From Kushneria marisflavi (lineage in GTDB: Bacteria > Pseudomonadota > Gammaproteobacteria > Pseudomonadales > Halomonadaceae): a stretch of 64,000 nucleotides of DNA. Shown piece after piece: positions 1 through 64,000 of the stretch (position 1 is the stretch's first letter; every line of letters begins with the position of its first letter). The stretch spans positions 372,001 to 436,000 of the forward strand of contig NZ_CP021358.1 in the NCBI RefSeq assembly GCF_002157205.1, written 5' to 3'. Under the pieces are notes generated by a model. It was not told where the DNA came from and did no database searches. It saw nothing but the letters and a program-made list of their open reading frames with translations. The translations under genes and the position numbers were made by a program.

Positions 1-78
1 AGAGGCCGGCTTTAGACGGCACCGTCGCGCTGGTCATGATATTAAGCAGCGGATCAGAACACTGGCAGCCCTGACCTG

Positions 79-130
79 CCTTTTAATTCCTTTAAAGTAT
101 AAAAGCATTATAATTTATACCTTTTAATTC
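79..130 (+). promoter_or_regulatory. candidate cysJI promoter with CysB-like repeats
   Basis: A perfect -10 hexamer TATAAT lies at 109-114, with no good -35 box 17 bases upstream (ATTCCT at 86-91). It is framed by an 11-base direct repeat (CCTTTTAATTC at 79-89 and 120-130) and an inverted repeat (GTATAAA at 97-103, TTTATAC at 114-120). A weak -35 box with AT-rich repeats is typical of activator-dependent promoters. CysB, a LysR-type protein, activates cysJI in enterobacteria, so it is the likely ligand. The CysB assignment is inference. Confidence 0.45.
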
Positions 131-188
131 ATGGGGGAGGTCGCTAGCATTCGCCTTCCTCCCACGGGGACAGATGAGGATATCCACG

Positions 189-1997
189 ATGTCACAAGGC
201 CCCCTGCTCGACACCAACAGTCCTTTGAATGGCGACCAGGCCCAGCGTCTCAATGACGTTCTGGGTGGTATGGATCGCGATCAAATGACCTGGCTGAGTG
301 GGTATCTCGCCGGACTCAACGCGTCCGGCGGCCAGCTGAGCGCTGCGTCACCTGCAGGTGCACCACAGACCGCCTCCGCACTACCCGAAATTACTGTTTT
401 ATATGGCAGCCAGACCGGCAACGCTGAAGGCGTGGCCGAGCAGGCGCGTGATCGCGCCGTGGCGCAAGGCTTCAAGGTTCGCCTGCTCGATATGGCAGAC
501 GTCACCAAAAAGGATCTCAAGGATCCCGCCAACCTGGTGGTCGTGGTCAGCACCCAGGGTGAAGGTGATCCGCCGGATACTGCCATCAGTTTCTATGAAC
601 TGATCAATGGCCGCAAGGCGCCCAAACTGGAAGGTCATCGCTTTGCGGTGCTGGGTCTGGGCGACTCGAGCTATGATCAGTTCTGCCAGATGGGCAAGGA
701 ATTTGATGCCCGACTGGCCGAGCTTGGCGCCGAGCGAATCAGCGATCGCATCGATTGCGATGTTGACTACGAAGAGCCTGCTGAAGCCTGGATCGACACC
801 GTACTCGGCCGCTACGCAGAACTCTCGGGCGCGACTGCCGCAGCCGCCGCTCAGGGTGCACCGGCTGCCTCGTCCGGTGAAAGCCAGTGGTCCAAGAAGA
901 ACCCGTTCTATGCCGAGATTCTCGACACGGTGATCCTCAATGACGACGGCTCCAGCAAGGAAACCCGTCATATAGAGCTGTCGCTGGAAGATTCCGGTCT
1001 TGTCTATGAGCCGGGGGATGCGCTGGGCGTCGTCCCACAAAACGATCCGGCCTATGTCGATGAACTGCTCGAGAAGCTCAGAATCAGTCACGACACCGAA
1101 CTGGACACCGGCAGCAAGGTACGTGATGCCCTGTTGGCCGAGTTCGAAGTCACCACGCTGACACGCCCCTTTCTCGAGAAATGGGCCGAACTCAGCGATG
1201 ATGCCGAGCTGCGTCGCATCCTGAGCGATGAAGCCCGAGACGAGTTCAAGGCTTGGGTCTACGGCCGTCACATCATTGATGTGATTGAAGAGTTCCCGGT
1301 CGACAACCTCGATGCTGCCACTTTCACCCAGGCGCTGCGCAAGCTGCCACCGCGGCTTTACTCCATCGCCTCAAGCTATAACGCCGAGCCCGATGAAGTG
1401 CATCTGACGGTCGGTGTTGTACGTTATGAAGCGCATGGACGGGCACGCAATGGCGTCACCACCGGCTATCTTTCCGAGCACGTCAAGCCCGGTGACAAGG
1501 TCCCGATCTATGTCGATCGCAACAAGAACTTCAAGCTGCCGGACGACAACAGCACGCCGGTCATCATGGTAGGTCCGGGGACGGGTGTGGCCCCCTTCCG
1601 CGCCTTCATGCAGGAGCGTGACGATGCGGGCGCTGAAGGCGATAACTGGCTTTTCTTTGGCGATCAGCACTTTCACACCGATTTTCTCTATCAGGCCGAA
1701 TGGCTGAACTGGCGAGAGAAAGGCCTGCTGACCCGTCTGGATGTGGCCTTTTCACGTGATCAGGCCGAAAAGGTCTACGTACAGGATCGCATGCGGGAAA
1801 AAGGGGCAGAACTCTACGCTTGGCTTGAGCGTGGCGCCCATTTTTATGTCTGTGGTGATGGCGAGCGCATGGCAGCCGATGTGCATCAGGCGCTGCTGGA
1901 TATTGCCCGGGAGCACGGTGGCCTCGATGAGGATGCCGCAGCCCAGTATGTCCGCGATCTCCAGCAGTCCAAACGCTACCAGCGGGACGTATACTGA
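189..1997 (+). CDS. cysJ: sulfite reductase [NADPH] flavoprotein alpha subunit
   Basis: This is the flavoprotein half of assimilatory NADPH-sulfite reductase. It passes electrons from NADPH through FAD and FMN to the CysI hemoprotein, which reduces sulfite to sulfide for cysteine synthesis in the cytoplasm. In order it shows a flavodoxin FMN domain (LYGSQTGNAEG), the FAD-binding RLYSIASS motif, the NADPH-binding motif GPGTGVAPFRAF and a C-terminal YVCGDG segment. At 602 residues it matches the enterobacterial protein (about 600). The ATG at 189 is preferred over an in-frame ATG at 174 because GAGG at 176-179 sits at ribosome-binding distance. cysI follows after two bases, so they form an operon. 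cysH is not adjacent. Confidence 0.95.
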   Translation: MSQGPLLDTNSPLNGDQAQRLNDVLGGMDRDQMTWLSGYLAGLNASGGQLSAASPAGAPQTASALPEITVLYGSQTGNAEGVAEQARDRAVAQGFKVRLLDMADVTKKDLKDPANLVVVVSTQGEGDPPDTAISFYELINGRKAPKLEGHRFAVLGLGDSSYDQFCQMGKEFDARLAELGAERISDRIDCDVDYEEPAEAWIDTVLGRYAELSGATAAAAAQGAPAASSGESQWSKKNPFYAEILDTVILNDDGSSKETRHIELSLEDSGLVYEPGDALGVVPQNDPAYVDELLEKLRISHDTELDTGSKVRDALLAEFEVTTLTRPFLEKWAELSDDAELRRILSDEARDEFKAWVYGRHIIDVIEEFPVDNLDAATFTQALRKLPPRLYSIASSYNAEPDEVHLTVGVVRYEAHGRARNGVTTGYLSEHVKPGDKVPIYVDRNKNFKLPDDNSTPVIMVGPGTGVAPFRAFMQERDDAGAEGDNWLFFGDQHFHTDFLYQAEWLNWREKGLLTRLDVAFSRDQAEKVYVQDRMREKGAELYAWLERGAHFYVCGDGERMAADVHQALLDIAREHGGLDEDAAAQYVRDLQQSKRYQRDVY

Positions 1998-1999
1998 AC

Positions 2000-3742
2000 A
2001 TGACCGATATTATTGCCAAACTCCGTGACGAGTCGCTTGATGACTATGCCGCCAATGAAAGCCTGAAGGTCAACAGTGACTTTCTGCGTGGGCGGTTGAT
2101 GGAAGACATGGCGGACAATGCCACCGGTGCTGTCAGCCCTGACGATACGCAGCTGACCAAGTTCCACGGGTTTTACATGCAGGACGATCGCGACGTTCGC
2201 GATCAGCGCCGCAAGAAAAAGCTGGAACCGCTTTATTCTTTCATGGTGCGCCTGCGTATTGCCGGTGGTCGCATGAGCAGCCAGCAGTGGCTGACCCTGG
2301 ATGATGTGGCACGCAACTATGCCAATGGCACGTTGCGCATCACCACACGCCAGACCTTTCAGTACCATGGCGTGTTCAAGAGCAACCTGCGCGCGCACCT
2401 GAAAACCGTCAACGACGCCATGATCGACACCATCGCCGCCTGCGGCGACGTCAATCGGAACGTGACCTCGACGGCCAACCCGCATCGCTCCGCGATTCAT
2501 CGGCAAGTCTATGATCTAGCCGCAGAGATCAGCAATCATCTGCTGCCGCGCACGCGGGCCTATCACGAGATCTTTCTGGGTGAAGAACGCGTTGCCGGTG
2601 GTCCTGAAGAAGTCACCGAGCCGCTTTATACCCAGCATTACCTGCCGCGCAAGTTCAAGATCGGCCTGGCAATTCCGCCGGACAACGAAACCGATGTGCT
2701 GACCAATGACCTGGCCTTTATCGCCATCGTCGAAAACGGTGAGCTCAAGGGCTTCAATGTCGCGGTCGGCGGCGGCATGGGATCGACTCACGGCGAACCG
2801 GATACTTATCCGCGCCGCGGGTCGATCATTGGTTACTGCGATGTCGACCAGACGGTCGATGTGGCCGAAAAGGTCATGCTGGTACAGCGTGACAACGGTG
2901 ACCGCAAAAACCGCAAGCATGCACGCCTCAAGTACACCGTGGACACCATGGGTGCCGAAGGCTTCAGAGCCGAACTCGAGAAATATCTCGGTTACGCGCT
3001 GGGTGAAGAGCGTGCGTTCGAATTTACCACTACCGGCGATATTCTCGGCTGGTATCAGGGTGAAGATGGCCAGTGGCACTACGGGCTTTTCGTCGAGAAC
3101 GGTCGTATCCGCGACTACGCCGATGACAACCCCATCCACGCCGGCATGCAGATCATGAGCGGGATGCGCGAAATCGCCAGAATTCACGATGGCGATATCG
3201 TGCTGAGCTGCAACCAGAATCTGATTATCACCAGCGTGAAACCCGAACTTCGCGAGCAGATCGACGGCATCATTGATCGCTATCGAATGCTCAAGGATGT
3301 CACCCCTCTTCGTCAGCACTCGATCGCCTGTGTGGCCTTCCCTACCTGTGGTCTGGCCATGGCGGAAAGTGAGCGTTATCTGCCCACCCTGCTCGACAAA
3401 TTCGATGCCATCATGAAGGACGCGGGGCTTGAAAACGATCCGATTATCGTACGCATGACCGGCTGCCCCAACGGCTGCGGACGTCCCTTCATGGCTGAAA
3501 TCGGCTTCGTCGGCAAGGCCATCGGTCGATACAACCTCTATCTGGGCGGTGATTTCACCGGCACCCGGCTCAACAAGATGTATCGCGAGAACATCGACGA
3601 GACCACCATTCTTGAAGAGCTGACGCCGATGATCCATCGCTATGCGAAAGAGCGTGAGGTCGGCGAGCACTTCGGTGATTTTGTTGTTCGTGTCGGTATC
3701 ATCAAGGCAACCGAGAACGGGCTGGACTTCCATACAGCTTGA
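2000..3742 (+). CDS. cysI: sulfite reductase [NADPH] hemoprotein beta subunit
   Basis: This is the siroheme and 4Fe-4S subunit that reduces sulfite to sulfide by six electrons, working with CysJ. Cysteines 444, 450, 489 and 493 form the C-X5-C...C-X3-C cluster motif of the family (around IACVAFPTC and GCPNGCGRP). The length of 580 residues is close to the usual 570. It starts two bases after the cysJ stop, so translation is probably coupled. A rho-independent terminator follows directly and no cysH gene comes after it. In many enterobacteria cysH is third in this operon, so here PAPS or APS reductase must be encoded elsewhere. Confidence 0.95.
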   Translation: MTDIIAKLRDESLDDYAANESLKVNSDFLRGRLMEDMADNATGAVSPDDTQLTKFHGFYMQDDRDVRDQRRKKKLEPLYSFMVRLRIAGGRMSSQQWLTLDDVARNYANGTLRITTRQTFQYHGVFKSNLRAHLKTVNDAMIDTIAACGDVNRNVTSTANPHRSAIHRQVYDLAAEISNHLLPRTRAYHEIFLGEERVAGGPEEVTEPLYTQHYLPRKFKIGLAIPPDNETDVLTNDLAFIAIVENGELKGFNVAVGGGMGSTHGEPDTYPRRGSIIGYCDVDQTVDVAEKVMLVQRDNGDRKNRKHARLKYTVDTMGAEGFRAELEKYLGYALGEERAFEFTTTGDILGWYQGEDGQWHYGLFVENGRIRDYADDNPIHAGMQIMSGMREIARIHDGDIVLSCNQNLIITSVKPELREQIDGIIDRYRMLKDVTPLRQHSIACVAFPTCGLAMAESERYLPTLLDKFDAIMKDAGLENDPIIVRMTGCPNGCGRPFMAEIGFVGKAIGRYNLYLGGDFTGTRLNKMYRENIDETTILEELTPMIHRYAKEREVGEHFGDFVVRVGIIKATENGLDFHTA

Positions 3743-3761
3743 TACGTATCTCGAAGCACCC

Positions 3762-3792
3762 AAAAGGCCTGGCATCTACCGGGCCTTTTTTA
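3762..3792 (+). terminator. rho-independent terminator of cysJI
   Basis: The stem AAAAGGCC (3762-3769) pairs with GGCCTTTT (3782-3789), followed by more T residues, 20 bases after the cysI stop codon. Confidence 0.8.
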
Positions 3793-3850
3793 TTGGTTTT
3801 TCTTTTTATGGCACTCGGTTAACTCATCATCGCATCAACCAGGCGGATAC

Positions 3851-3880
3851 AAAAAAGGCCCTGCCAATGGCAGGGCCTTT
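3851..3880 (-). terminator. rho-independent terminator of opgGH
   Basis: A perfect 12-base stem (3854-3865 with 3869-3880) has a three-base loop. On the minus strand it is followed by a T run (AAAAAA at 3851-3856 on the plus strand). It lies about 40 bases past the opgH stop and faces the cysI terminator. Confidence 0.85.
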
Positions 3881-3916
3881 CAGGATCAGACTGCCTCGCA
3901 GCCAAACCGCATCACG

Positions 3917-6412
3917 CTAGATAAAGCGCGGCGGCGGATCATCGGCATAGGCCTCATCGATCCAGGCAGGATACTGATGACTGCGATCCCAGACCTGATA
4001 GTGCAGCCTGGAGAGCATGACCGGGTCATCCAGCACCAACAGCTTTTCCTTGTTGGGCATCTTTTCCGGCCCGCCCACCAGCGCCTGGCGAACCATTGCC
4101 TGACGCTGAGACTCGATCGCCTCGGACTTGTTGTGACGTGCCACACCCATGGCACAACCCAGCGCGTTATCGATGGGATCGACTACCGTTTGCACGAAGG
4201 TCGGTGCCGGTGGCTGATGGCGCGAGTTGCGCACAAACCGCCAGGTGGCCCGCAGTTCCCGTGGCGGATTCGACTCTTCGGGAATCAGGAACATGCGCCC
4301 CCGGAAGGCAGCACGGCCCAGCCCGACCTTGCTGGTAATGACCGAGACCGGAATCGACAGCATCAGCGCCCCAACGATCGGCCAGAGCCAGAGTAGAAAC
4401 AAAGGATCCAGCCACAGGACGAACAGCGTCCAGATGATGCCGAACATCGTCTGCCCACCGTGACGCATGAAGGCATCTTTCCAGGTTGTTTCGCTGAAAT
4501 CACGCTGCGGCGACTTCCACTTGACCTCGATACCCATCAGCGCCGCCAGTACGAAGCGGGTATGAAACAGCATACGCACCGGCGCCAGCAGCATCGAGAT
4601 CAAGGACTCGATTACCATCGACACGCCCAGACGTACGGCCCCACCGTAATAGCGTGGCCCCTTTGCCCATATCACGATCACACTCAGGATCTTGGGCAAA
4701 AACAGCAGAGTCAGCGTGGTGGAAAAGAGTGCTACCGCCCTGCCTGGATGCCACTCGGGCCAACGCGGAAACAGCTGCATGGGCTCGGTGAAATACTCGG
4801 GCGTAGTCAACGTATGCACGGCCAGCAGCGCCGTGGACAGCATCAAGAACAGGAACCAGAGCGGCGCCGACAGATAAGACATGATGCCGGTCAGAAATAC
4901 CGCACGGTGTACCGGATGCATGCCGCGCACCAGAAAAAGTCGGAAGTTCATGATATTGCCCTGACACCAGCGGCGATCGCGCTGCAGCTCGTCAAGCAGG
5001 TTGGGCGGCATTTCTTCATAGCTGCCCGGCATGTCATAGGCAATCCATACCCCCCAGCCGGCACGACGCATCAGCGCCGCTTCGACAAAGTCATGGGAGA
5101 GGATTTCACCCGACAGGGCGCCCTTGCCCGGCAGCGGGGCCAGGGAGCAGTAATACATGAAAGGCTCAACGCGAATAATCGCGTTATGCCCCCAGTAATG
5201 AGATTCCCCCAGCTGCCAGAAGTGCAGGCCCGCCGTGAAAAGTGGCCCATATACCCTTGTGGCAAACTGCTGCAGACGGGCATAGAGATTGTTACTGCCT
5301 GCTGCCATCGGCGCCGACTGAATGATACCGGCATCCGGATTGGCTTCCATCAGCTGTACCAGTCGAGTCAGACAGCGACCGCTCATGACACTGTCGGCGT
5401 CCATGACCAGCATGTAGCGATAGTTGGCCCCAAAGCGACGGCAGAAGTCATCGATGTTGCCACTCTTTTTCTTGACCCGACGAGAGCGGCGACGATAGAA
5501 GATCCGGCCAAACCCACCCACTTCACGGCACAGCCTCAACCAGGCATGATTTTCAGCCACACAGGTATCGGGATCATAGCTGTCACTGAGAACGTGAAAA
5601 TCGAAATGCTCGATGTTGCCACTGCGCTGAACGGACTCATAGGTCGCCTTGAGACCGGCAAAGACGCGGTTGACGTCTTCATTACAGATCGGCATGACGA
5701 TAGCGGTTCTGGCCGAAGGGTCAATCGGCTCATCCCCCGCACTGGTCGCCGAGATGCTGTATTTGTCCCGCCCTTTCAAAAGCTGGAAGAACCCCATCAG
5801 CGCCGTCCAGAAACCGGCCGACACCCAGCAAAACAGCAGCGCAAAGAGCACAAGTTCCAGCACTTCAAGCAGCTGTGCGCCCTGATAAGGCAAAACGGTA
5901 CTCATGTACCAGACCGCTACTGCGCTTTGCACCATGACCAGCAGCAGCAGCGTCCAGCGGCGCATGGTACCCACCATCTTCCAGCGCGGCGCAGTAGGTG
6001 CTTCAGGGGCCTGAGTCTTGCGTACCCGCGGCTTTAAATTGCCGCGGCGCAGGTGATAGCCCTTTTTCAGTCGCTTGATCGGGCTGGTGGTCCAGGGGTG
6101 CGGTGCAATCGAGGTACGATTGATGGGCGGCATGGTCTTGAGACACACACGCCCCACCTTGTCGGTTCCAAGCACCTCGGGCGGCGCCAGAGGCGCTGTC
6201 CCATAGGCCAGCTCCAGACGCCGGAGCACCGAAGCGCTGGCAGGGTCGTCCTGCAGGAGGCTCTGCTTGCCGACGTCTTCATGAACCTTGAACAGCGGCG
6301 TATCCTGAGACGCCAGTTCCAGCAGCTCTCGTCGATTACCCAGATCCCGGGTCCCGAGCGCCAGGCGCTCGAGATAGGCCCGGGCCGGGCTTGAATAGGC
6401 ATCATCACTCAT
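3917..6412 (-). CDS. opgH: glucans biosynthesis glucosyltransferase H
   Basis: This is an inner-membrane family 2 glycosyltransferase. It polymerises UDP-glucose into the beta-1,2-glucan backbone of osmoregulated periplasmic glucans and exports it. The 831 residues are close to the E. coli protein (847). Visible features are a long N-terminal cytoplasmic region, transmembrane segments before and after the catalytic domain, the DADSVMSG acidic motif and the [10 protein letters not shown] motif that matches QxxRW. The start overlaps the end of opgG by 8 bases, so the two genes are translationally coupled. A strong terminator follows. A full-length E. coli OpgH also moderates cell size through FtsZ, but nothing in the sequence tests that here. 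Confidence 0.95.
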
Positions 6413-8000
6413 TGGCAGGCAGCACGTAGTTCCAGGTTTCCGTCAGACGCGAATCACCATTTTTCAAAAAAGCCTTCATGTTGATCGGCTTCGAGGTGTC
6501 GTTGGCCTTGACGCTCAGCTTCAGGCGGTAGCCACCCATGGCAGGGTTACGAACCACTTCGCTACGTACAACCTGGCCGTTATCGCCAAGATTGACGTCC
6601 GCCTGAACATTGTCATTGCTGCCCGGCGACTTGAGGTTCGGGCCCACGAAATCGATCACATACATCGTGCTGTCATCGCTTTTGCGCACCAGGTTGTTCT
6701 GAACCGTTTCACCACGAGCACGACGGGTCTGTGCAACCCAACCCAGATCAGGCGTATGGTAGCGCGCCTCATTGAGCGTCCAGTTGATGGTGTAATTGAA
6801 ATCCAGCGGCTGGTTGGTTGGCAGTTCCTGCGTCGGGCGCCAGAAGCTGACAATGTTGTCGTTGGTTTCATCCGGCGTCGGAATCTGGACAAGTTCTACC
6901 TGTCCGTCACCCCAGGTATTTTGCGGCTCGATCCAGGCACTCGGGCGCAGGTCGTAACGATTTTCGATGTCCTGATAGTCGCCGAAATCGTGGTCACGCT
7001 GCAAAAGCCCCATACCGCGCGGGTTGTTGGCCGGGAATGTATCCACGGAAAGACGCTTGGGATTGGCCAGCGGACGCCACAGCCACTGCCCGTCACTGGT
7101 GGCCAGCAGCAGACCATTGGAGTCATGAATGGCAGGACGATAATTACTGCTGGTGGACGGCTGCTCGGGACCAAACAGGTACATGCTGGTCAGCGGTGCA
7201 ATGCCCAGCTTGGTGACCTGACGACGCAGGAAGAGGCGAGACTGCACATCGACAACGCTGTCCTGTCCCGGGCGCAGAATAAAGCGATAGGCGCCGGTGG
7301 CGCTGGGTGAATCCAGCAGCGCATAGATGGTCAGATAGCGGTCATCTCCCTGGGGTTTAACCACCCAGAACTCCTTGAACCGCGGAAACTCTTCGCCCGA
7401 ATTGAGCCCGGTATCCACGGCAAGACCGCGGCTTGAGAGTCCATAGCGCTGGTTCTGGCCCGCCACACGAAAATAGCTGGCGCCCAGAAATACCATCGAC
7501 TCACTTTTCTTGTCGGGGCTATCGCCGTAGTTGATCTTGAAGCCGGCGAAACCAAGATCCTTGAACTTTGATCTGTCGACATCCAGATTGCCGTAATTGA
7601 AATTCTCCGGGGAAAATTTCAATTCCTGCACATCATCGCCGTTGACCTCATTGATGGTTACCGGCGTGTTGTAGTGCATACCTTCGTGAAAAAACCCCAG
7701 ATCAAATCTCAGGTTATCGCTGCGCCAGTGTGATTGGGCAGGCTTGTATTGAATCTGCTGATATTGCTGAAAATTCAATCCGGCAAGGGATTCCGGGAGA
7801 TTGCTTTGAGGCGCAGTGTATCCACGCTGTGCAAGCTCCTGAGCCTCCTGGCTGACATCGTTGAAGTCAAATGCGAGTACGGCCTGAGTGGAGAACAGGG
7901 AAGCCACTCCGAAAGCCAGCAAGGCACTTTTTTTCAGGGTAGCGTAAGCCGCGAAACTACCGGAGGTTTTCAGATAAGACGTCACAGCAACATTCCTCAT
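6405..8000 (-). CDS. opgG: periplasmic glucan biosynthesis protein G
   Basis: This OpgG/MdoG-family protein acts in the periplasm and is needed for branching or maturation of osmoregulated periplasmic glucans, together with OpgH. The ATG at 8000 is chosen because AAGGA lies five bases upstream. It gives 531 residues with a long export signal (basic start, hydrophobic [10 protein letters not shown], probable cleavage after QAVLA before FDF). In-frame starts further upstream (8045, 8096) lack a convincing ribosome-binding site. Family signatures appear from about residue 50 (FDFNDV, AQELA) to the C-terminal immunoglobulin-like part. It is first in the opgG-opgH operon with its own upstream region at 8001-8347. 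Confidence 0.93.
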
Positions 8001-8347
8001 AAGCATCCTTGAAGTGCCCTGGTATTTAAAAAAGGTATGGTTCATACCATTACCGCCATGCAGGAAAATGCTCAGGGCAGCCATACATGGCAGCATATGC
8101 CTTGTCGAATTCAGCAGGCCTGTTTACCACGACCCTGCACCTTTATACCAGAAGCTCGGGTGCAGCATTCTACGTCACTTTTCTACGCACGATACGTCCC
8201 AAGATGCCGCAGCGACCCAGGAGATATCATGCATTGGATGTGCATACGGACGCTATTCTAGCGCCGGCAAGGCTTTTTCTCAGTAGTCATAATGAAACGC
8301 TGTCTTTTTTTACCACCTGGTGACACGTCGATAACAGATTTAACCGG
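8001..8347 (-). other. gene-free region upstream of opgG
   Basis: No convincing gene lies here. It separates the stop of the exporter gene from the opgG start and must hold the opgG promoter. A TATAAA-like -10 candidate can be read on the minus strand near 8152-8157. An inverted repeat GGTATG-GTT-CATACC at 8034-8048 lies in the leader, just before the start codon. opgGH is osmotically regulated in enterobacteria, but I see no recognised operator. Confidence 0.35.
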
Positions 8348-9541
8348 TCATGCCAGTACCCGATGTCGATGACATGTCATTAATGCCGTTAATAAAAGCC
8401 CTCCTGCGCCAATAATGCCAGTCAATGCCAGTATCCACTGAGGTGATAGCGGCAACCATGTCAACAATGAGGCCATCAGCGCACCGCCCCCCATCTGGCA
8501 ACACCCTGCCAGCGATGAGGCAAGCCCTGCCCTGTCTGCATAGGGTTCAAGCGCCAGGCTCAACGCAGCTCCCAGTGTCAGTGAAAAGCCGGTCACCATG
8601 ACGGCATTGGGGAGCATGAAGGAAGCCACATCCGAGCCAGAAACGCTGTAAAACAAGGCATGACAACAGCCACCCATGACCATGACGGCAAGTCCTGCCT
8701 GAATGGCGCGATGCTGCCCCAGAGACGAAATCAGACGCGGAGCGAGAAAGTAAGCCACTACGTTGATGGCCGCGATAGCACCAAACCAGCCGCCAAAGGC
8801 CAGCTCGCTCAAACCCGCCTGATCCATCAGCAGTATTGGCGATGTCGTGACATAGACAAGAATGACGGTCATGCCGGTCATGGCAATCAGGACATGAAAG
8901 ACAAACTGGCCATCGCGCAGGATGGTGACCACATCACGCCCATAATGAGAAAGGCGGCTTTTATGCTCGCCGGCCGGTCGAGTTTCCTCCAGCCCCCAGA
9001 GACAAAAGAGCGCAACACCGAGCGCAAAGACCGTCATGAAAATGAAACTGGCACGCCAGTGCCAGAAGGCGGCCAACAGGCTCCCCAGCAGGGGAGCCAG
9101 CGCTGGTACCACACAAACCGCTGCATTCAAAAAGCTGTAAATGCCGGCGCGTCGGTTCCCATCAAAACGGTCTCGCACACAGGAAAACGCCACGACGGTA
9201 GCCAGTGAAGCGCCCAGACCCTGAAGCAGGCGTCCGATATAAAACAGCGTAATCTGGTCGGCCATGAGGCACAGTGCCGCAGCCAGTCCATACAAGAGCG
9301 CCCCGGCAATCGCCATGGGTCGTCGCCCCAGACCATCTACCAACGGGCCGGCCACCAGCTGCCCTGCTCCCATGCTGATCAGATACAACGTGATGGACCA
9401 CTTGATACCGGCGGTATCCAGCGCAAAGTCCTGCGCGACCATGGGCAGCGAGGGTAAAAAGATATCGACGCCCAGAGGGGTAAGCACGATCAGCGCCATC
9501 ATCATGGCAATCAGGCGGCGATTGCCGGGGAAAGTGCCCAT
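8348..9541 (-). CDS. Bcr/CflA-family multidrug efflux MFS transporter
   Basis: This is a proton-driven drug exporter of the major facilitator superfamily, Bcr/CflA (DHA1) branch, in the inner membrane. Its 397 residues form about 12 hydrophobic helices. The conserved N-terminal signature TPLGVDIFLPSLPMVA and the loop motif GPLVDGLGRRP after helix 2 place it in this family. The ATG at 9541 has AGAG seven bases upstream and is favoured over a TTG two codons earlier. It appears monocistronic and divergent from the FNT channel gene. Bcr homologues export bicyclomycin, chloramphenicol, sulfathiazole or cysteine, and the substrate here cannot be told. Confidence 0.85.
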   Translation of the reverse strand: MGTFPGNRRLIAMMMALIVLTPLGVDIFLPSLPMVAQDFALDTAGIKWSITLYLISMGAGQLVAGPLVDGLGRRPMAIAGALLYGLAAALCLMADQITLFYIGRLLQGLGASLATVVAFSCVRDRFDGNRRAGIYSFLNAAVCVVPALAPLLGSLLAAFWHWRASFIFMTVFALGVALFCLWGLEETRPAGEHKSRLSHYGRDVVTILRDGQFVFHVLIAMTGMTVILVYVTTSPILLMDQAGLSELAFGGWFGAIAAINVVAYFLAPRLISSLGQHRAIQAGLAVMVMGGCCHALFYSVSGSDVASFMLPNAVMVTGFSLTLGAALSLALEPYADRAGLASSLAGCCQMGGGALMASLLTWLPLSPQWILALTGIIGAGGLLLTALMTCHRHRVLA

Positions 9542-9677
9542 TATCAAACTCTTTTAAAAGAAGAAAAGGCACTGTACAGACTACATCAGGGCCGGCCAAC
9601 ACTTCCTGTCGGTTTGAAAGCGGCCCGGCTACGCTAAGCTTATTGACCATCGCGATAACAAACAGGCGCGCACCTCT

Positions 9678-10679
9678 ATGAGCCAGGAAGAAAAACAGCA
9701 CGCAGAAGATGATTTTGAAGGCGGACTGGATGCAGAAGCCGTGGAACAGGAACCACAGGAAGCCTCATCAGGCAGCGTTTCCGACAAGCATGCTAACGAT
9801 GAAGAGGAGAAAGGCCAGGAATTACCCTCTCAGGCTGCTGCGGTTCACCAGCGACTTCGCAAGGATGGCCAGAAGGAACTGGCTCGAGACTCGATGGCAC
9901 TGTTGTGGTCCGCCATCGCCGCCGGCATTTCCATGAGTTTTTCCATGGTCGCGCGCGGTCTTATGCACGCACAGCTGCCGGACACGGGCGCCGGTTTCAT
10001 GATCGAATGCCTGGGCTATACGATTGGCTTTATCGTCGTCATTCTGGCCCGCCAGCAGCTCTTTACGGAAAACACCGTGACGGCCGTTTTACCGGTCATG
10101 AGCCATCCAACGCTTGCCAACTTTGGCGCTCTGGGTCGCCTTTGGGGGGTCGTGCTGTTCGGCAACATGGTCGGTGCGGCACTTTCAGCGGCCACATTCC
10201 TGTACATGCCGATGTTTGACCCGGCCACCCACGACGCCTTTATCACGCTGGGCGAGCATCTCATGGACAAATCGCCATTAGAGATGTTTTCAAGCGCCAT
10301 TCTGGCCGGCTGGATGATTGCCACCCTGGTATGGCTGATTCCGGCTGCCGATCAGGCCAAGGTCTGGATCATTCTGATTATCACCTACGTTATGGCCATC
10401 GGCGGATTTGCGCACATTGTGGTCGGGGCCAGTGAAATGTTTTACATGGTGTTTTCAGGCAATGCCGACTGGAGCGATTTCCTTTTACGCTTTGCCCTGC
10501 CAACACTTGCCGGCAACGTGGTCGGCGGCACGTTTATCTTTTCCCTGATCAGTCATGCGCAGATTCGTGGCGACCTGGAAGCCCAGAAGGAATGCAAACA
10601 GGGCCTGATTCAACGGCATCACATGTCGAAAAAGCCAAAGGACGCTCAGAATCTGCACAAGCGTGACAGGTCTTCATGA
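9678..10679 (+). CDS. formate/nitrite transporter family protein (YfdC-like)
   Basis: This is an inner-membrane channel-like protein of the formate/nitrite transporter (FNT) family, closest in pattern to E. coli YfdC. Residues 1 to about 70 form a highly acidic, Gln- and Glu-rich cytoplasmic extension (EEKQHAEDDFEGG, DEEEKGQE). Six hydrophobic helices follow from about residue 75 to 300, with the family-like segments ARQQLFTENT and FAHIVVGASEMFY. The C-terminus is basic. The transported anion is unknown. The next gene, a lipoprotein, starts inside its stop codon (ATGA overlap), which suggests co-expression. 333 residues is longer than typical FocA because of the N-terminal extension. Confidence 0.82.
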   Translation: MSQEEKQHAEDDFEGGLDAEAVEQEPQEASSGSVSDKHANDEEEKGQELPSQAAAVHQRLRKDGQKELARDSMALLWSAIAAGISMSFSMVARGLMHAQLPDTGAGFMIECLGYTIGFIVVILARQQLFTENTVTAVLPVMSHPTLANFGALGRLWGVVLFGNMVGAALSAATFLYMPMFDPATHDAFITLGEHLMDKSPLEMFSSAILAGWMIATLVWLIPAADQAKVWIILIITYVMAIGGFAHIVVGASEMFYMVFSGNADWSDFLLRFALPTLAGNVVGGTFIFSLISHAQIRGDLEAQKECKQGLIQRHHMSKKPKDAQNLHKRDRSS

Positions 10680-11269
10680 GAAGACTGTTGCTACAAGTCA
10701 TGACTATGGGAATAGTTGGGGCAGCCCTCACGGGCTGCCCGTCGGCATCCCGCTCACCGACACCGTTTTATCAGGATGACCTGCTCACGATAGCGAGCAG
10801 CGATCTGGTCAGCACGGATCATTTTGACGCGCCCGGGTTCGGCGACCCTGGCTGGAGCAGTCTGAGCACTGCCCCCGGCGCCGGTCAGAGGCTGGTGCTT
10901 TTGAAGCTGCCAAGCTCCGATGACATCAGAAGCGGCTGGTGGCTGCTGGGGCGCAGCCGGGATCCCTTTATAGCGGCCCATTGCACTCGCCCTGACGATG
11001 CCGGCCAAACACTGAACGGCACACCCACCACAATCGATGGCCATCCCTTTACCCATTTTGAAACCAGCGATGCCGGCATGAGCCACTACCGCCAGGTCAG
11101 CGCCTGGCGCGGCATTGCAGGTGATAGCTGCCTATCCATCGAACATATTGTCCAGGGCGTACGTGGTGAAGTATTCGATCCCCCGCGCACTCCTGCGTTC
11201 ACGGTTGACGCCGCCATGGCAAGACTTGACGACGTCAATGATGTACTAACGTTTCACAATACGCCGTAA
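10676..11269 (+). CDS. predicted lipoprotein, unknown function
   Basis: A 197-residue protein with a lipoprotein signal: basic MRRLL start, hydrophobic stretch and lipobox LTGC (Cys about 20). The lipoprotein should sit in the periplasmic face of a membrane. The mature part is hydrophilic and I recognise no domain. It holds two further cysteines (AHCTRP and DSCLSI) that might form a disulfide. The start overlaps the stop of the FNT channel gene by four bases, so translation is coupled and the two may act together at the envelope. Confidence 0.7.
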   Translation: MRRLLLQVMTMGIVGAALTGCPSASRSPTPFYQDDLLTIASSDLVSTDHFDAPGFGDPGWSSLSTAPGAGQRLVLLKLPSSDDIRSGWWLLGRSRDPFIAAHCTRPDDAGQTLNGTPTTIDGHPFTHFETSDAGMSHYRQVSAWRGIAGDSCLSIEHIVQGVRGEVFDPPRTPAFTVDAAMARLDDVNDVLTFHNTP

Positions 11270-11347
11270 GGGCTGGTACGCCTGACATGGAGCTCTGCCG
11301 CCTCGGCTGTCATAATGGGCGTTTATGGCTCTGGGAACGATGGCGAC

Positions 11348-12202
11348 ATGCATTATATTGGAGCACATGTCAGCGCCGCTGGTGGCGTTGACCAGGCGGT
11401 CAAACGCGCCGTAGACATTGGTGCCAATGCCTTTGCGCTGTTTACCAAGAATCAACGTCAGTGGAAGGCCAAACCACTCGATGACAGCGTTATCGAGGCA
11501 TTTAAAAAGGCATGCCACCATCATGGCTTTACGCCTGAGCAGATTCTTCCCCATGACAGTTATCTGATCAATCTGGGCCACCCGGAAGCCGAAGGGCTGG
11601 CCAAATCGCGCGCGGCTTTTCTCGATGAGATGCAGCGCTGCGAGCAGCTTGGTCTGACCCTGCTCAATTTCCACCCGGGCAGCCATCTGCGCAAGATCAG
11701 TGAAAGCGAATGCCTGAAGATCATTGCCGAGTCCATCAACGAGGCGCTGGCGCAAACCCGAGGCGTGACCGCTGTCATCGAAAATACGGCCGGCCAGGGC
11801 AGTAATCTGGGCTATCGTTTCGAACAGCTTGCAGAAATCATCGAGCAGGTAGATGACAAGTCACGCGTCGGCGTCTGTATCGATACCTGTCACGCTTTCG
11901 CCGGTGGCTACGACCTGCGCACTGAAGCCTCGACTCAAGCTGTGCTGGATGAACTGGACACAGTGGTCGGCATTGAATACTTGCGCGGCATGCATCTCAA
12001 CGATGCCAAAAGCACACTGGATAGCCGCGTGGATCGTCATCACAGCCTGGGCCAGGGCAATATCGGCAGTGCGGCTTTCAAGACCATCATGCAGGACCCA
12101 CGGATTGGTGGCATTCCCATGATTCTAGAAACCATCGAGCCTGCCATCTGGGACCAGGAAATCGCATGGCTGCGCGCGCAGGCCGGCACTGCCGGCGACT
12201 GA
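11348..12202 (+). CDS. nfo: endonuclease IV (deoxyribonuclease IV)
   Basis: An AP endonuclease of base-excision repair, a TIM barrel with three zinc ions that cuts 5' to abasic sites. The ATG at 11348 gives the family N-terminus [13 protein letters not shown] and 284 residues, the same size as E. coli Nfo (285). An in-frame ATG at 11315 would add eleven unlikely residues. Metal-binding signatures are visible: [32 protein letters not shown] and LETIEP. It stands alone, with a small membrane-protein gene 30 bases downstream. Confidence 0.95.
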
Positions 12203-12232
12203 CGCCCTCTCATCTTTAGCGGAAACTTCACC

Positions 12233-12526
12233 ATGCAGTCAGACGGTTTTTTCAGCTGGGTCGGCGAAACGCTGGGCAACATTATTCGTGCCATCGTGGA
12301 ATTTCTGGCTTCCATTTTCGCCAACCTTTTTGGCGCCATGGGCGGCTTCATCGATGGACTGACCGGCTCGCTGGGCATCAGCCCTTCCGTGTTCAGCCTG
12401 GTCATTCTGGTCATCGGCCTTTTGCTGCTGATCAACGGCGTTCGCGCCATGCTGCGCGGTGGCATTATTGGCGGCCTGATCTGGCTGGTGCTGGGGCTTC
12501 TGGTCCTTTCATGGTTGATTCCGTGA
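12233..12526 (+). CDS. small membrane protein, unknown function
   Basis: A 97-residue very hydrophobic protein with an amphipathic N-terminal stretch (FLASIFANLFGAMGGF) and two membrane helices (SLVILVIGLLLLINGV and IIGGLIWLVLGLLVLSWLI). GGAAAC lies about eight bases before the ATG. No known family is recognised. It follows nfo by 30 bases on the same strand and may be co-transcribed. Function unknown. Confidence 0.65.
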   Translation: MQSDGFFSWVGETLGNIIRAIVEFLASIFANLFGAMGGFIDGLTGSLGISPSVFSLVILVIGLLLLINGVRAMLRGGIIGGLIWLVLGLLVLSWLIP

Positions 12527-12695
12527 TACGACCGGAAACAACACGACCCTCTTTCTTCTCAACCGACATCGAGGCCTGGACATCAATGCACTCGTCATTG
12601 CCGGACTCAAGCCGGCTCTGACGTGGCCGATAAGACCTTCCTGATCAACCATGGCACAGCTTGACAAGAGCTGTACTATCAAGGGAAGGAAATCG

Positions 12696-13352
12696 ATGTC
12701 GTTAAGGATCTGGGGAGCCATCTGCCTGGCCGCCACGCTGAGTGGCTGTTTTAAAGTCAATACGTCCCAGGTCCCGATGGCGACAACCTGGGAGATGAGC
12801 GACCAGCAGCGCATGCAGGCAGCGCATCACTGGGACGTACTGGCCCGCAACGAAGCCCGCGGCATCATGGCCAATCAGCGCCTTCGCAGCCGGCCGCTTT
12901 ATGTCTTCTCGCCACAGCCGGCGACGCCTTTTGAGCGCGGCTATCATTCGCTGCTTGAAAGCCAGCTGGTTCAGCAGGGCGCTCTGGTCAGTACCCAGCC
13001 CGAAGGTTCCGTGATCATCAATCCATCGGTTCAGGTTGTCACCCACAGTGACCGCGGCAGCATCCGTCCGCCACCGGGCGCCCTTACCTTCCTCGCTGCA
13101 GGCGTGGCCTGGGCCTTCCAGCCGCTCAACCACTGGTCCGAGCCGGCTCTGGCACTGATCCCGGGTGCCGCACTGTTTGATGCCTTCAGCGGTAATATCA
13201 CCGAGGTGGGCAATACTGAAGTCATCATTACGACCCGGGCCACCGAATTCGACACGCTGCTGTACTCGTCCTCCAACATTTATTACATCAATGCCGGTGA
13301 CAGCAATCATTACGAAAGCCGAAGCGGGCTGAGGGTTTCATCGCAATGGTAA
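12696..13352 (+). CDS. predicted lipoprotein paired with a FlgO-family gene
   Basis: The ATG at 12696, preceded by AAGGA, gives a 218-residue protein with a lipoprotein signal ending in the lipobox LSGC (Cys 18). An alternative in-frame start at 12651 would bury the signal. The mature part is of mixed polarity with a hydrophobic patch (ALTFLAAGVAWAF) around the middle and a C-terminal beta-rich segment. I do not recognise a domain. The last seven bases overlap the next gene, which encodes a FlgO-family lipoprotein, so the two products probably act together at the outer membrane. Confidence 0.7.
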   Translation: MSLRIWGAICLAATLSGCFKVNTSQVPMATTWEMSDQQRMQAAHHWDVLARNEARGIMANQRLRSRPLYVFSPQPATPFERGYHSLLESQLVQQGALVSTQPEGSVIINPSVQVVTHSDRGSIRPPPGALTFLAAGVAWAFQPLNHWSEPALALIPGAALFDAFSGNITEVGNTEVIITTRATEFDTLLYSSSNIYYINAGDSNHYESRSGLRVSSQW

Positions 13353-13900
13353 GCCAACGATTTTCTCGTCTGCCGCTGACGGTGGCACTACTGATCTGCA
13401 TGCTGGTGACGGGCTGCTCTTCCCTGCCGGGATATAACACTGTGCCCGAGCCCCCCACCCTGCTTTCCCGAGTCGATACGGCTGCCGAGCAGCTGGTCAA
13501 GAATGCTCATGGCCGTCTGTCGCCCAACGATACGGTCATTGCGACCACCTTTGTCGACGTGGACCAGCTTGGCCGCTCCTCCACGCTCGGCCGCACGTTG
13601 ACCGAAACCATGACGTCCAAGCTGGTCGAACAGGGCCTCAACGTTATCGAGGTCAAGCTGCGTGACAGCCTGTATATCGAGGAGTACACCGGCGAGCTGA
13701 TCCTGTCTCGCAATGTGCAGCGGCTGGCCAACAACTACAATGCCAGCGCCGTACTGCTGGGCACCTATGCCGTCGCGCGGGGCGAAGTGTTCGTCAATGC
13801 CCGGCTCGTTCGCCTGGCCGACCAGCTCGTTCTGGGTGCCAGCAGTTTTCGGGTGCCCATGGACGCCGATGTTCAGACGCTGCTGATGTCACCCTACTGA
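13346..13900 (+). CDS. FlgO-family outer-membrane lipoprotein
   Basis: A 184-residue lipoprotein with signal and lipobox VTGC (Cys about 24). The rest matches the FlgO domain pattern: a start like LVKNAHGRLSPNDTVIATTF, a central GRTLTETMTSKLVEQG and an end ANNYNASAVLLGTYAV...VNARLV. In Vibrio, FlgO and FlgP are outer-membrane proteins needed for the flagellum. Here no flagellar gene is near, so a general envelope role is as likely. It overlaps the preceding lipoprotein gene by seven bases and ends before a bidirectional terminator. Confidence 0.75.
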   Translation: MVSQRFSRLPLTVALLICMLVTGCSSLPGYNTVPEPPTLLSRVDTAAEQLVKNAHGRLSPNDTVIATTFVDVDQLGRSSTLGRTLTETMTSKLVEQGLNVIEVKLRDSLYIEEYTGELILSRNVQRLANNYNASAVLLGTYAVARGEVFVNARLVRLADQLVLGASSFRVPMDADVQTLLMSPY

Positions 13901-13918
13901 TGTCGAAAAAAGGGATCC

Positions 13919-13956
13919 AAAAAAAGACCTGTCGCCCTATCGGCAACAGGTCTTTT
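13919..13956. terminator. bidirectional rho-independent terminator
   Basis: An 11-base stem, AAAAGACCTGT (13922-13932) with ACAGGTCTTTT (13946-13956), lies between the converging FlgO-family gene and leuA. The A run before it gives a longer T tract on the minus strand (leuA). Confidence 0.8.
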
Positions 13957-13980
13957 GGGCTTCGTACTGGTGAACGACGA

Positions 13981-15672
13981 TCAGACGCTGTCGGCCATCG
14001 CTGTCAGGCTATCCCGCGCTCCGGTCATTTCATTACACAGGTTAATGCCTGAAATGATTGCTTTGAGCGAGGCGCTGACGGTGTCGCTGTCCTCGGCGAC
14101 GGCGCAGATTCGCTGACCATCCACGTTGAGCTGCACAAAGGCAATGGCATTGGCTTCACTGTCTTCACCCAGTGAATGCTCGTTGTAATCAAGGATACCG
14201 ATCTGCTGGCCGCTGTGGCGCTGCCAAGCATTCATGAAGGCCGACATCGCGCCGTTACCGCTGCCTTCCAGTGTCAGATGCTCACCGTCCTGCTCAAGCG
14301 TGATGAAGAGGCCTTCATCGCTGGCGCGTGACAAACGATAATCCACAAGCGACAACGGCCCTTCCCGCATGAAGGTCGTAAACAGCAGACGGCGAATGGA
14401 CTCGCTGGAAAGCTCGCCGCTCAGCCGCTCGCTCTCCTTTTGCACATGAGGGGCCAGCGCCAGCATCATCCAGCGTGGCAGGCTGATGCCGTAGTCGCGC
14501 TCGAGCAAAAAGGCCATGCCCCCCTTGCCGGACTGACTGTTGACGCGAATCACCGCCTGGTAGTCACGACCGATATCGCGTGGGTCGATCGGCAGATAGG
14601 CCACCTGCCAGGGTTCGTCGTCGCCCTGCTTCTTGAGTGACTTGCGAATGGCATCCTGGTGACTGCCGGAAAAGGCGGTATAGACCATCTCGCCCACCCA
14701 GGGGTGACGGGGGTGCATGGCAATGCCGGTGCACTCGGTCACGACCTGAATGATTTCGTCCGGACGCGACAGATCAAGCCCGGGGTCGATACCCTGACTG
14801 TAGAGATTCATCGCCAGCGTAACGATATCCATGTTGCCGGTGCGCTCGCCGTTACCCAAAAGCGTGCCTTCGACGCGCTCGGCGCCCGCCAGCAGGGCCA
14901 GTTCTGCTGCGGCCACTGCACCGCCGCGATCATTGTGGGTGTGTACCGAAATAATGACGCTGTCACGACGACTGATGTTCTGACAGAAATATTCGATCTG
15001 GTCGGCATGATGATGCGGTCCGGCCACTTCCACCGTATTGGGAAGGTTCAGAATGCACTTGTTGTCGGGCGTGGGCTGCCACACATCCATGACAGCTTCA
15101 CAAATGGCCAGCGAGAAATCGAGTTCGGTACTGGAGAAGCTTTCCGGAGAATACTGAAAACGCCAGTCGACCTGTGGATACCGGTCGGCATGCTCCTTGA
15201 CCCACTGCGCGCCGCTGACTGCAATATTGACGATACCGTCGCGGTCCATTTCGAACACGCGCTCACGCTGGGTGGTCGACGTGGAATTATAGAGGTGAAT
15301 AATGGCGCGCTTGACGCCCACCAGAGCCTCGAAACTTTTCTCGATCAGGTGTTCACGACACTGCACCAGTACGGCAATGGTGACATCCTCGGGAATCTGA
15401 TCCTCCTCGATCAGCCAGCGGACGAAGTCATAATCAGGCTGGCTGGCCGAGGGAAAGCCAACCATGACTTCCTTGATGCCGACACGAATGATCTGCTTCC
15501 AAAAGCGCTTTTTCTGCTTCACGCTCATCGGCTCCAGTAGCGCCTGGTTGCCATCGCGCAGGTCTTCACTGACCCAGATTGGCGCGGATTCGAGATCGCG
15601 ATCGGGCCACTGACGATTAAAGGCGGCCACACGCGGTGCAGGGCTGTACTTGCGATGATTGAAAGCAGTCAT
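13981..15672 (-). CDS. leuA: 2-isopropylmalate synthase
   Basis: It catalyses the first committed step of leucine synthesis, condensing acetyl-CoA with 2-oxoisovalerate. The start at 15672 is supported by AGAGG five bases upstream and gives 563 residues beginning MTAFNHRKY, the size and N-terminus of the longer (type 2) LeuA group. The catalytic TIM barrel shows the DLRDGNQAL signature and HTHNDRGGAV metal-binding motif. The C-terminal part from about residue 430 is the leucine-responsive regulatory domain. It is divergent from an Lrp/AsnC regulator gene 226 bases away, a plausible controller. No leader peptide rich in leucine codons was noticed. Confidence 0.95.
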   Translation of the reverse strand: MTAFNHRKYSPAPRVAAFNRQWPDRDLESAPIWVSEDLRDGNQALLEPMSVKQKKRFWKQIIRVGIKEVMVGFPSASQPDYDFVRWLIEEDQIPEDVTIAVLVQCREHLIEKSFEALVGVKRAIIHLYNSTSTTQRERVFEMDRDGIVNIAVSGAQWVKEHADRYPQVDWRFQYSPESFSSTELDFSLAICEAVMDVWQPTPDNKCILNLPNTVEVAGPHHHADQIEYFCQNISRRDSVIISVHTHNDRGGAVAAAELALLAGAERVEGTLLGNGERTGNMDIVTLAMNLYSQGIDPGLDLSRPDEIIQVVTECTGIAMHPRHPWVGEMVYTAFSGSHQDAIRKSLKKQGDDEPWQVAYLPIDPRDIGRDYQAVIRVNSQSGKGGMAFLLERDYGISLPRWMMLALAPHVQKESERLSGELSSESIRRLLFTTFMREGPLSLVDYRLSRASDEGLFITLEQDGEHLTLEGSGNGAMSAFMNAWQRHSGQQIGILDYNEHSLGEDSEANAIAFVQLNVDGQRICAVAEDSDTVSASLKAIISGINLCNEMTGARDSLTAMADSV

Positions 15673-15898
15673 GTTTACCTCTGATAAGCGCTGAAGGGAT
15701 GTTTCATGCCTGAACAGGGACGTCATCGGGATCTGCTCTTGTGAAGCACTCCCATGAGCCGCATCGGCACTGCTCGTGACAGTAGAGTCAGTATAACGCT
15801 GCCAGCATGACAGGTCCTTGCGATTATCGTGGCAAAGCACCCCTTTGAAGCAATATAATGCCAACATCATGAAAAATTTTGGCAAAAGGTACCAATAA

Positions 15899-16399
15899 AT
15901 GTCTGAAAGACAACCCGTCATTGCCATCGATCGCTATGATCGACATATTCTTGAAATACTTCAGACGGAAGGTCGTATCAGCAATCAGGCCCTGGCCGAC
16001 CGGGTAGGGTTGTCGCCGTCCCCCTGCCTGAGGCGGGTGCGGGCACTTGAAGAAAGTGGCCTGATCACCGGCTATCAGGCCCAGGTCGATGCTCGAAGGC
16101 TGGGCTATCGGCTGATGGCCCTGGTCCACATTTCGATGGATCGCCATACGCCCGAGCGCTTTGCCAATTTCGAACAGCGCGTCGCCGCCCTGCCTGAAGT
16201 TATCGAATGCCTGATGATCACTGGTCAGGAAGTCGATTATCAGCTCAAGATTCGTGTGGAGGATATGGACGACTATCAGCGCCTGCTGCTGGAACACATC
16301 ACTCCGATCGAAGGGGTCACCGGCGTTCACTCCAACTTTGTGCTGCGCCCGGTATTTGGCAATCGCCCCATTTCCACTGACCTTATCACCCCATACTGA
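15899..16399 (+). CDS. Lrp/AsnC-family transcriptional regulator
   Basis: A 166-residue feast/famine regulator. An N-terminal winged helix-turn-helix (ISNQALADRVGLSPSPCLRRV, about residues 27-46) is followed by an RAM ligand-binding domain ending in the typical HSNFVLRPV strand. AAGG precedes the ATG by about nine bases. The gene is divergent from leuA, which suggests control of leuA or response to branched-chain amino acids. Global Lrp and specific AsnC-type paralogues cannot be separated from this sequence alone. Confidence 0.88.
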   Translation: MSERQPVIAIDRYDRHILEILQTEGRISNQALADRVGLSPSPCLRRVRALEESGLITGYQAQVDARRLGYRLMALVHISMDRHTPERFANFEQRVAALPEVIECLMITGQEVDYQLKIRVEDMDDYQRLLLEHITPIEGVTGVHSNFVLRPVFGNRPISTDLITPY

Positions 16400-16565
16400 A
16401 CCCCTGCGGGAACTTCAGGGATCATTCGCTTTCAGAAACATCGCCCACACCCCCTCATTGCCGAGAGACTTTATAAAACAGGCGTCAGGGCTTAGTGTGT
16501 AGCGCTTCGGGTAGCGCTGCGTGCGTGGTCCTACCCGTGCCCGTCATTTACAGGAGAGACTGCAC

Positions 16566-17096
16566 ATGCTGTTACGCCGCATTTCGGCTTCAGGGCTTCT
16601 GGCCCTGATGGCGACGCTATTTTCCCTCTATGTGGTGCCCGCTGCCCAGGCGCAGCCACAAAACGCACCCGATGCCGATATCAAACAATTCCGGGACTGG
16701 GAAGTACGCTGCCCCAAGGGCGGCGGTAATGACGCACACTGCACCATGACGCAGCTCGTCAACAGCCCTAACAGCAAACGCCCTGTCATGCGGGTCGTCG
16801 TGGCCTATCCGCCGCAGAGCAGTGATCCGGTCATGGTCTTTCTGCTGCCACTGGGCGTGCGCCTGGCACCCGGCATGCAGCTTCAGGTCGACAACGGCAA
16901 GGAAATCCCCTTCCCGTACCAGGTGTGCATGGATGACGCCTGCCGCGCCGATCTGCCCCTTCAGGGTCAGCTGCTCAGCCAGCTGCGTGGCGGCACGAAG
17001 GCGACGGTCAGTCTGTTTGATCCCAACGGCCAGCGTCTGGACACCGATATTTCCCTGCTGGGCTTTACCGACGCTACCCGCGCCATCGCCCCCTGA
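16566..17096 (+). CDS. invasion-associated locus B (IalB) family periplasmic protein
   Basis: A 176-residue exported protein. The ATG at 16566 has AGGAGAG upstream and starts a clear signal peptide (MLLRRISASG, hydrophobic core, cleavage after AQA). The mature domain matches the IalB family: FRDWEVRCPKG near the start, four cysteines (RCPKG, HCTMT, VCMDD, ACRAD) likely to form disulfides, and a C-terminal GFTDA segment. IalB was named for erythrocyte invasion by Bartonella, but homologues are common in free-living proteobacteria and their function is not established. Confidence 0.75.
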   Translation: MLLRRISASGLLALMATLFSLYVVPAAQAQPQNAPDADIKQFRDWEVRCPKGGGNDAHCTMTQLVNSPNSKRPVMRVVVAYPPQSSDPVMVFLLPLGVRLAPGMQLQVDNGKEIPFPYQVCMDDACRADLPLQGQLLSQLRGGTKATVSLFDPNGQRLDTDISLLGFTDATRAIAP

Positions 17097-17145
17097 GTCG
17101 CTGCAAGCCACTCATGATGTCTGGCAGCCTCCCTGCCGCCATCAA

Positions 17146-17173
17146 AAAACGGCGCCCCTTCGGGCGCCGTTTT
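17146..17173. terminator. bidirectional rho-independent terminator
   Basis: A perfect 12-base stem (AAAACGGCGCCC with GGGCGCCGTTTT) and CTTC loop lie between the converging IalB-family gene and pepN. Confidence 0.85.
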
Positions 17174-17194
17174 GCATGGTATTTCAGACAGAGA

Positions 17195-19825
17195 TCAGGC
17201 CAGCGCCTTTTCCACCACCTCAAACACGTTACGCGAAAGCTTTTCCTGCCGAATACGCTCAAGCTCGCCACGCATCAGTGCCTGACGCTTTTCGTCGAGG
17301 CGATGATAACGCGTCAGCGGCACAATCATGCGCGCCGCGATTTCCGGATTGAGACGATTAAGCTCGATGACCACATCCGCCAGCAGTCGATAGCCCTCCC
17401 CGTCGAGGCGGTGAAAATTGACCCGGTTCTGCTGGGTGAAGGCCCCAATCAATGCCCGAACCCGGTTGGGGTTTTTGATCGAAAAGGCCGGATGCGCCAT
17501 CAGAAAGCGGACGCGCTCCAGTGCATCAAACTGCGGCCGCGTCACCTGAGTGGCAAACCACTGATCCATAACCAGCGAGTCATGTGCCCAGCGCTCACCG
17601 AAGGCGCGAATGGCTGGATCCCCCAGGTCAGCCCGATCGGAATGCGCCAGCAGGGTCAGCGCCGCACGCACATCTGTCATGTTGTGATCGGCCTCATACT
17701 GGGCGCGGGCCATGTTGAGCGCCTCGGGTTCACCATTGGCGACCAGGTATGAAAGCGCCACATTCTTCAGGCTGCGTGAGGCAATCTGTTCTGGCGTGGG
17801 CGCGTATGCCTCCACCCGTTGATTGGCGTGATAGAGGCTTTCGAACTCGGGAAACAGGTTGTCCGCCAGCTGTTCGATGGCAGCACGGCGCGCACCATGG
17901 ATGGCATCGATATCCACGCGCTCCTGCTGCTCGGCAATCCATGCCTCGCTGGGCAGGCGCAGCATTTCGGCCAGTACCGCCTTGTCGTCGGTCGGCTCAC
18001 GCAGCAGATGTCGAAAGGCCTCGATCAATCGAGCATCAAGCGCCATCAGCTCGCCACGCTGATGCGCGACCATCATCTCCTCAATCGCCATCAGCGCCAG
18101 CCGCTGCGTGGCGTCCCAGCGATTGAAACCATCCTCATCAAAGCGCATCAGATGCGACAGCTCATCGCGCGACCAGGGATATTCAAGGCGAACCGGCGCT
18201 GACAGCCCCCGTAGCAGCGACGGCACGGCGCCCTCAGCAACGTTGTCAAAGACCCACTGCTGCTCGGCCTGGCGAAGATGCAACACGGTATCGGTACCGT
18301 GTGACTCACCGTTGAGGACCAGTTCGACCGGCTGCCCATCAGCGGCGATCAGCCCCATACGCACCGGCACATGCAGGGCCTGCTTGTCGCTCTGCCCGGG
18401 GGTGGGCGGCGTTTGCTGAGAAATGGTCAGGGTAAGCTGGCGCTGCTCGACATCGTAATCGCTGCGTGCCGTGAGCTGAGGTGTCCCCGCCTGAGCGTAC
18501 CAGCGCATGAACTGGGTCAGATCTTCACCCGACACCTCGGCCATGGTCTCGACAAAGTCCTCGACCCGCACGGCCTGACCATCAAAGCGCTCGAAGTAGA
18601 GATCGCTGCCGCGACGAAACGCCTCTTCTCCCAGCAGATTGCTGAGCATGCGCACGATTTCGGCACCCTTTTCATAGATGGTCAGGGTGTAGAAGTTCGA
18701 AATTTCGATGAAGTGATCGGGACGCACCGGATGTGCCGTCGGGCCGGCATCTTCTGCAAACTGCAGGGTGCGCAGCAGCGCGGCGTCCTCGATGCGCTTG
18801 ACCGGCGCCGAGTTGATGCTTGAGGAAAAGCTCTGGTCACGAAAGACCGTAAAGCCTTCCTTGAGCGCCAGCTGAAACCAGTCGCGGCAGGTCACACGAT
18901 TACCCGACCAGTTATGGAAATACTCGTGTGCCACGATCCCTTCAATGCGCTGGAAGGTGGCGTCCGTGGTGGTCTGCGGGTTGGCCAGCACTGCCGCGCT
19001 GTTGAAGATGTTGAGCCCCTTGTTTTCCATGGCGCCCATGTTGAAGTCGTCCACGGCAACGATCATGAAAAGATCCAGATCGTATTCACGCCCATAGGCC
19101 TGCTCGTCCCAGGCCATGGCGCGCTTGAGCGAGGCCATGGCCCAGTCGGTCTTTTCCAGATTCTGTGCCTCGACCCACAATTCGAGCGCCACTTCACGCC
19201 CGCTCATGGTAGTAAAGCTATCGCGCACGCATTCCAGCGAGCCGGCCACCAGCGCAAACAGATAGGAAGGCTTGGGATGCGGGTCTTCCCAGGTCACGAA
19301 GTGACGACCGCCCGGCAGCTCGCCACGCTCGATGGGATTGCCGTTGGATAGCAGTACCGGCTGACGCTGTCTATCGCCGATGACGGTTGTGGTAAACACG
19401 GCCATCACATCCGGACGGTCGGGATACCAGGTGATACGTCGAAACCCTTCAGGCTCGCACTGGGTACAAAACATCGGCCCCGACACGTAGAGACCTTCCA
19501 GCGCCGTATTGTTTTCCGGATCGATGACCACTTCGGTATCCAGCACGAACGAGGTCGGTACGCGATCGATGATTAACTGGTCGCCCTCGATACGATATTC
19601 ACTTTCCAGCAGCGTGTGGCCATCGATGGCCACACGTTCGGTCTTCAATGCATGACCGGAAAGTGTCAATGCTGCTTGAGCGTCATAATCGTCATGACGA
19701 TGCATGTGAAGACGCGCCCTGACCCTCGTGGCATTCGGGTCCAGATCAAAGGTCAGCTCTGTTTTCTCGACGCGGTAGGCTGGTGGGCGGTAATCACTGA
19801 GATAAATGGCTTGCGGCTCGGCCAT
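17195..19825 (-). CDS. pepN: aminopeptidase N
   Basis: A cytoplasmic zinc M1 aminopeptidase that removes N-terminal residues from peptides late in protein turnover. The ATG at 19825 with AGGAG upstream gives 876 residues (E. coli 870) starting MAEPQAIYLSDYRPP. The substrate-binding GAMENKGLN motif and the zinc site HEYFHNWSGNRVTCRDWFQL (HExxH with the distal Glu in LKEG) are intact near residues 260-320. C-terminal helical domains are complete. It appears to be monocistronic and shares a terminator with the converging gene. Confidence 0.96.
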   Translation of the reverse strand: MAEPQAIYLSDYRPPAYRVEKTELTFDLDPNATRVRARLHMHRHDDYDAQAALTLSGHALKTERVAIDGHTLLESEYRIEGDQLIIDRVPTSFVLDTEVVIDPENNTALEGLYVSGPMFCTQCEPEGFRRITWYPDRPDVMAVFTTTVIGDRQRQPVLLSNGNPIERGELPGGRHFVTWEDPHPKPSYLFALVAGSLECVRDSFTTMSGREVALELWVEAQNLEKTDWAMASLKRAMAWDEQAYGREYDLDLFMIVAVDDFNMGAMENKGLNIFNSAAVLANPQTTTDATFQRIEGIVAHEYFHNWSGNRVTCRDWFQLALKEGFTVFRDQSFSSSINSAPVKRIEDAALLRTLQFAEDAGPTAHPVRPDHFIEISNFYTLTIYEKGAEIVRMLSNLLGEEAFRRGSDLYFERFDGQAVRVEDFVETMAEVSGEDLTQFMRWYAQAGTPQLTARSDYDVEQRQLTLTISQQTPPTPGQSDKQALHVPVRMGLIAADGQPVELVLNGESHGTDTVLHLRQAEQQWVFDNVAEGAVPSLLRGLSAPVRLEYPWSRDELSHLMRFDEDGFNRWDATQRLALMAIEEMMVAHQRGELMALDARLIEAFRHLLREPTDDKAVLAEMLRLPSEAWIAEQQERVDIDAIHGARRAAIEQLADNLFPEFESLYHANQRVEAYAPTPEQIASRSLKNVALSYLVANGEPEALNMARAQYEADHNMTDVRAALTLLAHSDRADLGDPAIRAFGERWAHDSLVMDQWFATQVTRPQFDALERVRFLMAHPAFSIKNPNRVRALIGAFTQQNRVNFHRLDGEGYRLLADVVIELNRLNPEIAARMIVPLTRYHRLDEKRQALMRGELERIRQEKLSRNVFEVVEKALA

Positions 19826-19919
19826 GGAAGGCTCCTGAAATCGATCGTGGTTCCAGTGTACGCCGCAAGCCAGTGTTGGCTCAAAGCGTTGACTCAAAAC
19901 CACTAACGTCATAAGGGTT

Positions 19920-20279
19920 CTATCGGGAAGGGGTAGCCCGCGTCACCAGCCAGCTGCCGATACCGATCAAAAGCGCAGTGACGCCGACACGCACAGCCAG
20001 AGACGGAATGGTGAGCCAGATCACCACAGCGCTGAAAAGCAGGGTCATCACCGCCAGTCCCTTGGCACATGTTGAAATGGCGCGTTCGCGCTCCCAGCGC
20101 TGCAGGGGCGGCCCCGCCAGCCGATGCTGTCGAATCCAGCTGGCAAAGCGCGGCGACCCTTTCGTAGCCAACGCGACCGCCGCCAGCATAAAGGGTGTGG
20201 TGGGCAGCAGCGGTAAAAAGACCCCGGCAACGCCTAACGCAAAACAGAGCCCCGCAAGGCCTATCCAGAGATAGCGCAT
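19920..20279 (-). CDS. DUF454 (YbaN-like) inner-membrane protein
   Basis: A 119-residue protein of the YbaN/DUF454 family. It shows the family signature GVAGVFLPLLPTTPFMLAA, then WIRQHRLAGPPLQRWERERAI, and two C-terminal membrane helices. Function unknown. It lies 94 bases from pepN and is followed upstream by a second DUF454 gene on the same strand, a tandem pair. Confidence 0.8.
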   Translation of the reverse strand: MRYLWIGLAGLCFALGVAGVFLPLLPTTPFMLAAVALATKGSPRFASWIRQHRLAGPPLQRWERERAISTCAKGLAVMTLLFSAVVIWLTIPSLAVRVGVTALLIGIGSWLVTRATPSR

Positions 20280-20381
20280 GGCACCTCCCCGGCGAGTTTA
20301 CTGCACAGCAAAAGAGGAGTTTTCAGCGGCCTGTCAGTCAACGCAGGGGCATCGACGTGCACAAAAACACGTGCGCCGAGG

Positions 20382-20819
20382 TCATCGGTCATTGGATGTT
20401 CGAGCATTGCCGGAAGGCAGCGGACGAGTGGCCACGAATGTCCCCACCAGGATCAATACCATCAAGAGTACCCAGAAGACCCAGTTGAAACCGGTGTGAA
20501 TCCAGATCACCCAGGCACTGAAAAACATCATGCCAATCGACACGACCTTGGCAGGCAAGGGAATGGCGCGCTCTTCTTCCCAGGCCCGAATCAGCGGCCC
20601 GGCAAAACGGTTGCGCCGAATCCAGCGCTCAAAGCGTTTTGACCCTCGAGAGGCGCAGATAACGGACAACAGCATGAAGTCGGTCGCCGGCAACAGTGGC
20701 AAAAAGATACCGACCACGCCGATGCCGAAACATAGCGCCGCCAGCGTGATCCAGAGGGCACGCTTGATCGGAGCGCGCGCGCGATGGTCCGCGGCAGGAT
20801 CCGGAGGAAGACTCGACAT
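20382..20819 (-). CDS. DUF454 (YbaN-like) inner-membrane protein, second copy
   Basis: A 145-residue paralogue of the neighbouring YbaN-like protein, sharing GVVGIFLPLLPATDFMLL and WIRRNRFAGPLIRAWEEERAI and the same helix layout. The ATG at 20819 has GGGAG six bases upstream. A TTG five codons earlier is less likely. The N-terminus carries an extra hydrophilic segment (MSSLPPDPAADHR). The two copies are clearly related but not near-identical, so the duplication is old or both were inherited separately. Confidence 0.78.
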   Translation of the reverse strand: MSSLPPDPAADHRARAPIKRALWITLAALCFGIGVVGIFLPLLPATDFMLLSVICASRGSKRFERWIRRNRFAGPLIRAWEEERAIPLPAKVVSIGMMFFSAWVIWIHTGFNWVFWVLLMVLILVGTFVATRPLPSGNARTSNDR

Positions 20820-20910
20820 GCCACACTCCCGCAAAACTTGAACCGCCGATCATAGCGTCCGAGGCGGTCGCCACCAACCCTGAGCGTCTCTCCTGCAGGC
20901 TGAGCCAGGG

Positions 20911-21390
20911 TTATGGCGCTGTACCGGTACCCTCACCCAGTGAGCGGATCATTTTCCAGGCGGCACAGCCATCGTGATAGTAATCTTCCATCCAGTGCAG
21001 AACCTCGTACCCCATGCGGCGATATAGCGAAATGGCCGCACGGTTATCAGCACGCACTTCCAGATAGATACTGTCGCACCCGCGCGTCAGGGCCACTGCC
21101 TCCAGCGCCAACAGCAGCCGTTGCCCCAGCCCCTGGCCACGAGCGTCCGGATGCAGACAAAAGGAATACAGGCGCGCCTTTTTTTCGTTACGACGAAACA
21201 ACAGCGTCCCGTATCCTACCAGCGCGTCATCCTCGTCGATAATCAGACGGGTCTGGGCATTGGCCTTTGTGACCAAGTACTTCAGCTGTGAGGGGCTGAA
21301 GCTGTCTTCGTTATCACCAAAACAGGTGCGCTCGAGGGCATTGAGTGCCGCCGCATCCCTACCCTCCGCTGCGCGCAGCGTGAAAGCCAT
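20911..21390 (-). CDS. GNAT-family N-acetyltransferase
   Basis: A 159-residue acetyltransferase. The ATG at 21390 with GGAGAAG upstream is preferred to an upstream start at 21504. The acetyl-CoA loop appears as DARGQGLGQRLL, followed by the RADNRAAISLYRRMGYE segment typical of RimI-like enzymes. It is divergent from a RimK-like ATP-grasp gene 315 bases away, and GNAT and RimK-like genes are predicted to act in the same peptide-modification pathways. The substrate is unknown, and ribosomal protein acetylation is only one possibility. Confidence 0.82.
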   Translation of the reverse strand: MAFTLRAAEGRDAAALNALERTCFGDNEDSFSPSQLKYLVTKANAQTRLIIDEDDALVGYGTLLFRRNEKKARLYSFCLHPDARGQGLGQRLLLALEAVALTRGCDSIYLEVRADNRAAISLYRRMGYEVLHWMEDYYHDGCAAWKMIRSLGEGTGTAP

Positions 21391-21643
21391 GCGTTCTTCT
21401 CCAGGCCAGAATCCAAAGGGCCGCAATCCTATCACTTCACGGCGTGCAAGACCCTGCCGTGTGGCGCATTCATCGCCAAAATTTGTAGACGTCTTCAGCG
21501 ACAAATACTTCCGGGGATAGATGCCCTTCCTTTCAATGGGTCAGCCAATCCCTTCTGGGGTCATGACCGCATCGATCCTGCCTCGAGTGCGACTACCACC
21601 CTCCACCGTGAGCATGCTCATCCATCATGGTTGCTCGTCACGG

Positions 21644-21672
21644 TTTCACGATGGCCGGGGACGTCCTATGAT
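21644..21672 (+). promoter_or_regulatory. sigma-70-like promoter for the RimK-like gene
   Basis: TTTCAC at 21644-21649 and TATGAT at 21667-21672 are 17 bases apart. The start codon lies 33 bases beyond. The rest of the 21391-21705 divergent intergenic region shows no gene and no other clear signal. Confidence 0.45.
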
Positions 21673-21705
21673 GCGCATATTTCCCCTTGGGCGGCGGAGT
21701 GCGTC

Positions 21706-23217
21706 ATGTCACGTTTGCGTATTGTTGTGGATCACCCCAGCGATTGGCGTCCCTACTATCCCAGTGATGACCTGGTCAGCGCCGATGAATTTCTGGCACT
21801 GGAAGAGAGTACGGATCAGGACCGCTCGACTCACGTCATTAACCTTTGCAGCGGCCTCGACTACCTGGAGACCGGCTATTACGTCTCGCTTCTGGCACAG
21901 GCACGCGGGCAACGCGTTCAGCCCGATGTGGAGACGCTCAACCAGCTCAAGCGCAAGGCACTGATCGATCTGCAGCTGGACGGGCTCAATGACATGATGG
22001 CCGAACTGAACCGCCGCGGCGCGCTGCAGGGTGAACGGCTGGACCTGCGACTTTTCTTTGGTGATACCGGCATGGCATCGCTGGCGCGGCTGGGTCGACG
22101 GCTTTTCTCGCACCTGCCCTGCCCGATCATGGAAGCACGACTCGTCAAGCGTCACGGCGACTGGCGGCTGGCACGTCTGCAGGCGCTCTCGCTCAAGGAC
22201 GTTGCCCCGGAAGAAGAGGATCGCTTTGCTCGCGCGCTGAATGCCCACTCCCGCCAGGTATGGCGAACGCCCTCTGCCCGTCGACGCTACCGGTTCGACC
22301 TGGCCATTCTGGTCGACCCGGCAGAAGCCATGCCGCCCAGCAACAAGAGTGCCATCAAGCAGTTCATTCGTGCCGGGCGTTCGATGGGGATCGACGTCAG
22401 CCTGATTACCCGACGTGACGAAGGTCGACTGGCTGAATTCGATGCCCTGTTCATCCGCGAAACCACCCAGCTTGATCATCATACCTGGCGCATGGCACGC
22501 CGAGCCGAACACGAAGGCCTGGTCGTGATCGACGACCCCCAGTCGATACTGCGCTGCACCAACAAGGTTTATCTCCATGCCTTGCTGCGTGCTCGCGGCA
22601 TCCCGGCCCCCGAGGGGCATCTGCTCAATCGCAGTGACCTTGATCGTCTGGATGCCCTGGCCGACACCCTCACTTTTCCGCAGGTGCTGAAAATACCCGA
22701 CGGCGCCTTTTCACGCGGCGTGGTCAAGATCAGTTCCAAAGAGCAGTTGATTGAGGAAGCGCGGCGGCTTTTCGAGGATTCCGCCCTTCTGTTGCTGCAG
22801 GAATGGATGCCGACCGAATACGACTGGCGCATCGGCATTCTCGACGGACAGGTGCTGTTTGCCAGCCGCTACTACATGGCCCGAGGACACTGGCAGATCT
22901 ACGACCACAGCGGAGGTCGGGTGCGAAGTGGCGGCTTCGAGACAATGGATCCGGCAAAGGCACCCGAAAAGGTCATCAAGACCGCGCTCAAGGCCACCCG
23001 GCTGATCGGCAATGGTCTTTACGGGGTTGATCTCAAGCAGAGCGGTGATCGAGTGGTGGTCATCGAGGTCAACGATAATCCCAACTTGGATGTTGGCGTG
23101 GAAGATGTCGTGCTGGGGCCGGAGCTTTATCGGCGCATCATGGCGTGGTTTCTGGAACAGATGGAGCGCAAGCGCCAGCCCATAGCGACGCCTGTGCGTC
23201 AGCAACACGGCTCATGA
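21706..23217 (+). CDS. RimK-like ATP-grasp ligase with N-terminal RLAN domain
   Basis: A 503-residue protein. Residues 1 to about 150 fit the RimK-like ATP-grasp N-terminal (RLAN) domain (IVVDHPSDWRPYYP...INLCSGLDYLETGYYVSLL). The C-terminal half is an ATP-grasp amide ligase: LKIPDGAFSRGVVKI nucleotide loop and the metal-binding EVNDNPNLDVG. RimK adds glutamate to ribosomal protein S6, while RLAN proteins are predicted to ligate amino acids to other peptides or proteins. The ATG at 21706 has GGAG upstream. The divergent GNAT gene is the likely partner. Its last six bases overlap the end of the converging DUF2797 gene. Confidence 0.82.
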   Translation: MSRLRIVVDHPSDWRPYYPSDDLVSADEFLALEESTDQDRSTHVINLCSGLDYLETGYYVSLLAQARGQRVQPDVETLNQLKRKALIDLQLDGLNDMMAELNRRGALQGERLDLRLFFGDTGMASLARLGRRLFSHLPCPIMEARLVKRHGDWRLARLQALSLKDVAPEEEDRFARALNAHSRQVWRTPSARRRYRFDLAILVDPAEAMPPSNKSAIKQFIRAGRSMGIDVSLITRRDEGRLAEFDALFIRETTQLDHHTWRMARRAEHEGLVVIDDPQSILRCTNKVYLHALLRARGIPAPEGHLLNRSDLDRLDALADTLTFPQVLKIPDGAFSRGVVKISSKEQLIEEARRLFEDSALLLLQEWMPTEYDWRIGILDGQVLFASRYYMARGHWQIYDHSGGRVRSGGFETMDPAKAPEKVIKTALKATRLIGNGLYGVDLKQSGDRVVVIEVNDNPNLDVGVEDVVLGPELYRRIMAWFLEQMERKRQPIATPVRQQHGS

Positions 23218-24108
23218 GCGCGCCGAGAGCGTCATACTGACCTGATAGCCGGTATATTTTCGCAGATTGATCACGCCGGTATCGAGCATAAGATACTGGC
23301 CCTTCATGCCCATCAACCGCCCTTCGACCTGCGGCGTGCGCTCCAGGTTGAAGGCGCTGACGCGCTCGGGCCAGGCCAGCACCGGATAGTCAAAGCGGGC
23401 AACCGTCTGCTCGTCGTATGCCCGAATGTTGTCCTCTCCGAACTGCGCCCTGAGTGAGGCAATCCCTGGCGCCAGCCGCATCATCAGATCATCACGCAGG
23501 CTGATGAGATCGACATCAGCGGTTTCCCCCTTGAGCATGCGCTGCCAGTGGGTGCGATCGCTGATTTCGTTGCGAAACAGCGCCTCGACCATGCCCGACT
23601 GACGGCGCGACGCGACCGACAGGATTGGCAGGGCCTGAACGGCTCCCTGATCAAGCCATCGCGTGGGCATCTGGGAAGGTTTGGTAATGCCGACCTTGGC
23701 GCCCGAGCTGCTGGCCAGATACACCACATGAGGGGCAAAGCAGTGTCGCTCGCCCCATTCGGGTTCGCGGCAGGTGCCCTGAAAATAATGACAGCGCTCG
23801 GGGGCCATCATGCAGGTATCACAGCGTGCCAGGCGCCGAAAGCAAGCGTAGCAATGGCCCTGACCAAAACTCTTGCGGGTGGGCTGCTGGCAGTTAACGC
23901 AGACAATACGCCCGGCAAAACACAGTGTAATGTCGTGCCCAAGCCAAACATTGAGCGGTTCAACATGCTCGCCCAGGCGCAAGTGATAGTGAGCGCGGCC
24001 CGTGGCATCTGCCGTAATCATCATTCGGGAGAGACCACCGGCACGCTCAAGCTTCTCAACGGGGGGTGTCTGAAGACACCATAGCGATTCGAGGTCTAGT
24101 TGACCCAT
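23212..24108 (-). CDS. DUF2797 family zinc-binding protein
   Basis: A 298-residue protein of the DUF2797 family. The middle holds a dense cysteine cluster (CVNC, HCYAC, RCDTC, ERC, GTCREPEWGE, HC) that should bind zinc. It is followed by VVYLASSSGAKVGIT and PTRWLDQGA, a segment resembling the GIY-YIG nuclease core. The biochemical role is unknown, and nucleic-acid binding or cleavage is a reasonable inference. It overlaps the 3' end of yeaC by 13 bases, and yeaC-DUF2797 adjacency is common in pseudomonads and relatives. Confidence 0.83.
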   Translation of the reverse strand: MGQLDLESLWCLQTPPVEKLERAGGLSRMMITADATGRAHYHLRLGEHVEPLNVWLGHDITLCFAGRIVCVNCQQPTRKSFGQGHCYACFRRLARCDTCMMAPERCHYFQGTCREPEWGERHCFAPHVVYLASSSGAKVGITKPSQMPTRWLDQGAVQALPILSVASRRQSGMVEALFRNEISDRTHWQRMLKGETADVDLISLRDDLMMRLAPGIASLRAQFGEDNIRAYDEQTVARFDYPVLAWPERVSAFNLERTPQVEGRLMGMKGQYLMLDTGVINLRKYTGYQVSMTLSARS

Positions 24109-24362
24109 TTAATGGTGTCGCCCTTGGCCTCGCCGTGCTTGTCGCTACCGCAGCCATGATGATCGATATGCCCTGTACGCTGCTCGGGTGCGACATCATG
24201 CTTTGCTTCAAATCGCAAAATGGCCTCAAGGCATAGCTCGCGCTGCTCGGCGCTCAGAGCATGGCCATCGGGCCATTTGCCAAGTTCCACGCCGCGCTTG
24301 AGTCCTTCATACATCTGCGGCGTCAGCTGTTCGATCATGCGCTCAAAATTCATGTCGCTCAT
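24096..24362 (-). CDS. yeaC: YeaC family protein (DUF1315)
   Basis: An 88-residue soluble protein of the DUF1315 (YeaC) family, recognised by MNFERMIEQLTPQMYEGLKR and GKWPDGHALSAEQRELCLEA. Function unknown. The C-terminal tail holds His and Cys residues (HIDHHGCGSDKHGE) that could bind a metal. It lies between a rhomboid protease gene (three bases away) and a DUF2797 gene (13-base overlap), so all three form one operon. Confidence 0.85.
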   Translation of the reverse strand: MSDMNFERMIEQLTPQMYEGLKRGVELGKWPDGHALSAEQRELCLEAILRFEAKHDVAPEQRTGHIDHHGCGSDKHGEAKGDTIKWVN

Positions 24363-24365
24363 GGT

Positions 24366-25256
24366 TTATCCGTCAATATCCTTGTGTCTGTCTTTGGGCA
24401 CGGGCACCGCACGGCGCGGATGAAAGCGTGATCCCAGCAGCCCGGCCGCCAGCCCCAGTAACAGCCCGCCAAGATGGGCCTCATTGGCGACATTGCCAAA
24501 ACCGAGCCAGTTGGCCGCCGGCGTCATGCAAAGCACCAGCCAACCCACCATGAACACCATCAGCATTGGCGGAAACTGAAAGCCGCTGTCGGGCACCAGT
24601 CGTGAATAGAGCCAGACGAAGCCGACCAGGGCATAGACCACCCCTGACATGCCGCCAAAAAGGACCGTGCCGGTGGCGTACTGGGCCAGATTGGACACCA
24701 GCATGCCCGAAATCAAAAGGGCCAGCAGGCGCCAGCGCCCCTGCAGGGCCTCCACCTGACGGCCAAAATACCAGAGCCAGAGCAGATTGAAGATCAGATG
24801 CATCAGACTGAAGTGCAAAAAGGCCGGCGAGAACAATCGCCAGACTTCTGCCTGTGACAGGGCATACCCAAGCGTGGAGGCATAGAGCTGCTTGCCCTCG
24901 ATGGCGATGGGCGCAATGGCCAGCGCGGTGAGCGCCTGAATATTGTCGATGCTCTGCCAGGCAAACACCGCCAGACACATGACAATGACCACTGTCGTCA
25001 CCGGTGCCAGACGAAGCGCCCCCATGATCGAACCGGCACGCGCGACCGGCGCATCCTGGCCATCCAGGGTCATGGCCTCGCCCTTGTGCCACTTGTCGAT
25101 CAGCTCACGGGCTTTCTCGAGCTGAACATCCTCGATCAGCCAGAGCACCTGTCCGTTTTGATCGCGCGAGTAATGGTGTCCAATGCGATGTTTCCAGAGT
25201 GCGTGACGCAGCCCTTCGATATCGGCATCAAGAGGAAAACGCAGCGCCTGAGGCAT
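24366..25256 (-). CDS. rhomboid-family intramembrane serine protease (GlpG-like)
   Basis: A 296-residue rhomboid protease. The ATG at 25256 has GGAG five bases upstream and begins MPQALRFPLD. Residues 1 to about 80 resemble the cytoplasmic domain of GlpG. Six membrane helices follow. The catalytic pair is visible: serine in GGMSGVVYAL and histidine in NEAHLGGLLLG. It cleaves membrane-spanning segments of unknown targets. It is the first gene of the operon with yeaC and the DUF2797 gene. Confidence 0.9.
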   Translation of the reverse strand: MPQALRFPLDADIEGLRHALWKHRIGHHYSRDQNGQVLWLIEDVQLEKARELIDKWHKGEAMTLDGQDAPVARAGSIMGALRLAPVTTVVIVMCLAVFAWQSIDNIQALTALAIAPIAIEGKQLYASTLGYALSQAEVWRLFSPAFLHFSLMHLIFNLLWLWYFGRQVEALQGRWRLLALLISGMLVSNLAQYATGTVLFGGMSGVVYALVGFVWLYSRLVPDSGFQFPPMLMVFMVGWLVLCMTPAANWLGFGNVANEAHLGGLLLGLAAGLLGSRFHPRRAVPVPKDRHKDIDG

Positions 25257-25321
25257 GCTCACTCCATTTGAGGCTGGGACCTGCCAGCCGGTCATGCTCA
25301 TGGGTTCGGACGTTGAATAAC

Positions 25322-25360
25322 AAACACAAAAAGAAGTCCGGCGGAGAGGGTCCGCCGGAC
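25322..25360 (-). terminator. rho-independent terminator of nadK operon
   Basis: A perfect 10-base GC-rich stem (25336-25345 with 25351-25360) is followed on the minus strand by a T-rich tract (25322-25335), about 110 bases after the phosphoesterase stop. Confidence 0.8.
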
Positions 25361-25468
25361 AAGAGCAAGGGATCATTCAAGGGAACACTTACTCTGACGA
25401 CAGTGTGACTCAAAAGTTCCGGACACATTTAAAAAATCCGAATTTTATTTCATGGCCGAGCCTGCAGC

Positions 25469-26449
25469 TCAGGCGCTGACCCAGCAAAAACGCCCGGCAT
25501 CGAGTGCTGACTCACCATCAAATCGATAGGCCACCAGCCGGCCGCCTCTCACGGCAGAGTAATCCAGACAGGCAATATTGGCCGTCGGCAGGCTCGGGAT
25601 ACCCTCACACCAGTAGTGACCGACAAAAAGCGGGCGTTGTGATGCCCCATAATGTACCAGCCGACGCCGCTCGTCGTCGCGAAGCGGATGGTCCTCAAAC
25701 TCGGGCGGTAGCGGGTCGGGCTGAAAGACCACGTCCCCATAGGACTGCGGTGAACGCGCCCAGAAATGAGTGCGAAAAACGCTTCGTCTGGCACCGTCCA
25801 TCGAACGAATGACCTGACCATTGGGCAGCCGCAGCTGCGTACCGCGTGTCGTGCGATCAAGTACTCGGTGCTCGGGACTGCCCTGAATGCTGGCCGCGGC
25901 CAGAAAATGTCGATCGATTCGACCATCCGGATGATCGTTCAGAAAGGGGCGCAGCAGCGTTTCATCCCAGCAGGCATGCGCCACTCGAAAATGTTCGAAC
26001 TCAAGGCACAACGGCATCTCGAGAAACCATTCGAGATACGATGCCCAAAGCCCCGGCGCTCGTTCGAACTGCCTCAGAGTCTCGGACATGACCCGCTCAC
26101 TGCGCCCGCCAACGCGCGGCATGGTAAAACCACGCCCTCCCTGTCCCAGACACTCTTTCAGGGCATGAGCTTCATGATTGCCCATGACCACCAGTGCCGT
26201 GCCCGCCTCCACCATGGAACGCACAACCTCGAGCGCCTTTTGAACATGAGGGCCGCGATCGATCAGATCCCCCAGGAAAATGGCGCGCCGGGAGTCGTGC
26301 GCATACACGCCATCCCGGCGTTGATACCCCATCTTCTCCAGCAGATTTTCAAGCAGGTCTCCACAGCCATGAACATCGCCGATCAGGTCAAACCCTTCAC
26401 CGATGCCCAGAGCGGGATTACCCGGCGCTGCATCAACCAACAAGGCCAC
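25469..26449 (-). CDS. calcineurin-like metallophosphoesterase
   Basis: A 326-residue phosphoesterase with the full metal-binding set: GDVHG, GDLIDRGP, GNHEAH and a C-terminal GHYWCEG. It resembles ApaH and PrpE-like Ser/Thr or dinucleotide phosphatases, but the substrate is not clear. No ATG is available at the 5' end. A GTG at 26449 or TTG codons at 26443-26440 must be used, and GGAG lies near them inside nadK. It overlaps nadK by 17 bases, so translational coupling is likely. Confidence 0.8.
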   Translation of the reverse strand: MALLVDAAPGNPALGIGEGFDLIGDVHGCGDLLENLLEKMGYQRRDGVYAHDSRRAIFLGDLIDRGPHVQKALEVVRSMVEAGTALVVMGNHEAHALKECLGQGGRGFTMPRVGGRSERVMSETLRQFERAPGLWASYLEWFLEMPLCLEFEHFRVAHACWDETLLRPFLNDHPDGRIDRHFLAAASIQGSPEHRVLDRTTRGTQLRLPNGQVIRSMDGARRSVFRTHFWARSPQSYGDVVFQPDPLPPEFEDHPLRDDERRRLVHYGASQRPLFVGHYWCEGIPSLPTANIACLDYSAVRGGRLVAYRFDGESALDAGRFCWVSA

Positions 26450-27335
26450 TGCTCCAGCCCAGTTTGCTGCGACAGGCCTCGAAATAGCTGTATCCCGGCG
26501 GATGCAGCAGCTTCAGATATTCAGGCTTTCTCCTGATGGAGATCAGGTCACCGGGCTGCACCACCACCTTCATCTGTCCGTCACAGCTGACCTGCAGCTC
26601 GGCATCGTGACTGTCCACAACCTCGAGCAGAATATCGCTGGCAGCGTCGACCACGATCGGTCGACTCGACAGGGTATGGGGAAACATGGGCACCAGCACG
26701 ATGGCCTCGAGCCGGGGATGCAGAATGGGCCCGCCACCGGAAAGCGCATAGGCTGTGGAACCGGTCGGCGTCGCAACAATCAGCCCATCGGAGCGCTGGC
26801 GATAGACAAACTGACGATCGATGTAGAGCTCGAATTCGATCATGCGCACCGCAGCGGCTGGATGAAGCACCACATCGTTGAGGCTGCAGGCCGACCCGAT
26901 GACGGCGTCATCACGCCTGACTTCGGTATCCAGCAGGAAGCGCCGTTCCACCTCAAACTGCCCGTTGAGCACCTCATCGATGCGATGTTCGACCTCATCG
27001 GGATTGATGTCGGTCAAAAATCCCAATCGACCGCGATTGACCCCCAGGATGGGCGTATTGAAACGACACAGCATGCGCCCGGCCCCGAGCAGGCTGCCGT
27101 CACCGCCGACCACGATGGCCAGATCACACTGACGGCCGATCTCTTCAAGCGAAATGCTGCCACTCTTTCGGATCGAGCAGGCTCTGGCGGTCTCCGTTTC
27201 AAGATGCACCTCGAGCCCGCGCGATTCCAGAAACACCATGAGACGCTCGAGTGTTTCAACGACCTTGTCACTGTCAGGCCGCCCCACCAACCCTACCCGG
27301 TTGAACTGTGTCATGCCCTGTCCAGACTGTTTCAT
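26433..27335 (-). CDS. nadK: NAD kinase
   Basis: It phosphorylates NAD to NADP with ATP in the cytoplasm. The family signatures are intact: GGDGSLLGAGR, NRGRLGFLTDI, ATPTGSTAYALSGGGPI and the C-terminal VSCDGQ. The length of 300 residues matches E. coli NadK (292). Either ATG 27335 or ATG 27314 may start it, and neither has a strong ribosome-binding site. The 3' end overlaps a metallophosphoesterase gene by 17 bases, and both share the terminator near 25340. Confidence 0.95.
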   Translation of the reverse strand: MKQSGQGMTQFNRVGLVGRPDSDKVVETLERLMVFLESRGLEVHLETETARACSIRKSGSISLEEIGRQCDLAIVVGGDGSLLGAGRMLCRFNTPILGVNRGRLGFLTDINPDEVEHRIDEVLNGQFEVERRFLLDTEVRRDDAVIGSACSLNDVVLHPAAAVRMIEFELYIDRQFVYRQRSDGLIVATPTGSTAYALSGGGPILHPRLEAIVLVPMFPHTLSSRPIVVDAASDILLEVVDSHDAELQVSCDGQMKVVVQPGDLISIRRKPEYLKLLHPPGYSYFEACRSKLGWSSGLVG

Positions 27336-27382
27336 CGAGCCGGCATTATGCGTTCAGCGCTGCGCGGGGGTAAACCACACCT

Positions 27383-28270
27383 TCATGAAAATTCAGCCGA
27401 GGCGACAGGCGCACGCGTGGCACGGCGACGCCACCATTCGCTGCCAAGCAGTGCCAGCAGCATGACAGCCCCTCCCTGAGCGATTCGCGACAGATCCGCA
27501 TCACGATTCCAGATCAACAGATTGACCAGAAGTCCTGCGGGAATCAGCAGATTGTTCATGACCGCAAGCGTTGCGGCATCGACACGTCGAGCGCCCTGAT
27601 TCCAGAAGAAATAGCCCGCACCGGAAGCCACCATGCCCAGCCAGGCGAGTACACCCCACTGCACCGGCGTGGTGGGCAGGTGCTCGCTGCTGCCCAGCAA
27701 CGCCCACGCCGGCAGCGCTACCAGCAGCGCCCCGATGTAGAACCAGCCGAAGACATTAATGGCGGGCAAAGTCCCTTCGACGCCACGCATAAGATGCCGG
27801 TAACCGACCTGACCGATGGCAAAACACAGGTTGGTCCCCTGCACCATGAAAAAACCGGTCCAGAACGCGTCACCGGGCGCCTGGTAACGAATCAATGCCG
27901 CCCCCAGTACAGCAAGCCCGGCCATTGCCAGCTGGAACATGTCGAGCCGGCGACAGATCAGGTTGTCCAGCAGTGCGATATAGATCGGCGTGAAGATGGT
28001 AAACAGCAGGATTTCCGGCACGCTGAGCAGCACAAAGGACTGGTAATAACACACATACATCAGTCCCAGCTGCACGGCGCCCACGCCCATCAGCCCCAAC
28101 GTTCGGCGCCGATCCAGCAGGCGCGGGCGAAGCCAGGGCAAAAATACCAGACAGGCAAGCGAGATACGCGTTAATACGGCAAAATAGCTGTCCACCTGAC
28201 CGGCCAGATACACGCCGATCAGACTGAACGAGAAGGACCACAACAGTGTGACCCCGAGTAGATAGCCCAT
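27383..28270 (-). CDS. EamA/DMT-family transporter
   Basis: A 295-residue inner-membrane protein with ten predicted helices in two EamA repeats (repeat one near residues 5-135, two near 145-280). It belongs to the drug/metabolite transporter superfamily, resembling carboxylate, amino acid or amine exporters. The ATG at 28270 is chosen over a TTG four codons upstream. Its start codon abuts an ATG on the opposite strand (CATATG), so the divergent gene must initiate elsewhere or the two compete. The substrate is unknown. Confidence 0.82.
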   Translation of the reverse strand: MGYLLGVTLLWSFSFSLIGVYLAGQVDSYFAVLTRISLACLVFLPWLRPRLLDRRRTLGLMGVGAVQLGLMYVCYYQSFVLLSVPEILLFTIFTPIYIALLDNLICRRLDMFQLAMAGLAVLGAALIRYQAPGDAFWTGFFMVQGTNLCFAIGQVGYRHLMRGVEGTLPAINVFGWFYIGALLVALPAWALLGSSEHLPTTPVQWGVLAWLGMVASGAGYFFWNQGARRVDAATLAVMNNLLIPAGLLVNLLIWNRDADLSRIAQGGAVMLLALLGSEWWRRRATRAPVASAEFS

Positions 28271-28750
28271 ATGCTTCGTCAACCAGATAGAGTTTCAAGG
28301 TTAACAACAATTATACGCCTGACCGAGTGCCTCGAGGCAACCCGCACACTCTCCTTTACCGCCTCTCCCGGCCCCGAATCATCGAGTGACTGGGCCGGCC
28401 AGGGTACTGGGGACGTCATGGTCAGTGGAGAGCCCCCGATCCTTCGCTTTCATGAGAAGGGGCATTTTACGCATGCCAACGGCCGCCGAATGGCCTTTAG
28501 CAACGTCTATCGCTTTGAAGTCGTAGAGGATCGCGTCGAGCTTTATCACGAACGCCGCGGGCAGGAGGATGCGGTCTTTCTGTTTCCACTGGTGGTGGTC
28601 GAGGAGAATCGATTGATGAGCCTTGCGCCCCATCTATGCGTTCGAGACCTCTACAGTGGCGAACTGATCATGACAGACCACGGGTTCGACCTGACCTGGA
28701 CGGTCGAAGGGCCGCGCAAACAGGAGCGCATTCACTACTGCTATCGGTAG
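28271..28750 (+). CDS. DUF6314-like protein, start uncertain
   Basis: A protein of up to 159 residues whose core (GQGTGDVMV, LRFHEKGHF, FSNVYRFEV, VELYHERRG) and C-terminal HLCVRDLYSGEL and WTVEGPRKQERI fit a small beta-barrel family of unknown function (DUF6314). The only in-frame ATG near the 5' end is at 28271, directly back to back with the divergent EamA start. No other ATG or GTG lies before residue 49, so this start or a rarer codon is used. The role is unknown. Confidence 0.65.
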   Translation: MLRQPDRVSRLTTIIRLTECLEATRTLSFTASPGPESSSDWAGQGTGDVMVSGEPPILRFHEKGHFTHANGRRMAFSNVYRFEVVEDRVELYHERRGQEDAVFLFPLVVVEENRLMSLAPHLCVRDLYSGELIMTDHGFDLTWTVEGPRKQERIHYCYR

Positions 28751-28926
28751 GCGCAAGGCTGGCCATGGAGGGGTCATAACATTAGCCAAAGCTTTCCAAT
28801 TACCCCTCCCTATTACGACCTTTGTCTTATTCAAATATCATGATGAGACCCGGACACATACACTCAGGATGTTTTCTGGCAGCGGTGTCTGTCACCGCAG
28901 TATTTCAATAACACATGGAGCAAACG

Positions 28927-29673
28927 ATGGAATTGCAAAATCGTGAAGGACAGCTTGTACCGGAAGTCACTCTCAAGCAGCGCAAGGGCGGCGAGCTGAT
29001 CGATGTTCAGACCAAGGACATCTTTGCCAATCGCACTGTCGCTGTCTTCTCTCTTCCGGGTGCCTACACGCCGACGTGCTCCTCCACGCATCTGCCGCGC
29101 TACAACGAGCTGGCAGAGCAGCTTTTCGCCAGCGGTGTCGATGAAATCCTGTGCCTTTCCGTCAACGACGCTTTCGTGATGGAAGCCTGGGGCGAACATC
29201 AGGAAGCCGAGCATCTGACCCTGCTGGCCGATGGTAACGGCGACTTCGCCGAAGGCATGGGTATGCTGGTGGACAAGACCGACCTGGGCTTTGGCAAGCG
29301 CAGCTGGCGCTATTCGATGGTCGTTCGCGATGGCAAAATCGAAAAAATGTTCATTGAGCCGCAAAAGCCGGGCGACCCCTTTGAAGTGTCCGACGCTGAC
29401 ACCATGCTCGATTATCTCAATCCGCAGGCAGAGCGCCCCAGTTTTGCTACCATTATCAGCAAGCCGGGCTGCCCGCACTGTGCACGCGCCAAGCAGGCGC
29501 TGGCTGATAATCGCATTGCCTATGAAGACATCACCATTGGCAACCGCGACATCACCAGCCGCTCACTGCGCGCCATGACCGGTCACGCCACCGTACCGCA
29601 GGTCTGGATCGATGGTCGCCATATTGGCGGTGCTGAAGATCTCAAGGCGCATCTTGAGCAGGCTGTTGCCTGA
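28927..29673 (+). CDS. hybrid peroxiredoxin-glutaredoxin
   Basis: A 248-residue fusion. Residues 1 to about 165 form a Prx5-type peroxiredoxin with peroxidatic Cys in AYTPTCSSTHLPRY. From about 175 to the end is a glutaredoxin with the CPHC active site (SKPGCPHCARAKQAL) and the TVPQVWIDG glutathione-binding loop. It reduces peroxides with glutathione without a separate glutaredoxin, as shown for Haemophilus and Chromatium homologues. The ATG at 28927 has GGAG six bases upstream. A dihydrolipoyl-dehydrogenase-like gene follows after a terminator. Confidence 0.93.
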   Translation: MELQNREGQLVPEVTLKQRKGGELIDVQTKDIFANRTVAVFSLPGAYTPTCSSTHLPRYNELAEQLFASGVDEILCLSVNDAFVMEAWGEHQEAEHLTLLADGNGDFAEGMGMLVDKTDLGFGKRSWRYSMVVRDGKIEKMFIEPQKPGDPFEVSDADTMLDYLNPQAERPSFATIISKPGCPHCARAKQALADNRIAYEDITIGNRDITSRSLRAMTGHATVPQVWIDGRHIGGAEDLKAHLEQAVA

Positions 29674-29698
29674 TCAATCGATCATTTGCCTGATCATG

Positions 29699-29725
29699 AC
29701 GGCCACCTTCGGGTGGCCGTTTTTG
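29699..29725 (+). terminator. rho-independent terminator
   Basis: The stem ACGGCCACC (29699-29707) pairs with GGTGGCCGT (29712-29720) through a TTCG loop, then a T run. It ends the peroxiredoxin-glutaredoxin transcript before the next gene. Confidence 0.85.
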
Positions 29726-29768
29726 TATGTGCAGCCCCCACCGCTTATCCATGGAATGGAGTTTCAGC

Positions 29769-31229
29769 ATGCAAGAAAGACATGTAGACGTTGCGATCAT
29801 AGGCGCAGGAAGCGCCGGCCTTGGCGCCTATCACGCGGCCTGCGCCCACACCAACAGCATCGTCCTGATCGAAGGCGGCCCCTATGGCACCACCTGCGCC
29901 AGAGTAGGCTGCATGCCCAGCAAGCTCTTGATTGCCGCCGCCGATGCTGCGCATCACGCGCGCGATGCCGGGGCCTTTGGCATCCACCTTGATGGCCATA
30001 TTCGCATTGAGGGGCGAGAGGTCATGGCACGCGTTCAGCGTGAACGCGACCACTTCGTGGCAGGGGTCATCGACTCGGTAGAAGAGATCGATGCCGCACA
30101 GCACCTTTGCGGCCACGCCATCTTTGAAGATCACAACACCCTCCTCATCGATGACCACACCCGTGTTCATGCCAATCGCATTGTCATCGCCACCGGTTCC
30201 AGCCCCGACTTCCCTGATGTTCTCAAGGCCGCCGGCGAGCGTCTGGTCACCAACAACGACCTTTTTTACTGGGACGACCTGCCCGAATCGGTCGCCGTAT
30301 TCGGTCCCGGAGTGGTGGGTCTGGAGCTTGGGCAGGCGCTGTCACGACTGGGGGTTCGGGTGCGCATGTTTGGCATTGGCGGAGCCGTCGGCCCGATCAG
30401 CGACCCGAATATTCGCGATTACGCTGATCAGCAGTTCAACAAGGAATTTTATCTCGATCCGGAAGCGCAAACGCGCAACGTGGGACTCGTCGATGACCGG
30501 GTAAACATCACCTTTGTCGAGCGCAACAGCGGCCATGAGATTACCGAGTCGTTTGACTATCTGCTTGCCGCTACGGGCCGCCCGCCCAATCTTGAGGGGC
30601 TGGAGATTGATCGCGCCGATCTGCGCATGGATGAAGGGGTACCGGTATTTGATCGCTATACCCTGCAGTGTCAACGCCGGGATGGCACACCTGCGTCCAT
30701 CTTTATCGCAGGCGATGCCAATGCCGAGCTGCCGCTACTGCATGAAGCCTCCGATGAGGGACGCATCGCCGGCGATAATGCCGGCCGCTACCCGAACATT
30801 CGTGCCGGTCGTCGGCGCTCGATGCTGACGGTAGTCTTCACCGACCCCCAGATTGCCGCCGTCGGACAAACCTGGGCCGATATCGAAAAGCGCCCCTGCG
30901 ACAGCTATGCCATCGGCGAGGTCAACTTTGAGTATCAGGGGCGCGCCCGGGTCATGCGACAAAATCATGGTCTACTGCGCGTCTATGGCGAACAGGGCTC
31001 AGGGCGCTTTCTGGGTGCCGAAATGTTCGGCCCACAGGCAGAACATCTGGGCCATCTACTGGCATGGTGCCATCAGCAGCACATGACCGTGGCACAGATG
31101 CTGGAGATGCCCTTCTATCACCCCTGTGTTGAAGAAGGCCTGCGCACTGCTCTGCGCGATCTCAATGCCTGTCTCAAGCAGGGCCCTGCCATGGCACAGC
31201 ACTGCATGGAAACCGGCCCCGGTAGCTAG
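29769..31229 (+). CDS. dihydrolipoyl dehydrogenase-like flavoprotein disulfide reductase
   Basis: A 486-residue pyridine nucleotide-disulfide reductase. It shows the FAD motif IIGAGSAGLGAYHAA, the redox disulfide GTTCARVGCMPSKLL, the NAD(P) motif GPGVVGLELGQAL, the second FAD motif IFIAGDANAE and a C-terminal HPCVEEGL in place of the classic HPTxxE. The last change keeps the active-site His and Glu spacing. No 2-oxoacid dehydrogenase genes are near. Position next to a Prx-Grx fusion suggests a role in thiol redox balance, but this is inference. The ATG at 29769 has GGAG upstream. Confidence 0.87.
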   Translation: MQERHVDVAIIGAGSAGLGAYHAACAHTNSIVLIEGGPYGTTCARVGCMPSKLLIAAADAAHHARDAGAFGIHLDGHIRIEGREVMARVQRERDHFVAGVIDSVEEIDAAQHLCGHAIFEDHNTLLIDDHTRVHANRIVIATGSSPDFPDVLKAAGERLVTNNDLFYWDDLPESVAVFGPGVVGLELGQALSRLGVRVRMFGIGGAVGPISDPNIRDYADQQFNKEFYLDPEAQTRNVGLVDDRVNITFVERNSGHEITESFDYLLAATGRPPNLEGLEIDRADLRMDEGVPVFDRYTLQCQRRDGTPASIFIAGDANAELPLLHEASDEGRIAGDNAGRYPNIRAGRRRSMLTVVFTDPQIAAVGQTWADIEKRPCDSYAIGEVNFEYQGRARVMRQNHGLLRVYGEQGSGRFLGAEMFGPQAEHLGHLLAWCHQQHMTVAQMLEMPFYHPCVEEGLRTALRDLNACLKQGPAMAQHCMETGPGS

Positions 31230-31351
31230 CCGCTTTCAACGCATGAATATGACGACACAAGCCGCTCGATTTAACGATCGGTTGCTTCAACAATGTCATG
31301 ACCCAGTGTGTGCTGGCATCGTCTGCCGGCAGCATTTCTCAGGAGCCACGC

Positions 31352-31624
31352 ATGGCCGACTACATGATTACCTGCGATCTAAAGCGCCCCGGCCAGGAAT
31401 ACCATCACCTGCTCAGGGCCCTGGCACGCTATCCGAACAGCCTGCACATTCTCGAAGCCACCTGGCTTGTCAGAACCATGGCCACGCCCGACCTGATTCT
31501 TGCCGATCTCGAACAGTATGTGGACGTTGAAGATCAGATGTTCATTGCCGTGATGCAGACACCGGCCGCCTGGTCGGACAGTCTGGGCGTGGACCGCGTA
31601 CTCGAGTTTTTCAGTCAGAGCTGA
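31352..31624 (+). CDS. orphan Cas2-fold (SinR-like) small protein
   Basis: A 90-residue protein starting MADYMITCDLKRPGQEYHHL, with later EATWLVRT and DVEDQMFIAVM. This beta-alpha-beta pattern, with an early strand ending in D and a second WLV strand, matches small Cas2-fold proteins annotated SinR-like. There is no CRISPR array or other cas gene in the window. AGGAG lies seven bases before the ATG. Function unknown. A toxin-like or nucleic-acid-binding role is possible but unproven. A small RNA candidate follows immediately. Confidence 0.65.
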   Translation: MADYMITCDLKRPGQEYHHLLRALARYPNSLHILEATWLVRTMATPDLILADLEQYVDVEDQMFIAVMQTPAAWSDSLGVDRVLEFFSQS

Positions 31625-31665
31625 GCCCGTTGAAATGTTGCAGGCAACACGATGCATCGAAAAGA

Positions 31666-31707
31666 TGTACAAGTTTTCTTGCAATATCTGTATAGCTTTT
31701 CTATTTT
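31666..31707 (+). promoter_or_regulatory. candidate promoter with dyad for the Rsm-type sRNA
   Basis: TTGCAA (31679-31684) and TATTTT (31702-31707) are 17 bases apart. The -35 box overlaps a dyad TGTACAAG-TTTT-CTTGCAAT (31666-31685) that resembles, with shorter spacing, the GacA/UvrY box TGTAAG-N6-CTTACA. The match is imperfect and its distance from the start is shorter than in pseudomonads. Confidence 0.35.
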
Positions 31708-31712
31708 CTCCC

Positions 31713-31837
31713 TACAGTCTTGGCGTGCAGGCATTCGGCACTCTGATGGATCAGAGTGACGCTCAGGGAAGAGGTAGTCGGCCGCAATGTCTGTCATTGG
31801 AGTATGAAACCCCGGCAAGGATGTCGGGGTTTTTTTA
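31713..31837 (+). ncRNA. candidate Rsm/Csr-type regulatory small RNA
   Basis: About 125 bases without a coding frame end in a strong rho-independent terminator (31808-31814 with 31825-31831, then seven Ts). Four GGA motifs are present at 31748, 31767, 31799 and 31819. The first is in the TGGA loop of a perfect 8-base hairpin (31739-31758), and the last is in the loop of the terminator hairpin. Three fit ANGGA. GGA motifs displayed in hairpin loops define RsmY, RsmZ and CsrB-like RNAs that titrate RsmA/CsrA. Size, terminator and motif placement all agree. The exact 5' end is inferred from the upstream promoter. Confidence 0.6.
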
Positions 31838-32015
31838 TGCCTTGACCCCAGCATTCAATATCCGAACGTATCGATCACATCGCCAGGCATGAACCTGTCT
31901 TTATCCGGGCTGGATGGCAGTCAGCACGTGCAGAAGCAGCACGGAAAACGTGCCAGTAGCAAAGGCTTGTTGAGATGAAGCCGGAAAGAGGCTGGAAGAC
32001 GTACTGGAAAGGAAA

Positions 32016-32091
<76 letters not shown>

Positions 32092-32100
32092 ATGGCGCTC

Positions 32101-32129
32101 ATCATAAAAGCCCCCATCGGCAAACACAA
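32101..32129 (-). promoter_or_regulatory. promoter of tRNA-Gly
   Basis: On the minus strand TTGTGT (32129-32124) and TATGAT (32106-32101) are 17 bases apart, ending ten bases before the mature tRNA 5' end. Confidence 0.5.
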
Positions 32130-32220
32130 GTCACGCGCTACAAAGTGCTGTTTTTGAGGCAAAAAAGCATCGAGTAAAAAAAATTTCGATTTTAGGGATC
32201 AAATTGGCAACCGGGGGGTC

Positions 32221-32315
32221 TTAATAGGCAAGACGTTCTTCTTCAGTCGCTGAGGGATGCGTCTTGGTTTAACTGTTCCTTGCATGGCCGCCACCTCGTT
32301 GTGGCGGTCTTTTTA
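32221..32315 (+). ncRNA. candidate structured small RNA
   Basis: No coding frame is apparent. A long hairpin pairs CAAGACG (32229-32235) with CGTCTTG (32260-32266), with an inner stem around TTCAG-TCG-CTGAG and a pyrimidine-rich TTCTTCTTC segment. A rho-independent terminator follows (CCGCCAC 32288-32294 with GTGGCGG 32301-32307, then TCTTTTT). No gene on this strand precedes the terminator for over 500 bases except the small RNA near 31.8 kb, which has its own terminator. So an independent transcript is the simplest explanation. No clear promoter was found, and the 5' end is not defined. Confidence 0.38.
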
Positions 32316-32412
32316 TGTCTACGTCATGTAGTCATGCAAAGAGAACCCGACTTTTTGGTCGGATCCTACCCTCACACTGCTGCTTCCCGGCACCATGGCA
32401 TTGCGGTTTCAC

Positions 32413-32634
32413 TCACATCGGGTGTCGCGCGCTGATTACGGCATCATAACGAGTCAAGATGCGCTGCACTTCCTGTTCGGTCACGGTTTTCGCATACCTG
32501 GCAGGTGTCGTCACATAGGCGCCGCATGTCCTGCAGTTCAAGGGTTCATCAAGCCTTGTCCTTTTAAGCTGTCTGGACGTTACGGGCACATGACATGCCG
32601 GGCATTTCAAATGGCCTTCCATGGCGTCTCGCAT
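32413..32634 (-). CDS. small zinc-ribbon protein
   Basis: A 73-residue protein with two CxxC pairs (CPAC near residue 11 and CRTC near 34) in the arrangement of a zinc ribbon, followed by a helical C-terminus (TEQEVQRILTRYDAV). AGGAG lies five bases before the ATG. An alternative start four codons in (MEGHLKCPAC) is possible. Family not recognised. It lies in a stretch of small genes and AT-rich DNA. Function unknown, nucleic-acid or protein binding are the usual roles for such ribbons. Confidence 0.6.
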   Translation of the reverse strand: MRDAMEGHLKCPACHVPVTSRQLKRTRLDEPLNCRTCGAYVTTPARYAKTVTEQEVQRILTRYDAVISARHPM

Positions 32635-32754
32635 TCCTGCTCCTGCCCTTTCAATCCGTTGATGCCATAGAGGCTAGCAGTCACACATGTCACATGCGTG
32701 GCAATAATGCATGAAGGATCGAGAGGATGAGCGGAAAGATATGGAAAGCACGCT

Positions 32755-33030
32755 CTACCCCGTCATGACCACCTCCAGACCATATTCGGTAATGCGTCCG
32801 CAGCATTGATCAAAGGCGTCGCGTCTGAACAATCGCTGTATCAAGTGACGCGAAGTGTCATTCTGCCAGGTTGCGTCGATAAGCCCTCTTCGAAAGAGAT
32901 AGCGAATAGCACGCGTAAACTCGACATCCGTTACTCCAAACTCAATTGCCTTGACATGGACACGTTGGTATCGGCCGGTGTTGAGCAGGCGGGTCAGAAT
33001 GGCCAGCTCGAGCGAGTCGAGAGTTTGCAT
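32755..33030 (-). CDS. small winged-helix-like protein, unknown
   Basis: A 91-residue protein with a helical pattern like a winged helix-turn-helix (LELAILTRLLNTGRY, VTDVEFTRAIRYLFRRGLIDA, RITEYGLEVV at the end). I do not recognise a family. The ribosome-binding site is weak. An open frame on the opposite strand (32806-33216) overlaps it but has unnatural composition. It stands beside the AT-rich intergenic stretch, which could be its regulatory region. A DNA-binding role is inference from the pattern. Confidence 0.5.
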   Translation of the reverse strand: MQTLDSLELAILTRLLNTGRYQRVHVKAIEFGVTDVEFTRAIRYLFRRGLIDATWQNDTSRHLIQRLFRRDAFDQCCGRITEYGLEVVMTG

Positions 33031-33039
33031 GCCGAATGC

Positions 33040-33365
33040 GTCAGCCTTTTAACATCACATGGATTAATAATCTGGAATCTGAACGAATTATACTCATCAC
33101 CCAACGAGGCTAAAGTATTAAAAGAAACATATTTTGTGATCAAATTATTTAATTTTGCAAAAAATACATTAAATATACTTAATCGATGTCGCAAAATGGC
33201 GACAAAATGCCGCTAAATTGGCCTTGAGACGGCCCATTTCGAGCCAAAAGCCAGTCTTAATATTTACATAAACTTACTCAAATTCGTTTTCTTTTAATAC
33301 TCTCTTAATTCAATGCTCCGGGAGAGATGTCATTAATGCCGTACCCATCATCACGCTGAGCCTCC
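33040..33365. other. AT-rich gene-free stretch
   Basis: About 300 bases much richer in A and T than the surrounding genes. It holds short repeats and inverted repeats such as ATTTAAT and ATTAAAT (around 33145-33175) but no supported gene. It must hold promoters for the flanking divergent genes. TTTAATACT near 33293 could be a -10 region for the plus-strand gene. Confidence 0.5.
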
Positions 33366-34418
33366 ATGATCCTCCTGATCGTATTTGCCCTGACTGCCAT
33401 CGGCATTTCCTTTATCTGTTCAGTACTTGAAGCCGCCCTGCTCTCCCTCACTCCCAGCCACATTGCACGTCTGCAGGAATCAAGGCCCGCCCTGCATCAC
33501 TCGTTGCGTCAGCTCAAGGACAACGTTGACCGACCTCTGGCCGCTATTCTTACGCTCAATACCATCGCCCACACCGTTGGCGCGACAGGTGTAGGCGCAC
33601 AGGTCTCTGCGGTTTTCGGGGAGACATGGATCGGTGTGGCGTCGGCGATCATGACGCTTTTGATTCTTGTGTTATCGGAAATACTGCCCAAGACCATTGG
33701 AGCCCGTTATTGGCGACAGCTTGCACCGCTGCTGGCCCCGACCCTCAGGGTCATGATCTGGTTGCTGCTGCCCTTTATATGGCTGTCGGAACAGATCACA
33801 CGTCGAATTGGCGACAGCGCAGAAGACGATGTCGATGTGCGTGAAGAGATCAAGGCGCTGGCGAAGCTGGGTCAGGAGCGCGGGGTCGTGGATGCCGATG
33901 AAGGCAAGACCATCATCAACATTTTGAATCTGCACAATATTCCGGTACGCGATGTCATGACACCGCGTACGGTATGCACCACCGTGACGCCTGAAATGAC
34001 AGTGGCCGAATTTGATGCCGGCTATAGCGACCTGCCCTTTACGCGCTACCCGGTCATGACGCCGCCGGAACAGACCGTGGGCTATATTCACAAGATGGAC
34101 GCCTACCACGCCGACGACAGCGCCACACTCGAATCAATCATGCACCCGATCGACTCGGTCGACAGCGAGGACAGCGTCGAGCAGGTGTTCATTCGAATGC
34201 TCAACGATCACCATCACATGTGCGTGGTCTATGACACCCACGGCAACTGGGTGGGCGTGCTGACAATGGAGGATATTCTCGAAACCATTCTGGGACAGGA
34301 CATCGTCGATGAAACCGATGATGTCTCCAATCTCCGCCATCACGCCAAGCAGCTCTGGCTCAAGCGCATCCGCCGCAGCCGCGAAGGGGCCATCAACGAC
34401 CGGCTACCCAAACGCTGA
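33366..34418 (+). CDS. CNNM/CorB-like transporter domain protein (DUF21 and CBS pair)
   Basis: A 350-residue inner-membrane protein. Residues 1 to about 150 form a DUF21 (CNNM) domain with about four helices (start MILLIVFALTAIGISFICSV; LSEILPKTIGARY). Residues about 190-310 form a CBS pair (IPVRDVMTPRTV, and GNWVGVLTMEDILETILG). CNNM/CorB proteins bind and move magnesium, and the family is often called hemolysin (TlyC) by old convention. The C-terminal CorC_HlyC domain of longer members is missing, so it is the short form. Confidence 0.88.
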   Translation: MILLIVFALTAIGISFICSVLEAALLSLTPSHIARLQESRPALHHSLRQLKDNVDRPLAAILTLNTIAHTVGATGVGAQVSAVFGETWIGVASAIMTLLILVLSEILPKTIGARYWRQLAPLLAPTLRVMIWLLLPFIWLSEQITRRIGDSAEDDVDVREEIKALAKLGQERGVVDADEGKTIINILNLHNIPVRDVMTPRTVCTTVTPEMTVAEFDAGYSDLPFTRYPVMTPPEQTVGYIHKMDAYHADDSATLESIMHPIDSVDSEDSVEQVFIRMLNDHHHMCVVYDTHGNWVGVLTMEDILETILGQDIVDETDDVSNLRHHAKQLWLKRIRRSREGAINDRLPKR

Positions 34419-34472
34419 CCCTCTCGGTCATGGATCGGGACATGCTAGAATAATGTCCCGATCCGGCAACCG

Positions 34473-34850
34473 ATGACCCCCATGGCTACCTTTTTGCTGA
34501 CCTTTGTCGTCTGTCTGCTGATCTGCGGTTTCATGGTCGCGGCACTGCTTTTGTCACGAACGCCGCGATATCGCACAAGTGCTGACGATCTGCTGACCCT
34601 GCTCGATGAAACGCTGGAAAACCGCGTGTCCGAAGCGCGCTGGTATACCATTGTCGGCTACCCGATTCGCCACGACCCCTATCTCGAAAACGTGCGCCGG
34701 CGCTGTCAGGCCATCATGGATGAATATGGCCAGCCCTGGCGTTTCGAACAGGGCGGCGCGCTGTTTTCAGCCACCGGGATCGAGGAGATTCGCGCCCTGC
34801 GTGAACACCTGACAGCGAGACTGTCACTCAATGACCGACGCGCCTTTTGA
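34473..34850 (+). CDS. membrane-anchored protein of unknown function
   Basis: A 125-residue protein with one N-terminal membrane helix (FLLTFVVCLLICGFMVAALLL) followed by a cytoplasmic or periplasmic hydrophilic domain (ENVRRRCQAIMDEYG, RFEQGGALFSATGIEEI). No family is recognised. It lies 54 bases after the CNNM gene on the same strand and may be co-transcribed. Either ATG 34473 or 34482 could start it. Confidence 0.6.
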   Translation: MTPMATFLLTFVVCLLICGFMVAALLLSRTPRYRTSADDLLTLLDETLENRVSEARWYTIVGYPIRHDPYLENVRRRCQAIMDEYGQPWRFEQGGALFSATGIEEIRALREHLTARLSLNDRRAF

Positions 34851-34891
34851 TTCAGGCCGATGAGCGTCCCTTGTTCGGATATTGAATTGCC

Positions 34892-35665
34892 ATGAATATC
34901 TCGCTGACCAGCACCAACGTCATTCGCCGCGCGCCTCTCGATGAGATCTCCCAGGCGCACTCTCACCCCTTTCATCAAATCGTGATCGGTCTGGCAGGTG
35001 AAGCGGAAATCATCATTGACGGTCGCTCGCTACATATCTCGCCGTTTCAGGGCTGCACCATCCCGGGAGATCGAGAACATTGTTACCGCGGCATTGGTGA
35101 CAACTCTCAGCTGCTGCTGGATCTTTTTGATGATGCACCGGGACTTTCAGGCACCTATCGACATCATTTTCAGCTTTTCTCTCAGCCCCTGCATTTCGAG
35201 CTCGACAGTGCCGCTCGGGCCTATCTCACCTTTATGGTTGAAGAGATCACGAATCAGCCGGACGTCGACCGCGACCTGCTGATCACTACCCTGCTTTCGA
35301 TCCTCTCCCATCGCTTGCTCGACCGGCAGGCAACTCCCCAGTCTCGACTCAACCTGACCATGCTGGATCACTATATCGATCAACATCTGGCCCTGGGCAT
35401 TCGTGTCGAAGACCTGGCCAGTCTGGTGCACCTTTCCAGCGCCCACTTTACCGAGCTTTTTCGCATTCGAACCGGGCTGCCACCCTATCAGTATATTCTG
35501 CGCAAACGCCTTAACGCCGCTCGTCAACTGTTGCTGGAATCGCGACTGCCCCTGATTGATATTGCCGAGCGCTCGGGCTTTGCCAATCAAAGCGCCCTGT
35601 CGCACGCCTTTCGGCGCCATTTCGGTCACGCACCCGGCGCACTGCGCCAGACGTCTTCCTCATGA
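34892..35665 (+). CDS. AraC-family regulator, probable activator of putA
   Basis: A 257-residue AraC/XylS-type regulator. The N-terminal cupin-like domain (AHSHPFHQIVIGLAGEAE) should bind the signal. The C-terminal two-helix-turn-helix domain (about residues 160-255) has VEDLASLVHLSSAHFTELF and IDIAERSGFANQSALSHAF. It sits 266 bases before putA on the same strand, and this PutA lacks its own DNA-binding domain. In pseudomonads the AraC-type PruR activates putA in response to proline, so the same role is likely here. That is inference from position. Confidence 0.83.
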   Translation: MNISLTSTNVIRRAPLDEISQAHSHPFHQIVIGLAGEAEIIIDGRSLHISPFQGCTIPGDREHCYRGIGDNSQLLLDLFDDAPGLSGTYRHHFQLFSQPLHFELDSAARAYLTFMVEEITNQPDVDRDLLITTLLSILSHRLLDRQATPQSRLNLTMLDHYIDQHLALGIRVEDLASLVHLSSAHFTELFRIRTGLPPYQYILRKRLNAARQLLLESRLPLIDIAERSGFANQSALSHAFRRHFGHAPGALRQTSSS

Positions 35666-35931
35666 ATCCTGTCAGCAGGGGTGGGCCTTCCCACCCATTC
35701 AGTTAGACTAAAGAATCATTGAAGAAAAGCCTGTTTTTTTGCTCCACCCAAAGGGCCTCACAACTCCCGCCAATCTGACAATCCTTCCCGGCAAATCGAC
35801 AAGACGGCGTTGCTCACCGCGACCTAAAGTCGCAAAAGCCACCATCCTCTTGTAACCGCCAGCCATCGGTGCACTGCCTTTTGTGCGTCCTCCATCAGTG
35901 CTGGCTGCCCGTCGCGGCAAGGAACTTCACT

Positions 35932-38900
35932 ATGCTCAATAGCCAACAAATACTGGATGCCAAAACCTGGCAGCAGGCGCCTGAAGCCCTTTTTGACCGC
36001 ATCAGCGATCATTACATCGTTAACGAAAACGATCTGGTGCGGGAGTTCATCGAACTCCTGCAGACCGATGACAAGGATTTCAAGCGGATTGCCGATAGGA
36101 CAGCGGCCCTCGTGCGCGAAGTTCGCGCCATGGATACCGCGGTGGATTCCATCGACGAGCTTTTGCAGCAATACAGCCTTGGCACTCAGGAAGGCCTGAT
36201 GCTCATGTGCCTGGCAGAAGCTTTGCTGCGCGTGCCGGACACCGCCACGACCGACGCCCTGATCGAGGATCGCCTCAGTGTCGGTGACTGGGAAAAATAC
36301 GCCGGTCAAAGCGAATCCTGGTTCGTGAACGCTTCCACCTGGGGGCTTCTGACCACCGGACGTGTGATCAAGCTGGATCATCCTCAGGATGGACGACCGG
36401 CCGGTTTCATCAACCGCATGGTCAACCGCATGGGCGAGCCGGTCATTCGTCAGGCCATGCGCCAGGCGATGAAGGTCATGGGCCGCCAGTTCGTACTGGG
36501 CCGGGACATTGATGAGGCGCTCAAGCGCTCAAAGCCGCAGTTCGACAAGGGCTACACCTACTCATATGACATGCTCGGGGAAGCGGCGCTGACGCGTCAG
36601 GACGCCCAGCGCTATCTTGAAGATTACACCAACGCCATTCGCGCTGTTGGCAAGACCAGCCAGAAGCTTTCTTCAAGCACGCCGGCCCCCTCAATCTCCA
36701 TCAAGCTTTCAGCGCTGCACCCTCGCTACGAATCCGGCCGCCGCGACCAAGTGCTCCGGGAACTGGTGGGCACCGTACAGCAGCTGGCGGAACTGGCGCG
36801 CAGTCTTGATGTGGCCCTGACCATTGATGCCGAAGAGGTGGACAGGCTCGAGCTGTCCTTTGAAGTCTTCAAGGCCGTCTACAACTCCAGCGCCTGCCGG
36901 GGCTGGGGCAAGTTTGGCCTTGTCATTCAGGCCTACTCCAAGCGAGCGCTTCCGGCACTGCAGTGGCTGACACATGTTGCCAACGACCAGGGAGATGAAA
37001 TCCCCGTTCGCCTGGTCAAGGGTGCCTACTGGGACAGCGAGATCAAGGAGTCACAGCAGCTCGGTGTCGACGGCTATCCGGTCTTTACCCGCAAGGCCTG
37101 TACGGATGTCTCGTATCTGGCCTGCGCGACCTATTTGCTGTCCGACAATACCCGTGGCCGCCTCTTCCCACAGTTTGCCACCCACAACGCACACACCATT
37201 TCGACCATTATCGATCTGGCTCACCAGGGTGATCGCGCCTTTGAATTCCAGCGCCTGCACGGCATGGGCGAGGCGCTTTACGAGGCCGCCCTCAAGCAAG
37301 CTCCGAAGGGCACCTGGTGTCGCATCTATGCCCCGGTTGGCGCCCACAAGGATCTGCTGCCCTACCTCGTGCGCCGCCTGCTGGAAAACGGCGCCAACTC
37401 CTCGTTCGTGCACCAGCTGGTAGACCCGCGTGTACCGGTCGAATCCCTGTGTGTCCACCCGGTCGAGAAACTGATCGGTGTTGGCCAGTACTTCAATGCC
37501 AACATCCCCATGCCGGCGGCAATCTTTCCTGACGGACGTCGTAACGCTCGAGGCATCAACCTCAACGTCAACAGTCAGTTCAAGCCGCTGATGGACGAGA
37601 TGACGCCCTTTTTCCAGCGCGACTACAATGCCGGTCCGCTGGTGGGATTTGATCTGAAAGACAGTGGCGGCGATCAACGCAACGTTATCTGCCCCTGGGA
37701 TCACACCCGCACGGTCGGCAAGGTCCGCTGGACCAGTGCCGAAGAAACCTCACATGCCATCGATGTCGCGTGGAAGGCGTTCCCTGACTGGAACGATACA
37801 CCGGTCGAGAAGCGCGCTGCCATTCTGGAGCGTTTCGCCGATCTGATGGAAACACACATGGCAGAGCTGATGGCCATGTGCTGCATGGAAGGCGGCAAGC
37901 TGTTGACCGACGGCGTGGCCGAAGTCCGCGAGGCAGTGGATTTCTGCCGCTATTACGCTGCGCGTGCCCGGGAAATCTTTGAGGCACCCACGGTCCTGCC
38001 CGGCCCAACGGGCGAATCCAACGAGCTCATCATGCAGGGCAAGGGCGTCTTTGCCACCATCAGCCCGTGGAACTTCCCGATCGCGATTTTCTGCGGCCAG
38101 ACCGTCGCTGCGGCGGTGACCGGTAACACCGTGCTGGCAAAGCCCGCCGAACAGACCTCACTGATTGCGCACCGCGTCATTGAGCTTCTGTATGAAGCCG
38201 GGATGCCGCGTGAAGTCGTGCAGTTGCTGCCGGGTGACGGCGCAACAGTGGGTTCTGTACTCTCGAGCGATCGCCGTATTACCGGTGTGGCCTTCACGGG
38301 CTCCACCCAGACAGCGCAGCTGATCAATCGCTCGCTGGCTGCTCGTGAAAACGCGCCTCTGCCGACGCTGGTGGCAGAAACCGGCGGACTGAATGCCATG
38401 ATCGTGGACTCCACCGCCCTGCCCGAACAGGTCGTCAAGGATGTGGTGGCCTCAAGCTATCAGAGTGCCGGCCAGCGCTGTTCAGCGCTGCGTGTCCTTT
38501 ACGTTCAGGAGGACATCGCCGAGCGCGTCACTGAAACCCTCAAGGGGGCGATGGCCGAGCTCAATATCGGCGACCCCACCAGGCTTGCCACCGATGTTGG
38601 CCCGGTCATTGATGAGGATGCCCGTAAAGGTCTTCAGGCGCATATTGATCGACTCAAGGGCGAAGGTCGCCTGATTGCAGAGACCGAGATTGATCCGGCC
38701 ATTGCTGCCAACGGCACCTTCATTGCACCGACGGCATTCAGAATCGATGGTATTGATGCGCTGGAGACCGAGCAGTTTGGCCCCATCCTGCATGTAGTGA
38801 CGTTCAAGGCCAGTGAGATTGATCAGGTCATCGACACCATCAACGAGCGCGGCTATGGCCTGACCTTTGGTGTACACAGCCGCAACGAGACGTTCACCAA

Positions 38901-39123
38901 CCACGTGGCCAGTCGTATCCGAGTAGGCAATGTTTACGTCAATCGTAATATCATCGGTGCCGTGGTAGGCGTTCAACCCTTTGGTGGCCAGGGGTTCTCG
39001 GGCACCGGGCCCAAGGCCGGCGGACCTCATTATCTGCTGCGCTTTGCCAATGAAAAAACGCGTACGATCAATACAGCAGCGCTTGGGGGCAATGCTTCCC
39101 TGCTGGCCATGGGTGACGGTTAA
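35932..39123 (+). CDS. putA: bifunctional proline dehydrogenase / P5C dehydrogenase, short PutA
   Basis: A membrane-associated bifunctional enzyme that oxidises proline to glutamate in two steps. Residues about 80-500 form the FAD proline dehydrogenase (KGYTYSYDMLGEAA). From about 560 on is the NAD aldehyde dehydrogenase, with ISPWNFPIAIF, FTGSTQTA, ETGG and catalytic Cys850 in SAGQRCSALR. The ATG at 35932 with AAGGAAC upstream gives 1063 residues. There is no N-terminal ribbon-helix-helix domain and no long C-terminal extension, unlike the 1320-residue E. coli protein, so it cannot repress its own gene. putP follows after 144 bases and an AraC regulator precedes. Confidence 0.95.
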   Translation: MLNSQQILDAKTWQQAPEALFDRISDHYIVNENDLVREFIELLQTDDKDFKRIADRTAALVREVRAMDTAVDSIDELLQQYSLGTQEGLMLMCLAEALLRVPDTATTDALIEDRLSVGDWEKYAGQSESWFVNASTWGLLTTGRVIKLDHPQDGRPAGFINRMVNRMGEPVIRQAMRQAMKVMGRQFVLGRDIDEALKRSKPQFDKGYTYSYDMLGEAALTRQDAQRYLEDYTNAIRAVGKTSQKLSSSTPAPSISIKLSALHPRYESGRRDQVLRELVGTVQQLAELARSLDVALTIDAEEVDRLELSFEVFKAVYNSSACRGWGKFGLVIQAYSKRALPALQWLTHVANDQGDEIPVRLVKGAYWDSEIKESQQLGVDGYPVFTRKACTDVSYLACATYLLSDNTRGRLFPQFATHNAHTISTIIDLAHQGDRAFEFQRLHGMGEALYEAALKQAPKGTWCRIYAPVGAHKDLLPYLVRRLLENGANSSFVHQLVDPRVPVESLCVHPVEKLIGVGQYFNANIPMPAAIFPDGRRNARGINLNVNSQFKPLMDEMTPFFQRDYNAGPLVGFDLKDSGGDQRNVICPWDHTRTVGKVRWTSAEETSHAIDVAWKAFPDWNDTPVEKRAAILERFADLMETHMAELMAMCCMEGGKLLTDGVAEVREAVDFCRYYAARAREIFEAPTVLPGPTGESNELIMQGKGVFATISPWNFPIAIFCGQTVAAAVTGNTVLAKPAEQTSLIAHRVIELLYEAGMPREVVQLLPGDGATVGSVLSSDRRITGVAFTGSTQTAQLINRSLAARENAPLPTLVAETGGLNAMIVDSTALPEQVVKDVVASSYQSAGQRCSALRVLYVQEDIAERVTETLKGAMAELNIGDPTRLATDVGPVIDEDARKGLQAHIDRLKGEGRLIAETEIDPAIAANGTFIAPTAFRIDGIDALETEQFGPILHVVTFKASEIDQVIDTINERGYGLTFGVHSRNETFTNHVASRIRVGNVYVNRNIIGAVVGVQPFGGQGFSGTGPKAGGPHYLLRFANEKTRTINTAALGGNASLLAMGDG

Positions 39124-39267
39124 TCCTGACCCCATGAGTCAGGCGCGCGATGGATCACCATTTGTGGTTGAAAACAACGTCAAAAACGGTTTTCCATTCG
39201 CGCGCGCCCTGCTCATGACGCTTGCAGGAAACATTCCGGCCTAATAATCAGAAGACAGGAGAATTCT

Positions 39268-40758
39268 ATGGCTATCGGTGTCTGGATCAGCCTTTTTGCT
39301 TACTTTGCGCTCATGATCGCGATCGGCGTATACGCCATGCGCACTTCTACTTCTACCTCCGAAGACTATATGCTCGGTGGCCGAACGCTCAGCCCACAGG
39401 TCGCTGCCCTGTCGGCGGGGGCATCGGACATGAGTGGCTGGCTGCTGCTGGGGCTTCCCGGGGCGATGTTCGCCTCCGGCCTGGGTTCGGCCTGGATCGG
39501 TGTGGGGCTTCTGGTGGGGGCCTTCTTTAACTGGCTGCTGGTGGCCCCTCGTCTTCGTGAACAGACGGTACACTATGGCAATGCCATTACGATTCCTGCC
39601 TTTCTGGCCAATCGTTTCCCTACCCGCGCCATGTCATTGAGGGTGGTATCTGCCATCGTCATCGTGGTCTTCTTTTCCATCTATACGGCTTCGGGTCTGG
39701 TCGCCGGCGGCAAGCTGTTTCAAAGTGCCTTCGCCGGTCTGATCAACATCGGCGGTCTAGGTGACTACGGCACGGGCATCGTCATTACGCTGGGCGTGGT
39801 GCTGGTCTATACGGTCGTCGGGGGCTTTCTTGCCGTCAGCCTGACGGACTTCGTACAGGGCTGCATCATGATGCTGGCACTGGTGATCATGCCGGCCGTG
39901 GTGCTCTTTGGCGAAGGTGGTGGTGGTTTCTCTCAGGCCGCGCAGACCCTCAATGAGGTAGACCCCACACTGCTTTCCTGGACGGATGGCCTGACCTTCA
40001 TCGGTTGGCTCTCGGCCGTTACCTGGGGCCTGGGATATTTCGGACAGCCTCATATCATTGTGCGCTTCATGGCTATCCGATCGCTCAAGGATGTCCCCGT
40101 GGCGCGAAACATCGGCATGAGCTGGATGCTCATTTCCATGATTGGCGCCGTCTCGCTGGGAATCTTCGGCCGGGCTTATGCCGTGCGCAATGGCATGCAG
40201 ATTGAAGATCCGGAAACGATCTTTATCATTCTGGCCAATCTGCTGTTCCATCCCTTGGTCACCGGCTTCCTCTACGCTGCGCTGCTGGCAGCCATCATGA
40301 GCACCATCTCCAGCCAGCTGCTGGTGGCCTCTTCTTCACTGACCGAAGATTTCTACCGTTTGTTCCTGCGAAAGGAAGCCTCCGAGAAGGAAGCGGTCAC
40401 AGTGGGTCGTGTGAGCGTATTACTGGTGGGCATCGTGGCCGCCATTATCGCCTCCGATCCGAACTCTCAGGTGCTGGGTCTTGTGAGTAACGCCTGGGCA
40501 GGCTTTGGCGCCGCTTTCGGTCCGCTGATTCTGCTGTCATTGATGTGGTCACGCACCAATGGTGCCGGCGCCATCGCTGGTATGGTCGTAGGGGCCGTCA
40601 CGGTCATGGTCTGGATCGCACTGGGCTGGAACGCAGCATTTCTGGGCGGTCCGGGTGTCTATGAAATCATTCCCGGCTTCATCGCTTCCTTTATTGCCAT
40701 CGTGGTGGTCAGCAGGGCTACCAATGATTCCGGCGAATACAAGCAGATCACTCGCTGA
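39268..40758 (+). CDS. putP: sodium/proline symporter
   Basis: A 496-residue inner-membrane sodium:solute symporter of the PutP type with about 13 helices, importing proline for catabolism or osmoprotection. It starts with VWISLFAYFALMIAIGVYA and shows DYMLGGRTLSPQVAALSAGASDMSGWLLLGLPG, split here as YMLGGRTLSP and SAGASDMSGW, the sodium and proline site region, and the downstream GWLSAVTWGLGYFGQPHI. AGGAG lies six bases before the ATG. It follows putA and ends at a strong terminator. It may have its own promoter in the 144-base gap. Confidence 0.95.
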   Translation: MAIGVWISLFAYFALMIAIGVYAMRTSTSTSEDYMLGGRTLSPQVAALSAGASDMSGWLLLGLPGAMFASGLGSAWIGVGLLVGAFFNWLLVAPRLREQTVHYGNAITIPAFLANRFPTRAMSLRVVSAIVIVVFFSIYTASGLVAGGKLFQSAFAGLINIGGLGDYGTGIVITLGVVLVYTVVGGFLAVSLTDFVQGCIMMLALVIMPAVVLFGEGGGGFSQAAQTLNEVDPTLLSWTDGLTFIGWLSAVTWGLGYFGQPHIIVRFMAIRSLKDVPVARNIGMSWMLISMIGAVSLGIFGRAYAVRNGMQIEDPETIFIILANLLFHPLVTGFLYAALLAAIMSTISSQLLVASSSLTEDFYRLFLRKEASEKEAVTVGRVSVLLVGIVAAIIASDPNSQVLGLVSNAWAGFGAAFGPLILLSLMWSRTNGAGAIAGMVVGAVTVMVWIALGWNAAFLGGPGVYEIIPGFIASFIAIVVVSRATNDSGEYKQITR

Positions 40759-40784
40759 GATCATCCAACCGCAGTTGACACGTC

Positions 40785-40811
40785 AAAAGGGCTCCCGAGG
40801 GAGCCCTTTTT
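40785..40811 (+). terminator. rho-independent terminator of putAP
   Basis: AAAAGGGCTCC (40785-40795) pairs with GGAGCCCTTTT (40800-40810) through a CGAG loop, followed by another T, 27 bases after the putP stop. Confidence 0.85.
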
Positions 40812-40893
40812 GATGACATGCCGTGAAACCATCTTCAAGACAGCGAGCCTGTCATCTCGCCAATGAGCATGAATCAGAAGCTTTTGTTCTGTT

Positions 40894-41178
40894 TCAGTGC
40901 ACCTTGCTCAACGCGAAGCGGATGACTGCCCGCACGATCAGAGCGATCAGGGCAATCAGAATCAGCGTCAGAAGCATGGAAGCGGGGTTGGTCATCAGCG
41001 TCGCCAACAGCACCCCGGCAACGATCGACCAGGTGAGGCGATTGCCCTGATCATCATCAAGGCGCAGCATGGCGGGTACCCAGCGATTGACCATCTTGCC
41101 AAAGCCACTTTCCCAGCCCTTCCATGCCAGCGCCGTAACAATGGCGAAGATTACAATCCAGATGACAGCAATGGTCAT
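40894..41178 (-). CDS. small membrane protein, unknown function
   Basis: A 94-residue protein with three hydrophobic segments (TIAVIWIVIFAIVTALAW, SIVAGVLLATLM, MLLTLILIALIALIVRAVI) around a short polar loop (RLDDDQGNR). The ATG at 41178 has AGGAGAG at ideal distance. No family recognised. It converges on putP and is divergent from slyD, across a 289-base gap (41179-41467) in which I saw no further gene. Confidence 0.65.
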   Translation of the reverse strand: MTIAVIWIVIFAIVTALAWKGWESGFGKMVNRWVPAMLRLDDDQGNRLTWSIVAGVLLATLMTNPASMLLTLILIALIALIVRAVIRFALSKVH

Positions 41179-41467
41179 AAGCTCTCCTGCGCGAATATTT
41201 GAATGTCTATAATTTGGTTTGACCCCAGGCACAATGCCTATACCGCTGGGCTGTCATGACGCCGTCCTGCATTCAGGCAAGCACCATGCTGGCATGATAT
41301 CGCAAAAAAAGCGGAATTGATGGGTCACCCGGGGTTGAAAAATATACGGCCGTCGCCATCTTGGTAAACAAGCACGTCGGCACGCATTCATGGAGGCTCT
41401 CCATGGAGACAATGCCCCGACAGTTTCAGAGCAACCTTAAACGTACCGACGCAAAAGGACCCTTATC

Positions 41468-41950
41468 ATGCAGATCGCAGAGAACACGGTAGTAGCGTTT
41501 CATTACACCCTGAAAAACGACGCTGGCGAAGTCCTCGACAGCTCTGAAGGTCGTGATCCGCTTTCCTATCTGCACGGTTCTGGCAACATCATTCCGGGCC
41601 TTGAGAAGGAACTGGCTGGCAAGACCATAGGCGACACGCTCCAGGCACGCGTTGAACCCAGCGAAGGCTATGGCGAAGTACAGCCCTCTCTGGTTCAGGA
41701 AGTGCCGCGTGATGCCTTCCAGGGCGTTGAAGATATCCAGCCGGGCATGCAGTTCCAGGCACAGACTGAAGGCGGCCCGCTGCTGGTCACCGTCACCAAG
41801 CTTGAAGGTGACACGGTCACTGTTGACGGTAACCATCCGCTCGCGGGTGAGACCCTGAACTTTGACGTCAGCGTTGAATCCGTACGTGAAGCCAGTGCTG
41901 AAGAACTCGAGCACGGCCACGTGCATGGCGAAGGTGGCCATCAGCACTGA
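41468..41950 (+). CDS. slyD: FKBP-type peptidyl-prolyl isomerase SlyD
   Basis: A 160-residue cytoplasmic prolyl isomerase and chaperone. The FKBP domain (VVAFHYTLKNDAGEVLDSS, PLSYLHGSGNIIPGLEKEL) has the insert-in-flap domain in the middle (GYGEVQPSLVQEVPRDAF, NHPLAGETLNFDV). The C-terminal tail is short and His-rich (HGHVHGEGGHQH), a reduced version of the metal-binding tail of E. coli SlyD that donates nickel. AAAGGA precedes the ATG. A terminator follows. Confidence 0.93.
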   Translation: MQIAENTVVAFHYTLKNDAGEVLDSSEGRDPLSYLHGSGNIIPGLEKELAGKTIGDTLQARVEPSEGYGEVQPSLVQEVPRDAFQGVEDIQPGMQFQAQTEGGPLLVTVTKLEGDTVTVDGNHPLAGETLNFDVSVESVREASAEELEHGHVHGEGGHQH

Positions 41951-41969
41951 TTGCCAACGCCCAGCGTTT

Positions 41970-41999
41970 AAAAAGGCAGCCTGCGGGCTGCCTTTTTTT
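41970..41999 (+). terminator. rho-independent terminator of slyD
   Basis: AAAAAGGCAGCC (41970-41981) pairs with GGCTGCCTTTTT (41986-41997), then further T residues. Confidence 0.9.
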
Positions 42000-42013
42000 A
42001 TGTCTGTCCTTTT

Positions 42014-42703
42014 CTAACCTTGAGGGTTCGTCACGCTTGAAGTGCCGGGCTCGGGGGTTTCAACGCCAACAACAGAGCGTGAGTCCCCTGAATGCATACC
42101 CAGCTGTCGGTAGTTGGAGATCAGATGCCAGATCAATACGATCAGACAGACAGCAGCGAACCCCGGACCACTCCAGAAAAACCATGCTGGCTGATAGCAG
42201 GCAGCGATCAAGAGTATCGTTCGTCCGACGCTACCTGTGGCCATACCCACCAGACGCTCTACCCTGCCGGTCCTGACAAGTACCTCCTGAAACTCCTGCA
42301 GCAGCGCCATCAGTCGCCTTTCGAAGTCAAACACGAGTGTCACGATGACCAGCGCCAACGATGGCAGAAAAAGACGCTCGGGCTGATAAAGTGACAGGCC
42401 GCCCGAAACCGACAGGATCAGGATGATTTCCATAAGGGGGCGCAAATAGCGCTGCCTGACATCGACATGTCCCATGGCTTTGGAGACCCGGCCCGAAAAA
42501 ATACTCAAGAGGCGGTACAACATGACAAAAAACGCAGCCAACAAGGTTTGATGTGCATACAGCAAAGGCAGCGTGGCGGCCGCAGAAATAATGGCGGCCA
42601 GAGCGAGTCCTGCCGGGGACATGCGCAGGGTGAGAAGCTGATACGCCGTCCATGCCTCAATGGAATGGCATGAACGGCGCAGATGATTGATCAGATGAGA
42701 CAT
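42014..42703 (-). CDS. multi-pass membrane protein, unknown function
   Basis: A 229-residue protein with about five hydrophobic segments (GLALAAIISAAATLPLLY, LAAFFVMLYRLLSIF, EIILILSVSGGLSLY, PSLALVIVTLVFDF, AAVCLIVLIWHLI) and basic loops. The last 30 residues form a polar tail. No motif of a known enzyme or transporter is seen. The ATG has AGAGG directly before it, which is too close to be ideal. It is transcribed with or just after the methyltransferase-like gene 71 bases upstream. Confidence 0.6.
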   Translation of the reverse strand: MSHLINHLRRSCHSIEAWTAYQLLTLRMSPAGLALAAIISAAATLPLLYAHQTLLAAFFVMLYRLLSIFSGRVSKAMGHVDVRQRYLRPLMEIILILSVSGGLSLYQPERLFLPSLALVIVTLVFDFERRLMALLQEFQEVLVRTGRVERLVGMATGSVGRTILLIAACYQPAWFFWSGPGFAAVCLIVLIWHLISNYRQLGMHSGDSRSVVGVETPEPGTSSVTNPQG

Positions 42704-42774
42704 CCTCTGTACCAGAAGGCAAAAGAGGCGTTATTGTAGTGATGGGCGACTGTGGCGTCGATATGGCTCCCGGC

Positions 42775-43494
42775 TCAGTTGTATCTGCACTCGAAAACGG
42801 CCAGAAAGCGATTATCACAGCTCGCTTTGGTGCCAATATGGAGCGTCCCGGCAATTCTGGGATCCAGCTGCTGGCCACCACAAAGGGTCATGCCCGCACT
42901 GGCGGCCATATGAGGCAGCACAATATTGCGAAGCGCGACCCCCTTGTGAGCATCGTTGATCACCTGATCGATGACCATCTCGTTGTTTTGCGCCAGGTGG
43001 CCATGCGTCATGTACACCACACGTCCGCCATCACGACATAGTGAAATCGCACGAAGCAGCAGTGACACCAATCGCTCTGAACGCTGACGTGATGTCAGGT
43101 GACGTCCGATCAGGGCAGGAATATCCAGCAGTACACGATCAAAGCTTCCTATCTCTTCCAAAGACAGCCGCTGGTCGCTCAGACGCGTCATGACAACGTT
43201 TTGCGGCGTGCATCGACGTTCAATACTTTCCAGAGAGAGCGCCCCCATGATGTTGGCAACCAGCTCACCACGTTCGTCCAGTTCGCTGGCAATCAGCTGC
43301 ATGCGCTGCTGACCAGAGCCATACATGTCAAGAACCCGATGATGAGGTTCAATATCAAGCAGTGATATCCCATGGCCATGTGAGCGCGTACAGATTGATT
43401 TCGCCGAAATAAAATCATCGACGGCAACCGATGTCATTGGAGGAGGCATTGCATCAGCTGCGGGGGCCGAGAGCCCTGAATATTGGGTGTCCAT
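42775..43494 (-). CDS. catalytically degenerate RsmB/RsmF-like (NSUN) methyltransferase homologue
   Basis: A 239-residue protein with the fold order of the rRNA m5C methyltransferase family. The SAM motif is altered to VLDMYGSGQQR (residues 54-64; normally CAAPGGKT). FDRVLLDIPAL (118-128) stands where active members have DAPCSG, and VVYMTH (159-164) where they have YSTC. Both catalytic cysteines are therefore absent. NNEMVIDQVI and a C-terminal RFLAVFECR keep the family layout. There is no N-terminal RNA-binding domain. It could be a pseudoenzyme, or use SAM or RNA binding only. A good promoter lies upstream and a membrane protein gene downstream. Confidence 0.68.
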   Translation of the reverse strand: MDTQYSGLSAPAADAMPPPMTSVAVDDFISAKSICTRSHGHGISLLDIEPHHRVLDMYGSGQQRMQLIASELDERGELVANIMGALSLESIERRCTPQNVVMTRLSDQRLSLEEIGSFDRVLLDIPALIGRHLTSRQRSERLVSLLLRAISLCRDGGRVVYMTHGHLAQNNEMVIDQVINDAHKGVALRNIVLPHMAASAGMTLCGGQQLDPRIAGTLHIGTKASCDNRFLAVFECRYN

Positions 43495-43556
43495 ACCAGG
43501 TGATTCCTGAAATCAAGATTTTGATCGGCGTCCTGCCAATCGCTTACCACCGTAAT

Positions 43557-43585
43557 CGTATAATATATTTATATGTCTTGTACAA
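43557..43585 (-). promoter_or_regulatory. sigma-70-like promoter for the NSUN-like gene
   Basis: On the minus strand TTGTAC (43585-43580) and TATACG (43562-43557) are 17 bases apart in AT-rich DNA. The -35 box lies in the palindrome CTTGTACAAG (43577-43586). Confidence 0.45.
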
Positions 43586-43651
43586 GAAATGTCGGCCTCT
43601 CAAGCATCAAAACGTCATGCCAGGATGCATGGACGGTTCTTTTGATGAATA

Positions 43652-43688
43652 AAAAAGGGCCGACACCACGACGGTATCGGCCCTTTTT
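43652..43688 (-). terminator. rho-independent terminator of the NlpC/P60 gene
   Basis: AAAAAGGGCCGA (43652-43663) pairs with TCGGCCCTTTTT (43677-43688), giving a T tract on the minus strand 15 bases after the stop. Confidence 0.85.
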
Positions 43689-43702
43689 ACGAAGCAGGAA
43701 AA

Positions 43703-44299
43703 TCAGGGGGTTCGCATGGCAAGCGCATTAACGTCGAGCGCTCGGCGAGACTGCCAGTAATGGCGGGTCCAGTAGGGGTTATCCAGACGGGAAATCTTGA
43801 CACCCCTTGAACTTGAGGCATGCATGAACCGGCCATCACCAAGATAGATACCCACATGGCGATCACCGCGCCATGGCCGGAAGAAGACCAGATCACCGGC
43901 CTTGAGCGCCGTTTTATCGATGCGACGCCCGGTCAGCACCTGGCCCGCCGTCGTGCGAGGCAGGTCGAAATTGAAGCTGTCCCGAAAGATCTGCTGAACC
44001 AGTGCCGAGCAGTCGATACCACTACTGCTTTCGCCACCGTATCTGTAAGGCGTCCCCTGCCAAGTGTCGTATTCAGCCATCAGCGCGGCCTCTACATCGA
44101 GCGGATAAGCATCCTCGGGAGACATGTAATCATATCGGGGAGACTGACCCGAGGTTCTTCCCGCTTTCGCTTTCGACGTTTTGACCGTCGAAAAAGAAAG
44201 CATGGCCATGTCCTTTGCACCATCCTGTGAACCGGGTTGCGATGCTGCACACCCTCCCAAAGCCAGACAAACCAGACCACTCATGATTATTCGCCGCAT
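43703..44299 (-). CDS. NlpC/P60-family lipoprotein (cell-wall hydrolase)
   Basis: A 198-residue lipoprotein, lipobox LGGC (Cys about 17) after MRRIIMSGLV. The C-terminal domain is an NlpC/P60 peptidase like E. coli Spr (MepS), which cuts peptidoglycan cross-links. Catalytic Cys is in GIDCSALVQQIF, His in DRHVGIYLGDG, and a third His in FMHASSS. The ATG at 44299 is preferred over an upstream frame start at 44386 that would hide the signal. A terminator follows at once. It appears monocistronic. Confidence 0.9.
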   Translation of the reverse strand: MRRIIMSGLVCLALGGCAASQPGSQDGAKDMAMLSFSTVKTSKAKAGRTSGQSPRYDYMSPEDAYPLDVEAALMAEYDTWQGTPYRYGGESSSGIDCSALVQQIFRDSFNFDLPRTTAGQVLTGRRIDKTALKAGDLVFFRPWRGDRHVGIYLGDGRFMHASSSRGVKISRLDNPYWTRHYWQSRRALDVNALAMRTP

Positions 44300-44520
44300 G
44301 TATACGGCCCTTTTTGTTGATCGAGCACTGGAAGCATCCTGAAAGTGTTGCGTGTCAAAGAGATAAAGGCGTCGGGCACAACGCATTCAGGATGTTAAGG
44401 AATCTGGTCGAAGGTGGCGAGTATTAAAAATTAATCAAACCACCCTTGTTGTGACCAAAGTATTAATCGAAATTCATACAAAAGTTACCAAACAACATCA
44501 ATCCGTTACTTCTGAGGCCA

Positions 44521-46803
44521 CTAGTGCAGGATTCGTTCGTCACCCGGCAGTGTGTCTGCATGAAGGGGCGGCCATCGCCTCGCCTGGGTGCCGGGAAAAT
44601 CAAGACTTGCCCAGCAGCCCGCCAGTGGCGGCAGCCCGGTCTGCCACGCGGTCATGGCCTGATTGAACTCTGAAAGAAAATGCTCTCGCTCGGGGGTCGC
44701 CACCATGAAAAAACTGTACCCCGCCAGCATGCCCTTGCCATAAGCCCACCAGTCGCTGTAATGATGAGAGGCAAGCTTGAGCGCCTGATTCAGATAATGA
44801 TGAAACTTGTCAGCGCTCAACCAGCCCATCTGCCGCCCGGCAGCGGCAAGATCTACCAGTTGCGCGATGTCCCACGCGGCCATGTCGATGTCGTTGCAGT
44901 GATGATCGTTTTTCAGAACGCGTCGCAGTCGCTCCAGATGAACCCCTTCTTCTTCACTGCGTCCGGCCGATTCAAGAACGGCAATCTCCTCCTGCAAACG
45001 ACGTCGATTAAGCGTGTACGGCCCGTAGTTGATCAGATATTCCTGCCGGTCTCCGGCCTCGACCAAGAAATCGAGGAAGCGAATCAGCGGCGCCGTTCCC
45101 TCGATTCCATAGTGGCTATCGAGCCAGTCACGGATATCACTGGTCTGAGTACCGTACTGCGGCTCAGGCTCACCCCAGAGTGCAGTATTGAGCGGCCCTG
45201 ACAGGGAAAGCGCCGTAAACCGGGACAACGATGGCCGCTTGCCCGGCTCTCTTTGAAAACCGGTTGGTGCGGTCAGCCAGTGAAAGGGACTGCCGGGATC
45301 CTGCCGGTGCCATTCGATATCCTCGACCAGAGACTCCTGAGTGCTGTCCTCAGGCAGAGCGCGCTCCCAACGCACCCAGGCTTCCAGCATGGCATCCACG
45401 CACAGATAGTGACGATCAAGCGTGGCAGCAAGTCTTGTGTGATAGCGCGCCAGCGTTTCGGTCTCACCGTAGTCGGCGCTTTCAAACATCTGGAGGTGGA
45501 AAGCATATTTTTCAGCCATGATGATCGTGGCCGAAACCGAGGCGCAGCTCGCCAGCCGCGGGCGGCAGGCCAGCAGCTCTGGAGACGGGATGCCAAAGGG
45601 TGTCTCGACTGCCGGCAGCCTGCCATGAAGTGCATCCGAGGCCAGCTGATTGAGATGATGTACCTGCCCTGGCATCCAGAAGCGCGACAACCCTGCCACA
45701 CCCTCTTCCTGCCGCCAGTCCAATACCTCGTGGAGATACTCTCGGCTTTGCTGTCGCTGCTCATCGCTGACGGCGGGCGCCAGTGACTGGCGATACAGCA
45801 GATCCGATTCCCTGACCGAAGCCACGGCGAGTGCCCAGTGGCGTGCGCTGCTTCGAAGCTTGCGAATCATGGTGCGTGAGCGGTCGCGAAGATCGTCACC
45901 GAGCAGTTGATGCAGCGGTATCTGCCAGGGGCTGTCATCGGCCTCCAGCAACAGCTGCCAGTCAGTGGTGAAGCTCTCCATCAGGTCGAGCCCTTCATGC
46001 AGGCTGCGACCGCGCTGCCAGGCCAGAGCCACCTGATGCCAGCTGTCGTAGCGACGAGTCAGCAGATCCACTCCGTGTGCGGCAAACCCTCTGGCTTCCT
46101 CCTGATCCAGCCACCCCATGGCCATGCCGGCCCAAGCCAGATCCACCAGACGTAACCAGTCCCAGGCCGCCACATCACGCGGCTGCCCCTGTATGACAAA
46201 AGCCTCGAGCGTGGCAGCGTAGGTAGCCTGCGGCGCCATCTGCGCATGCCATTTCAGCCGCTGGGCGGTGGTCATGGCACCAAATCGCTGATGATCCAGT
46301 TCCCAGCCATGGCGATGCCCCTGCCCCGCCAGCCATAGCAGCATGCGGATGAGTTCATCACGCTCCTGAATCGACCAGACATGACTCAGGAAATGACCGG
46401 TACGCTCACGCTCCAGCGCGGCCGCCGACAGGCTATCGATCATGATGGGAGCAAAGGGAGCACGCGCACGCCAGATGACGCTGTCGCCCTGGTCAGGCCA
46501 GGGTGGTTGAGCAAGGCTTCCCTGAAGCCAGCTCAGCCATTGTGAAAGTGCCTGCTCGTCCAGCCACTGCGCATTAAAGGCCAGCACCAGCATGGTGACG
46601 GCTTCATCACGTTGCGCCTGATCAAGGCGCCCGATCATTTGCCATCCTAGGGCGCCGGGTTCATCGATCTCCATACTGCGCAGGCGAGCAAGGGCACGGG
46701 ACACACTCATGCCACGCTCGGGCGGCACCTCACGATGCCAGCCGTGGCTGGCCAGACGCTGGGCACACCAGATCTGCAGGCTCTCTTTCAAAAAATACCT
46801 CAT
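44521..46803 (-). CDS. large protein with two DUF1266 modules
   Basis: A 760-residue soluble, Trp-rich protein. The C-terminal part (about 555-700) fits DUF1266, seen in E. coli YbeU/YbeR-type proteins: AAWDIAQLVDLAAAGRQMGW at 642. A second, diverged copy lies at about 148-300, with AAWDWLRLVDLAWAGMAMGW at 212 and the same YxSW...GRSL/GYSF continuation (residues 250-270 and 680-700). The protein is thus an internal duplication joined by a middle linker. Function of DUF1266 is unknown. No signal peptide is seen. The acyltransferase gene upstream on the same strand is 65 bases away. Confidence 0.75.
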   Translation of the reverse strand: MRYFLKESLQIWCAQRLASHGWHREVPPERGMSVSRALARLRSMEIDEPGALGWQMIGRLDQAQRDEAVTMLVLAFNAQWLDEQALSQWLSWLQGSLAQPPWPDQGDSVIWRARAPFAPIMIDSLSAAALERERTGHFLSHVWSIQERDELIRMLLWLAGQGHRHGWELDHQRFGAMTTAQRLKWHAQMAPQATYAATLEAFVIQGQPRDVAAWDWLRLVDLAWAGMAMGWLDQEEARGFAAHGVDLLTRRYDSWHQVALAWQRGRSLHEGLDLMESFTTDWQLLLEADDSPWQIPLHQLLGDDLRDRSRTMIRKLRSSARHWALAVASVRESDLLYRQSLAPAVSDEQRQQSREYLHEVLDWRQEEGVAGLSRFWMPGQVHHLNQLASDALHGRLPAVETPFGIPSPELLACRPRLASCASVSATIIMAEKYAFHLQMFESADYGETETLARYHTRLAATLDRHYLCVDAMLEAWVRWERALPEDSTQESLVEDIEWHRQDPGSPFHWLTAPTGFQREPGKRPSLSRFTALSLSGPLNTALWGEPEPQYGTQTSDIRDWLDSHYGIEGTAPLIRFLDFLVEAGDRQEYLINYGPYTLNRRRLQEEIAVLESAGRSEEEGVHLERLRRVLKNDHHCNDIDMAAWDIAQLVDLAAAGRQMGWLSADKFHHYLNQALKLASHHYSDWWAYGKGMLAGYSFFMVATPEREHFLSEFNQAMTAWQTGLPPLAGCWASLDFPGTQARRWPPLHADTLPGDERILH

Positions 46804-46868
46804 GAGACAAATATTCGGTCATGCCGTTACGGGGCGATCCATATTGTAACCTGAACCGCCCCCTTGTC

Positions 46869-48161
46869 TCAGCGGGGTTCCTGCGGATCGGCCATTCGCT
46901 CGGCGTGAGTCTTGTTCCGCGCAGGCGCTGCAGGCAGCATCCAGCTCAGAATCCAGCGACGTATCCGAACCACAAACTGCTCCTGAAAGAGAATACAAAG
47001 ACAAACGGTCAGCAACAGATATACCGGGTAGAGCCAGATGGAGCTGCTGCCCGCCGCTGCCAGACACAGACGCAGATTATCAGCGCACAGGGAAGGCTCG
47101 CCCTTCAGGATCTGTTCGCTTCGGGTGAAAATGACATAAAGCGGCACGTGCAGGGCAAACATGGGCAACGATGCCCCGCCCAGGCGCCCGGCAAATTTGG
47201 TCAACCGTTCACTGTCCGGCATGGGGATATGCACGCACAGATAAATCAGTGCCATTTCAGCGGTCAGCAACAGTCCGTTATGCAGCAGGTAATACCAGGC
47301 GCGCCCATGCTCGAGCAGCCAGATCGCCACCAGACAGCACACCACGATATAAAGCACCAGCGTCAGCTTGCCGCGCAGATTCAACAATTTGCCGGCATTT
47401 TTCTGCTGCATGTAAAAGGCACACAGCAAAATGCCGGCGATGAACTCGGGCAGACGAATGATCGGATTGCGATGCAGGATGCCCGTTTCCGGCATATCAA
47501 ATGGCGTGAAGGCGATCACGATCAGAGGCGGCACCAGATAGATCAGATTGGTGATCAAAATGGCCAGCCGCGTTCTTTTGACCTTCATGAGCCTGGGCGC
47601 GATGAAGGGGAAGGTCAGATAGAAGAAAAACAGTGCCGAAATGGACCAGGAAGGCGGATTGAACGTCAGGTAATACGGGTTCCAGGCATGCAGCATGAAC
47701 ACGTTAAGCACGACATTGAACCAGAGTTCGAAGTCGCCCATGGTGTGGCGCAATGCCTCGGGATTGACGATGCCGGTATCGTTGTTGACGTCATAAAGCA
47801 CGAAGCGCAGTGACGTGCCGGCATCCTGCGCCGTCAGGGCCAGATAGCCAACGCCTGCCGAGACCGCCATGGCCAGAAGACACGACCCGATATGAATCGG
47901 ATAGAGATTGGCAAATCGTTTGGTCATGAAGCTTCTGGCCGGCTCGCGCATCTCGTGTTTGTCATTGAGATACACGTGCGCCAGCAAAAAGCCGGACAGA
48001 ATAAAAAAGGTACTGGTCGAGAAAAAACCAAGGTCGGTGACATACCCCGACCAGCTTCTGATCGACGGATAGTTGTGCAGGGTATGAAAGATGACAATGT
48101 AGAGGCCGAGAAAGAATCTCAGCCACTCAAGCCCAATAAAACGCTCTTTGGAAGAGGCCAT
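46869..48161 (-). CDS. acyltransferase 3 family membrane protein
   Basis: A 430-residue inner-membrane O-acyltransferase with about ten helices. The start has the family signature IGLEWLRFFLGLYIVIFH with the catalytic His, then FFILSGFLLAHVY, and MTKRFANLYPIH in the usual R-x-x-R(L)YP position. Such enzymes acetylate or succinylate surface sugars. OpgC of E. coli, which succinylates periplasmic glucans, belongs here, but this protein does not show OpgC-specific resemblance and lies 40 kb from opgGH. The ATG at 48161 is preferred to a GTG three codons earlier. Confidence 0.85.
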   Translation of the reverse strand: MASSKERFIGLEWLRFFLGLYIVIFHTLHNYPSIRSWSGYVTDLGFFSTSTFFILSGFLLAHVYLNDKHEMREPARSFMTKRFANLYPIHIGSCLLAMAVSAGVGYLALTAQDAGTSLRFVLYDVNNDTGIVNPEALRHTMGDFELWFNVVLNVFMLHAWNPYYLTFNPPSWSISALFFFYLTFPFIAPRLMKVKRTRLAILITNLIYLVPPLIVIAFTPFDMPETGILHRNPIIRLPEFIAGILLCAFYMQQKNAGKLLNLRGKLTLVLYIVVCCLVAIWLLEHGRAWYYLLHNGLLLTAEMALIYLCVHIPMPDSERLTKFAGRLGGASLPMFALHVPLYVIFTRSEQILKGEPSLCADNLRLCLAAAGSSSIWLYPVYLLLTVCLCILFQEQFVVRIRRWILSWMLPAAPARNKTHAERMADPQEPR

Positions 48162-48311
48162 GATATCCACTCAAAGCACTGACGTAAGCGGGGCAAATCC
48201 GCCATGCCTTTTGGCAGATGACTGACAGATGCCGGTTTGGCAAGCAACATACGCAGCTCTCGTGCCAACGTCCACTCCGGAGGGTCATAATATGTTAATC
48301 GACAGGCCTAT

Positions 48312-48338
48312 AAAAAACCCCGGCGAGGCCGGGGTTTT
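48312..48338 (-). terminator. rho-independent terminator of katE
   Basis: AAAACCCCGGC (48314-48324) pairs with GCCGGGGTTTT (48328-48338) through a GAG loop. The minus strand continues in Ts. Confidence 0.9.
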
Positions 48339-48371
48339 CCGTTGTAGAACCAATACGATCCGTTAATTGCC

Positions 48372-50516
48372 TCAGGCCGGCTGGGTGTTGGCCTCCGGGT
48401 TGCGACTCCAGACGCGATGCTGGCCAAGCAACGTTTTAAAGTCATCGAAGATGGCATCAACACTGTCACCCGTCAGCACACCCTCATCCATTCTGATATT
48501 GGCCGCTTCCAGAAGGTCCTTGCCCTCACCGACGGCAGCAATCACCTTCAGATGCTTCCAGGCTTCCTGCGGATAGTAGCGACCCTGGCCGCTGGCCTTG
48601 AGCGTTTCAATGCTCTGGGCGCCACCGGCGATCAATACCGCATCCATGGTGACTGACGGCAGCCCGTTGAGCATGGCATCAGGTGTCAGGGTATTGCCAT
48701 TGCTCCCTTTCACCGGCGCCATAGTCGGCGCAATGATCATGCCCTTTGCCCCTTCCGCCTTGAGCTTCGACTGAAGCGCCGTGACCTGATCAAGATCAAC
48801 ACCGTCCGCCACCAGAATCGCCACCTTGCGGTATTTGATGTTGCCGGGCAGACGCGCCATCAGACTCAGTGCCGGCGACTCGGTCAGCGTACTCCTGCCC
48901 AGCTCTTCTACCGAGGCCGGCTTCTCCGTGGGCGCTTCGATGCCATGAATCTCGCCAACACGACGCGCCAGATCCAGATCGATATTGGGCAGAATCTGCT
49001 GGATCACACGCTCACGGATCCAGGGACGCTCAACCTTGGAGAGTTCAAAACCGTAGGCCTGAACGATGTGTTCCTTTTCCACATCTGTCTGGCTGTTCCA
49101 GAACAGCGTCGCCTGCGAATAGTGATCGGCAAAGGATGTACTACGGCCGCGAACCTTGTGGGCATCGATGCGCTCGTTGACCGATTCAAACCCGCCATTT
49201 TCCGCTGCCGGCGGCGTTTCACGCGGCCAGCCATCGTCGATCGAGTTCGGCTCGTAGGAGGCCTGCCCCTTGTTGATCGTCATCCGATGGAAACTGTCAC
49301 GCTGATTGTTGTGCACCGGCGTGACCGGACGGTTGATCGGAATTTCCTTGAAGTTTGGCCCGCCCAGACGCAGCATCTGGGTATCCAGATATGAAAACAG
49401 ACGCCCCTGCAGCAGCGGGTCGTTGGTAAAGTCGATGCCCGGCACGATATGGCCCGGGTTAAAGGCGACCTGCTCGGTTTCGGCGAAATAGTTGTCCGGA
49501 TTGCGATTGAGCGTCATTTTGCCCAGCGGCGTCACCGGCACCTGCTCTTCGGGAATCAACTTGGTGGCATCCAGGATATCGAAATCGAACTTGTGCTCGT
49601 CTTCTTCCTCGATGATCTGGACCCCCAGCTCCCATTCCAGATAGTCGCCATTGCTGATATCGGTGGCCATCTCGCGGCGGTTGAAGTCAGGGTCGCGCCC
49701 CCACAGCAGCTGAGCCTCGTCCCAGATAAAGGAATAAGTGCCGGCCAGCGGCTTCCAGTGAAACTTCACAAAGCGCGACTTGCCCTGCTTGTCGACCAGC
49801 CGGAAGGTATGAATGCCGAAACCTTCCATGGAGCGATAGCTGCGCGGAAAGGCGCGATCCGACATGGTCCACAGCACCATGGCGGCCGACTCCGGCATCA
49901 GGGACACGAAATCCCAGAACGTATCGTGCGCCGACTGGCCCTGCGGGATTTCGTTGTGCGGCTCGGGTTTTACCGCGTGGACAAAGTCGGGGAACTTGAT
50001 CGCATCCTGGATAAAGAAGATCGGCATATCGTTACCGACCAGATCCCAGTTGCCTTCCTCGGTATAAAACTTGGTCGCAAAACCGCGCACGTCACGCACG
50101 GTATCGTTGGAGCCGCGCGAGCCCTGCACGGTAGAGAAGCGAACAAAAGTCGGCGTTTGCTGGCCTGCCTTGAAAACGGCGGCCTTTGAATACCTTTCGG
50201 CCTCCGGATAAGCCTCAAATACCCCATGAGCGGCTGCACCTCGAGCATGCACGATGCGCTCGGGAATACGCTCATGGTCAAAGTGATTCATCTTTTCGCG
50301 AAAGATGAAATCTTCCATTAGTGTTGGGCCACGCTCACCTGCCTTCAGGGAGTTGTGGTTATCGGCAATGCGTACGCCGTTATTGGTACGCAGGTCATGC
50401 CCTTCAGCATCGTTGCGAAACTGCTCGAGATTTTCGTTTTTGCTCTGATCGCTGGTCTTGAAATCAGTATCGTGCGGGCCATCCGTATTGGATGCGCTAT
50501 AAGGATTATTTGCCAC
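48372..50516 (-). CDS. katE: large-subunit monofunctional catalase HPII
   Basis: A 714-residue clade 2 heme catalase that converts hydrogen peroxide to water and oxygen. The heme-site His is in [12 protein letters not shown], Asn in [17 protein letters not shown] and proximal Tyr in RLFSYLDTQ. An extra C-terminal flavodoxin/DJ-1-like domain ([15 protein letters not shown] onward, from about residue 560) is typical of HPII. The start is a GTG at 50516, with GAGGAG eight bases upstream. An ATG eight bases before it is out of frame and runs quickly to a stop. A sigma-S-like promoter lies upstream. katA precedes it on the same strand. Confidence 0.95.
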
Positions 50517-50655
50517 AGTCCATGCTCCTCATCGAATACGGCAATGAAACACTGCCGGTCTGCCTGTCCATCGGCGGCGCTTTTAAAAGCGCTCGATAAC
50601 CATCCGGTCAGCGCATGAAAGCACTGACCCATCCATTCATGGCGTCTTGAAGGCC

Positions 50656-50665
50656 TTAAGCGTAG
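50656..50665 (-). promoter_or_regulatory. sigma-S-like -10 element for katE
   Basis: On the minus strand CTACGCTTAA (50665-50656) is close to the extended sigma-S -10 consensus CTATACTTAA. E. coli katE is a classic RpoS gene. The leader would be about 130 bases. The rest of 50517-50848 holds the katA terminator and no gene. Confidence 0.35.
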
Positions 50666-50796
50666 GTAAATTTTTCGGCATAAAAAGGGCCGATCATCGA
50701 CTATGTCGCCAAAACTTATCCTGTGAAGGTTTTGAGAGTCATCGCCCATCCTCCCGCCATTGACGACCTGTGACTCCCGCCACCATGCAGACATAA

Positions 50797-50826
50797 AAAA
50801 GGCCGCCGGGGTCACCCGGCAGCCCT
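50797..50826 (-). terminator. rho-independent terminator of katA
   Basis: An imperfect GC-rich hairpin around GCCGGG-GTCA-CCCGGC is followed on the minus strand by six Ts, 23 bases after the katA stop. Confidence 0.65.
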
Positions 50827-50848
50827 TGAGCCTTCCTTTGATACTCGT

Positions 50849-52324
50849 CTATCTGTTCAGCAGTACCTTGAGATGATGCTCGACGCGTGCACCGTAATCC
50901 TGATCGGCGGAGTGACACTGAATGATGATGCGCGCCCGGACGCTCTCATCGACCTCGGTCAGATCATGCGCAATCGTGGAGGTCAGACGCTCGCGCTCTC
51001 CCTCATCAAAGAGGCGATAGAGATCACCGGCCTGAGAGAAGTTATCCTCATCGGTATTATCGTAATATCCCACCCAGGCATTCTCTTCGAGTGGCATCGG
51101 GGGTTCGCTGACAGCAGCCCTTGGGACCGGGGCGCCCTGTGACATACGATCGTTGGGATAGAAGTTGGTCCGTGAATACTGACCGCCCTCACCCTCGTCA
51201 CGCCGGGTACCGGCCATGAATCCGTCACGCTGATAGTTACGAACCGGGCAACGCGGCTGGTTGACCGGGATCTGCTGATAATTGACCGTCAGGCGGTAGC
51301 GATGGGCATCAGCGTACGACCACAGTCGCGATTGCAGCACGCGGTCGGGAGAGGCGCTGACCCCGGGGACGAAATTGGACGGGCTGAACGCCAGCTGCTC
51401 GACCTCGGCAAAATAGTTGTCCGGATTGCGATTGAGCTCAAGCTGCCCGATCTCGATCAGCGGGAAGTCGGCCTGCGACCAGACCTTGGTCAGATCGAAC
51501 GGATTGATGCGATAACCGCGCGCCTGCTCTTCTGTCATGACCTGCAGCTTGACGGTCCAGGAAGGAAAATCGCCCCGCTCGATATGGTTGAAGAGATCCG
51601 CCTGATGATGATTGACCGGCAGCGACTGTGCCTCTTCAGGCGTCATGTTGCGAATGCCCTGGTTGGTCTTGAAGTGCCATTTCACCCAGACACGCTGGCC
51701 GGCGTCATTGTAAAGGCTCAGCGTATGCGAACCGAAGCCGTGCATGGTGCGATAGCTATAGGGCATGCCGCGGTCGGATTTGAGAATCGTCACCTGATGG
51801 AAGGACTGCGGATGATTAGCCCAGAATTCCCATTGGTTCTGCTGGCTGGGAAGATTGGTGCGCGGGTCCTTTTTCTGGGTATGAATGAAATCGGGAAACT
51901 TGCTCGGCTCACGGATAAAAAATACCGGCGTGTTGTTGCCCACCAGATCAAAGTTGCCTTCATGAGTGTAAAACTTGACGGCAAAACCGCGCACATCCCG
52001 AATGTTGTCAGCAGAATCCTGACCACCCGCCACGGTTGAAAAGCGCAGCGCCACCGGGGTTTCAGTATCTGCACCGCGTAGAAAATCGGCAATGGTCAGA
52101 TCGGAAAGATCACGTGTGAGACGAAAGGTACCAAAGGCCGCGCTACCTCGGGCATGAACCACCCGCTCGGGAATCTGTTCACGATTGAAATGGGCGAGCT
52201 TTTCAAACAGACGCCAGTTATCAAGGGTCAGCGGCCCATTGCGGCCTGCAGTAATGCTGGCATCATCATTGGGGACGGGCGCACCGTTGGCCGTGGTGTA
52301 GTAAATGGGGGCTGGATCGGTCAT
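50849..52324 (-). CDS. katA: small-subunit monofunctional catalase
   Basis: A 491-residue clade 3-type heme catalase. Distal His is in ERVVHARGSAAFG, Asn in GNNTPVFFIREPSKFPDF and proximal Tyr in RLWSYADAHRYRL. No C-terminal flavodoxin domain, as expected for the short class. AGGA lies nine bases before the ATG. It has its own terminator, so katE 330 bases downstream is likely expressed separately. OxyR control is usual for such catalases, but I found no clear OxyR site. Confidence 0.93.
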   Translation of the reverse strand: MTDPAPIYYTTANGAPVPNDDASITAGRNGPLTLDNWRLFEKLAHFNREQIPERVVHARGSAAFGTFRLTRDLSDLTIADFLRGADTETPVALRFSTVAGGQDSADNIRDVRGFAVKFYTHEGNFDLVGNNTPVFFIREPSKFPDFIHTQKKDPRTNLPSQQNQWEFWANHPQSFHQVTILKSDRGMPYSYRTMHGFGSHTLSLYNDAGQRVWVKWHFKTNQGIRNMTPEEAQSLPVNHHQADLFNHIERGDFPSWTVKLQVMTEEQARGYRINPFDLTKVWSQADFPLIEIGQLELNRNPDNYFAEVEQLAFSPSNFVPGVSASPDRVLQSRLWSYADAHRYRLTVNYQQIPVNQPRCPVRNYQRDGFMAGTRRDEGEGGQYSRTNFYPNDRMSQGAPVPRAAVSEPPMPLEENAWVGYYDNTDEDNFSQAGDLYRLFDEGERERLTSTIAHDLTEVDESVRARIIIQCHSADQDYGARVEHHLKVLLNR

Positions 52325-52513
52325 TGATTGTATTCCTGTATGAGGCTTCAGCAGGCGATAAATTTACACAATCAAATAACGGAGTTTTAATGGCCTTTCC
52401 CAATTTGAGCGATTGCCAATACTGTATGGACACCCCATTCAAAAACTGAGCTGTCAGGCTTTGATGCAACGTCGCTGCTACTGCGGTCGTTTCGGACAAA
52501 AGGCCGGATGCGA

Positions 52514-52538
52514 CGACGCCCGGTAGCACCGGGCGTCG
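52514..52538. terminator. strong hairpin, probable terminator of the GlsB-family gene
   Basis: A perfect 10-base stem (CGACGCCCGG with CCGGGCGTCG) lies 24 bases past the stop of the minus-strand gene. The T tract is poor (CCTTTTG), so termination may be weak. Confidence 0.45.
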
Positions 52539-52561
52539 AGGGGAAGAATGATTCGTCAGGG

Positions 52562-52819
52562 TCAGACCTTGCCGTTCCCCTTGCCCTTGATCAGAGAGAC
52601 CAGCCACAAAAGAATCACCGATCCAATAACGGCCACCACCAGCGAGCCGATGATGTTGTTGGAGCCGATGCCCAGCATGCTGAAGATGGCACCACCCAAT
52701 ACGGCCCCCACGATACCAACAACGATGTTGCCGAGGATACCGAAGCCGCCGCCACGCATGATCTTGCCGGCAATCCAGCCTGCCAGACCGCCAATGATCA
52801 GCCAAAGAATAATGCCCAT
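52562..52819 (-). CDS. GlsB/YeaQ/YmgE-family stress membrane protein
   Basis: An 85-residue membrane protein of the transglycosylase-associated (GlsB/YeaQ) family. It starts MGIILWLIIGGLAGWIAGKI and has Gly-rich helices (GILGNIVVGIVGAVLGGAIF). GGGAGAAG precedes the ATG at 52819, which is preferred over a start seven codons upstream. Homologues are induced by general or osmotic stress. Biochemical function is unknown. Confidence 0.88.
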   Translation of the reverse strand: MGIILWLIIGGLAGWIAGKIMRGGGFGILGNIVVGIVGAVLGGAIFSMLGIGSNNIIGSLVVAVIGSVILLWLVSLIKGKGNGKV

Positions 52820-53017
52820 GGTCTTCTCCCTGATAACCACCCTGCTTGAATGTAATGCCCTTGCCCCGGCCGGGGAGCCTGCAGATCACGTGCAGTGCTG
52901 ACTTGACTATAGACGCTCAATGCCATGTTACCAATCACATTGCATTCAGGCGTCGTGACGAGCAATTCGCTACAATCGACACCATCCATTCGTCAACGAT
53001 CATGAACAAGGACAATC

Positions 53018-54418
53018 ATGCCGCTATCGCTGCCCGGTTATGCCGGTGACTGGCTTGAACGCAGCCTTGACAGGCAGGTGCGTCTGGCAGTCACGGGGCT
53101 GTCGCGCGCCGGCAAGACCGCCTTTTTGACTTCGCTGGTCAACCAGCTGCGCCATGCAGGCCTCGATGCCCGACTGGACATGATGAGCTGCGCGCGCGAA
53201 GGCCGGCTGCTGGGCGCGCAGCGTCAGACCCAGCCAGACCTTTCCGTGCCCCGCTTCCCCTATGATCAGGCGCTGGCCTCACTTGAAAGCACGCCGCCCG
53301 ATTGGCCTTCGCCCACCCGCGGCATCAGCGAGCTTCGCCTGCTGATTCGTTATAAAAGCCGTACCAGCAGCCGTCATTTCCTGGGCGAGCAGCGCACCCT
53401 GACGCTGGACCTGATCGACTATCCCGGAGAGTGGCTGCTTGATCTCCCCATGCTGCGTCAGAGCTATCAGCAGTGGTGCGAAGCGTTTGGTACTCAGCTT
53501 GTCGGACGCCGGCGGCGATTTGCCGAAGGCTTTTTGCAGCGCGTCAACGATCTGGACCCGGCCGCCACGGCCGATGAGCAGCAACTGGCCGACATCAGCG
53601 CCGAATATGCCCGCTCGCTCAACAGCGCCCGCAATGAAGGCGGCTACACCTGGGTACAGCCCGGGCGCTTTCTGCTGCCGGGCGAACTTGATGGCGCACC
53701 GGTGTTACAGTTCTTTCCGCTGCCCATGGAACAGCTGGGCGACCCGTCACAGCTTTCCGAGCTGCCGTCTGACAGCAACTATCAGACGCTTGCGCGGCGC
53801 TTTGAGCACTACAAGCGTACCGTCATCGGCCCCTTTTACCGCCAGCACTTTCGCCGCTTTGATCGCCAGATCGTGCTGGTGGATGTGCTCTCGGCGCTCA
53901 ATGCCGGGCCTGACGTGTTCGATGACCTGCGCCACGCCATCGCCACCCTGATGCAAAGCTTTGACTACGGCAGCCGCAGCCTTCTGTCGCGGCTTTTCAA
54001 TCCACGCATCGACCGATTGGCAATTGCGGCCACCAAGGCCGATCACGTCACCCCTGAGCAGCATGACAATCTGCTGTCACTGGTACAGGCGTTGATGGCC
54101 GAACCGTTGCGGGATCTACGCTACGCCGATGTTCCGGTCAAATCGCTGTCGCTGGCTGCCATTCGCGCCACTCAGGCTCGCACCGTCGAGCAGGACGGCA
54201 AGCGTCATCCAGCCCTCAAGGGCACGACGGAATCGGGTGAGGAAATACTGATGTTCCCGGGCGAAGTGCCCTCAAGACTGCCGGATGCCGACTTCTGGCA
54301 GCGTCAGGGTTTTGACTTCACCGCTTTCCGGCCGGCGCCACAGGGTTCGGGAGAAGCGCTGCCCCACATTCGCATGGACAGCGCACTGGACTGGTTACTG
54401 GGAGACAAGCTGCGATGA
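53018..54418 (+). CDS. ycjX: YcjX-family GTP-binding protein
   Basis: A 466-residue P-loop protein of the DUF463 (YcjX) family. Walker A is GLSRAGKTAFL near residue 30, DLIDYPGEWLLD forms the Walker B region, and AATKADH is the NKxD-like base-recognition motif. In E. coli ycjXF lie next to the psp genes and respond to envelope stress. Here no psp genes are adjacent. AAGGA lies six bases before the ATG. Its stop overlaps the ycjF start by four bases. Confidence 0.92.
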   Translation: MPLSLPGYAGDWLERSLDRQVRLAVTGLSRAGKTAFLTSLVNQLRHAGLDARLDMMSCAREGRLLGAQRQTQPDLSVPRFPYDQALASLESTPPDWPSPTRGISELRLLIRYKSRTSSRHFLGEQRTLTLDLIDYPGEWLLDLPMLRQSYQQWCEAFGTQLVGRRRRFAEGFLQRVNDLDPAATADEQQLADISAEYARSLNSARNEGGYTWVQPGRFLLPGELDGAPVLQFFPLPMEQLGDPSQLSELPSDSNYQTLARRFEHYKRTVIGPFYRQHFRRFDRQIVLVDVLSALNAGPDVFDDLRHAIATLMQSFDYGSRSLLSRLFNPRIDRLAIAATKADHVTPEQHDNLLSLVQALMAEPLRDLRYADVPVKSLSLAAIRATQARTVEQDGKRHPALKGTTESGEEILMFPGEVPSRLPDADFWQRQGFDFTAFRPAPQGSGEALPHIRMDSALDWLLGDKLR

Positions 54419-55512
54419 GTGATCCACGTCCGGGCCGACGCTTTGATGTCCAGGGTGATACCACGACCACCAAAACCTCTGAAGCCTCGGCCTTCGAACA
54501 GCACTTTGTACCGGTAGACCCGGCGCCCGGCGCGCGCTATCAGCTGGACAGTGTGCACCATCCACTGGAAGACGAAGCGCCCCCCGAGCAGATCGACAGC
54601 GCCCTTGACCATGCGCTGGCAAAACCCAAAAAGCGGCGCTGGGGGCTTTTAAGCGTACTGGCCGGCACGCTGGTCATGGGAGGTGTGCAGGCCGTCGATA
54701 CCTTCCAGAACGCCTGGTTTGGTGGCGACTGGGTCAGCGGCGCCTGGAGCGTGCTGGGGCTGGGGGTCGTCACGCTGGCCGGTACGTCGCTGACACGCGA
54801 ACTCGTACGTCTCAAGCGACTGCGCCGGCATGCGCGACTGCGCGAGGATATCGATGCCCATATCATGGACACCCGAATCGACGGCGAACACATGCAAAAG
54901 CTGTGCGACCGTCTACGTGTTCAAATGGGCCTGAGCCATCGCGACCCGCACTGGCAGGATTTTCTGCAGGCCCATCAGGCCCATCACAACGCCCGCGAGA
55001 CCCGTGATCTTTTCAATCACTATGTGCTGGCCCCGCGGGATGCCAGCGCCCGGCGCCTGATCACCCGCATGTCGAGTGAAACCGCGCTGCTGGTAGCCAT
55101 CAGCCCGGTAACACTGATCGACATGGGTCTGATGGCCTGGCGCAACCTGCGCATGATCGACCGTCTGGCCGCGCTGTACGGCCTGGAACTGGGCTATGCC
55201 AGCCGCCTGCGTCTGTTTCGAGCGGTGCTGGCCAACATGGCATTTGTCGGCGCCAGTGAAATCGCCACCGAAGTGAGCATGGATCTTCTGTCAATGAATC
55301 TTGCCAGCCGTCTGTCCAGTCGTGCCGGACAGGGTATGGCCAGCGGTCTGCTGACAGCACGGCTGGGCATTCGAACGCTCAGAATGCTGCGCCCGCTGCC
55401 GTTTGAGGATGACCGCGCCCCGAAGCTTGCCGACCTGCGCCGCCAGCTCTGGCAACAGATGAAGCGCGTCGATGACGGCAAGGCCAGCGATGAGAAAACT
55501 GATCGAACCTGA
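54415..55512 (+). CDS. ycjF: YcjF-family (TIGR01620) inner-membrane protein
   Basis: A 365-residue protein of the YcjF family. A hydrophilic N-terminus of about 75 residues precedes two membrane helices (LLSVLAGTLVMGGV and VLGLGVVTLAG) and a large cytoplasmic domain with another hydrophobic patch (LLVAISPVTLIDMGLMAW). It starts within the ycjX stop codon, a sign of a partnered pair. Function unknown, linked to envelope stress in E. coli through its location. Confidence 0.9.
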   Translation: MSDPRPGRRFDVQGDTTTTKTSEASAFEQHFVPVDPAPGARYQLDSVHHPLEDEAPPEQIDSALDHALAKPKKRRWGLLSVLAGTLVMGGVQAVDTFQNAWFGGDWVSGAWSVLGLGVVTLAGTSLTRELVRLKRLRRHARLREDIDAHIMDTRIDGEHMQKLCDRLRVQMGLSHRDPHWQDFLQAHQAHHNARETRDLFNHYVLAPRDASARRLITRMSSETALLVAISPVTLIDMGLMAWRNLRMIDRLAALYGLELGYASRLRLFRAVLANMAFVGASEIATEVSMDLLSMNLASRLSSRAGQGMASGLLTARLGIRTLRMLRPLPFEDDRAPKLADLRRQLWQQMKRVDDGKASDEKTDRT

Positions 55513-55580
55513 AATCTTTCGCCTCGGAGATCGGCGATCAAAAACCGATTCCCGGGGCCAGCAACGATCCGGGCCTCATG

Positions 55581-56378
55581 CTAGAGCGCAAACAGCTCAC
55601 GCAGTTTTACGGCCACACCAGCTTCGGTATGCGATTTAATCAGCTCTGCGTCAGGAGCTCGGACAAGCAACTCCGGGTGTGCGTTGCCCATCGCAAACGC
55701 GCGACCGGCGTTTTGCAGCATGTCCGTATCGTTAAGGTTGTCACCGAAGGCCACGGTACGCGATATCGGAATATCGAGCTGCGTAGCCAGACGCGTTAGC
55801 ATCTGCCCCTTGGAGGCTTTCCGGTCCATCACTTCCAGCGAATTTTCAAGTGAATAGGTGATGTGGGTACGCTCGTCGAATTGGGCACGAATACGCGCCT
55901 CGATGTTCTTGAGCAATGCAGGATCGCCGATAAAGAGCACCTTGCCGACCTGTTTTCCGTCAACGTCGGCCATGTTGACCACGTCATAGGTAAATCCGGT
56001 GCTTTCATGAAAGGCCAGCAGCTTCGGCTCGGGCGCATCGATCAGCCAGCGGTCGCTGGTGTAGAGATTGATGCGCACCTCCCCGGGGATATCCATCTCC
56101 AGTAACGCCCGCACGATGTCGCGGGGCACCAGAATTTCATGGATCAGTTGATCGTCCGGGCCATGTAGATGCGCCCCGTTGGCCGAAATGATGTGCGCAT
56201 TGACTCCCAACTGACGTCTGACCTCGCGAATATCCTGATAGTGCCGCCCGGAGGCAATGGCCAGCGAATGGCCCTGGCGCTCGAGCGTCTGAAAGGTGTC
56301 GATGGTGATGTCATCAAGGCCATGATCGGCGTTGAGCAGTGTTCGATCCAGATCGGTCACGATCAGATGAGGCGTCAT
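55581..56378 (-). CDS. Cof-type HAD-superfamily phosphatase
   Basis: A 265-residue haloacid-dehalogenase phosphatase of the Cof/YbhA/YidA group. The nucleophile motif is VTDLDRTLL, motif II ASGRHY, the lysine lies in RKASKGQML and the last motif is FGDNLNDTDML. A C2B cap domain sits between. Such enzymes act on sugar phosphates or cofactors. It lies 58 bases past the amino-sugar kinase gene and may be the last gene of the nag operon, in which case a sugar phosphate is a plausible target. Confidence 0.87.
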   Translation of the reverse strand: MTPHLIVTDLDRTLLNADHGLDDITIDTFQTLERQGHSLAIASGRHYQDIREVRRQLGVNAHIISANGAHLHGPDDQLIHEILVPRDIVRALLEMDIPGEVRINLYTSDRWLIDAPEPKLLAFHESTGFTYDVVNMADVDGKQVGKVLFIGDPALLKNIEARIRAQFDERTHITYSLENSLEVMDRKASKGQMLTRLATQLDIPISRTVAFGDNLNDTDMLQNAGRAFAMGNAHPELLVRAPDAELIKSHTEAGVAVKLRELFAL

Positions 56379-56436
56379 GCAATCTCCTGTCTACGATAAG
56401 GGTTGGGCCAACAGACGCTCGCGCCTGCAAGCCCTG

Positions 56437-57324
56437 TCATGACGGGCACAGCTCGGCTGCCAGCTGTAATGCCCCGTCGACGCTGCTGCCCTGTGCGGGC
56501 ACCAGCCTGTGTTTGAGTGTTTCCGGCACTCGAGGGGCCAGTGCCGCCGCCAGACCGCCACACAGGGCCAGCGGCAGCTGTTCATCCTGATCCAGCGCCT
56601 GATACATGAGTGCAATATCCTCACCGGCCTGATCCAGCAGTGCCTGGGCGATGGGATGATCACCGTATTCAATAACCACCGGTGCCAGCGCGGCAAACCG
56701 GGTCTGGCTTACGTTTGAAAGCCAGTGTGTCAGCGTTGCGACAGACGACACGGGCGCGGAAGACAGCGACGACATTGCCTCACACAGCGCGCGGGAAAAA
56801 TCGTCCGGCGGCGTGCGGCCATCCAGCGCATGCTGGGCATGGCGACTTGCTCTCAGACCCAGCCAGGCGCCGCTGGCTTCATCACCGGACGGGAAGCCAT
56901 AGCCGCCCACACTGACGCGCCGACCATCGATATGCAGCGCCTCTCCCACACTACCGGTTCCCAGGGCAACGATGGCCCCCGGCTGCCCTCGATGGGCTCC
57001 CACCAGAGTAGTAAAGGCATCGCTTTCCAGTCTCAGGCCGGCCAATGCCGGGGAGGCCTGTAAAAAGGCCCCCCGCCACGCCCATTGATTGGCGCCTGCA
57101 AGCCCCAGTGCCAGCTGGCATCGCTCGATGGGCAGAGTGATGCCCAGCGCCTGCTGCGCACTGTCCAGCAGGGCCATGATCGTGTGCCAGGCCGGTGTCA
57201 CGCCCAGCGCCAGACCGGAGGGGCCACCGGTCACCTCAACACAGCGGTCCTGCCACTGCGCCCTCAACCGGGTGCCACTGCCACCGCCGTCCACCCCTGC
57301 CAGCAGCACACCATCAGCGACCAT
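56437..57324 (-). CDS. BadF/BcrA-type amino-sugar kinase (GspK/NagK-like)
   Basis: A 295-residue kinase of the BadF/BadG/BcrA ATPase family. The ATP-binding phosphate loops are GVDGGGSGTRL near the start and VALGTGSVGEAL in the middle, with GGLAAAL near the end. Glucosamine kinase GspK and N-acetylglucosamine kinase are the close relatives, and the operon context points to one of these. The ATG at 57324 overlaps nagE by 11 bases. It would rescue free amino sugar to the 6-phosphate. Which sugar is not decidable here. Confidence 0.8.
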   Translation of the reverse strand: MVADGVLLAGVDGGGSGTRLRAQWQDRCVEVTGGPSGLALGVTPAWHTIMALLDSAQQALGITLPIERCQLALGLAGANQWAWRGAFLQASPALAGLRLESDAFTTLVGAHRGQPGAIVALGTGSVGEALHIDGRRVSVGGYGFPSGDEASGAWLGLRASRHAQHALDGRTPPDDFSRALCEAMSSLSSAPVSSVATLTHWLSNVSQTRFAALAPVVIEYGDHPIAQALLDQAGEDIALMYQALDQDEQLPLALCGGLAAALAPRVPETLKHRLVPAQGSSVDGALQLAAELCPS

Positions 57325-59026
57325 CGCGCTGGATCTCCGCTGCAAGCTGCTGCGCCACGATCCAGGCCTGCTCGCCCATGATCAGATGCAGGCAGTGATC
57401 ACCCAGAGGCTGCACACCGGCTGCTCCGAGTGTCGATAGTGCGTCATGATCAAGGCGTGATGGCTCACTCACCTCGAGACGCACCCGCGACAGCGCCACC
57501 AATTCGCTTCGACGCAGATTCCCCACCCCGCCCAGCGCTTCAAGCCAGCGAGAGAGATCGGCATCCTTCAGCGACGTCTGGGCAGGTGCTGTCTGCTCGG
57601 CAGATGGCGCCATGACGCGAGCCGTGTCCGGTACTTCCACCGCCTTGCCGCGCGCTTTCAGCGCCGCGCGGATATCCTCGGCCACGCCGTCGGCAATCGG
57701 GCCCATCACCACCTGCAGGTGACCACCCTTGAGCTTGAGCACGCCACGAGCGCCCAGACTCTTGAGCGTAGCCTCATCAATTTTCTCGACATCCTGAACC
57801 ACCAGACGCAGCCGCGTGGTGCAGGCACCAACCGAAGTCAGGTTGTCGCCACCACCCAGCGCCGTCACGAAGGCCGGGCCGCGCGCCTGCACTTCCCCGT
57901 CATTTTCCATGGTCGGCGTCTGGGACACGTCTTCACGCCCCGGCGTTTTAAGATCGAAACGCACGATGGCCCAGCGAAAGATCATGTAATACAGCACCGC
58001 GTACAAAAGCCCGACCGGGATCAGCAGCCAACCCCGGCTGGAGAGCCCATAGGACAGCAGATAGTCAAAGGTGCCGGCCGAGAAGGTAAAGCCGAGCTTG
58101 ACGCCCAGCCAGCTCATCAGTGCCATTGAAACGCCGGTCAGCACGGCGTGCACGGCATAGAGCGCGGGCGCCAGAAAGATAAAGGTAAATTCCAGTGGCT
58201 CGGTAATACCGGTCAGAAAGGCCGTCAACGCCAGTGAAAAGAGCATGCCGCCAACCCGGGCACGCTGATCCTTAGCGGCGGTGTGATACATCGCCAGCGC
58301 CGCCGCGGGCAGGCCGAACATCATCACCGGGAAAAACCCTGCCATGAAGCTCCCGGCGTTCGGGTCACCGGCAAAGAACCGGTGTAGATCGCCCGTGGCC
58401 CCCTCATAGTTGCCGAAAACAAACCACACCAGCGAGTTGAGCACGTGATGAAGGCCAGTCACGATCAAAAGCCGATTGAGTGTGCCGTAGACAAAAAGCC
58501 CCAGTTCACCGGAGTCGATCATCCACTGACCGCTCAGATCGATGGCGTGTTGCACCGGCGGCCAGATCCAGCCAAGCAGCCACCCCAGCGCCAGCGCGGT
58601 CAGCCCGGTCACAATCGGAATAAAGCGCCGCCCGGCAAAAAAGGCCAGATAATCGGGCAGCGCGATATTCTTGCAGCGGTTATACCAGAGCCCGGCCACG
58701 ACGCCTGCGATGATCCCGGCCAGCACTCCCATATTGATATCGGGATTAAGGGCTTCAAGCACCGCCGTGATGACCAGATAGCCGATCGCCCCGGCCAGGC
58801 CCGCAGCGCCATTGCTGTCATCGGCGATGCCCACCGCCACGCCAATGGCAAAGATCAGCGGTAGATGTTCAAAAATGGCATTGCCGGCCTGGGCAATGAA
58901 GGCAATGTCGAGCAGATCGGGCTGGCCCATACGCAGCAAAAGCCCGGCAATCGGCAATACCGCAATCGGCAGCATCAGGGAGCGGCCCAACTGCTGAAGC
59001 GCCCCCATGGGATCAAATCGCATCAT
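57314..59026 (-). CDS. nagE: PTS N-acetylglucosamine-specific IIC-IIB permease with a second IIB-like domain
   Basis: A 570-residue membrane permease that imports and phosphorylates N-acetylglucosamine. Residues 1 to about 360 form the IIC domain with about ten helices. Residues about 385-460 form IIB with the phospho-acceptor Cys402 (ACTTRLRL). Residues about 490-565 repeat the IIB pattern but carry Ser513 (ALSRVRLE) where the cysteine should be. The ATG at 59026 has GGGGAG six bases upstream. It overlaps nagF by 14 bases. IIA is supplied by nagF, as no IIA domain is present. Confidence 0.92.
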   Translation of the reverse strand: MMRFDPMGALQQLGRSLMLPIAVLPIAGLLLRMGQPDLLDIAFIAQAGNAIFEHLPLIFAIGVAVGIADDSNGAAGLAGAIGYLVITAVLEALNPDINMGVLAGIIAGVVAGLWYNRCKNIALPDYLAFFAGRRFIPIVTGLTALALGWLLGWIWPPVQHAIDLSGQWMIDSGELGLFVYGTLNRLLIVTGLHHVLNSLVWFVFGNYEGATGDLHRFFAGDPNAGSFMAGFFPVMMFGLPAAALAMYHTAAKDQRARVGGMLFSLALTAFLTGITEPLEFTFIFLAPALYAVHAVLTGVSMALMSWLGVKLGFTFSAGTFDYLLSYGLSSRGWLLIPVGLLYAVLYYMIFRWAIVRFDLKTPGREDVSQTPTMENDGEVQARGPAFVTALGGGDNLTSVGACTTRLRLVVQDVEKIDEATLKSLGARGVLKLKGGHLQVVMGPIADGVAEDIRAALKARGKAVEVPDTARVMAPSAEQTAPAQTSLKDADLSRWLEALGGVGNLRRSELVALSRVRLEVSEPSRLDHDALSTLGAAGVQPLGDHCLHLIMGEQAWIVAQQLAAEIQRDGR

Positions 59027-61628
59027 CGGATACTCCCCTGTCATTGGTGTTGGCATCCGGCGCGTCACTCAGCCACTGCTCAAGGCGCTGTCGCAGCGTG
59101 ACACTGTCGATCGGCTCATTGAGCCACTCGCGCAGCGCCCGGGACAGTACAGCGCGATCCAGACGCCGGATACCGGCCTTGACGGCAGCGACGCGTGCCG
59201 GCTCCACCGACAGTTCATCCACGCCGAGGGCGACCAGCGCCGCCCAGGCCTGTGGATCACCCGCGGCGGCACCACATACGCCCACCGGACAACGGTGGGT
59301 AGAAGCCCCCTTGACGGTCAAATCAATCAATCGCAGTACCGCCGGGTGCAGAACATCGGCCCGCCCGGCCAGATCCGGGTCCTCGCGATCCATGGCCAGC
59401 GTGTACTGGGTGAGGTCATTGGTGCCGATGGAGAGGAAATCCGCCACGCGTGCGATCTGATCGGCGCACACGGCAGCCGCCGGTACCTCGATCATTGCCC
59501 CCAGCTCGGGCCGACCTTCAAGGTTCATCTCTCGCGCCAGGACCTCGATGCGCTCACGTACGGCCACAAGCTCTGCCGCATCACACACCATCGGCACCAT
59601 GATACGCAGGCGGTCCAGTGGCCGAACCGACAGCAGCGCACGCAGCTGAACATCGAGCAGCGCCTGATGACGCGCCATCAGGCGAACGCCGCGCGTGCCC
59701 AGTGCCGGATTGGGCACCGAGGGCAGCGAGAGATAATCAAGCTGCTTGTCGGCGCCGATATCCAGCGTGCGAATAATGACCTGACGTGTGCCCATGCTGT
59801 CCAGCGCCTGCTGGTAGCTCTCGCGCTGCATCTCCTGATCCGGTGCCTGCGCGTGCGCCATGAAGAGGAACTCGCTGCGCATCAGGCCGATGCCGTCGGC
59901 GCCGGCATCAAACGCCGTACGCGCCTCTTCAGGGCCTGCGACATTGGCACAGACCTCGATCAACGCGTCGTCACGCGTGCGCGCCGGCTCATGCGCCATT
60001 TGCTGCTCAGCTACGGCCCGTGTCCGGTTCCGCTCGATCCGCTCGCGAGCCTCACTGAGCTGGTCCGCAGCAGGGCTGAAAATCAGCGCCCCGTTGTCGG
60101 CATCCAGAATCACGTCGCCGCCTTGGTGACGGCCCATGACCTCTATCAGCCCTGCTCCCATCGCGGCCAGGCAGGGCAATCCCCGGGCGCGAGCCAGCAG
60201 TGCCACGTGCGAGGTCGTGCCGCCACCCGCCAGGCAAAGACCGGCAGGCGAAACACGATCGAGTGCCAGCAGCTGCGAAGGCGTGATCTCTTCAAACATC
60301 ACAATGGCACCCGGCGCGATCTCGATATGGCCGACCGCTGCCGCATCCGGAACCAATAACGCCACCAGACGCTCCTGCAGATCGCGCAGATCATCCGCGC
60401 GTGCCGCCAGCAGCCGACTCTCACTCTGACGCAATGCGATGATGCGGCCTTCCAGCACCTCGCGCCAGGCAAAGGCTGCGCTGCGCCCGGCCCGGATATG
60501 GGCCAGACTCTCCTCACGCAGGGCCGGGTCATCCAGCCAGGCCTGATGCGCTTCCAGAATGTCGGCTTCTTCGCGACGACCCTGACGGCGCGCCTGATCG
60601 ATATCGGCGACCAGCGTGTCGTTGAGCGTGCTGATCGCCTGTACCAGCGCGCGCTCGGCCGTCTCAGCGCTCTCCTCACGATCAGCGTTGACCTCGATAC
60701 GAGAATGCCCGGGCCGCACCAGCGGACCCACGGCCAGACCCGGGCTGGCCGTCAGCCCGTAACAGGTGGTGTCATTCTTCGTTGGCACGACAGCGGGCGT
60801 GGGGTCGGCAGGCTCACCGTGACCGGGATCATCCTCGGCGGCTTCCGGCGTGGTCAAAAGGGCTGCGGCTTCCCCCAGCGCAGCGGCGGCATCCGCACCG
60901 CGCGCGATAACGGCCAGCGTATCGCCGTGTCGCAGGGAAAGGCCCATCAACGCCGTCAGGCTGGCGGCATCGGCCTGATGTTCGCCACGCTCCAGCACCA
61001 GGGTGCAGCCGTGCTCCCGGGCGATGGCGCGAAGACGCGCCGCCGGACGCGCATGCAGTCCTGCTGCCAGCGCCAGCGTAACCTGTTCGCGGTATTCGTT
61101 ATTGCTGCCGTCTCCCTTGCCTGTAGGCGATGCCTGCGATGTTGCCACCAGCGTCATCAATGCTGCACCACGCTCGATCACACGTCCGACAGGCACATCC
61201 ATCAGCTCACAGCGCCACTGGTCGCTGCTGGTCACCACCAGCGGCGTGATGAGACTCAACGCCCGACAGGCCAGCAGATCCGCATCAAAATCCCATAACA
61301 GGTCACCTCGACGAACGCGATCTCCCGGTGCGACATGAACGGTGATGCCCTCGCCTTCCAGATCCACGGTATCAAGCCCCAAATGGATCAGAAGATCGCA
61401 GCCCTGATCGGTCTTGAGGGTCAGGGCGTGGCGGGTGCGCGCCAGATGTACGATTTCACCGTCACAAGGGGAGAAAAGCTGCGACTCCAGAGGCTCGAGC
61501 GCAATGCCCGGCCCCATGGTCTGCTGGGCAAAGACAGGATCAGGCACCTGATCAAGCGGTACCAGCACCGCTTTTAAAGGCGCATGAAGCTGCGTGCTGG
61601 CCGGCATCGGATCAGCGGTCTCGGACAT
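59013..61628 (-). CDS. nagF: fused PTS IIA-HPr-enzyme I protein for N-acetylglucosamine
   Basis: An 871-residue multiphosphoryl transfer protein. Residues 1 to about 165 form a glucose-type IIA (His82 in LLIHLGLDTV, supporting His67). About 180-260 is HPr (His192 in AGLHARPAARL). From about 285 on is enzyme I with phospho-His474 (GGTTSHVALLAR) and the PEP-binding C-terminus (GIGLMRSEFLFM, GTNDLTQYTLAMDRED). It passes phosphate from PEP to NagE. The same domain order is known in Pseudomonas NagF. Because it carries its own EI and HPr, uptake needs no separate ptsHI. Confidence 0.93.
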   Translation of the reverse strand: MSETADPMPASTQLHAPLKAVLVPLDQVPDPVFAQQTMGPGIALEPLESQLFSPCDGEIVHLARTRHALTLKTDQGCDLLIHLGLDTVDLEGEGITVHVAPGDRVRRGDLLWDFDADLLACRALSLITPLVVTSSDQWRCELMDVPVGRVIERGAALMTLVATSQASPTGKGDGSNNEYREQVTLALAAGLHARPAARLRAIAREHGCTLVLERGEHQADAASLTALMGLSLRHGDTLAVIARGADAAAALGEAAALLTTPEAAEDDPGHGEPADPTPAVVPTKNDTTCYGLTASPGLAVGPLVRPGHSRIEVNADREESAETAERALVQAISTLNDTLVADIDQARRQGRREEADILEAHQAWLDDPALREESLAHIRAGRSAAFAWREVLEGRIIALRQSESRLLAARADDLRDLQERLVALLVPDAAAVGHIEIAPGAIVMFEEITPSQLLALDRVSPAGLCLAGGGTTSHVALLARARGLPCLAAMGAGLIEVMGRHQGGDVILDADNGALIFSPAADQLSEARERIERNRTRAVAEQQMAHEPARTRDDALIEVCANVAGPEEARTAFDAGADGIGLMRSEFLFMAHAQAPDQEMQRESYQQALDSMGTRQVIIRTLDIGADKQLDYLSLPSVPNPALGTRGVRLMARHQALLDVQLRALLSVRPLDRLRIMVPMVCDAAELVAVRERIEVLAREMNLEGRPELGAMIEVPAAAVCADQIARVADFLSIGTNDLTQYTLAMDREDPDLAGRADVLHPAVLRLIDLTVKGASTHRCPVGVCGAAAGDPQAWAALVALGVDELSVEPARVAAVKAGIRRLDRAVLSRALREWLNEPIDSVTLRQRLEQWLSDAPDANTNDRGVSDDAI

Positions 61629-61701
61629 GAGAGGGTCCTGTTGTCATTTTCATGGCGGGCGTCGTCATGGCCATCCTTTGAAACCTCACGCAGACAGGCC
61701 A

Positions 61702-62721
61702 TCAGCGCGTCTGCGTGACCTTGTTGAGAAATTCGGGTCGGTCGGGATCATGCCCCGTTGCGCGCGATAGCGCCTCAATCATCAGATAAAAGCTCTGAAT
61801 TGCACAAAGCGGTGCCAGGGCGTCATGAGGCGCGTCGGCAATGGTGAGATCACGCGAGGCTACCGCAGCATCGGCCGCCAGCAGCACACGAGCGCCCCGC
61901 TGGCGAAAGGTCTCGGCCAGCTCGACCAGCCCCTTCTGGGCGCTTCCCCTTGTCGCCAGAATCAGCACGGGATAATCGCGCCCCACCAGCGCCATTGGCC
62001 CGTGCTGCACCTCGGCCCCGCTGAAGGCTTCCGCCTGGATGACGCAGGTCTCCTTGAACTTGAGCGCCGCCTCCTGGGCGATGGGCAGACCGGCACCGCG
62101 GCCGATGACAAAAAGTCTGTCCACGTCCTTCAGTGCCTCCACGCCCTGTGCCCACTCAAGGTCACAGGCCTGCGACAGCGCCTCCGGCAGCGCGGCCAGC
62201 CCCTCCAGCAGAGGCTTGTCCTGCCGCCAGTGCGCCATTAATGAGGCACTGGCCGAGAGCGTGGCCATAAAGCTTTTGGTGGCGGCCACACTTTTTTCTT
62301 CCCCGGCCTGCAGATCGATCACGTGATCGGCCCCCTGGGCCAGCGGTGAATCCACGGCATTGACCATGGCAAGCGCCAGAGCACCGCCACCTTTCAGGGC
62401 CTTTTGTGCCTCGACAAGATCAAAGCTGCGTCCGGACTGCGATACGGCCAGTGACAGGGTGTTATCAAGTTGCCAGGCCGTGTCATCCAGCGTGCACAGC
62501 GACAGCGGCAATGAGGTGCAGGGTCGACCGGTCATCTGCATCATCAGCCGGGCAAAATAGCCGGCAGCGTGATCCGAACTGCCTCGGGCCACGGTGATCG
62601 CGCCATGAGGCGTTTGATGACGCAGTACGTCTCCCAGCTGCACCATGGTGTCGCGATTGACACGTGCCTGCTCGGCAATTCGTTGTGGCGCACTCAGCGC
62701 CTCGTCACGCATCAGGGACAT
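61702..62721 (-). CDS. SIS-domain glucosamine-6-phosphate deaminase (NagB-II type)
   Basis: A 339-residue protein with two SIS sugar-isomerase domains. SQSGRSFDLVEA and EEKSVAATKSF belong to the first, GAEVQHGPMAL to the second, with VIGRGAGLPIAQEAALKFKE between. It lacks the glutaminase domain of GlmS. Such NagB-II enzymes convert glucosamine-6-phosphate to fructose-6-phosphate and ammonia, unrelated to classic NagB. It lies between nagA and nagF in the operon, which fits this role. Confidence 0.88.
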   Translation of the reverse strand: MSLMRDEALSAPQRIAEQARVNRDTMVQLGDVLRHQTPHGAITVARGSSDHAAGYFARLMMQMTGRPCTSLPLSLCTLDDTAWQLDNTLSLAVSQSGRSFDLVEAQKALKGGGALALAMVNAVDSPLAQGADHVIDLQAGEEKSVAATKSFMATLSASASLMAHWRQDKPLLEGLAALPEALSQACDLEWAQGVEALKDVDRLFVIGRGAGLPIAQEAALKFKETCVIQAEAFSGAEVQHGPMALVGRDYPVLILATRGSAQKGLVELAETFRQRGARVLLAADAAVASRDLTIADAPHDALAPLCAIQSFYLMIEALSRATGHDPDRPEFLNKVTQTR

Positions 62722-62769
62722 GAGGATTCTCCAGGCTCTGAATCGACAAAAAATAGAACGCTATCCGGG

Positions 62770-63870
62770 TCACTCGATCACCTTGCGCCCGGCAACCCAT
62801 ACCTGCTGGACCTCAAGATTTGAGTCGAGCATCACGATATCGGCCCGGTGGGCCGGTGCCAGCACACCGCGATCACTCAACCCCAGATAGCGTGCCGGCC
62901 ACAGCGACAGACGCTGGGACGCCTCTGCCAGCGTCAGCCCCAGATGAATCAGATTGCGAAGAGCCACATCCATGGTCAGCGCGCTGCCGGCCAGCCCACC
63001 ATCAGCCAGCCGCACGCTGTCGCCGCGCTTGAATACCCGGTGCTCGCCCAGACGATACTCACCGTCAGGCATGCCGGCGGCAGACGTGGCATCGGTGACC
63101 ACATAAAGATGCGGTATGGCGCGACGCGCAGCCAGCACGCCACCGGGCTCGACATGAATCAGATCACCGATCATCTCGGCGTAGTCGGCATGCGCCAGCG
63201 CCGCCCCCACCACGCCGGGTGCACGGTGGTGCAGACCGCTCATGGCATTATAAAGATGGGTAAATCCTCGGGCGCCCAGGCAAAGGGCTTTGACGCACTG
63301 ATCATGTGTGGCCGCGGTGTGGCCCAGTTGCACCCTGACACCCCGGCCGGCCAGCACTTCGATCAGGGCCATGTGCCCCTCGATTTCCGGTGCGATGGTA
63401 ATGACCCGAATGGGCGCCAGAGCATTGAGCTCATCAAACGCCTCAAGTGTCCCTGGCCGGGCATGGGGAGGCTGAGCACCCAGCATATCCGGGCTGATGA
63501 AGGGCCCCTCAAGATGCATGCCCAGGATGTCGGCGGCCTGTTCGGGCGGTGAGGCCATGACCCTTCCGGCATCCTGGAAAGCCTTGATCAGCGCTTCGCG
63601 CGAGGCCGTCATGCTGGTACCCAGCAGACTGGTCGTGCCAAAGCGGGCATGCGTGCGGGCCAGCACGGCCAGAGACTGTCCACCTTCCATGAGATCGGCA
63701 CCACCACCGCCATGAACGTGCAGATCGATAAACCCCGGAATGATTCGCGGGGCATCATTGTCATCAGGGTTCACCGGCGCTCCGCTGATGCCGACGATTC
63801 GACCCCGTCGGAGCATCAGCTCACCCTTGAACCACCCCTCCGGCGTCAGTATGTTGCCTTCAAGTGTCAT
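62770..63870 (-). CDS. nagA: N-acetylglucosamine-6-phosphate deacetylase
   Basis: A 366-residue amidohydrolase that removes acetate from GlcNAc-6-phosphate, the first step after NagE uptake. Metal and catalytic motifs are visible: DLHVHGGGGAD, HLEGPFI, LGHTAATHDQ, FTHLYNAMSG and the catalytic Asp in VTDATSAAG. The ATG at 63870 (MTLEGNILTPEGW) has GGGA upstream and fits family length. A GTG at 63939 would add 23 unlikely residues. It is first in the operon nagA-nagB II-nagF-nagE-kinase-phosphatase. The promoter lies at or beyond the window edge. Confidence 0.93.
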   Translation of the reverse strand: MTLEGNILTPEGWFKGELMLRRGRIVGISGAPVNPDDNDAPRIIPGFIDLHVHGGGGADLMEGGQSLAVLARTHARFGTTSLLGTSMTASREALIKAFQDAGRVMASPPEQAADILGMHLEGPFISPDMLGAQPPHARPGTLEAFDELNALAPIRVITIAPEIEGHMALIEVLAGRGVRVQLGHTAATHDQCVKALCLGARGFTHLYNAMSGLHHRAPGVVGAALAHADYAEMIGDLIHVEPGGVLAARRAIPHLYVVTDATSAAGMPDGEYRLGEHRVFKRGDSVRLADGGLAGSALTMDVALRNLIHLGLTLAEASQRLSLWPARYLGLSDRGVLAPAHRADIVMLDSNLEVQQVWVAGRKVIE

Positions 63871-63971
63871 CGCCCATGTCCCATTTTGCCCATGCATGTC
63901 ATGCGCTGAAGTGTTTCGATTGATATCCACTTGCGACACCCCAACTCAACAAGGATGTATCTTCAGCGCTG

Positions 63972-63989
63972 CCTTGCCTTCAGGCAAGG
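63972..63989. promoter_or_regulatory. perfect palindrome upstream of the nag operon
   Basis: CCTTGCCT and AGGCAAGG flank TC, a perfect 8-base inverted repeat about 100 bases before nagA. There is no T tract, so it is more likely an operator than a terminator. A GntR- or LacI-type regulator of amino-sugar use may bind it. The regulator gene is not in the window. Confidence 0.35.
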
Positions 63990-64000
63990 TTTGCAGATCC

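Follow-up and report, generated by a model that had tools for sequence, protein, structure and literature searches.

The window, a 64,000-nucleotide stretch of the 3.67-Mb single contig of Kushneria marisflavi (genome G000), carries on its plus strand a candidate CsrA-sequestering small RNA, some 125 nt long and with a presumed start (31714..31838). The RNA lies between an 89-codon gene on the same strand (31355-31624) and a tRNA-Gly gene on the opposite strand. The 89-codon gene, which the earlier reading took for an orphan Cas2-fold gene, has no Pfam or NCBIfam match and is found in 7 of the 10 Kushneria genomes, where its product is 70-93% identical to the protein encoded in the window. Past tRNA-Gly lies a second conserved RNA-like unit (32205-32322, plus strand), whose terminator ends with GTGGCGGTCTTTTT. 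Over 32205-32320 it is 93% identical in G001 and 87% identical in G006; its fold z-score is -4.3, it has no Rfam match, and its core can also be read in G003, G004, G008 and G009.

Four GGA motifs are present in the window RNA (31748-31750, 31767-31769, 31799-31801 and 31819-31821, plus strand). The first occupies the tetraloop of a perfect 8-bp hairpin (hairpin 1, 31739..31758, CACUCUGA-UGGA-UCAGAGUG; core AUGGAU), and the second the loop of a short hairpin, CUC-AGGGAA-GAG (hairpin 2, 31762..31773), in which CAGGGAAG matches the motif CANGGANG. The third (AUUGGA) lies outside the hairpin loops and does not fit ANGGA. The fourth sits in the loop of the intrinsic terminator (31807..31836, AAACCCCGGC-AAGGAU-GUCGGGGUUU), which bears CAAGGAUG; two of the three ANGGAN loops thus match CANGGANG. 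Moreover, nine letters of the terminator loop, CAAGGAUGU (CAAGGACGU in G006), are the last nine of the CsrA SELEX consensus quoted in PMC4347634, RUACARGGAUGU. Reading and folding therefore bear out the four GGAs, the tetraloop hairpin, the GGA in the terminator loop and the three ANGGA sites that had been described by an earlier, sequence-only reading of this DNA, and add hairpin 2, which brings to three of four the GGAs that the minimum-energy fold places in loops. The fold z-score of the G000 RNA was -4.1 and -5.0 in two folding runs. Seven T follow the terminator. The terminator is detected by the scan written for this work; the standard scan tool lists none between 31600 and 31900, probably because the stem uses part of the T-run.

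A nucleotide search for the RNA unit in 97 relatives gave DNA matches in five genomes: G000, G001 and G006 (K. avicenniae) match over the unit, G054 and G074 at the terminator end only. The RNA is 98.4% identical to that of G000 in G001 (123/125) and 88.7% identical in G006 (110/124). These values far exceed those of the four-fold sites of a neighbouring dihydrolipoyl-dehydrogenase-like gene (65.8% and 50.9%, respectively) and of the stretch from the terminator to the tRNA gene (51% and 43%), and the flanks of the RNA are barely alignable among the three genomes. Conservation extends over most of the RNA, not over the loops alone. On comparative sequence grounds, the RNA unit is real.

Its distribution is narrow. 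A model built from the G000, G001 and G006 copies (R1) was run on 201 genomes of the family, with the more stringent filtering applied to large sets; its three source sequences scored 150, 152 and 131 bits, and everything else at most 34.2 bits. Run unfiltered on the expected loci of G003, G004, G008 and G009 and on six other Kushneria loci, R1 gave at most 12.5 bits, and reading the interval between the 31355-31624 gene and the tRNA gene in those four genomes revealed no window RNA. None of 13 weak R1 hits inspected (12 and L044) was a homologue, three being canonical Rsm-like RNAs, and a GTDB-wide exact-pattern scan returned one record, from Kushneria avicenniae. The RNA was found in 3 of 10 Kushneria genomes, G000 included. 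In a tree of mutS-fdxA DNA the holders are not one clade, the non-holder G009 grouping with G000 and G001 (support 86/97), which implies loss or transfer of the window RNA. Its not being found in the other 7 of 10 genomes indicates that it is dispensable.

In the three genomes that have the RNA, all four GGAs are retained, the third one included, and G001 has a fifth. Of the 18 letters in the three ANGGAN hexamers, three differ between G000 and G006; each is one of the 6 N positions, and the 12 fixed ones are unchanged. By my own arithmetic, the probability that all three changes hit N positions by chance is C(6,3)/C(18,3) = 0.025. In G006 the hairpin 2 site reads CAAGGAAG and that of the terminator loop CAAGGACG, and hairpin 1 has the core ACGGAU. 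Hairpin 1 of G006 has lost two stem pairs, and its minimum-energy fold pairs the GGA with UCC, so that the GGAs in loops number 3/4 in G000, 3/5 in G001 and 2/4 in G006; the fold z-score is -5.1 in G001 and only -2.0 in G006. No compensatory base-pair change was found in the three aligned sequences. Loss of the GGAs with free drift of the stems, the outcome that had been said to count against the Csr/Rsm assignment, is thus not what the relatives display, although one stem has weakened.

The GGA count is in itself ordinary: at least four GGA occur in 1186 of 3000 dinucleotide shuffles of the window RNA. More specific features are rarer, at least three ANGGA being found in 54 of the 3000 shuffles, at least two CANGGANG in 5 and at least three GGA in loops in 3; the combination of at least three ANGGA with at least three GGA in loops was found in none. 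As a genomic control, 40 stretches of G000 totalling 800 kb were taken together with the window (864 kb in all), and the 125 nt preceding each terminator-like site were folded (n = 367). The stretch containing the RsmZ-like RNA described below was put into this sample on purpose. At least four GGA occur in 21 of the 367 windows. At least two CANGGANG occur in three, namely the window RNA, the RsmZ-like RNA and an RNA after tyrS, whereas the reversed motif reaches two copies in none and its reverse complement in two. At least three ANGGA together with at least three GGA in loops were found only in the window RNA and the tyrS RNA, and in no window with either control version of the motif. The window RNA, the RsmZ-like RNA and the tyrS RNA stood out again under a stricter intergenic filter (27 G000 windows). 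The same scan of 400 kb of G001 (167 terminator-ended windows) gave two windows with at least two CANGGANG, the tyrS RNA and L243. Since L243 has no GGA in a loop, motif count alone yields false positives.

CsrA-consensus loops, selective conservation and co-ranking with the RsmZ-like RNA make a Csr/Rsm-type RNA the best reading of this locus, as first suggested from the letters. Some of the same observations would also suit an Hfq-type RNA that acts by base pairing, its conserved single strands targeting mRNAs and its GGA loops being incidental or serving a second function. The seven T after the terminator, the conservation of the whole RNA rather than of the loops only, and the conserved stretches away from the GGAs (AGTCGGCCGCAATG and TGTCATTGGA, for example) are in keeping with it. 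I nevertheless consider it unlikely, since among 367 windows the CANGGANG content is common only to this RNA and the RsmZ-like and tyrS RNAs, and since the substitutions in the loops spare the CsrA core.

Another alternative concerns the origin of the transcript. Upstream of the RNA, a candidate sigma-70-like promoter can be read on the plus strand (31679..31707; TTGCAA at 31679-31684, a 17-nt spacer and TATTTT at 31702-31707). The -35/-10 pair pointed out earlier is weak: by my count it agrees with the consensus at 8 of 12 positions, and it falls below the scan threshold, the scan tool reporting 0 promoters. The RNA could instead be the processed 3' end of the mRNA of the 89-codon gene, perhaps still binding CsrA, in the manner of RsmW, which derives from the 3' UTR of PA4570 according to PMC9308961. 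The reading frame of this gene ends at 31624, some 90 bases before the RNA and in the same orientation, and no terminator was seen between gene and RNA; the weakness of the promoter points the same way. The comparison of genomes does not. Conservation sets in abruptly near 31665, identity from the stop codon to 31662 being only 59.5% in G001 and 46% in G006, with more than 120 gapped columns; the spacer is about 125 nt longer in G001; and the gene occurs without the RNA in G003, G004, G008 and G009. A processed 3' end is thus rather improbable. It is hardly credible at all that the unit amounts to no more than a strong terminator whose GGAs are fortuitous, or to a very short coding sequence: shuffles of these 125 nt commonly contain four GGAs and open frames span the region in G000, but conservation far exceeds that of four-fold sites, the placement in loops is beyond all shuffles, the frame from the ATG at 31746 passes through the terminator, and a small peptide starting there was rejected because this codon is ACG in G006.

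Returning to an independently transcribed Csr/Rsm-type RNA, the region in which its promoter would lie is itself conserved. Positions 31663-31713 are 86% identical to G000 in G001 (44/51) and 77% in G006 (37/48). They contain a conserved direct repeat of TGTAYARSTTTTCT (31666..31702, plus strand; copies at 31666-31679 and 31689-31702, 23 bp apart), which spans the -35 and the spacer and whose copies read TGTACAATTTTTCT and TGTATAGCTTTTCT in G006. TGTATAGCTTTTCTA is kept in the promoter region of all three genomes, and TTGCA-N5-TGTATAGCTTTTCTA, searched with zero mismatches, occurs only in these three among the 97. As a regulon marker this motif was rejected: at 3 mismatches its matches do not exceed background, since a reversed control pattern matches too. 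Promoter readings for RpoN, sigma-E, sigma-28 and LexA were dropped after comparison by eye with the consensus sequences. A TGTACA...TTGCA pair is found upstream of the tyrS RNA as well, and the two RNAs may or may not share a regulator.

The direct repeat overlaps a GacA-box-like dyad (31666-31683) that had been proposed from the sequence. With 3 mismatches to the box tested, TGTAAG-N6-CTTACA, the dyad is at chance level: the window has 8 such matches, against a chance expectation of 10.0. GacA itself was sought with NF007018, the UvrY/SirA/GacA family model (cut-off 280 bits) and the sole one on which the absence of GacA is judged here; it reaches at best 66.5 bits in G000. It matches in 3 of the 10 Kushneria genomes with a best score of 110.3 bits and nothing higher, whereas in a set of 121 family genomes it scores at least 193 bits in 102 of the 111 non-Kushneria genomes and is above its cut-off in 69 of the 121; nine non-Kushneria genomes have no match at E<=1e-30. 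Control of the window RNA by GacA was therefore rejected, the box being at chance level and no Kushneria protein being of GacA grade. No exact GacA box was found in the eno-fdxA loci of the 10 Kushneria genomes, described below. Elsewhere in the family, G031 has a perfect GacA box (L106:597-614 / L086:1714-1731) upstream of a canonical Rsm-like RNA, and a GacA-grade protein (286.7 bits). In the four g5 loci examined, gacA is directly followed by uvrC; in G000 (G000:C1:917500-919800, L174) the place before uvrC is taken instead by a tRNA-Ala and by frames of phage-like appearance, as judged by eye.

Assignment to a known RNA family was tried with Rfam. The Csr/Rsm models gave no match at the gathering score in the whole window, and the check that had been proposed, run over 31400-32400, returned nothing for RsmX, RsmY, PrrB/RsmZ, CsrB or CsrC even at E<=10. 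The same database also failed to recognise as Rsm the eno-fdxA RNAs of G000, G009 and G002 (loci L142, L138 and L146), L108, L134 and the tyrS RNA. As a test of membership Rfam is thus insensitive in Kushneria, and its negative result for the window RNA is weak evidence.

These other RNAs bear directly on the place of the window RNA in the genus. A second model, R2, was built from 17 canonical Halomonadaceae Rsm RNAs chosen by hand from printed segments. Run on Kushneria, it found mostly terminators, and it gave the window RNA only 21.6-24.1 bits, within the range of ordinary terminators; it also exposed a locus of G009 (L137) between eno and fdxA, near mutS. A search with fdxA then located an RNA like that of L137 at the same place across Kushneria (the names eno, fdxA, mutS and tyrS were assigned by eye from translations). 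This RsmZ-like RNA is present in 10 of 10 Kushneria genomes (L138-L147; 9 of the 10 copies were extracted and aligned by script, that of G006 was read by eye); in G000 it lies in the eno-fdxA interval at G000:C1:838322-838446, minus strand. A figure legend in PMC4353343 draws rsmZ of Pseudomonas with fdxA and mutS as neighbours. The window RNA does not adjoin fdxA and mutS; another RNA is at that Pseudomonas-type position. A third candidate, found by the motif scan, lies between tyrS, which it follows, and a 16S rRNA gene (G000:C1:2497961-2498085, L200:17961-18085, plus strand). Its 125-nt window contains 6 GGA and three CANGGANG. Within the scope covered for this RNA, G000 and 400 kb of G001, the G001 copy (L242:1316-1546) is 91.8% identical over 231 bases and keeps every GGA. 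The claim that the window RNA is the CsrA-titrating RNA of its lineage accordingly does not hold, with the eno-fdxA RNA in 10 of 10 genomes, a further candidate at tyrS and the window RNA in 3 of 10. Two more loci exposed by R2, L108 (G003) and L134 (G002), look like further accessory Rsm RNAs; L134 (G002:C1:2506568-2506684, minus strand) has 8 GGA in its printed segment and adjoins genes that look copper-related by eye.

Outside Kushneria, following up low-scoring R1 hits uncovered canonical Rsm-like RNAs with many GGA hairpins in other Halomonadaceae, and by coordinate comparison 12 of the 53 weak hits listed fall in such RNAs. Canonical RNAs of this kind are seen at L032, L039, L045-L073 and L102-L107, and they are twinned in many g11 genomes. 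Rfam at a relaxed threshold gave no Rsm match at the gathering score for L019, L032 and L039. In six R1 alignments (of 17 matches at 10 loci), most of the similarity is in the terminator and the short stretch that precedes it, with a GGA-loop hairpin added in the best one (L019). The weak matches that G054 and G006 gave at the DNA level are confined to the terminator end. Since the R1 matches rest mainly on the terminator, they speak neither for nor against kinship of the window RNA with the canonical Rsm RNAs.

From these comparisons, I think it probable, while leaving real room for error, that the window RNA is an accessory CsrA-sequestering RNA that is transcribed independently and does not depend on GacA. 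G000 has one CsrA gene, of standard sequence. An RNA of about 125 nt, transcribed on its own and ending at the terminator, would bind CsrA dimers through its three ANGGAN hairpin loops and possibly through the fourth GGA as well; the CsrA so bound would lower the free pool. Its low GGA count, 4 as compared with 7 in the 125-nt window of the RsmZ-like RNA, speaks somewhat against this reading. Three good sites would hold one or two CsrA dimers, which suggests an accessory sponge, not a bulk titrator, acting beside the eno-fdxA RNA. The switch would be something other than GacA, presumably working at the conserved promoter repeat. A broader scenario is put forward tentatively, and I lean slightly against it: Kushneria may have lost GacA while keeping CsrA and at least three sponge RNAs in G000, one of them genus-wide, and the sponge layer may have been rewired, here through a regulator that reads the TGTAYARSTTTTCT repeat. 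If CsrA sponges do outlast the loss of GacA, Csr control could plug into other signals, and Kushneria, with one CsrA gene in G000, would be a simple system for the origin, loss and rewiring of sponge RNAs. The present analysis gives candidates for Rsm-like RNAs in several genera of the Halomonadaceae, and three in one Kushneria genome. In the table of a 2020 review (PMC7366521), the CsrA-mimic RNA of Halomonas anticariensis is given as unknown, and the open-licence part of the literature on CsrA, sRNAs and GacA in Kushneria and Halomonadaceae yielded no description of these RNAs.

Within its own genome, the window RNA resembles the RsmZ-like RNA in length, in ending at an intrinsic terminator, and in carrying several GGAs and two CANGGANG sites; it differs in its number of GGAs (4 against 7), its spread (3 against 10 of 10 genomes), its sequence and its upstream region. 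With the tyrS RNA, found in the same motif scan, it shares GGA hairpins, but the sequence and the place are different, and the tyrS RNA has 6 GGA. GGA hairpins and a terminator are likewise common to it and the canonical Halomonadaceae Rsm-like RNAs (alignment A4; g11, g15, g19, g20 and g23), several of which have terminator letters resembling its own; unlike it, they have more GGA hairpins and a core of the GAACAGGANGTTC type. The closest functional parallels are RsmV and RsmW, described in PMC7366521 as accessory RsmA sponges specific to P. aeruginosa, independent of GacS-GacA and probably of independent origin. RsmV is an established sponge with four CANGGAYG stem-loop sites (PMC9308961), to which the ANGGAN loops of the window RNA are close. 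The neighbours differ, and with about 125 nt the window RNA is shorter than RsmV and RsmW, of 192 and 224 nt. The likeness is one of proposed function, that of an accessory sponge.
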